Source of the DNA: Paracoccaceae bacterium
GTDB lineage: Bacteria; Pseudomonadota; Alphaproteobacteria; Rhodobacterales; Rhodobacteraceae
Direction of reading: 5' to 3'
NCBI GenBank assembly: GCA_019911965.1
Contig: JAIOJF010000010.1
Span: 1-42,374 of the forward strand
Length of the DNA: 42,374 nucleotides
This document shows positions 1 through 42,374 of this stretch, piece by piece (positions within the stretch are counted from its first letter, which is position 1; every line of letters starts with the position of its first letter). Made by a program: the position numbers and the translations under genes. The notes below the pieces were generated by a model. The model searched no databases. It saw nothing but the letters and a program-made list of their open reading frames with translations, and was not told the origin of the DNA.

Positions 1-139
1 GTCCTGATAACCTTCAAAAATCCCATGTCGATCACTCCATATGCCCCCAGCTGGTTCAAGCCGGGGCAAGGTTGCACATGGGTCAGTTCTCAGTGGCAAT
101 TTTGGCCGCTGCCGGGTCAATTCTCAGTGGCAATTAACA
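1..139. mobile_element. Terminal end of an IS21-family-like insertion sequence
   Basis: Two near-identical 22-bp direct repeats lie at 80-101 and 114-135 (GGGTCAGTTCTCAGTGGCAATT and a one-base variant), 34 bp apart. Read on the minus strand the terminus begins TGTTAATTGCCACTGAGAA, so the element would end in CA at 138-139. IS21-family elements carry multiple repeats at each end and terminate in TG...CA, which fits. The istA/istB genes would lie left of the window; no transposase motif is readable here. The family call rests on the repeat arrangement and on recalled similarity to ends seen in Rhodobacterales. Confidence 0.55.
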
Positions 140-455
140 CCTCAGTCAAATGGTTAGGCACTATTACCGGGGTCTCGGCCATGATAGCGGCGGTTGCCAC
201 CTGATCTGCGCCAATTTTCTCGATAATATTCGCGTCTGGCTGCAGGCGCGCCATCGGCTACATCTCGATACGCTCCGGAGCGAAGCTGAGGGTCTTGCGG
301 TATGCCCTGTTGAACGATGGGAAGGCTCGGTGCTGGATTCCGAATATCATTTCCACCCCGGAATCCACCCGCCAAGCACCTGTTTTTTGTGCAATTTCAG
401 GGTTTCGAGGGTTGTTTCCTGAGCAGGCGGCTTTCTTACAATAAACGCTCTGACG
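140..455 (-). pseudogene. Degraded reading frame truncated by the IS end
   Basis: One minus-strand frame reads as protein-like sequence across this interval, broken by an in-frame TAG at 258-260 and running into the IS terminus at 139. After the stop it reads QPDANIIEKIGADQVATAAI and then MAETPVIVPNHLTEV before the IS. No start codon with a ribosome-binding site is visible and I do not recognise the family. It may be the remnant of a gene interrupted by the IS insertion, or chance. Confidence 0.25.
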
Positions 456-678
456 CTGGCTATATCGCGCGTATCGCCCGAAAGCATCCGTTTCATCCCA
501 GAAAGTAGCTGTAAAGCAATTGGTTAACGGACGTTTTCAAGGTCTCCAGGTCACCTCTTCAAAGGCAACCGAATACCAGTAATCTGCGTTTGGTCTGGTC
601 AGAGTTTCGCTGCGACAAGGTGTCTACCGCCCGTTCCCCGAAGTCGGCCCCGTGGTTCCCGTGCACGTATCCGGACTG
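456..678. other. Intergenic stretch without a recognisable gene
   Basis: Neither strand holds an ORF with a convincing start, ribosome-binding site or family similarity. By eye the composition is less GC-rich than the flanking genes, in keeping with an accessory junction beside the IS end. Confidence 0.5.
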
Positions 679-696
679 AAAAACTCTCTCCGAGAG
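679..696 (-). terminator. Probable intrinsic terminator after the DMGDH-like gene
   Basis: On the minus strand CTCTC-GGA-GAGAG forms a 5-bp stem with a 3-nt loop, followed directly by five T residues (plus-strand A run at 679-683). It starts about 15 nt past the stop codon of the upstream gene. The stem is short, so termination may be partial. Confidence 0.5.
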
Positions 697-711
697 CAAT
701 TGTTCAACAGG

Positions 712-3123
712 CTAGGCTTTTTGCCGGGCGTTTGCCGGATCCCAGGCAGGTTCGTCCAAAAGCCGCAGCGGTCGGCGTTCGCCTAGGATCACCACCTCAA
801 GTTCCTCGGTTGTATCCGGGTTCACATAGGCAAAGGCTAGGCTTGATCGTGTGGCATGACCATAGGCACCTGATGTGCAGACACCGACCACCTTGTCGCC
901 CTGCATGACCGCTTCGCCGCCGAAAATGTCACAATCGGTTGCAGATACTGCGCCATAGACGAGTTTCGTCGCGACGCCTTGCAGACGCAGTTTTTCAATC
1001 GACGCCCGACCGGTGAATTCGCCCTTGCCGGGGGCATAGAAGCGTTCGCAATCCGCCTCGATCAGGGTGATCTCGTTGGTCAGCTCGCTGGCATAGCCAC
1101 GATATGCCTTTTCCATTCGCAGGCTGTTCACGGCCAGCGCGCCGAAATCGGCAATGCCATGCGCCTGCCCAGAGGCCCAGATGGCAGCATAGAGCTTTGC
1201 CATTTCCGCCATCGCTACGTGCAGTTCCCATCCCAGTTCCCCGACATAGGTCACCCGAAGGGCACGCACCGAAACGCCCGCTATGGTGATTTCCTGTCCC
1301 GAGAGCCAGCGGAAACCGGCATTGGTCAGATCGGCAATGGTCAGCGGCGCAAGAACATCGCGTGCCCTTGGCCCGGCCACGACCAGCGTGCCGTAGTCAT
1401 CGGTTACATTGGCGACGGTCACATCGTCACCAGCCGCATGTTCCAGATGATCCTGCGCTTGCCGTTCGGCAGCGGCACCTGTCAGGACATAGAAGCGGTC
1501 GTCGGCCAGCCGGGTGATCGTCCATTCGCCTTCGATACGTCCGCCTTCAGACAGCACATGGGTCAGTTTAATGCCTCCGGGTCTCTTCGGCAGGCTGTTG
1601 GCGGTCAGACGATCAAGCAACGCTTCGGCACCGGGGCCGGATATGTCGAACTTGGCAAAGCTCGATAAATCCATGATGCCCACATGTTCACGCACGGCGC
1701 GGCATTCGGCGGCCACGATGTCAAAGACGTTGTTGCGACGATATTGCAGCTTTTCCTTGAACCCGGCGGGAGCAAAATATTTCGGGCGTTCCCATCCATA
1801 GACTTCCGTGTAAACCGCCCCCTTGGCCTTGAGAGGTTGGTAAAGCGGTGTTGTCCGGCCCGGGCGGCCCGCCTGGATTTCACGCCCCGGCAACGGTGTT
1901 TCAAACATGTTCTCGTAATCGTCAAAGCTCTTGGCGCGGGTATAGGCGGGGTTCGCGTAAGCCCCGAAACGGCGGGGATCGAGGCTGTGCATGTTGATCT
2001 CGGCATCGCCATGCACCATCCATTGCGCCAGGTATTTTCCCGTGCCGGCACCTTGCGCGATGCCGATCGCCGCCCCGCAGCATTGCCAGAAATTGCGCAG
2101 CCCCGGGGCGGGCCCAACCAGAGGGTTGCCATCGGGCGTATGGGGAATTGCGCCATTGATGATCCGCTTGATACCCGCATTGGCAAAGATCGGCATGCGT
2201 TCCAATGCCGCTTCAAGCCACGGTGCGATGCGGTCAATGTCACCGTCGAACAGTTCGTTCTGGCTGTCCCATGCCGGGAAGCCACCGCGTCCGGCCCAGG
2301 CCTCGCGGCTGCCGTAATGTTCGTAGATTCCAATCAGCCCGGCATTCTGTTCCTGCCGGTAATATCCCGCCGTGGCAGGATCGCGCATGACCGGGAGTTC
2401 AAAATCCGCGCCTTTGAATTCTTCCAGCGGTTCAGTCACAAGATACTGGTGTTCCATATTGGTGATCGGCGTTTCGATGCCGACCCATTTGCCGACCTCG
2501 CGGGCATAGCATCCCGCGGCATTGACCACATGTTCGCAGATGATGTTGCCGGCATCGGTCATCACCGAAAACTCGCCGGACGGCAGAACCTTAATGTCCG
2601 TCACGCGGGTATGGCGGATGATGGTTGCCCCCATCTGGCGCGCACCGGTGGCCAGGGCGTTGCAGGCGCTGGTCGGGTCTACATGGCCGTCCATACTGGT
2701 ATAGGCCCCGGCCAGAATACCATCCGTCTTGAGGTACGGGTTCAGGCGTCTGATCTCATCAGGGCCGATGATCTCCATATGGAACCCCACATTGGCCGCA
2801 AACCCGGCCACATGGCGGAACCAGTCGACTTCTTCATGGGTCGTGGCCAGACGAATGCCGCCACAACCATGCCAGCCAGCGGGCTGACCGGTGAGTTCTT
2901 CAAGCCGCGGGTAAAGCGTGTTGGAATAGTGATGGATCTTGGCCATGTTGTAATTGCCGATGAAGCTGGGACATTGCCCGGCTGCGTGCCAGGTCGAGCC
3001 GCTGGTCAACTCGCCCTTTTCGATCAGAACGATGTCTTTCCAGCCTTCCTGGGCCAAGTGATAGGCAAGGCCAACGCCCATCATGCCGCCACCGACGATC
3101 ACCACCTTCGCATGGGACTTCAT
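712..3123 (-). CDS. FAD-dependent oxidoreductase with GcvT domains (dimethylglycine/sarcosine dehydrogenase type)
   Basis: An 803-aa protein of the DMGDH/sarcosine dehydrogenase family, which oxidatively N-demethylates a methylated glycine or amine and passes the one-carbon unit to tetrahydrofolate. The N-terminus has a dinucleotide-binding GGGMMGVG at about 11-18. SGSTWHAAG at 41-49 contains the Trp-His pair whose His (46) carries covalent FAD in mammalian DMGDH. The DAO domain covers roughly 1-370, then an FAO_M-like linker, GcvT (about 430-700) and GcvT C-terminal domain to the end. A clear AGGAGGT ribosome-binding site lies in the 24-bp gap after the mttB-like gene, so the two are probably co-transcribed. 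Substrate is not determined; dimethylglycine, sarcosine or a betaine-derived amine are all possible. Confidence 0.85.
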   Translation of the reverse strand: MKSHAKVVIVGGGMMGVGLAYHLAQEGWKDIVLIEKGELTSGSTWHAAGQCPSFIGNYNMAKIHHYSNTLYPRLEELTGQPAGWHGCGGIRLATTHEEVDWFRHVAGFAANVGFHMEIIGPDEIRRLNPYLKTDGILAGAYTSMDGHVDPTSACNALATGARQMGATIIRHTRVTDIKVLPSGEFSVMTDAGNIICEHVVNAAGCYAREVGKWVGIETPITNMEHQYLVTEPLEEFKGADFELPVMRDPATAGYYRQEQNAGLIGIYEHYGSREAWAGRGGFPAWDSQNELFDGDIDRIAPWLEAALERMPIFANAGIKRIINGAIPHTPDGNPLVGPAPGLRNFWQCCGAAIGIAQGAGTGKYLAQWMVHGDAEINMHSLDPRRFGAYANPAYTRAKSFDDYENMFETPLPGREIQAGRPGRTTPLYQPLKAKGAVYTEVYGWERPKYFAPAGFKEKLQYRRNNVFDIVAAECRAVREHVGIMDLSSFAKFDISGPGAEALLDRLTANSLPKRPGGIKLTHVLSEGGRIEGEWTITRLADDRFYVLTGAAAERQAQDHLEHAAGDDVTVANVTDDYGTLVVAGPRARDVLAPLTIADLTNAGFRWLSGQEITIAGVSVRALRVTYVGELGWELHVAMAEMAKLYAAIWASGQAHGIADFGALAVNSLRMEKAYRGYASELTNEITLIEADCERFYAPGKGEFTGRASIEKLRLQGVATKLVYGAVSATDCDIFGGEAVMQGDKVVGVCTSGAYGHATRSSLAFAYVNPDTTEELEVVILGERRPLRLLDEPAWDPANARQKA

Positions 3124-3147
3124 CTCGACCTCCTTCTCGTCAGGGCG

Positions 3148-4701
3148 TTACCAGACGCCGTTGCCCGGACGCATCCGCGCCTTTGGCAGGATGATATTGA
3201 ACCGGTCGCGCAACTGCGCGTCAACATGGCCCGGGATGTGATCGGGATAGTGGTCCGCCAGCACCTTGCGCACCTTGTCGCGGGCGTTCTCGCGGGCGTC
3301 CCGGCCACCGGCCCTTTCCCATTCACTGATACTTCGGCGATCGGCGATATCGGGATACAGGTAATCCGTTTTCATCCGCGCGAATGTTTGCGGATGGCCA
3401 AGATAATGGCCAGCACCGGTCACGACATCGCGGATGACATCGAAGCTTAGCGCGTCTTCGCTGACTTCCACGCCTTTTACGGTGCGCAGGATCGCACCCA
3501 GCAGGTCGTTGTCCAGAACATAGCTCTCCAGGCTGGTGCCCATCAGCGAGGCCTGCATGCCCGCCGATTCATGGATCATCGACGCACCGGCATGCGCGGC
3601 CAGCGAGATGGTATAGCCCTTCTCGCCGCCCGATTGCATGTCGGGTAATTTGCTGTCCGTCATGCCGGCAGGCACCGAATTGGGCAGATCGTAAAATCCA
3701 CCCATCTGGGCGCAGGCGGCCGACAGCAGCGCCTGTTCGCCTGACCCGCCCGACATGGCACCGGTACGCAGGTCGCTGACAAACGGCCAGGTGGCAAAGA
3801 TGCCCCGGCAATCGGGGTCAATGATGTTGCACAGGATCAGCCCGGCCAGCACCTCGGCGCAGGATTGCGCCACGGCGCCGGCCAGCGCGGCGGGTGCGGT
3901 TGCCCCCGCCTGCCCGGCGGCGACCAGCAGGATCGGCATGCCGGCAAGCACCGCCGCCTCCAGCGCATCGCAGCTTTCGGTGGCGAACCGCATCGGTGGC
4001 ACCACATGGCAGCAAACCGCGGTGCAGAACGGGCGCTTGCGAAAGGCCCCCTCGCCTCCCGCCACCGCGTCCAGCATGGGCATCACGGCATGAACGCTGG
4101 CGCTGTCGGTATAACTGACGGCGATGGATTTGGATGTGCCGGACAGGCAGGCATAGGTGGTGTTGATATCCAGATCGAGGATCGTCCCGGCATCGCGGGT
4201 CACGACCGAGCGGTGATACCAGTGGATATTGTCCAGCCGGTCGACCAGCCGCGCGATATCGTAAAGGTCTGCGACAGTGCTTTCGCGGTATCTGCCGGTT
4301 TCAAAATCCATGATCGTGGGGGCGGCCCCACCGGTGCCGGTATGAACCCGCCCTCCGCCGATCTCGATATCATGCGCCGGGTCAATACCGTGCAGGGTGA
4401 ACTTGCGCCTCGTGCGGGCGATCACGTCTTCGACCAATGCGCGGGGAAAACGCAGGCGGTTACCGGCATCCACCCGGCATCCGGCGGCAATCGCACGCGC
4501 CTGAAGGCTGGGGGTCACCTGGCTCAATCCCAGATCTTCAAGCAACCGCAAAACGAGCGCATGGATGCGTTCCATTTCGGCATATGTCAGCGGCTTGTAA
4601 TTGCCCCCCGGCATCCCCGGGAAAACCGGTGGCAAGGCCCGGGTAATGTCCGCCGCGCTGCGGATGCGACGGCCGGTCCGCCGCGCGGTTGAAACGGGCA
4701 T
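3148..4701 (-). CDS. Trimethylamine methyltransferase (MttB) family protein, non-pyrrolysine
   Basis: A 517-aa member of the MttB superfamily (COG5598). Archaeal MttB moves a methyl group from trimethylamine to a corrinoid protein and contains pyrrolysine. This ORF has no internal TAG, so it belongs to the non-Pyl branch; one characterised member (MtgB) demethylates glycine betaine. The TIM-barrel-type family pattern runs from about residue 30 to the end. No corrinoid protein (MttC-like) or reactivase is encoded nearby; instead the next gene is a THF-linked flavoprotein. A LysR gene lies just upstream on the same strand. Family call is firm; substrate and methyl acceptor are open. Confidence 0.82.
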   Translation of the reverse strand: MPVSTARRTGRRIRSAADITRALPPVFPGMPGGNYKPLTYAEMERIHALVLRLLEDLGLSQVTPSLQARAIAAGCRVDAGNRLRFPRALVEDVIARTRRKFTLHGIDPAHDIEIGGGRVHTGTGGAAPTIMDFETGRYRESTVADLYDIARLVDRLDNIHWYHRSVVTRDAGTILDLDINTTYACLSGTSKSIAVSYTDSASVHAVMPMLDAVAGGEGAFRKRPFCTAVCCHVVPPMRFATESCDALEAAVLAGMPILLVAAGQAGATAPAALAGAVAQSCAEVLAGLILCNIIDPDCRGIFATWPFVSDLRTGAMSGGSGEQALLSAACAQMGGFYDLPNSVPAGMTDSKLPDMQSGGEKGYTISLAAHAGASMIHESAGMQASLMGTSLESYVLDNDLLGAILRTVKGVEVSEDALSFDVIRDVVTGAGHYLGHPQTFARMKTDYLYPDIADRRSISEWERAGGRDARENARDKVRKVLADHYPDHIPGHVDAQLRDRFNIILPKARMRPGNGVW

Positions 4702-4794
4702 GTCATGACTCCAACGAGCGATACCTTAACCACAGTGACGTCAGGAATGTCTGCCGTTCAAACGATCATTTTGAATGTATCGCATTCCGAGGGA

Positions 4795-5742
4795 TCATGC
4801 GTGTGCTGACGCTTGGGCAGCTTCCTCCAACATCCACTGGAAAAAGCCGGCAATAGCGGGATTTGCCACGCCACTTGTCAATGCACCGATGTAATAGCTG
4901 CTCCGGGTTTCCAAAGGCTCGCCGACAGGGCAGATCAGGCGACCATCAGCCAGCATCGCATCTGTAATGTAGCTCCATCCCAGTGCGATGCCCCGACCTG
5001 CCTCGGCTGCCTGAAGCACCATTGGATAACTGTTCAGGCTGATGCCACGGCGAACGGGTTGCCCGATCACGCCCTGGTGCGCCAGCCAGACCTGCCAGTC
5101 GACCGCTCCCCAGATGTTGCCGCCACCGTCCAGATGCAGAAGTGTCTGATCCAGGCAGTCGGCAGGACGCAACAGTTCCGGGTGATCGCGAAGATAGCGG
5201 GGGCTGCAAACAGGATAGACCCGCTCGCCAAACAACCGGCGCGTTTCGATGCCGCTCCAATGCCCATCGCCATAGAGAACCGCAATATCGACATCACCCA
5301 GTTGCAGATCAACCTGCTGATCCGTTGCCAGAACGCGCAGGTCAATGTCGGGATGACGGGCTGAAAACCGCTCAAGCCGGGGCATCAGCCAGTAATAGGC
5401 AAATGCGACGGACGCCGCGACCGTGATCTGTGGGGTTTCACCGGCGAGGCGAAGCTCGCTGACACATTGCGCGATTTCGTCCAGGCCACGCGTCACCGCA
5501 CCGAACAACATGCGGCCCTCGATCGTAAGGTCAATCTCCCGATGCTTCCGCTGGAACAGAGGTAGCCCGAGGTTTTCCTCCAATGCCTTGATCTGACGGC
5601 TGACGGCGCTCTGTGTCAGGCACAATTCATCTGCTGCCGCTGTAAAGCTTTTGCGTCGCGATACCGCTTCGAAAGTGTGAAGCTGGGACAGGGCTGGCAA
5701 GGAATATTTTTTCAATCTGCGCTTCCTCGGGACATCCTTCAC
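4795..5742 (-). CDS. LysR-family transcriptional regulator (GcvA-like)
   Basis: A 315-aa LysR-type regulator. The N-terminal winged helix covers about 15-75 (LHTFEAVSRRKSFTAAADEL, then LTQSAVSRQIKALEE), followed by a substrate-binding domain to the C-terminus. The arrangement of the effector domain resembles GcvA-type regulators. It is upstream of and co-oriented with the mttB-like and DMGDH-like genes, with 93 bp between them, so it likely controls that module in response to a methylated amine or amino acid. That target is inferred from position only. Confidence 0.85.
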   Translation of the reverse strand: MKDVPRKRRLKKYSLPALSQLHTFEAVSRRKSFTAAADELCLTQSAVSRQIKALEENLGLPLFQRKHREIDLTIEGRMLFGAVTRGLDEIAQCVSELRLAGETPQITVAASVAFAYYWLMPRLERFSARHPDIDLRVLATDQQVDLQLGDVDIAVLYGDGHWSGIETRRLFGERVYPVCSPRYLRDHPELLRPADCLDQTLLHLDGGGNIWGAVDWQVWLAHQGVIGQPVRRGISLNSYPMVLQAAEAGRGIALGWSYITDAMLADGRLICPVGEPLETRSSYYIGALTSGVANPAIAGFFQWMLEEAAQASAHA

Positions 5743-5883
5743 CCATCAAACCACAATTCTGAGCATTAGCGAACGATTTGCTGAAGCTTGAATACGCTTG
5801 TCCGGCTGGTCCGCGCATGGGCCGGAACTGACCGGCCTATCCTGCCGCGCTGGCCTCAACCGCAGTTGCGTGACCCGTTGCAA

Positions 5884-5901
5884 CCCGGCCATGCAGCCGG
5901 G
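5884..5901 (-). terminator. GC hairpin downstream of nsrR (possible terminator)
   Basis: CCCGGC (5884-5889) and GCCGGG (5896-5901) form a perfect 6-bp stem with a 6-nt loop, 27 nt beyond the nsrR stop on the minus strand. No T run follows, so intrinsic termination is uncertain. The remainder of the gap 5743-5927 shows nothing else I can support. Confidence 0.3.
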
Positions 5902-5927
5902 ATCACCATCCACCTGCATCCGTCGCA

Positions 5928-6377
5928 TCACAGGCACCACTTTGGCAGATCAGCCCGTGACTCCACCCGAAGCGCCACCGGCAAGGCGATATCCGCCAGT
6001 GTCGACCGGTCGAGATCGGCAATGAACGCCCGGTCGGCGGCACGAAGCCGCGCCCGCAGGCGGCATTGCGCCTCGATCGTGCAGGTGCTGTTCTTGTCGG
6101 CGAAACAGGCGACGATGGGCTGATCCTCTTCCAGAATGTCAATCAGGCTGCCGAGGCGCAGTTGATCCGCCGGTCGCGCCAGCGTAGCACCGCCGCCGCC
6201 GCCGCGCCGCGTTTCGATGATTCCGGCGCGGGCGAGGCGCTGCATGATCTTGCTCAGATGATTGCGCGACAGGGCGAACTCATCCGCCAGATCGGCGGTC
6301 GAAAACGCCTGGTCCGGCGCGCTGGCCATGCGCATCAGCATGCGCAATCCGTAATCGGTGAAAGCCGTCAGGCGCAT
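5928..6377 (-). CDS. nsrR: Rrf2-family NO-sensing repressor NsrR
   Basis: A 149-aa Rrf2-family regulator. The N-terminal helix-turn-helix includes ALSRNHLSKIMQRLARAGII (about 35-54). Three cysteines, Cys91, Cys99 and Cys105, are spaced as the iron-sulfur ligands of NsrR, followed by RLR as in many NsrR proteins. NsrR holds an Fe-S cluster that reacts with nitric oxide, releasing repression. It is divergent from an NO-detoxification operon across a near-perfect palindrome, as expected of a local repressor that probably also controls itself. Cluster type cannot be read from sequence. Confidence 0.88.
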   Translation of the reverse strand: MRLTAFTDYGLRMLMRMASAPDQAFSTADLADEFALSRNHLSKIMQRLARAGIIETRRGGGGGATLARPADQLRLGSLIDILEEDQPIVACFADKNSTCTIEAQCRLRARLRAADRAFIADLDRSTLADIALPVALRVESRADLPKWCL

Positions 6378-6395
6378 ATCCGGTCGCGACCCCCT

Positions 6396-6422
6396 TTAAT
6401 TGGTATTTACAATACCTATTAA
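6396..6422. promoter_or_regulatory. Probable NsrR operator between nsrR and the NO operon
   Basis: A 27-bp palindrome, TTAAT-t-GGTATT-tac-AATACC-t-ATTAA, is symmetric except for one pair, with an odd centre at 6409. It ends 19 bp from the nsrR start and lies 44 bp before the haemoglobin start, so it can repress both directions. NsrR operators in other bacteria are AT-rich palindromes with ATTT/AAAT-like half-sites; this one has that character with a local half-site GGTATT. It is the only strong palindrome in this divergent gap. Confidence 0.75.
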
Positions 6423-6466
6423 CAGAGTTATGGCTGAACGCAAGACAATAGATGCCGGAGGCCCAG

Positions 6467-6928
6467 ATGACCGACCTGATAGACGACACCCTCCGCGTTT
6501 CGTCGGCCCGGCCAGACATGACCGCCGCGCTCATGCGCGAGACCGGGCTGGACGAGGCACGCCTGCACGATCTGGTGCATCGCTTCTATGCCCGGGTGCG
6601 CACCGACGACATGCTGGGGCCGATCTTTGCCGCCCATATCACCGACTGGACACCGCATCTGGCGCGGATGGTCGATTTCTGGTCCTCGGTCGCGCTGATG
6701 ACGGGCCGCTATCACGGCGCACCGATGCCTGCGCATGTCGGCCTGCCGGTAACGAAAGCGCATTTCGATCGTTGGCTGGCGCTGTTTGGCGAAACCGCGC
6801 ATGAGGTCTGCACCCCCGAAGGGGCCGATCACGTCATAATCCGCGCCGAACGCATCGCGCGCTCGCTGCTGATCGCGGTCGAGGATGCGCAAGGCACCCG
6901 CGATGAAACCGTTCCCTCCCTGCACTGA
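6467..6928 (+). CDS. Group III truncated haemoglobin
   Basis: A 153-aa globin of the TrHb3 type: HDLVHRFYARVRTDDMLGPI near the N-terminus, then the DFWSSVALMTGRYHGAPM region, and THR/His-rich F-helix segment VGLPVTKAHFDRWLALF with the likely proximal His. Such proteins bind heme and react with NO or peroxide. An in-frame ATG lies 15 nt earlier at 6452, but GGAGG sits between the two and positions 6467 correctly, so I chose 6467. It is the first gene of the operon controlled by the palindrome at 6396-6422, which supports an NO dioxygenase or NO-binding role. Confidence 0.85.
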   Translation: MTDLIDDTLRVSSARPDMTAALMRETGLDEARLHDLVHRFYARVRTDDMLGPIFAAHITDWTPHLARMVDFWSSVALMTGRYHGAPMPAHVGLPVTKAHFDRWLALFGETAHEVCTPEGADHVIIRAERIARSLLIAVEDAQGTRDETVPSLH

Positions 6929-6943
6929 CAAAAGGAAACCAAA

Positions 6944-7432
6944 ATGAGCGACGAAGCCCCAATCCATGACGCCGCCGAACTGACCCGTTATATCGAGACA
7001 CGCTATCACGCACGTCACCGCCAGCAATTGCCCGCATTGGTCGAGATCTCGGCGCGGGTCGAGATGGTGCATGCCGATCATCCGAGCGTCCCGGCGGGGC
7101 TGGCAGAGATGCTGACGCACATGCTCGGGGCGATGGAAGCACATATGAGGAAAGAGGAAATGATCCTGTTTCCGGCCATCCGCGCGGGTGGCAGGCCGGG
7201 CCTTGAACATCCCATCGCGGTGATGCGGGCGGATCATGACAACCATGAAAAGGAAATGGCCGATATCCGCCGCCTGACCAACGGGCCGAAACTGCCCGAG
7301 GATGCCTGCGGAAGCTGGACACGGCTTTATGCCGGGCTGGATGAATTCATGGACGATCTGCAAGCCCATATGGACCTGGAAAACAACGTGCTGTTTCCGC
7401 AATTCGAACCGACCCGGCAGGCCAATGCGTAA
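6944..7432 (+). CDS. Hemerythrin-domain protein (RIC/NorA-like di-iron repair protein)
   Basis: A 162-aa four-helix hemerythrin-like protein. Candidate di-iron ligands are His22, His67/Glu71 (HMRKEE), His98 with nearby His101, and His142/Glu146 (HMDLEN). This matches the C-terminal domain of YtfE/NorA/DnrN proteins that repair NO-damaged iron centres, but the usual N-terminal ScdA_N domain is absent. It follows the haemoglobin gene by 15 bp with an AAGGAAA-type ribosome-binding site, in one operon. NO binding or iron release is inferred. Confidence 0.82.
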   Translation: MSDEAPIHDAAELTRYIETRYHARHRQQLPALVEISARVEMVHADHPSVPAGLAEMLTHMLGAMEAHMRKEEMILFPAIRAGGRPGLEHPIAVMRADHDNHEKEMADIRRLTNGPKLPEDACGSWTRLYAGLDEFMDDLQAHMDLENNVLFPQFEPTRQANA

Positions 7433-7438
7433 CCGGCC

Positions 7439-8137
7439 ATGACCGACAGCACCATCATAGGCGGCCGATACGCGTCGTCGCCCTGCATGGCGGCCGGGAT
7501 CGCGCCGGATTATTTCGACCCCGCAGGCGTCGATCCGCAACAGGCGCATGATGTGGCGCAATGGCGGAAATCGAAGCGGGCCGAATTGCTGGCCCGGCGG
7601 CGCGCATTGCGCGTGGACGAGCGGGTTGCCGTCAGTACCGCCATTGTCGGGCATCTGCGAAACTTCCTGGCCGAGCGTCTTGATGGCGCGCGCGGCAAGG
7701 TGGTGTCGGCCTATTGGCCGATCAAGGGCGAGCCGGATTTGCGCGTGCTGATGACGGAACTGGCCCGATCCGGCGCAACCATCGCCCTGCCGCTGGTTGA
7801 AACCCGCGCCGCGCCCCTGGTGTTTCGCCGCTGGGAGCCGCGCATGAAGATGGTGCGGGGCAACTGGAACATCCTTGTGCCGCCCCCGGACGCCGAGGAA
7901 CTGGTGCCCGACATCACGCTTGCCCCGGTTGTGGGCTGGGACAATCACGCCTTTCGCCTCGGCTATGGCGGCGGATATTTCGACCGCACGCTTGCCGCAC
8001 TTGCGCCGCGCCCCTACACAATCGGCATCGGCTTTCAGGCGGCCAAGCTGGCAACGATCTTTCCGCAGCCGCATGATATCGCGCTTGACGCCATCATCAC
8101 CGAGACCGGACACCAACCGACAGAGGCCCCGACATGA
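7439..8137 (+). CDS. 5-formyltetrahydrofolate cyclo-ligase family protein
   Basis: A 232-aa protein of the 5-FCL family, which uses ATP to convert 5-formyl-THF to 5,10-methenyl-THF. The diagnostic glycine-rich GYGGGYFDR is near residue 180, with RRAL and YWPIKGEPD motifs earlier. It has an extra N-terminal segment of about 40 residues (YASSPCMAAGIAPDYFDP) before the normal domain start, with one Cys. The stop overlaps the nnrS start (ATGA), so translation is coupled. Housekeeping 5-FCL is normally elsewhere; presence in an NO operon suggests a specialised paralogue, perhaps acting on a folate damaged under nitrosative stress. That role is a guess. Confidence 0.8.
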   Translation: MTDSTIIGGRYASSPCMAAGIAPDYFDPAGVDPQQAHDVAQWRKSKRAELLARRRALRVDERVAVSTAIVGHLRNFLAERLDGARGKVVSAYWPIKGEPDLRVLMTELARSGATIALPLVETRAAPLVFRRWEPRMKMVRGNWNILVPPPDAEELVPDITLAPVVGWDNHAFRLGYGGGYFDRTLAALAPRPYTIGIGFQAAKLATIFPQPHDIALDAIITETGHQPTEAPT

Positions 8138-9333
8138 GCACTACCGCCGAACAGATGCGCGCCTGGACCGGGCCTGCGATCTTCACCTACGGGTTCCGGC
8201 CCTTCTTCTTTTCCGCCGGGTTCTGGGCGGCGCTGGCCATGATCGTCTGGATCGCCATGTTGTCGGGCCATGACGTATTGCCGAGTGCGTTCGATCCGGT
8301 GTCCTGGCATGCCCACGAATTCCTGTTCGGCTATCTCGGGGCGGTGGTTGCGGGGTTCATGCTGACGGCAGTGCCGAACTGGACCGGGCGGCTGCCGATT
8401 GTCGGCTGGCCGCTGGCGGCCTTGTTCGCGCTCTGGGTCGCCGGGCGGCTGGTGGTGGCGGTGTCGGGTGTATTGCCACCGCTGCTGGTGGCGGTGATTG
8501 ATCTGTCGTTTCCGGTGATGCTGGCCGCCGCGATGATGCGCGAGATCGTGGCCGGGCGGAACTGGAACAACCTGATGATCGTTGGCCTGCTGGCCTCGTT
8601 CATCATTGCAAACGGCCTGTTCCACTGGGACGCGGCACGCGGCGGGGTTGCCGCCAGCGGTGCCGGCCTGCGGCTGGGACTGGCCACCGGGCTGATGCTG
8701 ATCGCGGTGATCGGCGGGCGGATCGTGCCGTCCTTCACCCGCAACTGGCTGGTCAAGCGTGGCGACAAGGTATTGCCGACCCCGCCGATGCAGCGCTTCG
8801 ACAAGGTAGCGTTGCTGACGCTGCTGGGTGCGTTGCTGGCCTGGGTGATCTGGCCGTTGCACCTGATCACCGGTGCGCTGCTGGTGATTGCAGGCGGGAT
8901 GCACCTGATGCGGCTGGCACGCTGGGCCGGGCTTCGCACCGGGGCGGAGCCGCTGGTCTGGGTGCTGCATCTGGCCTATCTGTTCCTGCCGGTTGGTGCG
9001 CTGGTTCAGGGGATGGCGATCCTCGCGCCCGACCTGATCACCACCGCCGCCGCGCAGCATCTGTGGATGGCCGGAACGCTCGGGCTGATGACGCTGGCGG
9101 TCATGACCCGCGCCACGCTTGGCCATACCGGCGGTGCGCTGTCCGCAGGGGCTGGCACCGCCGCGCTCTATCTGTTGCTGGTGGCTGCGGTGCTGGCACG
9201 GGTGGCGGCGGGTATCCGGCCGGATTGGGCGGGTGAGTTGCACATCCTGTCCGCCGCCTGCTGGATCGGCGCGTTCGGCGGCTTTGCGTTACTCTATGGC
9301 GGGCGGCTTTTGCGCGTGCGCCCGGGAGGCTGA
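8134..9333 (+). CDS. nnrS: NnrS family heme/copper membrane protein
   Basis: A 399-aa polytopic membrane protein with about twelve hydrophobic segments. It starts with the typical NnrS opening FTYGFRPFFFSAGFW and has WHAHEFLFGYLGAVVAGFML at about 50-70 with likely heme or metal-ligand histidines. A second His-containing segment, RATLGHTGG, is near the C-terminus. NnrS proteins counter nitrosative stress in denitrifiers by a mechanism not fully defined. Its start overlaps the previous stop by 4 nt and NnrU follows after 3 nt. Confidence 0.9.
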   Translation: MSTTAEQMRAWTGPAIFTYGFRPFFFSAGFWAALAMIVWIAMLSGHDVLPSAFDPVSWHAHEFLFGYLGAVVAGFMLTAVPNWTGRLPIVGWPLAALFALWVAGRLVVAVSGVLPPLLVAVIDLSFPVMLAAAMMREIVAGRNWNNLMIVGLLASFIIANGLFHWDAARGGVAASGAGLRLGLATGLMLIAVIGGRIVPSFTRNWLVKRGDKVLPTPPMQRFDKVALLTLLGALLAWVIWPLHLITGALLVIAGGMHLMRLARWAGLRTGAEPLVWVLHLAYLFLPVGALVQGMAILAPDLITTAAAQHLWMAGTLGLMTLAVMTRATLGHTGGALSAGAGTAALYLLLVAAVLARVAAGIRPDWAGELHILSAACWIGAFGGFALLYGGRLLRVRPGG

Positions 9334-9336
9334 CAG

Positions 9337-10005
9337 ATGGCCTGGTCCGGACTTGTACTTGCCTTCGCGGTGTTCTTCATCAGCCATTCGCTGCCGATAC
9401 GCCCGCCGCTGCGTCCGATCCTGGAGCGCGCATTGGGGCCGCGTGGCTTCACCTTTGCCTATGCAACGCTGTCGACGCTGGTTCTGATCTGGCTGATCGT
9501 CGCGGCGGGCCGTGCGCCTTTCGTGCCGGTCTGGCCCTGGGCCGCCTGGCAATCACATGCGGCGATGGGGCTGATGCTGGTGGCGAGCCTTCTGCTTGCG
9601 ATCAGTATCGCGCGGCCTAACCCGTTCTCGTTCGGCGGTGCGCGCAACCATCTGTTCGATGCCCGAAACCCCGGCCCGGTGCGCCTGACACGCCATCCCC
9701 TGCTGGTGGCGCTGGCGCTCTGGTCAGGGGCGCATCTGCTGGCCAATGGCGATCTGGCGCATGTCATCCTGTTCGGCACTTTCAGCGCCTTTGCGATCCT
9801 GGGCGGGCGGATCATCGACCGACGCCGCAAGCGCGAGATGGGCGAGGAATGGACGAGGCTGGCCGGAACAGTTCGCACCCAGCCCCTGAGCGCGGCCTTC
9901 CGCCCCGCCGGAACCACCGCCTGGCGCATCATCTTCGGCCTCGTGATCTATTACGGCGTGCTGGTGCTGCATCCGCTGGTTATCGGGGTCAACCCGATGC
10001 CGTAG
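9337..10005 (+). CDS. nnrU: NnrU family membrane protein
   Basis: A 222-aa integral membrane protein with about six hydrophobic segments. The segment RNPGPVRLTRHPLLVALALW resembles the NnrU / isoprenylcysteine methyltransferase-like fold, with conserved Arg and His. NnrU accompanies NnrS in nitrite and NO reductase regions of rhodobacters; its molecular function is unknown. It is the last gene of the operon and converges with the thiolase gene, 14 bp apart, without an obvious terminator between them. Confidence 0.82.
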   Translation: MAWSGLVLAFAVFFISHSLPIRPPLRPILERALGPRGFTFAYATLSTLVLIWLIVAAGRAPFVPVWPWAAWQSHAAMGLMLVASLLLAISIARPNPFSFGGARNHLFDARNPGPVRLTRHPLLVALALWSGAHLLANGDLAHVILFGTFSAFAILGGRIIDRRRKREMGEEWTRLAGTVRTQPLSAAFRPAGTTAWRIIFGLVIYYGVLVLHPLVIGVNPMP

Positions 10006-10019
10006 GTGGCGTCAGCCAA

Positions 10020-11198
10020 TCAGGGCCGCTCGATCGCAATCGCGGTGCCTTCGCCGCCGCCGATACAGATCGCCGCCACACCACGCTTCAGCCCGCGCTT
10101 TTCCAGCGCGTTCAGCAAGGTCACGATGATCCGCGCCCCGGACGCGCCGATCGGATGCCCCAGGGCGCAGGCACCGCCATTCACGTTCACCTTGCCTGTC
10201 GGCAGGCCCATTTCGTGCATGAAGGCCATCGGCACCACCGCGAAGGCCTCGTTCACCTCCCAAAGATCGACATCGTCCTTCGACCAGCCGATCCGCGCTA
10301 AAAGCTTCTGCGCCGCCGGCACCGGCGCGGTGGTGAACCAGCCCGGGGCCTGAGCATGGCTGGCATGGCCAACGATATGCGCACGGACCGGCAGGCCACC
10401 GGCCTCGGCCACGCTTTCGCGCGCAAGCACCAAAGCCGCCGCACCATCGGAGATGGACGAGGAATTGGCCGCCGTCACCGTGCCATCCTTGCGAAATGCC
10501 GGTTTCAGGCCGGGAATCTTCTCGGGCCGCGCGGTCTGCGGTTGTTCATCGGCGCTGACCACCACCTCGCTGCGGCGGGACTGCACGGTGACGGGGGTGA
10601 TCTCATCGGCAAAGGCACCTGCGGCCTCGGCCTCCAGCGCGCGGGTCAGCGAGCGGATGGCGTATTCGTCCTGCGCGGCGCGGCTGAACTGGAAGGTCTC
10701 GGCGCAATCCTCGGCGAAGGTGCCCATCAGGCGGCCCTTGTCATAGGCATCTTCGAGGCCATCGAGGAACATGTGGTCCATCGCCTGCCCGTGCCCCAGC
10801 CGCGCCCCGCCGCGCATGCCGGGCAGAATGTAGGGCGCGTTGGTCATGCTTTCCATGCCGCCGGCAACCATGATGTCACCGCCACCCAGCGCCAGTTGAT
10901 CGGCGGCCATCATCACCGTCTTCATGCCCGAGCCGCACATCTTGTTCAGCGTGGTCGCCGGAACCTCCTCGCCCAGACCGCCGGCAAACCCGGCCTGACG
11001 CGCCGGGGCCTGGCCCTGCCCGGCCGGCAGCACGCAGCCCATCAGCAATTCGTCCACCCGATCCGGCGCAATTCCGGCCCCGGCCAGTGCCGCGCGGATC
11101 GCCGCGCCGCCCAGATCGGCCGCTGTCAACGGCGCGAACACGCCCTGAAATCCCCCCATTGCGGTGCGCGCGGCACCAGCGATCACAACCCGGTCCAT
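10020..11198 (-). CDS. Acetyl-CoA C-acetyltransferase (thiolase)
   Basis: A 392-aa thiolase that condenses or cleaves acetyl-CoA and acetoacetyl-CoA. The acylated Cys88 is in LNKMCGSGMK. GGMESMTNAPY, the NVNGGACALGHPIGASG histidine motif and the C-terminal CIGGGEG cysteine motif are all present. An ORF extends 24 nt further upstream, but AGGAGG at 11205-11210 places the start at 11198. It stands alone between convergent nnrU and the divergent STAS gene. It may serve PHB synthesis, ketone or beta-oxidation metabolism; a CoA-transferase pair lies 25 kb away. Confidence 0.92.
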   Translation of the reverse strand: MDRVVIAGAARTAMGGFQGVFAPLTAADLGGAAIRAALAGAGIAPDRVDELLMGCVLPAGQGQAPARQAGFAGGLGEEVPATTLNKMCGSGMKTVMMAADQLALGGGDIMVAGGMESMTNAPYILPGMRGGARLGHGQAMDHMFLDGLEDAYDKGRLMGTFAEDCAETFQFSRAAQDEYAIRSLTRALEAEAAGAFADEITPVTVQSRRSEVVVSADEQPQTARPEKIPGLKPAFRKDGTVTAANSSSISDGAAALVLARESVAEAGGLPVRAHIVGHASHAQAPGWFTTAPVPAAQKLLARIGWSKDDVDLWEVNEAFAVVPMAFMHEMGLPTGKVNVNGGACALGHPIGASGARIIVTLLNALEKRGLKRGVAAICIGGGEGTAIAIERP

Positions 11199-11367
11199 CC
11201 TGTTCCTCCTGAGCTTTGGCAAGGTATCTCAGCCTTTGGCGATGCGGGCAAGAGAGCCGGAGCACGGAACCGCTCAAATTGTCGGGAAATCCCGGGGCGG
11301 CAGGCAGGAAAGCCTTAACCCTTCCCGGTCAGGATCGAGGGGCAGCAACCTGATCCCGGGGGAACAC

Positions 11368-11715
11368 ATGAAACTGGAACGGCGCGATCTTGACGGCGCA
11401 ACGCTTGTCACCTGCCTTGATGACCGGCTGGATGCGGTCATCGCTGTGCAGTTCAAGGACACATTCCGCGATCTCTGCCACGATCTGCCGGCGCGCTGCA
11501 TCCTGGACATGAGCCGGGTGCAGTTCATGGATTCCAGCGGCCTTGGAGCGGTGGTCGCTGTTTACAAGATGCTGGGGCAGGATTCGACATTCGATCTGGT
11601 CGGGCTGACGCCGCCGGTGGACCGGGTGATGCGGCTGACGCGGATGGATTCGGTCTTTGCCATCTATCCCGATCTTGACGCGGCACTGGCACAGCCGACG
11701 CGGCAGGCCAGCTAG
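11368..11715 (+). CDS. STAS-domain anti-sigma factor antagonist (RsbV/SpoIIAA-like)
   Basis: A 115-aa single STAS domain. The signature DMSRVQFMDSSGLGAVV holds the phosphorylatable serine (Ser56 or 57) of anti-anti-sigma factors. A GGGGGAA ribosome-binding site precedes the ATG; an ORF extending further upstream lacks such support. The next gene, 8 bp on, encodes an RsbW-like kinase, so the two form a partner-switching pair in which the kinase phosphorylates this protein. No sigma factor or PP2C phosphatase gene is in the window, so the output is unknown. Confidence 0.85.
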   Translation: MKLERRDLDGATLVTCLDDRLDAVIAVQFKDTFRDLCHDLPARCILDMSRVQFMDSSGLGAVVAVYKMLGQDSTFDLVGLTPPVDRVMRLTRMDSVFAIYPDLDAALAQPTRQAS

Positions 11716-11723
11716 GAAGGCCG

Positions 11724-12239
11724 ATGATGATGTCCGGACCCACCCTCCTGCCGGATACCGGACAAGGCATCGGATCGTCCGGCGGTCAGAAGATCCGGCT
11801 GGATTTCGCAGCCCGCCCCGATGCGGTGCGAGAGGCGATGATCCTTCTGCGCGATCTGTTGAAAATGCAGGATATCGCCATCTGCGATGTCGAAACCACC
11901 GAACTGGTCCTGGCGGAGGTTCTGAACAATGTCGTGGAACATGCCTGCGCCGGTCTGCCCGATGGCAGGATATCGGTCCGCATCCGCAAATGCACCTCCG
12001 CGCTGCGTTGTCAGGTCCACGACAATGGTTGCCGGATGCCGGGCGGAAATCCCCCCGATGGCCGCCACCCGGACCCGGGCGGCCCGGTTGCCGAACTGCC
12101 CGAAGGCGGCTTCGGCTGGATGCTGATCCGTGGCCTGACGCAGGATCTGCTTTACCGTCGAAAGGGCGATGGCAACACGCTGGGCTTCGTGATCCCGCTT
12201 TCGCCCGATTGCCCGGCCTGCAAGAACCGCATGGCCTGA
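11724..12239 (+). CDS. RsbW/SpoIIAB-like ATP-binding serine kinase
   Basis: A 171-aa GHKL ATPase-type protein. The N box is ELVLAEVLNNVVEHA (about 55-69), the G1 box DNGCRMP and the G2 region GGFGWMLIRGL. These are the features of anti-sigma-factor serine kinases. A proline/glycine-rich stretch follows G1, and the C-terminus carries CPACKNR, a CxxC unusual for the family. It probably binds and phosphorylates the STAS protein encoded just upstream. It ends 10 bp from convergent lolD. Confidence 0.82.
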   Translation: MMMSGPTLLPDTGQGIGSSGGQKIRLDFAARPDAVREAMILLRDLLKMQDIAICDVETTELVLAEVLNNVVEHACAGLPDGRISVRIRKCTSALRCQVHDNGCRMPGGNPPDGRHPDPGGPVAELPEGGFGWMLIRGLTQDLLYRRKGDGNTLGFVIPLSPDCPACKNRMA

Positions 12240-12249
12240 TGAACGACGC

Positions 12250-12927
12250 TCAGACCAGCAGTCCGTGATCCAGCCTGACCACCCTGTCCATATCCGCCGC
12301 CAGGTCCGGGTTGTGGGTGGCGATCAGCGCCGCCATGCCGGTATCGCGCACCAGGGCGGTCAGCATGCCGAATACCTGCCCCGCCGAGGCCGGGTCCAGA
12401 TTGCCGGTCGGCTCGTCCGCCAGCAGCACGCCGGGGCGATTGGCCAGGGCGCGGCAAAAGGCAACTCTTTGCGCCTCGCCACCAGACAATTCCGCCGGTC
12501 TATGCGACGCGCGCGGCCCAAGGCCGACCCTGTCCAGCAAATCCGCCGCATGATCCCGCGCCACCCGCGCCGCAACCCCGGCGGCAAGCTGCGGCAGCAT
12601 GACGTTTTCCAGCGCCGTGAACTCCGGCAGCAGGTGATGAAACTGGTAGACAAAGCCGATCTCGGCACGCCGCGCCAGGGTGCGGCGGCGATCCCCTGCC
12701 GCTGCCATGTTGCGCCCGTCCAGGCGAACCTCGCCGGCATCGGGCGTGTCCAGCAGCCCGGCAATATGCAACAGCGTCGATTTTCCCGCCCCCGACGGTG
12801 CCATCAGCGCCACCACCTCACCCGCCGCCAGCGCCAGATCGGCCCCGCGCAGCACCTGAACCTCGCTGGCCAGGCCGTGATTATAGGCCTTGTGCAGGCC
12901 GTTCAGTTGCAGAACCGGTTCACTCAT
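12250..12927 (-). CDS. lolD: Lipoprotein-releasing ABC transporter ATPase LolD
   Basis: A 225-aa ABC ATPase powering release of outer-membrane lipoproteins from the inner membrane to LolA. Walker [10 protein letters not shown] is near 43-51, the signature [10 protein letters not shown] near 144, Walker [13 protein letters not shown] near 166 and a His switch in IATHNPDL. The DEPTGNLD wording and length fit LolD/MacB-type ATPases. It overlaps the permease gene by 8 bp, so the two are translationally coupled. Confidence 0.92.
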
Positions 12928-14206
12928 GGCGCAGCGCCTCGACCGGGTTCATCCGCGCCGCACGGCGTGCCGGAAAGATCGTCGCGCCAAACGACAGGCC
13001 CAGCGACAGGGCCACCGCGCTGGCCACGTCCCCCCATTCCAGCCGCGCCGGCAATTGCGACAGGAACCGCACCGACGGATCCCAGACGCCGCCGCCCAGC
13101 AGCCAGTTGACGCCATCGAACACCGGATCAATGTAGATCGCGAACAGACAACCCAGCACCACGCCAATCAAAGTGCCTACCATTCCGGTCGAGGCCCCGA
13201 CCAGGAAGAACACCCGCAGCACCGAGCCTTCCGTCAGCCCCATCGTGCGCAGGATGCCGATATCGGACCCCTTGTTCTTCACCAGCATGATCAGCCCGGA
13301 CACGATATTCATCGCCGCGATCAGCACCAGAAAGGACAGGATCACGAACATCACGTTGTCCTCCATCTGCAAGGCCTGCAGAAAGCCGCCCGCAGAATCG
13401 CGCCAGGTCCAGAGCACCGCGCGCGGCCCGGCCACGGCCAGGATCGGAATGGCGTAAACATCGGCATCGTCGGGCCTGGCGACATGCACCTCGATCTCGT
13501 CCGCCGTGCCCTCGCGGTTGAAATAGCTCTGCGCCTCGTCAAACGGCATGTAGACGCGGGTGCGGTCAATGTCGTAGCGCCCGACCGCGAAGATATAGAC
13601 CACCTCGTAGCTCTTGATCCGCGGCGCCGTGCCAAAGGCGGTTTTCACGCCATCGGGCGAGATGATCTTGATCCGCTCGCCAACCCGCACCCCCAGTTCC
13701 TGCGCCACGCCGCGCCCGATGGCGATGCCGTCGCCAAACCGCGCCAGATCGCCGCTGGCCGTTTCGGGATGCGCGATCAGGGGCACTGTGGCCAGATCGC
13801 CGGCACGGGTGCCGAACACCTCGATCCCGGCATTGCGCCCGTTGAGCGAGGCCATCAACTGGCCGCGAATGATCGGCGCGGCGCGCACCACTCCGGGCAC
13901 ATTGCCAATCGCCGCCGCGATGGCGTCGAAATCGCGGATCGCCCGGCTGGGCCGGTCATGCGCATCCAGGTATGTCGAGGAATAGACCGTCACATGCGCA
14001 TTGGCACCCAGGATCGTCTGCACGAATTCGTGGCGAAAGCCCGAGCGTACCGCCAGCGTCGCCACCAGCGCGAACACCGCCAGCGCGATGCCGACCAGCG
14101 ATATCCAGGTCATCACGCTGACCCCGCCCTCACGCCGCCGCGCCCTGAGGTATCGCCAGGCGATCAGCCATTCAAACGCTGCGAAAGGGGGGGGTGTTCC
14201 GGCCAA
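12920..14206 (-). CDS. lolC: Lipoprotein-releasing ABC transporter permease (LolC/LolE family)
   Basis: A 428-aa permease with one N-terminal membrane helix (about 28-50), a large periplasmic MacB-type domain (about 55-270), and three helices in the C-terminal third. The opening [20 protein letters not shown] and the C-terminal [18 protein letters not shown] are characteristic of LolC/E. Only one permease accompanies lolD here. The N-terminal codons lie on an 8-C run (8 G on the plus strand at 14187-14194), a potential slippage site. Symbol is by family; LolC versus LolE cannot be separated from sequence. Confidence 0.9.
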
Positions 14207-14284
14207 GGTCCGCTCCTAGTGATGCCTACGAGTCTGCGGCGCAGGGGCGGCAAGGTCAAGCCGCCTCGCCGTCCATCCACCCAT

Positions 14285-14308
14285 GCTTCTTTTTGGTACA
14301 AATACTCA
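14285..14308 (-). repeat. Intergenic 24-bp repeat, copy 1
   Basis: A 24-bp motif that begins GCTTCTTTTTGGTACAAATA on the plus strand recurs at 20928-20951 with one mismatch. It lies in the 119-bp gap between proS (downstream side) and lolC (upstream side). Read on the gene strand it follows the proS stop by about 18 nt. I recall similar GAGTATTT...AAAAAGAAG strings between genes in Rhodobacterales, but could not search. The rest of the gap shows no other structure. Confidence 0.6.
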
Positions 14309-14325
14309 AAACCCGGCCTGGCCGC

Positions 14326-15663
14326 TCAGATCCCGGCATAGATCCCCTGCAGCCGCGCCACCGCTTCTGCGGGAACCAGTTCCTCGGATTCGCCGCTGCG
14401 GCGCGAGGTCAGTTCCACCACGCCGTTCTTCAGACCGCGCGGGCCTACCGTGATCCGCCAGGGCAGGCCGATCAGGTCCATCGTGGCGAACTTGGCCCCG
14501 GCACGTTCTGCCCGGTCATCGTAAAGCGGCTCCAGCCCCTTTGCGGTCAGTTCTTTGTACAGCGCCTCGCAGGCGGCGTCGGCCTCGGCATCGCCCTGTT
14601 TCAGATTGACGATCCCCACCTTGTAGGGCGTCACCGCCTCGGGCCAGATGATGCCCTTATCGTCATGGCTTGCCTCGATGATCGCGCCGACCAGTCGGCT
14701 GACGCCGATACCGTGGCTGCCCATATGCACCGGCACTTTCTCGCCCTCGGCATTGGCGACGGTGGCGCCCATCGGTTCGGAATATTTGGTGCCGAAATAG
14801 AATATCTGCCCGACCTCGATCCCGCGCGACGACATCCGGCGTTCCGCCGGGATGGCATTGAACAGATCGGAATCATGGGTTTCATCGGTGCGGGCATAGG
14901 GCGTGGTCCATTCCTCCTTGATCGCGGCACATTGCGCAGCATCGTTGTAATCGACATCGCGCCCGCCCAGCGTCAGATCGAGGATGGCGCGGTCATAAAA
15001 CACCTCGCTTTCGCCGGTTTCGGCCAGCACCAGAAATTCGTGCGTATTGTCGCCGCCGATCGGCCCTGAATCAGCACGCATCGGGATCGCCTTCAGGCCC
15101 ATGCGTTCATAGGTTCTGAGATAGCTGACCATATGCCGGTCATAGGCATGGATCGCGGCATCCTGATCAATGTCGAAATTGTAGCCGTCCTTCATGAAAA
15201 ATTCACGCCCCCGCATCACGCCAAAGCGCGGGCGCACCTCGTCGCGGAATTTCCACTGGATGTGGTAGAGCGTCAACGGCAGGTCCTTGTAGCTGCCGAC
15301 ATGGGCACGGAAAATGTCGGTGATCAGTTCCTCGTTGGTCGGCCCGTACAGCATGTCGCGGCCGTGGCGATCCTTGATCCTCAGCATTTCCTCGCCGTAA
15401 TCGTCATAGCGCCCGCTTTCGCGCCACAGATCCGCCGATTGCAGCGTCGGCATCAGCATCGGGATATGACCGGCGCGGACCTGTTCTTCGTGGACGATAT
15501 CTTCCAGCCGGCGCAGCACCTTGAAGCCGAGCGGCAGCCAGGAATAGATACCGGCAGTGGCCTGCTTGATCATGCCGGCACGCAGCATCAGCCGGTGGCT
15601 TACGATCTGGGCCTCGGCGGGGTTTTCTTTCAGGACGGGTAGGAAGTAACGGCTGAGGCGCAT
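14326..15663 (-). CDS. proS: Prolyl-tRNA synthetase, short alphaproteobacterial form
   Basis: A 445-aa class II aminoacyl-tRNA synthetase charging tRNA-Pro. The N-terminus [20 protein letters not shown] and the catalytic segments [31 protein letters not shown] and the [11 protein letters not shown] motif identify ProRS; the anticodon-binding domain follows from about 345. It lacks the roughly 180-residue editing (INS) insertion of the 570-aa E. coli enzyme, as known for several alphaproteobacteria, where a separate ProXp-ala protein edits Ala-tRNA-Pro. No such editing gene is in the window. Confidence 0.95.
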
Positions 15664-15761
15664 GGGGCGACGGCTCCGGTGTTGGCTGATTTCGGTTCCG
15701 CCTCCCGTCTATGCGATTGCCCCGATCACGGCAAGCGGCGGATGGTGGCACGCGAAATGTG

Positions 15762-16919
15762 CTAGCCACCGAACCCCGGCAGGCGGTCCAGCGTGAACGG
15801 CTTCAGCATATCGGGCACCACGCCATCCGCGATCACTTCCGCCATCAGGCTGGCCAGTGCCGGGGCCAGCGTTACGCCGCTATGGGTGGCGATCACGAAC
15901 ACGCCCTCCGCCCCCGGCAGCGGGCCGGCGATGCTGATGCCGTCCTGCGGCACGGCGCGGACGCCGATGCGGATATGGCAGTCGTCCAGGCAGGCCTCGC
16001 CCGCGAAACCGGGGGCCAGCGCCTGCATCCGCGCCAGCAACAGCCGGGCAGCGTCGCGCTGCTCGTTAACCGAGGAGTCTTCGGTGATCCGCGCATCGGC
16101 ATCGTCCGATCCCAGCCTGAGGCCGCCGTTGAAATCGGGGAAGACGTGAAACTCGTCCGGCGTGTCGCGCACCAGCAGATGCCGCACCAGCCCCGGCGAT
16201 ACCGGTGGCGTGGTCACCAGCAGGCCCGGCACCCGCACCACCGGGAACCGCGTGGCAAAGCCGTCAAACCCGGTCAGCGCGGCCAGTACATCCGGCGTAT
16301 CGGGACCGGCGGCGATCAGCACCCGCGCGGTGGCAATCTCGCCCTCGCTGGTTTTAAGGCCGCTGACCTGCCCATCGTCGTCGCTCAGCAATTCCAGCGC
16401 CGGGCAATCCTCGACCACCTCGCCGCCCAGCGCACGAATGCGGGCGGCCATCGCGCCGACAAAGCGGGCGGCATCCAGGATCATGTCGCTTGGGGCCAGC
16501 AGGCCGGATGTGTCGGCGGCGAACGCCATATGCGGCTCCAATTCCTGCAATTCGGCGGGGTCCAGCAGGCGATGCGGATAGCCGAGCGCCGCCAGCCGTG
16601 CCGCCTGACCTTGCAGCGCCGCAATGCCGGTGGTCCCGGCAGCAACCGTGATCGAACCTGATTGCCGCAGCCCCAGCGCCTCGTAGCCGAATTCGTCGCC
16701 CAGTTCAGCATATAGCCGCACACCCAGCGCATTCAGATGATGGTATTTCGCATCCGTGGTTTTCTGCGAGGCATTGACCCAGGAAAAATTCGCCGCCGAC
16801 GTGCCCGAGGCCAGTTTGCCGCGTTCGACAACGCAAACCTTCAGCCCGCGTTCCGCCAGCCAGCGCCCGGCGGTGACGCCGATAATGCCGCCGCCGACGA
16901 TGGCGATGTCGAAGTTCAT
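15762..16919 (-). CDS. FAD-dependent amino-acid oxidoreductase (DAO/DadA-like)
   Basis: A 385-aa DAO-family flavoprotein. FDIAIVGGGIIGVTAGRWLA near the N-terminus is the FAD-binding Rossmann motif, followed by VVERGKLASGTSAANFSWVN, and a C-terminal GVRAVPQDGISIAGPLPG. It probably oxidises a D-amino acid, glycine derivative or similar amine. A GTG six bases upstream is possible, but GGAGGT is well spaced for the ATG at 16919. It sits between prfB and proS on the same strand; 26 bp separate it from the prfB stop. Substrate is not predictable. Confidence 0.82.
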   Translation of the reverse strand: MNFDIAIVGGGIIGVTAGRWLAERGLKVCVVERGKLASGTSAANFSWVNASQKTTDAKYHHLNALGVRLYAELGDEFGYEALGLRQSGSITVAAGTTGIAALQGQAARLAALGYPHRLLDPAELQELEPHMAFAADTSGLLAPSDMILDAARFVGAMAARIRALGGEVVEDCPALELLSDDDGQVSGLKTSEGEIATARVLIAAGPDTPDVLAALTGFDGFATRFPVVRVPGLLVTTPPVSPGLVRHLLVRDTPDEFHVFPDFNGGLRLGSDDADARITEDSSVNEQRDAARLLLARMQALAPGFAGEACLDDCHIRIGVRAVPQDGISIAGPLPGAEGVFVIATHSGVTLAPALASLMAEVIADGVVPDMLKPFTLDRLPGFGG

Positions 16920-16945
16920 GGGCACCTCCGCTTCGGGCCGCAGCC

Positions 16946-18070
16946 CTATTCCGCCTGCGCCTCGGCCCGGCTTTTGCCGGCAACATCCTTGGCCAGCACC
17001 GCGGCCATGAAGCCGTCCAGATCGCCGTCCAGCACGCCGGACGTGTCGGATGTCTCGTAGCCCGTCCGCAGGTCCTTCACCATCTGGTAGGGTTGCAGCA
17101 CGTAGGAGCGGATCTGATTGCCCCAGCCGGCATCGCCCTTGTTGTCATGCGCTTCCTGGATGCTTTCGTTGCGCTTGCGCATTTCCAGCTCGTACAGCCG
17201 CGATTTCAGCGCCGCCATACAATTCGCCCGGTTCTGGTGCTGCGATTTCTCTGATGAGGTGACCACGATGCCGGTTGGAATATGAGTGATCCTGACCGCG
17301 GAATCGGTGGTGTTGACATGCTGGCCACCGGCCCCGGACGAGCGGTACGTATCAATGCGGATTTCGCTGGGATTGATATCGATCTCGATATTGTCATCCA
17401 CCACCGGATAGACCCAGACGCTGGAAAACGAGGTGTGCCGCCGCGCATTGCTGTCATAAGGCGAGATGCGCACCAGCCGGTGCACGCCGCTTTCCGATTT
17501 CAGCCAGCCATAGGCATTATGGCCCTTGATCTGGTAGGTGACGGATTTGATCCCCGCCTCTTCACCGGCGCTTTCGCTGATCAGATCGACGCTGTAGCCC
17601 TGTTTTTCAGCCCAGCGCACATACATCCGTGCCAGCATCGAGGCCCAGTCGCAGCTTTCGGTGCCACCCGCCCCGGCATTGACCTCCAGGAAGGTGTCGT
17701 TGCTGTCCACCTCGCCGTTCAACAGCGCCTCGATCTCTTTTTGCGCGGCGACATCGCGCAGCCGGCGGATCGCCTTTTCCGCCTCTGCGACGACATCCGC
17801 ATCGCCTTCCATCTCGCCCAGTTCGATCAGTTCGACATTATCGGCCAGATCGCGGGTCAGCGCCTTGTAGCCTTCCACCGCATCTACCAGCGCCTGACGA
17901 TCCCGCATCAGCGCCTGCGCGCGTTCCGGATCGTCCCACAATTTGGGGTCTTCCGACATGGCGTTGAATTCTTCCAGCCGATGCTCGGCGGTTTCCCAGT
18001 TCATCCGCTGGCTGAGAAGATTCAGCGATTTTTCGATCTCTTCGACCAGATTTCCGATTTCAGCGCGCAT
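16946..18070 (-). CDS. prfB: Peptide chain release factor 2
   Basis: A 374-aa RF2, terminating translation at UGA and UAA. The catalytic GGQ is in [20 protein letters not shown] (about 240-260). The stop-codon recognition tripeptide, SPF in E. coli, reads SPY here ([13 protein letters not shown]). The frame is continuous from the first ATG; there is no internal UGA programmed frameshift near codon 26, so the autoregulatory frameshift of E. coli prfB is absent. It lies 85 bp downstream of mrcA. Confidence 0.95.
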
Positions 18071-18155
18071 GTTTCAGTCATTTCCGAAAGGTTCAGGCGG
18101 CTTTCTAGAGGCTCTGCCATCACAGGTAAAGGGTGGCTGAAAGCCGATGGCCAGG

Positions 18156-20759
18156 TCAGTACAGACCACCCGACGACAGCGATCCGAACGTGGCGCGTTT
18201 GGGGATTTTCTTTTTCACGCCAAGCTGCGTGGTCACCTCGGGGCCGTCATCGGCATCGCCTTCCAGATCGCCCTCGCCCTCGCCGAACAGCGGCAGGTCC
18301 GATCCCATCGCGAAACCACCGTCAATGATGCTGAGTGCGCCGAATTGCGGCTCCTCGCCCTCGCGGAACAGTTCCGCCACCACGTTCGCGCCGCTGGCAC
18401 CATCGGACAGGCGCTCGCCGGTATAACGGTCGATCTTCACGAAAGTGGCGTGCTCCGGCACCTTGAATTTCGGGCGACCGTAGCGTTCAAGCGCCTGTTT
18501 CATGAAGCTCTCGAACACAGGGCCGCACATGGTGCCGCCATAGGCCCCGCGGCCCAGCGGCTGAGGCAGGTCCATGCCCATGTAGCAACCGGCGACGATA
18601 TTGGGCGTGAAGCCAACGAACCAGACATCCTTGGCCTGGTTGGTGGTGCCGGTCTTGCCAGCCACCTGTGCGTCCAGCCGCACCTGCCCGGCGGCGGTGC
18701 CGCGTTCCACCACGCCGCGCATCATCGAGGTCAGCTGATAGGCCGTCACCGCATCCATCACCCGGTGGCGGTTGTTGACGATCTGCGGAGGCTCGCCCGG
18801 CGGCAGGTCGCTGTCAAGTCGGCAGACCTCGCATTTGCGCCGGTCGTGGCGATAGATGGTGCGGCCCCGTCGGTCCTGCACCCGGTCAACCATCGTCGGG
18901 ATCACCCGCTCGCCGCCATTGGCGAACATCGCATAGGCGGCGACGATCCGGAACAGGGTGGTTTCCTGCGCCCCCAGCGAGTTCGCCAGATGCTCGGCCA
19001 TGTCATCGTAAACGCCGAAGCGTTCGGCATAGGCCGCCACCACGTCCATGCCGATGGATTGCGCCAGCCGGATCGTCATCAGGTTGCGCGAACGCTCGAT
19101 CCCGGTGCGCATCGGCGACGGGCCGTAGAACTTGTTGGACGAGTTTTTGGGCCGCCACATGCCTTCCGGCGTCCTGACCTCGATCGGCGCGTCGATCACG
19201 ATGGTGGCGGGCGTATAGCCGACATCCAGCGCGGCGGCATAAACGAAGGGCTTGAACGCCGATCCCGGCTGGCGGGTGGCCTGGGTGGCGCGGTTGAACA
19301 CCGAATGCTGGTAGGAAAAGCCGCCCTGCATCGCCAGCACCCGGCCGGTATTGGTGTCCATCGCCATGAAGCCGCCCTCGATCTCGGGGATCTGCCGCAG
19401 CGACCAGTATTTGAACTCTTCCGGGATATTGCCGTTTTCGTCCTTTTCGGCACCTTCGACGGGGCCGAAAATCTTCTTCACGAAGATCACGTCGCCGATG
19501 GACAAAAGGTCCTCGGGCTTTTTCGCCTTGCGCCCCGGTCCGCCGTCGTCATCCAGCGGCCTGGCCCAGGTCATGTCCTCGATCGGTATGCCGTGGCCTC
19601 CCTCGATCTCCGGTTCGCCCTCGATGCCGATCCGCGCCGCCGCGTCCGACAGGTCCAGCACCACCGCCGGATGCCAGCCCGCGATATCGCGCGGCAGGGT
19701 CAGGCCCGCCAGCCCGTCGCGCCATGCGTCCTCGGTCGCCAATGCGGCCTTGTCCAGCCGCGCCGCCGGGCCACGCCAGATGCCCTGCTTGCGGTCGTAA
19801 TCTTCCAGCCCTTCGCGCAGGGCCCGCGCCGCCTCGCGCTGAAGGTCGGGGTCGACGGTTGCGCGGATTTTCATGCCGCCGCCGAAAAACTCTTCCTCGC
19901 CGAAGGTTTCCGACAATTGCCGGCGGATTTCGTCGGTCACGTAATCGCGCGCCGGCAGGCTGGCCTTGTAGGAGGGGAAATCATCCGCCTGCACCGTTCT
20001 CAGATCGGCCTGCCGCGCGGCTTCGGCGGTGGCCTCGTCCAGATAGCCGTTCTCGGTCATCTCCTTCAGCACGAAATCGCGCCGCGCGATGGCACGTTCC
20101 TTCTCGCGCACCGGATGATAGGTCGACGGCGCTTTCGGCAGGATCGCCAGATAGGCGGCTTCTTCCACCGTCAGTTCTTCCAGCGTCTTGTTGAAATAGG
20201 TCTGCGCCGCCGCCGTCACCCCGAACGAGTTCTGCCCGAGGAAAATCTCGTTCAGGTACAATTCCAGAATCTGATCCTTGCTCAGCACGTTTTCCAGCCG
20301 CGCCGCCAGGATGATTTCCTTGATCTTGCGTTCCGCCGAACGGTCGCCATCCAGCAGGAAGTTCTTCATCACCTGCTGGGTGATGGTCGAGGCACCGCGC
20401 AGCCGCTTGCCCTGTGCCGCGTCGATCAGCGCCTTTATGATGCCCAAGGGGTCATAGCCGGCATGGATGCGGAAGTTCTTGTCCTCGGCGGAAATGAAAG
20501 CGTTCTTAACGATGTCGGGAATTTCATCGACGGGGGTGAAAATCCGCCGCTCGCGGGCGAATTCATCCATGATCCGCCCCTCGCCGGAATAGATGGTCGA
20601 GATCGTCGGCGGCTCGTAGCGCGCCAGTTGTTCGTGGTTCGGCAGATCGCGGCCATACATCCAGAACACCGCGCCCAACAACAGCATCCCCATCACCAGG
20701 CCATTGGTGATCCAGGAAAACAGGAAACCGAAAAACGACAGGATCGGACGCAGGATCAA
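18156..20759 (-). CDS. mrcA: Penicillin-binding protein 1A (bifunctional glycosyltransferase/transpeptidase)
   Basis: An 867-aa class A PBP that polymerises and crosslinks peptidoglycan. One N-terminal membrane helix (about 8-35) is followed by a GT51 domain with catalytic Glu92 in SAEDKNF and ASTITQQVMKNFLL. An OB-like insert comes next, then the transpeptidase with QPGSAFKPF (SxxK), SRN and KTGTT. The C-terminal tail is acidic (GEGEGDLEGDADDGPE). A CEVC pair between SRN and KTGTT is unusual. It is the first gene after murD on the same strand but separated by 295 bp with palindromes, so probably its own unit. Confidence 0.94.
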   Translation of the reverse strand: MILRPILSFFGFLFSWITNGLVMGMLLLGAVFWMYGRDLPNHEQLARYEPPTISTIYSGEGRIMDEFARERRIFTPVDEIPDIVKNAFISAEDKNFRIHAGYDPLGIIKALIDAAQGKRLRGASTITQQVMKNFLLDGDRSAERKIKEIILAARLENVLSKDQILELYLNEIFLGQNSFGVTAAAQTYFNKTLEELTVEEAAYLAILPKAPSTYHPVREKERAIARRDFVLKEMTENGYLDEATAEAARQADLRTVQADDFPSYKASLPARDYVTDEIRRQLSETFGEEEFFGGGMKIRATVDPDLQREAARALREGLEDYDRKQGIWRGPAARLDKAALATEDAWRDGLAGLTLPRDIAGWHPAVVLDLSDAAARIGIEGEPEIEGGHGIPIEDMTWARPLDDDGGPGRKAKKPEDLLSIGDVIFVKKIFGPVEGAEKDENGNIPEEFKYWSLRQIPEIEGGFMAMDTNTGRVLAMQGGFSYQHSVFNRATQATRQPGSAFKPFVYAAALDVGYTPATIVIDAPIEVRTPEGMWRPKNSSNKFYGPSPMRTGIERSRNLMTIRLAQSIGMDVVAAYAERFGVYDDMAEHLANSLGAQETTLFRIVAAYAMFANGGERVIPTMVDRVQDRRGRTIYRHDRRKCEVCRLDSDLPPGEPPQIVNNRHRVMDAVTAYQLTSMMRGVVERGTAAGQVRLDAQVAGKTGTTNQAKDVWFVGFTPNIVAGCYMGMDLPQPLGRGAYGGTMCGPVFESFMKQALERYGRPKFKVPEHATFVKIDRYTGERLSDGASGANVVAELFREGEEPQFGALSIIDGGFAMGSDLPLFGEGEGDLEGDADDGPEVTTQLGVKKKIPKRATFGSLSSGGLY

Positions 20760-20927
20760 GGGCTGGCTCCACCAAGGACTGCATATCCTATACCGCCACC
20801 CCCCGATGAGGTCAAAACCATAACAATCACAATGGGCTGAAACCCGCTGAACCGGGAAACAGAACCGGCCGTATCAGGGAAATGTTGCACAACCGGCAAA
20901 ACCGGTCGCCCGTTCAACATGAAACAG

Positions 20928-20951
20928 GCTTCTTTTTGGTAGAAATACTCA
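20928..20951 (-). repeat. Intergenic 24-bp repeat, copy 2
   Basis: The plus strand begins GCTTCTTTTTGGTAGAAATA, identical to copy 1 at 14285-14308 except one base in 24. It lies between murD and mrcA in the same orientation relative to the gene upstream. It adjoins two AT-rich palindromes (20961-21012), suggesting a compound intergenic element of which copy 1 is a shortened form. Confidence 0.6.
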
Positions 20952-20960
20952 TCTTAAACA

Positions 20961-21012
20961 GAAGAATATTCCGGAAAATTCTTCGCGCCCAAAATTTTTT
21001 GTGAAAAATTTT
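20961..21012 (-). repeat. Tandem AT-rich palindromes between murD and mrcA
   Basis: 20961-20984 is a 24-bp palindrome, GAAGAATATTCC/GGAAAATTCTTC, with 11 of 12 pairs matching. 20991-21012 has perfect 9-bp arms AAAATTTTT / AAAAATTTT around TGTG. They start 43 nt beyond the murD stop on the minus strand and stand out in a GC-rich genome. They may fold as 3' hairpins ending the dcw transcript, or be a dispersed repeat. Neither is a classical GC-stem/U-tract terminator. Nothing else coding is seen in 20760-21054. Confidence 0.65.
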
Positions 21013-21054
21013 CAGCCGCTTGCAGCGTGGTTTGCGCCGGGTTTCGGACTTCGA

Positions 21055-22461
21055 TCACCGATCATCCAGCGCCTGCACCGCACGGACGAAATCCTCGCCG
21101 CGTTTCTCGAAATTCGGATATTGGTCGAAACTGGCGGCTGCCGGGGCCAGTAAAACCGTATCGCCCGGCTCGGCTTCCGCCGCCGCGCGCGCCACGGCAT
21201 TTGCCATATTGCCGCATTGCTCGGACGGGGTGGTTCCCAGTTGCAGGGCAAATTCCTCGGCCGAATGGCCGATCAGATAGGCCTTCACGACATTGCCGAG
21301 ATAGGGCGCAAGGGCTGCGATGCCGCCATCCTTGCCCAGCCCGCCGGCGATCCAGCGTATCCGCGCGAAGGCCTGCAATGCCTTGGCGGCGCTGTCGGTA
21401 TTGGTGGCCTTGGAATCGTTCACGTAGGCCACCCCGCCCCGAACCGCGATCAGTTGCGAGCGGTGCGGCAGGCCGGGATAGGAGCGAAAGCCGGTCTCGA
21501 CCAGGCGCGGCGCCAGTCCGAGCGAGCGGCAGACCGCCCAGGCGGCACAGGCATTCTGGTGGTTATGTGCGCCCGGCAGGCCGGGAATGTCGCGCAGGTC
21601 GACCGACACGACCTGCCGCCCCTTGCGCCATTCCGCCAGGAACCCCTTGCGGGCGAATACCGTCCAGTCGCCACCCTGCAATTTCTGCCCCGAGGAGATG
21701 CGGATCACCGGATCGCCGCCATCCGCCGCCTCGCGCATCTGGTTGGCGAGGAACCTTCCTTCAGCCTCGTCCACGCCGATCACCGCGCGGTCCGGGCTGC
21801 CCTCGGCGAACAGGCGGCGCTTGGCGGCAAAATAGCCGCCGATGCCGCCGTGGCGGTCAAGGTGATCGGGGCTGAGGTTCAGGAAGACCGCGATATCGGG
21901 GGCCAGCGCGCGGGCCAGTTCGGTCTGGTAGCTGCTCAGTTCCAGCACGATCACCTCGCCGTCGCTGGCCGGGGCCAGATCGAGCACGCCGCGCCCGATA
22001 TTGCCGGCCAGTTGCACCGGGCGGTTGGCGGCCTGAAGGACATGGTGGATCAGCGCCGACGTGGTGGATTTGCCGTTCGAGCCGGTGACCGCCACGACCT
22101 GCGGCATGGTCTCGAAATTGTCCCAGTCCTGCGTGGCGTAAGAGCGGAAGAACAGGCCGATATCGTTATCCACTACCACGCCGTGATCCCAGGCCGATGC
22201 GATGATCGGGTTCGGGGAAGGGTAAAGATGCGGGATACCGGGCGAGACGATCAGCGCCACGATACCGTCCCAGGCACCGGCGCGAGTTGGATCGTGCAGC
22301 ACCAGCCCCTCGGCAAGCGCACGCGCCCGCGCCTCGGCACTGTCATCCCAGCACAGTGCCGTGGCACCGCCAGCTTCCAGCGCCCTGGCCGCCGCGAGGC
22401 CCGAGCGGCCAAGCCCCAGCACCGCCACCTTGTGGCCGACATATCCGCGTACTGGAATCAT
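21055..22461 (-). CDS. murD: UDP-N-acetylmuramoyl-L-alanine--D-glutamate ligase
   Basis: A 468-aa Mur ligase adding D-Glu to UDP-MurNAc-L-Ala in the cytoplasm. The N-terminal nucleotide fold has [15 protein letters not shown]; the ATP-binding P-loop [10 protein letters not shown] is at about 125-134; LELSSYQTE and [11 protein letters not shown] are typical of Mur[20 protein letters not shown] before the P-loop is an insertion of the kind seen in alphaproteobacterial MurD. It is the last cell-wall gene of this cluster: ftsW, murG and murC do not follow, unlike the common order. Confidence 0.95.
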
Positions 22462-22543
22462 GATTTGGCCCTGCCGTTTGCGTCCGCGCCAAGATGATCC
22501 ATGTTGCCAGCCGGGGCAAGCCGCGTCGCGGCCGGGGCGGCAA

Positions 22544-23596
22544 TCAATCGGTTGGTGTGGTGGCAGTCAGAAAATCGGCAATGGCGCGGCGGATATCGCC
22601 GTGATGGCCCAGCAGCAAATGCCCGCCGCTCGGCGTGATCATCAATTCGGCACCGGGAACCTTGCCGGCGATATACTCGGCAATCGACACCGGGTTGATG
22701 CCGTCATCGCTTGCATGGACCACCAGCACCGGCGCCCTGATCGCGGCCAGATCGTGCCTGGCTTCGGGATCAATCGCGGCACCTTCATTGCCAAGGCCAG
22801 GCTGGCGGCGGCTGACCGGCAGGAAGGCCGCCATCATGTCGTCCGCAAAGGCGATTTCCCCCGCAGGCAGGGTGGCCCGCGCATCTGGCGGCATGTCGAA
22901 GGCCGCCTCCAACTGGCCGGGCAACAGCCGTTGCAGGATCCAGAACGCCAGGTCGGCGCGGAACAGCCACTGATAGAGCCAGATCGGGATCGGCAGATCG
23001 TTCTGCTGGGTCGCCAGCGGCGTGAACGGGGCCGAAGACAAGAGCGCCAGGGCGGTCACGCGATCGGGGTATCGCTCGGCCAGTTGCAGGGCTGGCGGCC
23101 CCCCCCCCGACATCGCCATCACCGCCACCTTGTCGATGCCAAGCCCGTCGAGCAGATCGACAAAGGCATCCGCCTGCGCGGCGGTTGAGGGGGCGCCCGG
23201 CAAGGCTGAGCCAAGATAGCCAAAGCGCGATGGCGCGATGAACCGGTATCCGCCTGGCCCGAACCCCCGCGCCAGAACCATGCCCTGATCGAAACCGCCA
23301 CCGGCACCGTGGATCGCCAGCACGACCGGGCCAGAGCCGGTATCGCCATATTCGATCCGTCCGAACCTTGTATCCGCATATCGCGCATCCTGCGCCAGCC
23401 TGGCGGTCACGGCAGCCATGTCACGGGCATAGAACAGGTAAACCGCTATGCCGACGAGCAGCGCCAGAAATGCGAGACCCAACAGCCATCTGAACAGACC
23501 GGCAAGCAAGAGGCACCTGAATCCAAGTTCTCGGAACTGGCGGTGAACCTGCCCTGAAACGGGCACTTGGTCGTTGACCAAGATCAAGATTTTCAC
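22544..23596 (-). CDS. Membrane-anchored alpha/beta hydrolase inside the dcw cluster
   Basis: A protein of up to 350 aa. A hydrophobic helix ([19 protein letters not shown], about 38-56) precedes an alpha/beta-hydrolase domain with oxyanion-region [10 protein letters not shown], nucleophile elbow MSGGG and a late His in [11 protein letters not shown]; an Asp is plausible in HASDDGINP. The annotated GTG start at 23596 has a weak ribosome-binding site; a TTG at 23509, preceded by AGGTG, is an alternative that would start just before the helix. It lies 19 bp after mraY and before murD on the same strand. Substrate unknown; a periplasmic esterase is possible. Confidence 0.7.
23099..23108 (-). repeat. 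10-G homopolymer at the catalytic elbow of the hydrolase
   Basis: Ten consecutive C on the plus strand read as G10 in the gene, spanning the last base of the nucleophile Ser codon and the next three Gly codons. Tracts of this length slip easily, and a one-base change would truncate the enzyme just after its nucleophile. Confidence 0.85.
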
Positions 23597-23615
23597 ATTT
23601 TGCCCGGCCTGAAAC

Positions 23616-24740
23616 CTACCGCAACTTCAACGTCCCCAAGCCGATCAGCGCCAGGATCAGCGCGATGATCCAGAAGCGGATCACGATCTGCGGTTCCGAC
23701 CAGCCGCGTTTCTCGTAATGGTGGTGGATCGGGGCCATCAGGAACACCCGCTTGCCGGTGGTCTTGAAATAGAGCACCTGGATGATCACGCTCAGCGCCT
23801 CGACCACGAACAAACCACCGATGATCGCCAGCACGATCTCGTGCTTGGTGGCAACCGCAATTGCCCCGAGCGCCCCGCCCAAGGCCAGCGAGCCGGTATC
23901 GCCCATGAACACCGCCGCCGGCGGCGCGTTGTACCACAGGAACCCGAGGCCACCGCCGATCAGGGCCGCGCTGAACACCAGAATCTCGCCGGTTCCGGGC
24001 ACGTAGTGCACATCCAGATAATCGGTGAAATCGACCCGCCCGACCAGATAGGCGATGATCCCGAGCGACCCTGCCGCGATCATCACCGGCATGATCGCCA
24101 GCCCGTCCAGTCCGTCGGTCAGGTTCACCGCATTGGCGGCACCGACGATCACGATCATCGCAAACGGCACGAACAGGATGCCGAGATTGATCAAAGCATC
24201 CTTAAGCACCGGAAAGGCCAGCCGACCCGACAAGGCGGCGTGATCGGGCAGGCGCTGCGCCAGATCGGCATCGTTCAGCCCGTGCAGATACATCGCCCAA
24301 TATCCCGCAAGTGCCGCGATCAGCAGGCCTAGGCCGAAGCGGATGCGCCCGGACACGCCTTTGACATTGTTTTTCGATACCTTGGCGTAATCGTCGGCAA
24401 ACCCGATCAGACCGAAAGACAGGGTGACGAACAGCAACAGCCAGACAAAGGCATTGTCCAGCCGGGCCCAGATCACGGTTGAAACCAGCAGCGCGCCAAG
24501 GATCAGCACGCCGCCCATCGTTGGTGTCCCGGCCTTGGCCAGGATGTGGCTTTCCGGGCCGTCCTCGCGGATCGGCTGGCCGTTCGACTGCTTGCGTTTC
24601 AACAGGTTGATCAGCGGCCGCCCGAACATGAAGCCGAAAAACAGCGCGGTAAAGAACGCCCCTCCGGAACGAAGCGTGATATAGCGGAACAGGTTGAGCA
24701 CCCCGCCGCCGTCGGAAAGCTCGCTGAGATAGTAGAGCAT
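23616..24740 (-). CDS. mraY: Phospho-N-acetylmuramoyl-pentapeptide transferase
   Basis: A 374-aa polytopic membrane enzyme that makes lipid I from UDP-MurNAc-pentapeptide and undecaprenyl phosphate. Conserved segments are [22 protein letters not shown] with the catalytic Asp pair, [26 protein letters not shown] and [15 protein letters not shown]. About ten membrane helices are visible. It follows murF by 34 bp in the dcw operon. Confidence 0.96.
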
Positions 24741-24774
24741 GTGGCGTTTGTCCCTCTTCGCGTGGCTGTTCTTG

Positions 24775-26211
24775 TTATTGTTCCGGATCGACCGGTTTGT
24801 TCAGGCGGCGGATCGTCTCGACGATCAGGGATGCACGCGATCCCTTGGACCCTTTGACCATGACGACATCGCCCGCGTCCAGCAAACGATGCGCCCTTGC
24901 CGCCAGTTTTTCAGCGGATTCGTGCCACTCGCCCTGTTTTTCGCCTGGCAGGGCGCGGTGCAGATGCTGCATCAGCGGCCCTGCCGTATGCACCACATTG
25001 ACCGATTGCATTGCCGGAAGTACGGCCAGCGCGGCATGTTTCGCCGCCGCTTCGGGGCCGAGTTCCAGCATGTCGGTCAGGAACGCCACCCGGCGGCCCC
25101 GGGCGTGGCGGCCAAGGCCATCCACCGGAATGCTGCCTGCCAGCACCTCGAATGCCGCCGCCATCGAGGCCGGATTGGCGTTATAGGCGTCGTCAATCAG
25201 TTCAAGGCGCAGATGTTCGTCCACCTTGTCGAGGTGAATCCAGGTGCGCTCGCCGCGTCCGACCGGCGGTTGCCAGCGTGCGAGGTCCAGCGCGGCCACC
25301 ACCCTGTCGGCCCCGACCGCATCCACCGCCGCCAGCACCGCCAGCGCGTTCATCGCCAGATGCCGGCCCGGCGCGCCGATGCGAAACAGGCAGGGCTGGC
25401 CCTGATTTTCGGCCTGCACGCTGGTGATGCCATCGCGCCAGGCAACGCCTTTCAGGTGGTAATCCGCACGCCGCTTGGTACCGAAGGTGACGATCCGGGC
25501 ACCGGCCTGCGCTGCGGCGGTTTCCAGAATGCCAAAGGTGGCGATATCAAGGTTCAGGATCGCGGTGCCGCCCGGCTCCAGCCCGGCAAACACCTCGGCC
25601 TTGGCGCGCGCAATGTCGCGCACCGACGCGAAGGCGGCCATATGCGCCTCGGCCACGGTGGTGATCAGGGCGACATGAGGGCGGGCAAGGCGGCTTAGGG
25701 GGGTGATCTCGCCGGGATGGTTCATGCCGATCTCGACCACCGCGAAATCGGCGTCGCGCGGCAGGCGCGCCAGCGTCAGCGGCACGCCCCAATGGTTGTT
25801 GAGGCTCATCTCGGCAGCATGAACAAGGCCCTGCCCGGCCAGCACGGTTGCGGCCATGTCCTTGGTGGAGGTCTTGCCGACCGAGCCGGTGATCGCGATC
25901 ACCTGCGCCTTGGTGCGCGCCCGTGCCGCCCGCGCCAGCGCCTCAAGCGCGGCCAATACGTCATCGACCAGCAATAGCGGCGCGTCCGTCGCAACGCCTT
26001 CTGGCACGCGCGACACAAGCGCCGCCGCCGCGCCCTTGGTGAGAGCGGCGGCAACGAAATCATGGCCGTCGCGCACGTCCTTCAGGGCGACGAACAGATC
26101 GCCGGGCGCAAGCGTGCGGGTGTCGATCGACACGCCACCTGCCTGCCAGTCGCCGCTGGTTGTGCCACCGGTTGCGGCGGCGGCCTCGGCGGCGGTCCAG
26201 AGCGCGCTCAT
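24775..26211 (-). CDS. murF: UDP-N-acetylmuramoyl-tripeptide--D-alanyl-D-alanine ligase
   Basis: A 478-aa Mur ligase that adds D-Ala-D-Ala to the tripeptide precursor. The P-loop [13 protein letters not shown] (about 110-122), [14 protein letters not shown] and [10 protein letters not shown] motifs are typical of MurF, as is [11 protein letters not shown] in the C-terminal domain. The start overlaps the murE stop by 4 nt (ATGA), so the two are coupled. Confidence 0.95.
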
Positions 26212-27707
26212 GCGCCCAGCCCGTCCAGCGCCGCAACCGCGACGGAGGCCTGTTCGACATCGTTGAAATCCAGCACGTCATCGCCGACGATCTGGCCGGT
26301 CTCGTGGCCCTTGCCTGCGATCAGCAGGGCATCCCCCGGCTGCAGCGCATCCGCCCCGGTCAGGATTGCCTCGGCGCGGTCGCCGATCTCGGTGGCTTCG
26401 GGACAGGCTGCCATGATGGCGGCGCGGATGCTGGCGGGGTCTTCGCTGCGCGGGTTGTCATCGGTCACGATCAGCATGTCGGCATGGTCCGCCGCCGCCT
26501 TGCCCATCAGGGGGCGCTTGGTGCGATCACGATCACCGCCAGCGCCGAACACCACCACCAGCCGACCCATCACATGCGGCCTGAGCGCGGCCAGCGCGGT
26601 GGCCAGCGCGTCGGGCGTATGGGCGTAATCGACAAACACCGCCGCGCCGTTCTTGCGCGTTGCCGCCAGTTGCATCCGCCCGGAAACCGTCGCCAGCCCG
26701 GGCAGTACGCGAAACACGTCTTCAGCCTTCGCGCCGCTGGCAATTGCCAGCCCGGCGGCCATCAGCGCGTTGCTGGCCTGAAAGCCGCCGATCAGATCAA
26801 GCCGCACCAGATGCGCCGCGCCCTGCCATGTGAATCGCACATCCTGCCCGGTGGCATCGAACCGCTGGGCGGTGATCCTGAGATCGGCCTTTGCCGCCTG
26901 CCCGACCGTCAGCAAGGACTGGCCGCGCCCGCATGCAATCGCCGCCATGTCGGCACCGCGGGGATCGTCGATATTGATCACCGCCACGCCATCCACAGGC
27001 AGAACGCGGGAAAACAGCCCGGCCTTGGCGGCGAAATATTCGTCGAAGGTGGCGTGGTAATCCAGATGATCCTGGGTGAAATTGGTGAAACCGGCGGCCT
27101 TCAGGCGCACCCCGTCCAGCCGTTTCTGCGCCAGCCCGTGCGAGGACGCTTCCATCGCCGCATGGCTGACCCCTTCGGCGGCCAGCCGGTGCAGCAGGCG
27201 GTGCAGGGTGATCGGCTCGGGCGTGGTGTGCGAGAGCGGCGCGGAGACGCAGCCATCAACCCCGGTGGTGCCGAAATTGACCGCGCGTTTGCCCAAGGCC
27301 TCCCAAATCTGCCGGGTGAAGGCGGCGACCGAGGTCTTGCCGTTGGTGCCGGTCACCGCCACCACGGTTTCAGGCTGGGCGTCGAACCAATGCGCGGCAG
27401 CGCGGGCCAGTGCCAGCCTTGGATCGGCCTCGATCACCAGTGCCGCATCGGAATTGGCAAGCACATCACGGGCCATTTCCGCGCCCGCTGCATCGGTCAG
27501 GATCGCGCCGGCACCCATCCGCAGGGCAAATCGGATGAAATCGGCCCCATGCGCCTTGACGCCCGGCAGGGCCGCGAACAGATGCCCCGGTTTCACCTGT
27601 CGGCTGTCGACGCTGAGGCCGGTCACGCCCGCATCTACGCCGCTTTCCGCCACCAGCCCCAGGGCCGAGAGCGGTTTCATGCGGGCATCTGTCGGGACCA
27701 TTGCCAT
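26208..27707 (-). CDS. murE: UDP-N-acetylmuramoyl-L-alanyl-D-glutamate--2,6-diaminopimelate ligase
   Basis: A 499-aa Mur ligase adding the third amino acid of the stem peptide. The P-loop VTGTNGKTS is at about 118-126, and DDNPRSEDP contains the DNPR motif that binds meso-diaminopimelate, so the peptidoglycan is of the mDAP type. YAHTPDAL and HGLAQKRLDG are further family motifs. Start choice among the first Met codons (27707, 27701, 27680) is uncertain; none has a strong ribosome-binding site. Confidence 0.94.
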   Translation of the reverse strand: MAMVPTDARMKPLSALGLVAESGVDAGVTGLSVDSRQVKPGHLFAALPGVKAHGADFIRFALRMGAGAILTDAAGAEMARDVLANSDAALVIEADPRLALARAAAHWFDAQPETVVAVTGTNGKTSVAAFTRQIWEALGKRAVNFGTTGVDGCVSAPLSHTTPEPITLHRLLHRLAAEGVSHAAMEASSHGLAQKRLDGVRLKAAGFTNFTQDHLDYHATFDEYFAAKAGLFSRVLPVDGVAVINIDDPRGADMAAIACGRGQSLLTVGQAAKADLRITAQRFDATGQDVRFTWQGAAHLVRLDLIGGFQASNALMAAGLAIASGAKAEDVFRVLPGLATVSGRMQLAATRKNGAAVFVDYAHTPDALATALAALRPHVMGRLVVVFGAGGDRDRTKRPLMGKAAADHADMLIVTDDNPRSEDPASIRAAIMAACPEATEIGDRAEAILTGADALQPGDALLIAGKGHETGQIVGDDVLDFNDVEQASVAVAALDGLGA

Positions 27708-27739
27708 GCTTTCGCAAACCTAGCGCACATCGTGCGGTT

Positions 27740-29524
27740 TCAGAATTTCGACAGCCTGTAATCCATGTCGGTCGCCGGTTCAATCTCTGGCCGCATCCCC
27801 AGCAATGGCGCGGCGCGGCGGATGATCTCGGCGGCGACCGGTACAGCGGTCCAGCCGGCGGTACGGCGCGGTTTGACGCCCGAAGTCTCGGTCGGCTCAT
27901 CCAGCGTCACCACCAGCACATATTTCGGATCATGCGCGGGGAACACCGAGGCAAAGGTAGCGATGGTCTTGTCGTCGTAATAGCCGCCGCCGGGTTTCTG
28001 CTTTTCCGACGTCCCGGTCTTGCCGCCGACATGGTAGCCCTCGACCTCACCCATCGAGGCGGTGCCGCGCACCACCACCTGGCGCAGCATCGCGCCAAGC
28101 GCGTGCGAGGTTTCCACAGAAACGATCCGCGTGCCCGCCTCGGGGGCGTTCTGTGCCTTCAGCAATGTCGGCTGTACCAGCGTGCCACCGTTCAGCAGGC
28201 TTGCGTAACCGGCGGCCAGATGCAATGGGCTGACCGAGATGCCGTGGCCGTAAGATATTGTCATGGTTGACAATTCCGACCATCTTTTCGGCAGAAGCGG
28301 GCGCACGTTCGGGGCCTCGGCCAGTTCCACTGGCAGCGGCAAAAACAGCCCCAGCGAATCCAGAAACGCCTGCTGGCGACCGGTGCCGACCTCGATCGCC
28401 AGACGCGCAGAGCCGAGATTGGAGGATTTGACGATCACGTCCGTCAGGCTGAGCGCATTGCCGTAATCGTGGAAATCGTTGATCGTGTGCTTGCCCCATT
28501 TCAGCGGGCCGCGTGTGTCCACCATCGTTTCGGGGGTGGCCACGCCATGTTCCATCGCCATCGCGGCGGTGAACACCTTGAAGGTCGAGCCAAGCTCGTA
28601 CAGCCCCTGCACGGCATGGTTGAACAACGGGCTGTCCGAGGCATCGCCGGTGGTCAGGGGTGCCGGGCGGTCGTTCGGATCGAAATCCGGCAGCGACACC
28701 ATCGCGATCACCTCGCCGGTTTTCACATCCATCAGGATTGCCGCCGCCGCCTTGGCGCCGAGCAGGCTCATGCCACCGGCCAGCACCCGCCTTGTGGCCG
28801 CCTGTACCGTCAAATCCAGTGACAATTGCAGCGGCCTGCCGCGTTCGGCGGGATCGCGCAGGAAGGCATCGAAGCGGTGTTCGACGCCGGCTACGCCAAT
28901 GATCTCGGCGGAATGCACGCCTTCGCGCCCGTAAGCCGCCCCGCCCAGGATATGCGCCGCCAGTTTGCCATTGGGATAAAGCCGCATCTCGCGCGGGCCG
29001 AACAACAGGCCCGGTTCGCCGATATCATGCACCGCCTGCATCTGTTCGGGCGACAATTTGCGCCTGAGCCAGATGAATTTGCGCCCCGACTGGAAGCTGG
29101 CCAGCAATTCGCGCGCATCCATGTCGGGGAAAATCGCCGCCAGGCCGCGTGCCGCGCTGCTTGCGTCGATCATCTGCGGCGGATGGGCGTAAAGCGAGTT
29201 TGTCACAAGGTTGGTCGCAAGGATCGAACCGTTGCGATCAATGATATCAGCCCGCTGGGTCTGGATGACGTCGCTGAGGTCGGCCGAGGGCGGCTCTACC
29301 GGCTGGCTGGAGGCCAGATTGGCCATCCGGACGCCGACCACCAGAAAGGCTGCTGCGAAGCTGAGGCCCAGCACCACCAGCCTTGTTTCCGCGCGCTTGC
29401 GTTCGCGGTTGCGCATCTGCTCGTGGCGAAGGCGGATATTTTCCGCCTCGATCAGGTCGGGGTCTTCACCGGCAGCGCGGGCCGAGATGATGCGCGCCAG
29501 CGGGCGCAGCGGGGTGCGGATCAT
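27740..29524 (-). CDS. ftsI: Peptidoglycan D,D-transpeptidase FtsI (PBP3)
   Basis: A 594-aa class B PBP of the divisome that crosslinks septal peptidoglycan. A cytoplasmic N-terminus is followed by one helix (about 47-65, LVVLGLSFAAAFLVVGV), a pedestal domain with RADIIDRNGSILATNL, and a transpeptidase with GSTFKVF (SxxK), SSN and KTGTS. An ORF extends further upstream, but the ATG at 29524 overlapping the ftsL stop (4 nt) is the natural start. Confidence 0.95.
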   Translation of the reverse strand: MIRTPLRPLARIISARAAGEDPDLIEAENIRLRHEQMRNRERKRAETRLVVLGLSFAAAFLVVGVRMANLASSQPVEPPSADLSDVIQTQRADIIDRNGSILATNLVTNSLYAHPPQMIDASSAARGLAAIFPDMDARELLASFQSGRKFIWLRRKLSPEQMQAVHDIGEPGLLFGPREMRLYPNGKLAAHILGGAAYGREGVHSAEIIGVAGVEHRFDAFLRDPAERGRPLQLSLDLTVQAATRRVLAGGMSLLGAKAAAAILMDVKTGEVIAMVSLPDFDPNDRPAPLTTGDASDSPLFNHAVQGLYELGSTFKVFTAAMAMEHGVATPETMVDTRGPLKWGKHTINDFHDYGNALSLTDVIVKSSNLGSARLAIEVGTGRQQAFLDSLGLFLPLPVELAEAPNVRPLLPKRWSELSTMTISYGHGISVSPLHLAAGYASLLNGGTLVQPTLLKAQNAPEAGTRIVSVETSHALGAMLRQVVVRGTASMGEVEGYHVGGKTGTSEKQKPGGGYYDDKTIATFASVFPAHDPKYVLVVTLDEPTETSGVKPRRTAGWTAVPVAAEIIRRAAPLLGMRPEIEPATDMDYRLSKF

Positions 29525-29913
29525 GGCTGGCCTCCGATCGGTGCGTCGGCATTTTCCGGCGTTTCGGCGGCCACACCGTCGAACGGCGCGGACAGGTCGA
29601 CCGGGCCCGTCACTTCCTCGACGCGCAATTCGGGGAAGGCGACCTGATCGACATTGCCGAAATGTTCGGGCGCCAGCGGCATCAGTTGCAGCGTATCGAA
29701 GTTCAGATCGGACAATTCGCGCAGGCGTTCGGGGCGGTTCAGATAGGCCCATTCCGCTTTCAGCACGCTTAAGGTCTCGCGTTCGGTGCCGATGTCGCGC
29801 TGCAATTCGCGCACCTGGCGCAGCGCCTCGCGGGTGGCGTTGTTCTCGTTATAGGCCCAGTAGGCCAGGGCAATCGTCGCCAGTGCCGCCAGCAGATACA
29901 GGATGGTGCGCAT
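29521..29913 (-). CDS. ftsL: Cell division protein FtsL
   Basis: A 130-aa bitopic membrane protein: an N-terminal helix (about 3-20, ILYLLAALATIALAYWAY), then a periplasmic coiled coil (TREALRQVRELQRDIGTERE) and a tail with the LRELSDLNFDTLQLMP pattern common in alphaproteobacterial FtsL. FtsL joins FtsB/FtsQ in activating FtsWI. It sits between rsmH and ftsI as usual, with overlaps on both sides. The C-terminal 30 residues are low-complexity and variable. Confidence 0.88.
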   Translation of the reverse strand: MRTILYLLAALATIALAYWAYNENNATREALRQVRELQRDIGTERETLSVLKAEWAYLNRPERLRELSDLNFDTLQLMPLAPEHFGNVDQVAFPELRVEEVTGPVDLSAPFDGVAAETPENADAPIGGQP

Positions 29914-30929
29914 CAGACGGCTCCTTGCCAGTTGAGATCGGGCAGGCCGAGATCGCGGGCATCGAGGCGCCCTGCCGGGGCCTCCAGCCGCCGCGCCAGC
30001 CTGAGCTTGGCTGAGCGGGCGCGGGGATTGGCCTCGAGTTCCTCTTCGTCCGGGCCGATGGCCTTGCGGTTCAGGCGTTCAAATCGCGGCGCTTCGGTCA
30101 CGGTTTCCGGGGCAAAACGATTGCCGCGTGCCACCTCGCCGGAACGGACCTGGATGAAGCGCTTGACGATCCGGTCCTCCAGCGAATGGAAGGTGACAAC
30201 CGCCAGGATGCCGCCAGGCCGCAAGGCCCGTTCGGCGGCCTCCAGCCCGTCCACCAATTGGCGCAACTCGTCGTTCACCGCAATCCGGAGGCCCTGAAAA
30301 CTGCGGGTGGCGGGATGCACGCGCCCGGGCTTGGCCCGCGGCAGGCAGCTTTCGACCAGCGTTGCCAGGGCCCGCGTGGTGGTGATCGGCTGGGTCTGCC
30401 GCGCCTCGACAATGCGCCGCGCGATCCGGCGCGAGGCGCGTTCCTCGCCGTAGTGAAACAGGATATCGGCCAGCACCTTTTCATCCGCGCTGTTGACGAT
30501 ATCGGCGGCGGACATGCCGGTCCGGCTCATCCGCATGTCCAGCGGGCCATCGGCCATGAAGGAAAAGCCGCGTTCGGCCTGGTCGATCTGCATGGACGAT
30601 ACACCGATATCCAGCACCACGCCATCCAGCGGCAGCGCATCATGGTCCGCCGCCAGTTGATCGAGCCGGGCAAATTCACCAGCAACCAGCACCAGCCGTT
30701 CGCCATATTGCGCCGCCCAGGTCTCGGCGCGGGTGAACACATCCGGGTCGCGGTCTACCGCCAGCACACGCGCGGCACCGGCATCCAGCAAGGCCCTGGT
30801 GTAGCCGCCAGCGCCGAAGGTGCCATCCAGCCAGGTGCCTGACACCGGCGCGATGGCGGCCATGATCGGGTGCAGCAGAACGGGGATATGCGGAGGCGCG
30901 TCGGACGCGAGGGCTGCCCTTTTCGCCAT
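29913..30929 (-). CDS. rsmH: 16S rRNA (cytosine(1402)-N(4))-methyltransferase
   Basis: A 338-aa SAM-dependent methyltransferase modifying C1402 in the ribosomal P site. [13 protein letters not shown], the SAM motif [44 protein letters not shown] and [15 protein letters not shown] identify it. A TTG six bases upstream could extend the frame, but the ATG at 30929, two bases after the mraZ stop and preceded by GGGGAT, is preferred. Its stop overlaps the ftsL start by one base. Confidence 0.95.
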
Positions 30930-30931
30930 GA

Positions 30932-31432
30932 TCAATCCCCGGGGCCGAAATCCAGCAGGCTGAGCGGGTCAAAATCCTCGCCGAACTGTTTTGAGAAATT
31001 GTCGAACTTGTCGGCCTGCGCGAAGTAGGCTTCCGGTCTCCAGATCTGGAACGAAGCCCCGGAGGCGACGAAATACGCCTCGTCGGTGATGTCGGCCTTG
31101 CTGCGCATGCGTTCCGACAGGACCAGCCGGCCATTGTCATCCACCTGCATCTGCTGTGCGAGGCCGGTATAGAAATGTTCCAGATATCTGCGCTTGTCGG
31201 TGCCGGGGCGCATCTTCTTGATGCTGTCGATCACCTCGTTCATCGCCGCCACCGAATAGCCTTCAAGGTAGCTGCGCGACTGGTCGCCGAATACGAGGAT
31301 GAGGTTTGGGTTCAGGCCTTCGGTCCAGGCGGGATCGTTTTCCTCCAGCACGCGGCGAAACGCGACCGGGATCGAGACCCTGCCCTTGCCATCCACCTTG
31401 TGCTGGCTTGCGCCACTGAACCAACCGGCCAC
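30932..31432 (-). CDS. mraZ: Transcriptional regulator MraZ
   Basis: A 166-aa protein with two SpoVT/AbrB-like repeats: the first has [16 protein letters not shown], the second [15 protein letters not shown]. MraZ binds GTGGG-type repeats upstream of the dcw operon and represses it. The start is a GTG with GGGGA just upstream. It is the first gene of the cluster here, behind a long structured leader and a promoter carrying GTGG repeats, which suggests autoregulation. Confidence 0.94.
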
Positions 31433-31466
31433 TGTCCCCGCGGCTCCTTGCCCGTTTGCCGGTCCT

Positions 31467-31511
31467 GAAACGAAATTGGCGGATCAAGCTGCTGCCACTG
31501 CTTGATCCGCC
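31467..31511 (-). terminator. Leader hairpin/attenuator before mraZ
   Basis: On the minus strand GGCGGATCAAGC (31511-31500) and GCTTGATCCGCC (31489-31478) pair perfectly over 12 bp around a 10-nt loop, followed by AATTTCGTTTC. The pairing can extend to 23 bp with three mismatches if flanks to 31522 and 31467 join. The T-rich tail is interrupted, so partial termination with read-through into mraZ, 46 nt away, is expected. Confidence 0.7.
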
Positions 31512-31672
31512 GATCTCGTTCCGTCTTCGGACCGGTCCGGCTGCGCTGCCACCTGGGGGGGTAACACGACTTGCGCGCCGGATCTTCTTTTTGATGAGAA
31601 GGGGTGCCTGTATGAAACCTGCTCTTGGGTTTTCCGGGTCTTGTTGCCCGGTGTTGTTCCCGTCCTCATCTG
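31467..31672 (-). ncRNA. UpsM-like sRNA from the mraZ/dcw leader (predicted)
   Basis: The dcw leader runs from a predicted start near 31672 to a strong hairpin and T-rich tail ending near 31467, about 206 nt, upstream of mraZ. In Rhodobacter sphaeroides the abundant sRNA UpsM, about 200 nt as I recall, arises by premature termination in exactly this leader. Position, size, promoter and terminator agree here; sequence homology was not tested. Read-through would give the full dcw mRNA, so the hairpin would set how much transcription reaches mraZ. No ORF in the stretch is convincing. Confidence 0.65.
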
Positions 31673-31678
31673 AAGACA

Positions 31679-31707
31679 TTGATACATTGGCTTCGTGTGG
31701 ATTTCAA
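31679..31707 (-). promoter_or_regulatory. Predicted sigma-70-type promoter of the dcw operon
   Basis: On the minus strand TTGAAA (31707-31702) is followed after exactly 17 bp by TATCAA (31684-31679). The predicted start is near 31672, giving a leader of about 240 nt before the mraZ GTG. Confidence 0.55.
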
Positions 31708-31717
31708 TGGTTTTGAG

Positions 31718-31743
31718 CCCCACTTGATGGTTCTAGATACCAC
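31718..31743 (-). promoter_or_regulatory. Candidate MraZ boxes upstream of the dcw promoter
   Basis: GTGGGG (31723-31718) and GTGGT (31743-31739) on the minus strand start exactly 20 bp apart, two helical turns, just upstream of the predicted -35. MraZ binds short GTGGG-like repeats at 10-bp spacing; the middle repeat is degenerate here (GAACC). The match is suggestive, not proof. Confidence 0.4.
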
Positions 31744-32103
31744 CTGACCCCTGAAGGCGATGGAAACAGTAGCCTCCAGAACGCGAAAATGTCCCGTGAT
31801 GGTGGACAGTGGAGAAATTGCTACTAGATATGGTAGTCTGCATTTTTCTCGCTTTATTACCGCACTGGCGCATCCGTACCTGGCTGGATTGAGAACGCAA
31901 ACAGAACATTCCGCAGCCGGGCCTGTTTTCTGACCGGCAAAGTGATTCGAATCACGGATTTCCCCGCGAATCAAGCCGGTTAAGCGAACTGCCCTGGCCT
32001 GGCTGCCTTGCGGGCCCGCCATTCCGCGATGGACCTTGCATCGGGATTTGTGTAATTCGCGGGCGACAGGGCGGCTGGGGCCGCAATTGGCTTCGGGGAC
32101 CGG
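31744..32103 (+). promoter_or_regulatory. Divergent upstream region of tupB with a 14-bp palindrome
   Basis: This 360-bp stretch has no convincing gene. At 31942-31955 there is a perfect palindrome GTGATTCGAATCAC, about 150 bp before the tupB start; it could be an operator for a regulator of tungstate uptake. I see no ModE/TunR-type consensus. A minus-strand frame ending at 31980 overlaps tupB and has no start support. Confidence 0.35.
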
Positions 32104-32802
32104 ATGGAAACGCTGCAACAGGCCTGGGCATTGGTGATCGGCCTGGATTCCGCGCTGATGCAGATCATCGGCCTGTCGCTCTATGTCAGTCTGAGCGCCA
32201 CCGCCATTGCCGCGCTGATCGGCATTCCGCTGGGCGCGGTGCTGGCGATCTGGGCCTTTCCGATGCGCGGGCTGCTGGTGGTGCTGGCAACCTCGATGAT
32301 GGCGCTGCCGCCGGTTGTGGTGGGGTTGAGCGTCTATCTGTTGTTGTCGCGGGCCGGGCCGCTGGGCAGTTTCGGGCTGTTGTTCACGCCGGGCGCGATG
32401 ATCATCGCCCAGACCATCCTGATCGCCCCGATCATCCTGGCGCTGACCCGCGAGGCGGTGCTGCCGCTGGTGCGCGATTACCGCCAGTTGCTGTTGTCGG
32501 TCGACGCCGGGCCGTGGCTGAAGCTGACCACGCTGATCCGCGATGCGCGGTTCGGGGTGATGACGGCGATCCTGGCCGGGTTTGGCCGCGCCCTGGCCGA
32601 GGTGGGGGCGGTGCTGATCGTTGGTGGCAATATCAACGGCGTGACCCGCGTGATGACCACGACGATCGCGCTGGAAACCAGCAAGGGCAATCTGGAACTG
32701 GCGCTGGCGCTGGGGTTGATCCTGATAACCATCGCCATCACCATCAACGCCGCGATGCATGGCCTTGGCCGGTTTGGCCGCCGGTTCGAGGCCAAGCGAT
32801 GA
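32104..32802 (+). CDS. tupB: Tungstate ABC transporter permease TupB
   Basis: A 232-aa inner-membrane permease with about five hydrophobic segments and a BPD_transp-type cytoplasmic loop around GFGRALAEVGAVLIVGGNI, the EAA-like region that contacts the ATPase. The N-terminal helix region LYVSLSATAIAALIGIPLGA and the TTTIALETSKGNLELALALG segment are characteristic of TupB/ModB-type anion permeases. Its stop overlaps the tupC start (ATGA). The TupA neighbour supports tungstate rather than molybdate or sulfate. Confidence 0.85.
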   Translation: METLQQAWALVIGLDSALMQIIGLSLYVSLSATAIAALIGIPLGAVLAIWAFPMRGLLVVLATSMMALPPVVVGLSVYLLLSRAGPLGSFGLLFTPGAMIIAQTILIAPIILALTREAVLPLVRDYRQLLLSVDAGPWLKLTTLIRDARFGVMTAILAGFGRALAEVGAVLIVGGNINGVTRVMTTTIALETSKGNLELALALGLILITIAITINAAMHGLGRFGRRFEAKR

Positions 32803-33506
32803 GCGCACCTGTCCTGGTCTTCGACAGCGTCAGCATCCATGCCGATGGCAACGCCCTGCTGGGGCCGGTCAGCCTGACGCTGGCAACGCCGGGGATCACC
32901 GTGGTGATGGGGCCGAACGGCGCCGGCAAGAGCCTGTTTCTGGCCGCAGCACATGGCCTGCTCAAGCTGGAAGGCGGGCACATCACCTGGGACGGGCGCG
33001 ACGCCGCCACAAGCCGCGCGGCACGCGGCTTCGTGTTTCAGGCAACGCCGGTACTGCGCCGCTCGGTCGCGGGCAATGTCGCCTTCCCGCTGATCGCACG
33101 CAAGCACGGGCGGGCCGAAATCCGCACCCGTGTCGCCTCCGCCCTGGACGAGGCACGCCTGTCCGCCCTTGCCCGCCAGCCCGCAGCGGCCCTGTCGGGG
33201 GGCGAGTTGAAGCGCCTCGACCTCGCGCGCGCGATGGTGGGCCGGCCCACCAGCCTCCTGCTGGACGAGCCGTCGGCCAATCTGGACCCGGCCTCGACCG
33301 CGGAACTGGAAAAGGCGCTGCACCGGATCGCGGCGCGCGGTGTCAAGGTGCTGGTCTCGACCCACGATGTGGCGCAGGCGCGCCGACTGGCCGACGACAT
33401 CCTGTTCTTCGACGCCGGTCAACTGGCCGAACAGGCCGATGCCGAAACATTCTTTGCCGCACCCGCCAGCACGGCGGCGCAGAAATACCTGCGGGGGGAG
33501 TTATGA
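32799..33506 (+). CDS. tupC: Tungstate ABC transporter ATP-binding protein TupC
   Basis: A 235-aa ABC ATPase: Walker A GPNGAGKS near 38-45, signature LSGGELKRLDLARA, Walker B LLLDEPSANLD and His switch STHD. An open frame continues upstream inside tupB, but the ATG at 32799 overlapping the tupB stop is the natural start. Its own stop overlaps the tupA start by 4 nt, so tupBCA is a coupled operon. No TOBE domain is present, unlike ModC. Confidence 0.88.
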   Translation: MSAPVLVFDSVSIHADGNALLGPVSLTLATPGITVVMGPNGAGKSLFLAAAHGLLKLEGGHITWDGRDAATSRAARGFVFQATPVLRRSVAGNVAFPLIARKHGRAEIRTRVASALDEARLSALARQPAAALSGGELKRLDLARAMVGRPTSLLLDEPSANLDPASTAELEKALHRIAARGVKVLVSTHDVAQARRLADDILFFDAGQLAEQADAETFFAAPASTAAQKYLRGEL

Positions 33507-34351
33507 TCCGGGCACTGGTTTTTCTTTGGCTGGCACTGGTGCCGCAGGTGGTGCAGGCCGAGGAGGTGTTCATCACCGTCGCCTCGACCACCTCGACGCA
33601 GAATTCCGGGCTGTTCGGGGCCATCCTGCCGCGATTCACCGCCGAAACCGGGATATCGGTGCGGGTGGTGGCGGTCGGCACCGGGCAGGCGCTGCGGATT
33701 GCCCGCAATGGCGACGCCGATCTGTTGCTGGTGCATCACCGAGCGTCCGAAGATGAATTTGTCGCCGAAGGCTACGGCATCGAGCGCCGCGACGTGATGT
33801 ATAACGATTTTATCCTGGTCGGCCCTCCGGCTGACCCCGCCGATATCCGCGACGCCGCCAATGCCGCCGAAGCATTGGGCCGGATCGCGCAATCCGGCCA
33901 GCCGTTCATCTCGCGCGGCGATGACAGCGGCACGCATCTGAAGGAACGCGAATTATGGGCTGAGGCCGGCATTGCCCCCGCCGGTTCCTGGTATCTGGAG
34001 GCCGGGGCCGGCATGGGCACCACGCTGAACCTGGCGGTGGCCAAGGATGCCTATGTGCTGACCGATCGCGGCACCTGGATCACGTTTGGCAACAAGGGCG
34101 GGCTGGTGCGCCTGTTCAGCGGCGATCCGGCGATGTTCAACCCTTACGGCGTGGTTCTGCTGAATCCTGAGCGTTTCCCCCACGTCAAGGCTGAAGCCGC
34201 CCGCGCCTTCGCCGACTGGCTGGTATCCGATACCGGGCAGGCCGCGATCAGCGCCTTCCGCATTGACGGTTTTCAGGCCTTCTGTCCCAATGCAGACGCG
34301 GTTTCCGAGACTATTCGTGACCGCGCTGCCTGCCCGGTGGAGACCGACTAG
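33503..34351 (+). CDS. tupA: Tungstate-binding periplasmic protein TupA
   Basis: A 282-aa exported solute-binding protein. The signal peptide ends near VQAEE (MIRALVFLWLALVPQVVQA). The TupA-type ASTTSTQNSGLF anion-binding motif follows immediately, and RGDDSGTHLKERELW is the second conserved ligand segment. TupA binds tungstate, and more weakly molybdate, for formate or aldehyde dehydrogenases. Order B-C-A differs from the more usual A-B-C. The C-terminus contains two Cys that could form a disulfide (CPNADAVSETIRDRAACP). Confidence 0.9.
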   Translation: MIRALVFLWLALVPQVVQAEEVFITVASTTSTQNSGLFGAILPRFTAETGISVRVVAVGTGQALRIARNGDADLLLVHHRASEDEFVAEGYGIERRDVMYNDFILVGPPADPADIRDAANAAEALGRIAQSGQPFISRGDDSGTHLKERELWAEAGIAPAGSWYLEAGAGMGTTLNLAVAKDAYVLTDRGTWITFGNKGGLVRLFSGDPAMFNPYGVVLLNPERFPHVKAEAARAFADWLVSDTGQAAISAFRIDGFQAFCPNADAVSETIRDRAACPVETD

Positions 34352-34434
34352 ACGGCCTGTTGCGCATCTTGAACAATGCGCCCGATTTGCCCGAGCCATG
34401 CGTTTTCTGCATGACGGGCTTGCCCATTTCCAGA

Positions 34435-34462
34435 TTGTCGCCACCGGCGGAACCCCTACATA
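34435..34462 (+). promoter_or_regulatory. Predicted promoter of the DUF1127-RNA unit
   Basis: TTGTCG (34435-34440), a 16-bp spacer and TACATA (34457-34462) precede the DUF1127 ATG by 35 nt. In Rhodobacter the homologous unit is stress-induced by heat-shock-type sigma factors; which sigma acts here cannot be read. Confidence 0.4.
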
Positions 34463-34497
34463 CGGGCGGCAAGCGAAACACAACGAATGGAAATATC

Positions 34498-34722
34498 ATG
34501 GCCTACGCAACCACACCGATCAGCGGCATTCACTTCGCGCCGTCCGGTCTGCGCAATCTGGCCCAGACCCTTTTGGCCGGCCTGCGCCGCCGCCGCGCGA
34601 TCCGCAGGACACGCTACGCGCTCTACGATCTTTCGGATCACATGCTGCACGATCTTGGGCTGACCCGCGCCGGTATCGACCGCGCCGCGATTGACGCCAG
34701 CATCGGCTCCAGCCGGCATTGA
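34498..34722 (+). CDS. DUF1127 (YjiS-like) small protein, CcaF1-type
   Basis: A 74-aa basic protein with the DUF1127 core RRAIRRTRYALYDLSDHMLH, then DLGLTRAGIDRAA. A longer frame begins at 34360, but the conserved domain, the position of the predicted promoter and the size of homologues favour 34498. In R. sphaeroides a DUF1127 protein (CcaF1) affects RNA turnover and is co-transcribed with CcsR RNAs. The same arrangement is seen here, with two CCUCC-loop hairpins directly after the stop. Confidence 0.85.
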   Translation: MAYATTPISGIHFAPSGLRNLAQTLLAGLRRRRAIRRTRYALYDLSDHMLHDLGLTRAGIDRAAIDASIGSSRH

Positions 34723-34809
34723 CCTCCCTGTCGGAAGCCGGTCTCCTCCCAGACTTGGTTTCCGAAACCTGACGGCGGCGCTTCTCCTCCCGGAAGCGTC
34801 GCCGTTTTT
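34723..34809 (+). ncRNA. CcsR-like ('cuckoo') RNA with two CUCCUCCC hairpin loops
   Basis: Hairpin 1 (34732-34764) pairs CGGAAGCC and GTCT with AGAC and GGTTTCCG around loop CCTCCC. Hairpin 2 (34772-34805) pairs ACGGCGGCGCTTC with GAAGCGTCGCCGT (12 of 13 plus one G-U) around TCCTCCCG, then five T. Both apical regions contain CTCCTCCC, an anti-Shine-Dalgarno-like sequence. This is the hallmark of CcsR/cuckoo RNAs processed from DUF1127 mRNAs in Rhodobacter, which respond to stress and sequester targets or proteins. Other rhodobacters carry several copies in tandem; here one two-hairpin unit is seen. Confidence 0.82.
34772..34809 (+). terminator. Intrinsic terminator (second hairpin of the CcsR-like RNA)
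   Basis: A 13-bp stem with one G-U pair and an 8-nt loop is followed by TTTTTGGTTTT. It ends the DUF1127-RNA transcript and probably also any read-through from tupBCA. Confidence 0.88.
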
Positions 34810-34878
34810 GGTTTTGGCGGCTTGGCCATGCGGTGTTGCAGACTGGAAATCCGATGCTCAGGCGATTAGATGCGGGGT

Positions 34879-35625
34879 ATGAAACGGGTTCTTGCAATGA
34901 TTGCCATGCTGGTGTTTGGGCCGGCGACGGCGCAGGCGGATTGCGTGCTGCTGCTGCACGGGCTGGCGCGGACCTCGCTGTCGTTGAAGGCGATGGAAGT
35001 GGCATTGCAGACAAACGGCTATCGCACGGTCAATGTCTCCTATCCCTCGACCGAGGCGACAATCGGTGACTTGGCCATGCAGGCAATTCCCGGCGCGATG
35101 GCCGAATGCCGCGGCGAGACGGTGCATTTCGTCACCCATTCAATGGGCGGCATTCTGGTCAGGGCCTATCTGGCACAGGCGCATCCGGGCAATCTGGGCC
35201 GCGCGGTGATGCTGGCGCCGCCCAACCAGGGCAGCGAACTGGTCAATACCTTTGGCGACATGAAACTGTTTGAATGGCTGAACGGCCCTGCCGGGCTGCA
35301 ACTGGGGACCGGCCCGGGCAGCCTGCCGGTGGCGCTTGGGCCGGCCCCGATCGAAGTGGGGGTAATTGCGGGCAATCTGTCGATCAGCCCGCTGTTTTCA
35401 AGCGTGATCGAGGGGCGCGACGACGGCAAGGTGTCGATCGAAAGCACACGGCTTGAAGGCATGGCGGATCACATCGTGCTGCCCAGCACCCATACCTTCA
35501 TGATGCTGAACCCGATGGTAATCGCGCAGACCATGACGTTTCTTGAGACCGGGCATTTTCAGCCCGATCTCGATCTTGGGGAATTCATCAGGGCGCGACT
35601 GGCCCCGAAACAGACGGACGATTAG
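34879..35625 (+). CDS. Exported alpha/beta hydrolase (lipase-like)
   Basis: A 248-aa protein, with an alternative ATG nine bases earlier. A signal peptide ([20 protein letters not shown]) precedes [13 protein letters not shown], the oxyanion region, and the nucleophile motif [18 protein letters not shown]-like THTFMM near the C-terminus supplies a candidate catalytic His. The fold resembles small bacterial triacylglycerol lipases. Likely periplasmic or secreted esterase/lipase; substrate unknown. It ends 6 bp from convergent scoB. Confidence 0.78.
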
Positions 35626-35631
35626 CGCCGT

Positions 35632-36261
35632 TCAGGCGACCAGCGTTGCCTCGGTTGCGGCGCGGATGTCGTGCATCGACACGCCGTCAGCCATCTGGAT
35701 CACCTTCAGGCCACCTTCGACCACCTCGTAGACGCCTAGTTCGGTGATGATCATGTCGACCACGCCCTTGCCGGTCAGCGGCAGGGTGCATTCCTTCAGA
35801 AGCTTCGAGGCACCCGATTTGTCGACCTGGCTCATGATCACGATCACCTTGCCGACGCCGGCCACCAGGTCCATCGCACCACCCATGCCCTTGACCAGCT
35901 TGCCCGGCACCATCCAGTTCGCCAGATCGCCGTTCTCGGCCACTTCCATCGCGCCCAGGATCGCCATGTTGATCTTGCCGCCGCGGATCATGGCGAATGA
36001 TTGTTCGGATGAGAAATACGAGGTGCCCGGCAATTCCGTCACGGTCTGCTTGCCGGCATTGATCAGATCGGCATCCACCTCGTCTTCCGTCGGGAAGGGG
36101 CCGATGCCCAGCATGCCGTTTTCGGATTCCAGCGTCACCGAGACGCCGACGGGAATGTGGTTGGACACCAGCGTCGGAATGCCGATGCCAAGGTTCACAT
36201 ACATCCCGTCTTCGAGTTCTTCAGCCGCGCGGGCGGCCATCTGGTTACGGTCCCAGGGCAT
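35632..36261 (-). CDS. scoB: 3-oxoacid CoA-transferase subunit B
   Basis: A 209-aa subunit of a class I CoA-transferase exchanging CoA between succinyl-CoA and acetoacetate, or related acids. [14 protein letters not shown] and [11 protein letters not shown] are diagnostic; Glu47 in SENG is the catalytic glutamate. With ATG at 36261 and a GGAAGGA ribosome-binding site in the 27-bp gap after subunit A, the pair forms an operon. It may feed acetoacetyl-CoA to a thiolase such as the one at 10-11 kb. Confidence 0.92.
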
Positions 36262-36288
36262 GTCCGGTCCTTCCTGTTTCGGGCCTGT

Positions 36289-36984
36289 TCAGGCGGCGCG
36301 CGTGGTGCGCTGTTCGATGCGTTTTTCGTGCGCGCCCTGGATGATGCGATGCACGTAGATGCCGGGGGTGTGGATCATGTCGGGGTTCAGTTCGCCCGGA
36401 TGCACCAGTTCCTCGACCTCGGCGATGCAGATCCTGCCGCAGGTGGCGGCCGGCGGATTGAAGTTCCGCGCTGTCTTTCGATAGACCAGATTGCCCGACG
36501 TATCACCCTTCCAGGCCTTGACGATGGCGAGATCGGCAACGATGCCGCGTTCAAGGATATAGGTCTTGCCGTCGAACACCTTTTCTTCCTTGCCCTCGGC
36601 AATCACCGTGCCGACGCCGGTCTGGGTGTAGAAACCCGGAATACCGGCCCCACCGGCGCGCATGCGTTCTGCCAGCGTGCCTTGCGGGTTGAATTCCAGC
36701 TCCAGTTCGCCCGACAGGTATTGGCGCATGAATTCCGCGTTCTCGCCCACATAGGACGACATCATCTTCTTCACCTGTCTTGTTTCCAGCAGCAAGCCCA
36801 GGCCGAAGCCATCGACCCCGGCATTGTTCGAGGCAATCGTCAGGTCCTTGGTGCCGGCATCGCGGATCGCAGCGATCAGCAATTCGGGGATACCACACAG
36901 GCCGAACCCACCGGAAGCAATGGTCATGCCGTCGAACAGCACGCCGTCCAGCGCGTCGGCGGCGGTTTTGTAGACTTTCTTCAT
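36289..36984 (-). CDS. scoA: 3-oxoacid CoA-transferase subunit A
   Basis: A 231-aa subunit A of the same class I CoA-transferase. SGGFGLCGIPELLI (about 23-36) is the glycine-rich CoA-binding signature; VDGFGLGLLLETRQVKKMMS and RGIVADLAIVKAWKGD are further family motifs. The ATG is preceded by GGGGGGAT. ScoA-type (acetoacetate) is favoured by the opening MKKVYKTAADALDGVLFDG; substrate range is not certain. Confidence 0.92.
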   Translation of the reverse strand: MKKVYKTAADALDGVLFDGMTIASGGFGLCGIPELLIAAIRDAGTKDLTIASNNAGVDGFGLGLLLETRQVKKMMSSYVGENAEFMRQYLSGELELEFNPQGTLAERMRAGGAGIPGFYTQTGVGTVIAEGKEEKVFDGKTYILERGIVADLAIVKAWKGDTSGNLVYRKTARNFNPPAATCGRICIAEVEELVHPGELNPDMIHTPGIYVHRIIQGAHEKRIEQRTTRAA

Positions 36985-37071
36985 GGATATCCCCCCGAAT
37001 GGTAGCGTCGGGCACTATCTGAAGGTTCGCCTGCGATGAGTCAATGCTGTGAAAACACGCAAAACCGGCGG

Positions 37072-38187
37072 TTACGGTACAAGGCCGAATTCTGCCGCCA
37101 GATCATCCACCCATGAACGCTGGAACGCCTGTGCCCGTGCCCCCGGTTGCCGCGCTGTGACCGCCGCCAGCAGGGGATCACCGGCATCAATGGCGCTGCC
37201 AGCCAGTTCGCCGATCACCGCATGGCCGCAGAACGGCACGTAGGCCTCGGAATAGCCGCCCTCGTGGACCAGTACCAGCCGGTCGTCGCAGGTTTCCGCC
37301 GCCAGCGCCATCGCTCGCCGCGTCATCTGCCGGAAACCGTCGGCCGAGACCAGCATATGCGCCAAGGGGTCGAACGGGCTGGCATCGAAGCCGCAGGCAA
37401 CGATGATCGCATCCGGCGCGAAGGCGCGGATGGCCGGGGCCACCAGACGGTCGAACGCATCCAGATAGGCCGCATCGCCGCATCCGGCGGGCAACGGGAT
37501 GTTCATGTTGTGGCCCTCTCCGGCCCCCCTGCCCTGGTCCTGCGCGTCGCCGCTGTCCAGCGGGTAATTGTGTTCCTGATGCATCGAGATGGTCAGCACA
37601 TCGTCGCGCTCGTAGAAGATATGCTCGGTGCCATTGCCGTGGTGGACATCCCAGTCCAGCACCACGAAGCGTCGGCCCGGCCCTTCGGCAATGGCGTCCT
37701 CGATGGCGATGGCGATATTGGCCAACAGGCAAAAGCCGTTCGGATAATCCGGCAGGCAATGATGCCCCGGCGGGCGTGACAGCGCATAGGCGTTGCGCAT
37801 CTCGCCGCGCATGACCGCATTCAGCGCACCAATCGCCAGACCTGCGGACAGGGCGGCTATCTCGTAACCACCGCGCCCGAACGGGGTGCGCAGGCCAAGT
37901 TCGCCGCCACCGGCATCCGAGGTCTGCTTGAAGGTTGCAAGAAACGCCTCGGGGTGGACGCGGGCAAGCTGTTCATTTGTCGCCTCGGGTGCGGAACGGC
38001 AATCCAGTTCGCGCAAGAGGCCGGTCACGTCCATCAGGTTCTTCAGGCGGCGCTTGGTCTCGGGGCTTTCCGGCAGGCCCCCGGCGGCCAGCGGTTGCAC
38101 GAAACCGCCAACCGGCATGGTCAGCGCGTAATTGCCGCCGGAATGCCAGAAGCATCGTTCATCCCAGAAAAAGCCGGTCGGTTTCAT
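37072..38187 (-). CDS. Class II histone deacetylase-like / acetylpolyamine amidohydrolase
   Basis: A 371-aa zinc deacetylase of the arginase/deacetylase fold. Motifs are SRPPGHHCLPDYPNGFCLLAN with the catalytic His pair, LDWDVHHGNGTEHIF with zinc ligands Asp and His, ACGFDASPFDPLA with the third ligand, and VHEGGYSE. The reading frame extends further upstream, but tandem ATGs at 38190 and 38187 follow GAGG and mark the start. Bacterial members remove acetyl from polyamines or other amines. It is divergent from a diacylglycerol kinase gene. Confidence 0.88.
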   Translation of the reverse strand: MKPTGFFWDERCFWHSGGNYALTMPVGGFVQPLAAGGLPESPETKRRLKNLMDVTGLLRELDCRSAPEATNEQLARVHPEAFLATFKQTSDAGGGELGLRTPFGRGGYEIAALSAGLAIGALNAVMRGEMRNAYALSRPPGHHCLPDYPNGFCLLANIAIAIEDAIAEGPGRRFVVLDWDVHHGNGTEHIFYERDDVLTISMHQEHNYPLDSGDAQDQGRGAGEGHNMNIPLPAGCGDAAYLDAFDRLVAPAIRAFAPDAIIVACGFDASPFDPLAHMLVSADGFRQMTRRAMALAAETCDDRLVLVHEGGYSEAYVPFCGHAVIGELAGSAIDAGDPLLAAVTARQPGARAQAFQRSWVDDLAAEFGLVP

Positions 38188-38237
38188 CATTTGCCTCGTC
38201 GTTTGTCCAAGGTTAACATTGCCCGAGCGGGCGGCGG

Positions 38238-38621
38238 ATGAAAAGAGGCGGGCGCGGCATGGCAGGGTTCTGGAAGCGGCAGGTGGTGCGGGTGTCCAAC
38301 GCCACGATCTGGTCCATTGCCGGGGCACGGGCGACCTGGGCCAGCGAGGCGAATTTCCGGCAATGGACGCTGGCCAATGTGCTATCGGCGATGCTGGCCT
38401 TCTGGCTGGATCTGAGCGGGCTGGAGCGCGCGGTGATCATCGGCTTCGGGCTGATGATCCTGGTGGCGGAACTGGCCAATACCGCGATCGAGACCACGGT
38501 TGACCGCATTTCGCTGGATCAGCATCCCCTCAGCCGCAAGGCCAAGGATATCGGCAGCGCGGTGGTGGCCCTATCGGCGCTGATCGCGCTGGCGGTCTGG
38601 TTGCTGATCCTGTTTGGCTGA
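38238..38621 (+). CDS. dgkA: Diacylglycerol kinase (DgkA)
   Basis: A 127-aa integral membrane kinase, phosphorylating diacylglycerol or a related lipid for recycling. Three membrane segments are visible, and the catalytic ELANTAIETTVDRIS with HPLSRKAKDIGSAVV is the DgkA signature. A shorter start at 38259 is possible. It converges with the GNAT gene, 4 bp apart. Confidence 0.9.
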   Translation: MKRGGRGMAGFWKRQVVRVSNATIWSIAGARATWASEANFRQWTLANVLSAMLAFWLDLSGLERAVIIGFGLMILVAELANTAIETTVDRISLDQHPLSRKAKDIGSAVVALSALIALAVWLLILFG

Positions 38622-38625
38622 ATGT

Positions 38626-39093
38626 TCAGGGCGCGGGTTCGAGGTTCTTTTGCATCACGAACACGCTTCGCCCGGCCAGATCGGCGGTATCCAGCACCTC
38701 CCAGCCACGGGTGAAATAGATGCCGGGCGTATCGGTCAACAAAAACAGCCTCGTGTCGCCGCCGGTCGCGGCATAGGCCTCGACATGCGCCATCAGGGCG
38801 GCGGCAACGCCCTGTTCGCGGTGGTCGGGATCGACGACAAGGCTGCTGAGCCAGGGCGTCAGATGCGAGATGCTGCCGGTTTCCTCGTGCTCGATCATCC
38901 AGGCCATGCCGACCGGGCGATTGCCGTCGAAGGCAACGAAGACCTGATCAATCGGATGCTCCTCGATCCGGGTCAATTCGCAGTCCCAGTCAAGCGCGGA
39001 AAACCGCGCCGTTTCCCCCCATTCCGCCTGCGACCATGCGATACATGCCGCTCGGGCGGCAGGTACGGCAGAGAGCGATTGAATGGTCAGCAT
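38626..39093 (-). CDS. GNAT-family N-acetyltransferase
   Basis: A protein of about 155 aa with the GNAT acetyl-CoA-binding region LSSLVVDPDHREQGVAAALM (motif A, with RxxGxA-like turn) and a C-terminal TPGIYFTRGWEVLD (motif B). The N-terminus SLSAVPAARAACIAWSQAEW is like other small GNATs. An upstream in-frame Met at 39177 would add 28 residues and approach the divergent DUF167 gene; I prefer 39093. Substrate unknown. Confidence 0.8.
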   Translation of the reverse strand: MLTIQSLSAVPAARAACIAWSQAEWGETARFSALDWDCELTRIEEHPIDQVFVAFDGNRPVGMAWMIEHEETGSISHLTPWLSSLVVDPDHREQGVAAALMAHVEAYAATGGDTRLFLLTDTPGIYFTRGWEVLDTADLAGRSVFVMQKNLEPAP

Positions 39094-39207
39094 GGCAGCG
39101 TGCGGATCTGGAGAAGATTCAAGTCCGACAATAGCACGATCCCGCCGTTTCCGGTAAGCCGGAAATGTGTAATACACGCATGTGTTGCAGGAACGCCGGG
39201 GCGATGT

Positions 39208-39465
39208 ATGGACGATTTCACGCGATTTGGCGACGGGCGCGCGTTCAGCGTCCGGGTGACACCGAAGGCGGTGCGCAATCTGGTCGAGTTGGATAGCGAC
39301 GGCATTGCCGACCTCAGGGTGCGGGTAACGGTGGTGCCCGAAGGTGGCAAGGCAAATGCCGCTGTTCAGGGATTGCTGGCCAGGGCGCTCGGGGTGGCGA
39401 AATCACGGCTGGAACTGGTGCGCGGCGCGACATCGCGCGACAAGGTGTTCCGGGTACGCGATTAG
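39208..39465 (+). CDS. DUF167 (YggU-like) protein
   Basis: An 85-aa protein of the DUF167/YggU family, function unknown. FSVRVTPKAVRN near the N-terminus, and VPEGGKANAAVQGLLARALG, followed by GATSRDKVFRV, are the defining motifs. It is divergent from the GNAT gene and converges with a hypothetical, ending 4 bp from it. Confidence 0.88.
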   Translation: MDDFTRFGDGRAFSVRVTPKAVRNLVELDSDGIADLRVRVTVVPEGGKANAAVQGLLARALGVAKSRLELVRGATSRDKVFRVRD

Positions 39466-39469
39466 AGCA

Positions 39470-39718
39470 TTAACGCTTGCTGCCCGGTGCCGGGGCGAAC
39501 TGGTAGCTGCCTTCGGGCAGATCGAGGGCCGCCTGCAAATCACGCAATTGCGCGATCGACAGGGTGATGGTTTGAACCTCGTCGATGCGCGGGTCGTATT
39601 GCTCGACCGTGACGCAATCCTCGAACGCGGCGATGGTCACGTCCTCGCGCAGGGGTGCCGCGCCGTCGTCGATCAGGGTCACGATGGTGGCGTCGAATTC
39701 GTGTTCGATGGTAAACAT
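39470..39718 (-). CDS. Small conserved hypothetical protein
   Basis: An 82-aa acidic protein (MFTIEHEFDATIVTLIDDGA, then EDVTIAAFEDCVTVEQYDP). It reads as a compact alpha/beta domain with a helical IAQLRDLQAALDLPEG segment. The frame extends much further upstream without support. It ends 4 bp from the DUF167 gene. I do not recognise a family; similar small proteins occur in Rhodobacterales as far as I recall. Confidence 0.6.
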   Translation of the reverse strand: MFTIEHEFDATIVTLIDDGAAPLREDVTIAAFEDCVTVEQYDPRIDEVQTITLSIAQLRDLQAALDLPEGSYQFAPAPGSKR

Positions 39719-39856
39719 GGGCGACAGCCTACAGGCAATCGCAGGCCGGTGAAATGTCAATCTCCACCGCACCATTCCCTGCCCGCGAGACACTAATTCG
39801 CGTGACAGGGGATGCGCGCAAGCGCAAGATGGCGGCGGCAAAACATGGAGGTTGCG

Positions 39857-40204
39857 ATGGATATTAACCGGCGGGGAATGCTGGTGGCACTGGCCGCGCT
39901 GCCGCTGGCGCATGGCGCACAGGCGCAGGGCGTGGGGTTGAGCGGTGCCTATGTCGCCTATGGCCTCAACCCGGACGGCTCGGCCTATCAGGGCGACGTG
40001 ACGATCATCCATGCCGGGCAGTCCGTGGCGATGACATGGCGGATCGGCAACGACACCTATCGCGGCGAGGGCACATTGGAGGGCCGGGTGCTGAGCGTGA
40101 ACTGGGGCGACGGCCAGCCGGTGATCTATGTGGTGATGCCGAACGGCGCATTGCACGGCACCTGGGCCGATGGCACCGCACTGGAAAAGCTGGTGCCGGA
40201 TTGA
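39857..40204 (+). CDS. Exported hypothetical protein
   Basis: A 115-aa protein with an N-terminal signal peptide (MDINRRGMLVALAALPLAHG, cleavage near AQAQG) carrying a twin arginine, so Tat export is possible though the motif is not canonical. The mature part is rich in Gly, Tyr and beta-prone residues (GLSGAYVAYGLNPDGSAYQG). GGAGG precedes the ATG at 39857; the frame open from 39812 lacks such a site. Family not recognised. It converges with the next gene 7 bp away. Confidence 0.68.
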   Translation: MDINRRGMLVALAALPLAHGAQAQGVGLSGAYVAYGLNPDGSAYQGDVTIIHAGQSVAMTWRIGNDTYRGEGTLEGRVLSVNWGDGQPVIYVVMPNGALHGTWADGTALEKLVPD

Positions 40205-40211
40205 TCCCGGA

Positions 40212-40718
40212 TCAGACCCGCCCGACACCGACGACGTAGTTTTTCCCGTAGATCCGCGCACATTTCGGACAGGTCGTGTAGAAAAAGAAGATATCGGACG
40301 GTTCCTTGCCACGGGCGCGGATCTCGGCGCTCATCGCCGCGTGCCATTTGCCGGCATCGCGGAACGGCCCTTCAAAGACCTTCGTCACGAAATCCCCAGA
40401 CAGCGTGGCATTCTGTTCGCCCGGCACCGGCTTCTGCACCGCAAAGTAATGCTCGGATTTCCAGGGCGACATATCGCGGCTAAGGACAATGTAATCGTCG
40501 GTATCAACCGCACCGGCCTGATCGAGATGGCGCAGAACCCGGTCGAAGACCCGGCCCATGTTCAGCGGGATATGAAAGGCCGAACGGGTATCCGCACGCA
40601 CGAAGGCCTTGTCTGAAAGATGCAACTCCTGCCCGTCCCAGCCGTCAGGTTTGAAGCGCGGGCAGCAGCCGGTGGGCTTGTCGCTCTGATCCCATTTCGG
40701 GAGGTGATTTGTCTGCAT
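40212..40718 (-). CDS. Conserved hypothetical protein with C-terminal CxxC
   Basis: A 168-aa soluble protein. TGCCPRFKPDGWDGQELHLSDK near the N-terminus, SAFHIPLNMGRVFDRVLRHL, and TTCPKCARIYGKNYVV near the C-terminus look strongly conserved; two Cys pairs (CC and CPKC) suggest a metal site. I recall homologues annotated vaguely as hydrolase, but no known domain can be assigned. It stands apart from its neighbours, with 89 bp before the lipoprotein gene. Confidence 0.65.
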   Translation of the reverse strand: MQTNHLPKWDQSDKPTGCCPRFKPDGWDGQELHLSDKAFVRADTRSAFHIPLNMGRVFDRVLRHLDQAGAVDTDDYIVLSRDMSPWKSEHYFAVQKPVPGEQNATLSGDFVTKVFEGPFRDAGKWHAAMSAEIRARGKEPSDIFFFYTTCPKCARIYGKNYVVGVGRV

Positions 40719-40807
40719 GGCATGTCCTCCAAGATGCGGCAGAACGCTACCACAACAGGACGAATTGCGCCTTGATCACGGTCAGGTTTTCGCGGATTTG
40801 CGCAGCA

Positions 40808-41080
40808 TCAATACCGTTTGCGCTGGCGTGTCGCGGCATGGCCGCCACCGGCCCAGCAGGTCAGGCCCAGAAGGAATCCGAAATCGTACCAGCCGCCGGA
40901 ATTGGGCACGCCGTAAATGCCGACGGAATCGGAAAACCACGACACCACGAAGGCAATCGGGGCGACCGCGCCGTCAAACAGGCCCCAGAAAAACCCGCGC
41001 GAGCCTTCGATCGCCAGCGGCGCCTCGGCGCAGGCGGTGAGCAGGACGAGGCTGGCGAGCAGGAGGACAATATTGCGCAT
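40808..41080 (-). CDS. Small lipoprotein with a membrane-associated domain
   Basis: A 90-aa protein. MRNIVLLLASLVLLTAC is a signal peptide with lipobox LTAC, so Cys17 would be lipidated. It is followed by an aromatic, hydrophobic stretch FFWGLFDGAVAPIAFVVSWF, then GIYGVPNSGGWYDFGFLLGL, a pattern found in a widespread small-protein family of unknown function. A frame open further upstream lacks a signal peptide. Function unknown; envelope location is inferred. Confidence 0.68.
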   Translation of the reverse strand: MRNIVLLLASLVLLTACAEAPLAIEGSRGFFWGLFDGAVAPIAFVVSWFSDSVGIYGVPNSGGWYDFGFLLGLTCWAGGGHAATRQRKRY

Positions 41081-41158
41081 GGGGGTCGCCCGTTTGTTGC
41101 CGGATTTCGCCGCAGCATAAAGGATCGCCCGGCTCACGCAACCGGTTGGGTTGCGCAG

Positions 41159-42013
41159 TCAGCGCGCAAAGACCGCCGCAAGAAATGCCGTCAGGGCCTG
41201 CCGGGGCTGCGCGTGGTCCAGCAATTCATGGGTCCGCGCCAATTGGCCATTGCGATAGACGATGGATTGCCGGTTGGCCCCGGGCTTCAGATACGCGCTG
41301 CAATCGCCCTGCACGTCGGGATGGCGGAACCAGGGGTCGGCGGCACCCACCAGCGCCAGCACGGCCTCGCGCGAACCGGCATTGACGCCGCGATGATCCG
41401 GCCAGCCGGAATGGCAGGTCCAGCCCTCGATCACCCGCGCGGTGATGTGCTGGCCCGGCCGTGCGGCATAGGTGGCGGCGGTGATCGCGCCCTGGCTCAG
41501 GCCGATCAGCAGCACGCGGCTGCGGTCAACCGAAGGCAGGATGCGGCCCCGATCCAGCGCGTGCCCGGCATCGGCCTGCCGCATCGCCAGCGTGTGGCGG
41601 TACAACCCGCCGCGATGGCGGATAGTGTCGCAGGATTGCGGGTATTTCATGCGCGCGAAACTGGCCGGCGCGATGGCGACAAAACCGAGCGAGGCCAGCA
41701 GGTTCAGCCGCCGGTCGGTCCCGGCCCAGAAGCCCGAACAGCCATGCAGGTAGATCGCCAGCGGATAGCGGGTGCCGCCCGGCGGATGCCATTGGCTCAG
41801 GTCTTGGGCGCTCATCGCCCGCGCACCGCCCTTGCCATCGGGCACCCTAACCCGCGCCGATTGCCAGGTGCGCACCATTTCCGCCGCATCGGTCCAGTCG
41901 GATGGCTGCATCAGGGCGGGATCGGTGAAGCGCTTGGTGGCATTGCCGAGGCCATCGCCAAGCGAGGGCGTGGCGACAAGGGCGAGGATCAGGGCAAGGG
42001 TCAGGCGGTGCAT
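41159..42013 (-). CDS. Exported alpha/beta hydrolase (dienelactone-hydrolase-like)
   Basis: A 284-aa protein with a signal peptide (MHRLTLALILALVATPSLGD). YPLAIYLHGCSGFWAG is the oxyanion region, LLIGLSQGAITAATYAA the nucleophile elbow (Ser in GLSQG) and ARTHELLDH a candidate His. Two Cys in the mature region may form a disulfide. The frame extends 42 residues upstream but the Met at 42013 begins the signal sequence. It follows the ABM gene by 8 bp on the same strand. Substrate is unknown. Confidence 0.75.
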   Translation of the reverse strand: MHRLTLALILALVATPSLGDGLGNATKRFTDPALMQPSDWTDAAEMVRTWQSARVRVPDGKGGARAMSAQDLSQWHPPGGTRYPLAIYLHGCSGFWAGTDRRLNLLASLGFVAIAPASFARMKYPQSCDTIRHRGGLYRHTLAMRQADAGHALDRGRILPSVDRSRVLLIGLSQGAITAATYAARPGQHITARVIEGWTCHSGWPDHRGVNAGSREAVLALVGAADPWFRHPDVQGDCSAYLKPGANRQSIVYRNGQLARTHELLDHAQPRQALTAFLAAVFAR

Positions 42014-42021
42014 GTTTGGGG

Positions 42022-42336
42022 TCAGGCAGGAGACAGGATGTGGATCCTGCGATCCGCCACCATGTCGCGCGTGGCGGCGGCATAGGCCTTCATGTGCGGG
42101 GCCACGGCATGCGCGGCGAGATGCGCCATGCTGGCCCAACGCTCGACCACGACGAAGGTGTCGGGGCCGAACGGAGCCTGGGCGGGGCCTGCATTCTCGG
42201 TGTCGATGGTGGCCTCATAGCCAAGGCAGCCGTCCTCGGCCAAAACGGTGGGGACATTGGCCTGGAAAGAATTCAGCAATGCGCCACGCTGGCCGGGCTT
42301 GGCGCTGATGACGGCGATGACGTGGACATGGGACAT
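42022..42336 (-). CDS. Antibiotic biosynthesis monooxygenase (ABM) domain protein
   Basis: A 104-aa single-domain ABM protein, YgiN-like. VHVIAVISAKPGQRGALLNS opens the ferredoxin-like fold; CLGYEATIDTEN and FVVVERWASMAHLAAHAVAP are typical. Such proteins oxidise quinols or aromatic substrates or act as small stress-related monooxygenases. It is the first gene of a likely two-gene unit with the exported hydrolase; the remaining bases 42337-42374 are upstream sequence only. Confidence 0.82.
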   Translation of the reverse strand: MSHVHVIAVISAKPGQRGALLNSFQANVPTVLAEDGCLGYEATIDTENAGPAQAPFGPDTFVVVERWASMAHLAAHAVAPHMKAYAAATRDMVADRRIHILSPA

Positions 42337-42374
42337 GGGCGGGCCTCCGGTTGGGTTGGTCGGAGACGGTAGGG

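Follow-up and report, generated by a model that had tools for sequence, protein, structure and literature searches.

The closest described system is the UpsM leader of Rhodobacter sphaeroides. UpsM (RSs0682) is an abundant, terminated, Hfq-bound RNA. It arises by termination, with about 1 in 100 transcripts reading through (PMC5089854, in excerpt). UpsM and mraZ have no promoter of their own between them in that species, and mraZ is fed by read-through. Under stress, it is cut by RNase E, leaving a 3′ fragment of ~130 nt; the excerpt of PMC6238624 places the site at 694,720. Its partner StsR (RSs0827), 72 nt long (PMC8307010, in excerpt), is made under stress and in stationary phase. StsR is transcribed from RpoHI/RpoHII promoters and pairs with UpsM and the dcw leader, which brings RNase E cleavage and lowers dcw mRNA in R. 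sphaeroides (PMC8307010, PMC8625941 and PMC11354728, all in excerpt). The excerpt of PMC5089854 describes the leader as exclusive to the family, its R1 domain as hardly conserved, its R2 to R4 domains as conserved, and the predicted starts in other species as lying further downstream. SreA and SreB of Listeria resemble UpsM in that a prematurely terminated 5′ leader gives a trans-acting RNA, but they are SAM riboswitches (both points from the same excerpt), whereas the UpsM leader has no indicated ligand.

The window analyzed here is the whole 42,374-nt stretch, from a Paracoccaceae bacterium. Directly 5′ of its mraZ gene is a dcw leader which, judged from its sequence, is a true UpsM orthologue and thus an already known kind of RNA (Table 1). 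A sequence-only reading had proposed an UpsM-type attenuated leader before the dcw genes, and alignment, hairpin conservation and covariation, and StsR complementarity all agree with it. We are confident in reading it as the dcw operon's UpsM leader, with predicted control by attenuation and by StsR with RNase E.

Table 1. Features of the UpsM leader region and of its partner gene
Feature	Position	Strand	Remarks
mraZ, first dcw gene, GTG start	30932..31432	-	Pfam MraZ E 2.6e-15; NCBIfam MraZ equivalog at cut-off (162 bits)
UpsM orthologue, predicted terminated RNA of ~206 nt	31467..31672	-	both ends predicted; covariance model and alignment
R4 terminator hairpin, 12 bp, loop with TGGCAGC	31478..31511	-	sequence, covariation
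R2 hairpin	31536..31582	-	MFE and model alignment
R2 loop segment AGTCGTGTTA	31562..31571	-	GCGAGCAG in the other 36/37 rows (proposed StsR contact 3)
Putative counterpart of the RNase E cut zone of R. sphaeroides	31584..31604	-	R1 3′ strand and A-rich linker; placed by position
R1 domain	31593..31670	-	31670-31659 and 31604-31593 form the closing helix; contains an inner hairpin and the StsR site; MFE
StsR contact 1, GCAGGTTTCATACAGGCA	31605..31622	-	perfect 18-nt complement of own StsR, no G-U
-10 element TATCAA	31679..31684	-	17 nt past -35; relatives align with TATCCC-like hexamers
-35 element TTGAAA	31702..31707	-	sequence; relatives align with TTGATT/TTGCTT
GTGG pair, 20 bp apart	31720..31743 (31743-31740, 31723-31720)	-	1/37 leaders
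StsR orthologue	G000:C13:21323-21400 (L113:424-501)		in gap between two ORFs; ends predicted

For the comparison with R. sphaeroides, we took genome G084 as this species on the basis of its reaction-centre H protein, which matched at 100% over 260 residues (74% in the next genome). UpsM was placed at 694,636-694,841 in it using the published 268-nt leader and 206-nt RNA. This locus coincides with the place given for the RNase E site (694,720) in the excerpt of PMC6238624. One covariance model matched both RNAs, with 145.1 bits (E 2.3e-38) in R. sphaeroides and 139.1 bits (E 1e-36; 31468-31621) in the window. The alignment suggested in the sequence-only reading gave 135 identities in 201 aligned positions, and the best of 30 shuffles gave 91. 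The two leaders share their place before mraZ, the order R1 to R4, the GTG start of mraZ, the terminator loop TGGCAGC, and the StsR site within R1. They differ in the distance from the predicted start to the GTG (268 nt in R. sphaeroides, 240 nt here), in the R2 loop, which lacks CGAGCAG here, in the StsR site, which is a perfect 18-mer here but has one mismatch in R. sphaeroides (GCAGGCTTC), and in the CCCAT boxes of the promoter, which are degraded here.

The promoter that had been read from the sequence (TTGAAA-17-TATCAA) is present at 31707-31679, and its hexamers align with those of relatives. The 12-bp perfect hairpin with a T-rich tail before mraZ is likewise in the sequence, and its stem covaries in relatives: GGCGGATCAAGC (31511-31500) forms 12 perfect pairs with GCTTGATCCGCC (31489-31478) around the loop AGTGGCAGCA (31499-31490), followed by AATTTCGTTTC, with the GTG of mraZ (31432) lying 45 nt beyond the stem. 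This T tract is weak and partly paired in the predicted fold, which counts against a claim of strong termination. A simple scan reported neither the promoter nor this minus-strand hairpin, because the -10 element lacks the T demanded at position 6 and the loop of 10 exceeds the limit of 8. In a scan of 29000-34000, which also missed the UpsM promoter, the single promoter-like site was on the plus strand.

The predicted fold of 31460-31672 has -96.3 kcal/mol, compared with -61.5 (sd 4.7) in 200 shuffles, none of which was as good (z -7.4). In the minimum free energy structure, R1 with an 11-bp closing stem is followed by ~10 unpaired nucleotides, a long bulged R2 hairpin and the R4 terminator. 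A small R3 appeared in one of two leader folds of different length and varies between folds. The folds and the covariation described below are consistent with a four-domain structure, R1 to R4, with a strong predicted terminator.

A 23-bp extended inverted repeat with three mismatches, recognized by eye around the terminator, had also been read as a possible processing site. The repeat is present, but we rejected the second part of this claim: the repeat is the terminator, and in R. sphaeroides RNase E is published to cut where R1 and R2 meet. As printed, the cut in R. sphaeroides falls 23 nt past the start of CATACAGGC, leaving 122 nt to the predicted end versus the published 130 nt. An offset of ~8 nt between assemblies would reconcile the two values and would shift the cut into the R1 3′ strand. 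In both cases the cut lies outside the terminator, either in the 3′ strand of R1 or in the linker that joins R1 to R2.

The distribution of the leader was then examined in the family Rhodobacteraceae, assigned from 10 named relatives. We found mraZ in 56 of 61 genomes, and leader DNA matched 30 of the 61 (own genome included in both counts). All 30 are among the 37 genomes of the same family; the 24 genomes from other families in the class gave no match. Fifty upstream regions were extracted, from 40 genomes and the 10 named loci. Eleven were left out before the first alignment: 3 were truncated, 3 came from family members but had no R2, and 5 were from outside the family. Another 2 that lacked R2 were removed afterwards, giving 37 rows (alignment A1). 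In larger samples, the UpsM model matched 273 of 295 family genomes (246 of 260 of good quality), while in a class sample of 190 the only matches (E<=0.01) were 3 family members. These counts, from a larger sample, agree with the family exclusivity claimed in the excerpt of PMC5089854. An apparent second UpsM copy in G009:C155 was rejected; the match stops at a contig end and was read as an assembly break.

The hairpin conservation that the sequence-only reading had called for was found in the 37 leaders: the terminator stem is kept and covaries, with 99.3% of cells pairing and both bases altered at 8 of the 12 pairs. When 17 pairs from the terminator and outer R2 were compared with 500 shuffles, no shuffle equalled the real alignment in percentage paired, in doubly changed pairs or in covariation score, and 9 of 500 equalled it in the number of pair types. 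In per-sequence folds, the terminator was seen in 37 of 37 leaders and the R1 closing helix (at least 7 pairs) in 34. Conservation is very high in R2 and in the R4 loop, and TGGCAGC in the terminator loop (31490-31499) is the same in all 37 leaders although the stem varies.

A covarying stem would be expected of any terminator that is kept, so it could also belong to a plain intrinsic terminator or insulator of no regulatory role, with UpsM as a by-product. We consider this very unlikely. The hairpin sits in a divergent gap, between mraZ on the minus strand and a tungstate-type ABC operon on the plus strand, every one of the 37 leaders has TGGCAGC in its loop, and the StsR site persists in leaders that have lost the other elements (see below).

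The strong conservation of R2 and the R4 loop would also suit a riboswitch-like attenuator, suggested in the excerpt of PMC5089854, in which a ligand-driven exchange of R2/R4 pairing sets read-through and the StsR effect is secondary. When we blocked the 3′ arm of the terminator, R2 became the main partner of the 5′ arm in 14 of the 37 rows; in the other 23, it paired elsewhere (15 with R3 or other parts, 5 with R1, 3 with the linker). The family consensus of PMC5089854 shows no R2-R4 interaction in the excerpt, and part of the R2 loop matches the 5′ end of StsR. We therefore rejected the R2/R4 switch as not conserved, the same conclusion as in that excerpt, and judge a riboswitch-like attenuator improbable overall.

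Another possibility is attenuation by a leader peptide, with an ATG-started frame (31263-31679) translated and setting termination. An open frame of 138 amino acids does begin at 31679, and the excerpt of PMC5089854 reports weak translation of a small ORF in R. sphaeroides. According to the same excerpt, that ORF occurs only in the species R. sphaeroides. The frame here continues into mraZ in another phase, and what is conserved is RNA structure and unpaired motifs. We give this reading the least credence of the three alternatives and retain the UpsM leader with predicted StsR/RNase E control.

The partner of UpsM was sought with the complement of GCAGGTTTCATACAGGC, the most conserved unpaired stretch of UpsM, in 37 genomes. 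Of the 23 family genomes in this search, 19 hold an exact 14-mer complement both antisense to UpsM and in at least one second place; in G013, G017 and G020 it was found only away from UpsM, and it was absent from G004 (77% complete). We fetched 31 places. At 22 of them there is a small gene that has a terminator and a promoter-like pair (mostly CTTGG...TATAA), and the remaining 9 appear to match by chance. In the genome studied, the gene has CTTGG...TATAAG upstream and a terminator stem with T8, as would an orphan small RNA. By eye, the flanking ORFs resemble an extracellular solute-binding protein and an HTH/cupin regulator.

The identification of this second-place gene as a putative StsR rests on its length (72 nt in R. 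sphaeroides), its presence in R. sphaeroides, where the StsR model also matches (G084:C4:1443997-1444074), and its complementarity to UpsM. As in R. sphaeroides, it is an orphan small RNA of similar size with its own promoter and terminator. Its 39-nt core is identical to that of the R. sphaeroides locus, whereas its linker and terminator stem differ. All 22 rows of A2 share this core exactly, but they had been chosen by an exact 26-nt part of it; among the loci found by the model, it is unchanged in all 30 best matches and in 22 of 27 loci from genomes chosen for an odd or missing UpsM. With the StsR model, 289 of the 295 family genomes gave a match, among them 258 of the 260 whose quality is good. 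Its strong matches in the class sample of 190 were 3 family members. Weak matches outside the family, which occurred in 8 of the 190 genomes at E 3.7e-4 to 6.8e-3, were taken as chance, as was a second, likewise weak, match in the genome studied (C47:49747, E 2.3e-3).

StsR of this genome contains TGCCTGTATGAAACCTGC, which is perfectly complementary to UpsM 31605-31622. This 18-nt match between the genome's own two RNAs is what the check for StsR complementarity proposed in the sequence-only reading brought out, and it points to a putative contact 1. With StsR of this genome standing in for the 10 named loci and G027, contact 1 has at least 14 contiguous pairs in 32 of 37 rows. For a second contact, between the R1-R2 linker and GUUUCUUG, at least 6 contiguous pairs were found in 26 of 37 rows, and we regard it as weakly supported. 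The third, CUGCUCG of StsR with CGAGCAG of R2, is present in 36 of 37 rows, and the sole exception is the window. All 33 further UpsM loci have CGAGCAG, which leaves the window the sole exception in 65 genomes, although 30 of the 33 are best model matches, and so biased to the consensus, and 5 come from genomes already among the 37. On this comparison of sequences, this genome, alone of 65, has lost the proposed contact 3.

The contacts run in antiparallel, colinear order in the two RNAs. We estimate a chance 7-mer match between the two invariant regions at a probability of ~0.1, and contact 3 is for this reason likely rather than proven. In 23 leaders weak or negative for the UpsM model, contact 3 is kept in 5 when G-U is allowed, 3 of them exact; shuffles lead one to expect 0.60.

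The pairing was also compared with shuffled leaders and by cofolding. Of 43 genomes, all but G062 had no more than 5 shuffled leaders in 100 that paired as well as the real one; in G062, 29 of 100 did so. In G010, G035, G017 and G092, the best StsR duplex lay away from site 1. The net gain on cofolding was -18.6 kcal/mol for the pair studied, and averaged -14.6 over 26 genomes. R1 was lost in 23 of 24 cofolds that have R1 when free and was kept in G035, which has no site-1 pairs. This loss is partly built into the method, because RNAcofold forbids pairing within a closed loop. When site 1 alone was blocked in the ensemble, R1 was not opened: its 3′ strand was unpaired at 0.38 when free and 0.39 when bound (mean of 37). 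Exposure of the RNase E site through site-1 blocking alone was therefore rejected.

For this genome, we infer expression, termination efficiency, cleavage, regulation and docking order as follows. Transcription would start near 31672 from the promoter at 31707-31679, and most polymerases would stop at the hairpin 31511-31478 to give an abundant UpsM of ~206 nt, with a minority reading through into the mraZ-dcw mRNA. StsR, encoded in trans, might dock by its loop (UUGCCUGUAU) on AUACAGGC within R1 and extend to the 18-bp duplex. Relatives may form two more contacts in colinear order, with the R1-R2 linker and with CGAGCAG in the R2 loop through CUGCUCG of StsR. The pairing is predicted to open R1, RNase E would then cut at the R1/R2 boundary, and the cut would lower UpsM and dcw mRNA, and hence cell division. 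TGGCAGC has no exact complement within the StsR core and no assigned partner, so that termination itself may be regulated through this loop.

The order in which these elements are lost was apparent in 26 divergent family leaders, 12 without a match to the UpsM model and 14 with E 3.5e-11 or weaker. At least 9 exact nucleotides of the 19-nt StsR target were kept in 21 of the 26, compared with 6 of 1040 shuffles. G062, G092, G116, G135 and G226 fall short of this length. The remaining model-negative genomes offered no readable leader. Two leaders, G142 and G195, had been positioned by the motif itself, and excluding both leaves 19 of 24; including the leader of G017, which is outside the 26 and has no site by eye, gives 21 of 27. 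GGTTTCATACAGG is present in 7 of the 26. TGGCAGC is missing from the divergent leaders except in G308, where by eye it is at the start of mraZ. The StsR site within R1 thus outlives R2 in divergent relatives, as far as aligned sequences can tell, which is opposite to what the excerpt of PMC5089854 says of R1. Its view of R1 as hardly conserved fits the flanks of R1.

In one case, both partners have changed. StsR of G062 reads GCCTATGTGAAACC and its leader reads GGTTTCGTACTAGGTT (L243, L246); aligned by hand, the two pair over 14 positions with one bulge and one double change from C-G to U-A. The changes are possibly compensatory, in this single case whose duplex score does not stand out against shuffles. 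StsR is also changed in G026 (GCCTGTTTG), where the leader is at a contig end.

The StsR site and the terminator might represent an ancestral, family-wide core of dcw control, with R2 and the invariant loop as a later layer read by an unknown factor. We put this forward tentatively, as less probable than its opposite, because divergent leaders keep the StsR site while having lost R2 and the TGGCAGC loop, because G062 shows paired changes in both RNAs, and because the species of the window shed the R2 contact yet kept the 18-bp contact.

CCCAT-like boxes bind MraZ in other bacteria. With our own pattern, pairs of such boxes, 9-11 bp apart, were found in or near the promoter in 29 of 37 leaders, and in neither the window nor 7 others. 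The GTGG repeats described in the sequence-only reading are in the sequence but not conserved, the window being alone among the 37 leaders, and we rejected them as MraZ boxes. We also rejected an unusual divergence of MraZ here: 12 positions that 9 congeners keep are changed, versus 0-10 per congener against the other 8, which is not striking. Pairing of the C-rich R2 loop with the ribosome site of mraZ was rejected as well: it was on a level with shuffles, with a mean p of 0.58, and p<=0.05 was reached in 1 of 37.

What this analysis adds is the partner gene in this genome, the family-wide co-occurrence of the two RNAs, the ranking of the elements by conservation and, in this genome, a lost contact; no description of these was found in the open-licence papers, a set without the primary StsR paper (NAR 2021). 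The system was published in one species, and here it is seen with its partner in nearly every genus sampled (mostly one genome per genus), so that stress-triggered control of cell division by a small RNA acting on a leader looks like a family-wide rule. The comparative set also yields predictions that can be tested at the level of single bases, concerning the three contacts, the invariant terminator loop and the natural loss of one contact.

Several other features of the window were observed. The divergent operon at 32104-34351 on the plus strand encodes a TupB-like permease (161.5 bits, cut-off 320) and, by eye, an ABC ATPase and a binding protein; by eye, it would serve uptake of tungstate or a related oxyanion. 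An ORF at 31666-32808 on the minus strand, just upstream of the leader, is antisense to the permease gene and probably spurious. The Rfam model PYLIS_3 (pyrrolysine insertion, mttB) matched 3564-3663 on the minus strand (42.1, cut-off 38), within an ORF at 3148-4701 on that strand. This ORF is open over 517 amino acids without a stop and scores 340.9 with the trimethylamine methyltransferase model, below the cut-off of 525. With the frame open and this score below its cut-off, we read the ORF as a non-pyrrolysine relative of MttB, and the PYLIS_3 match probably reflects sequence homology.
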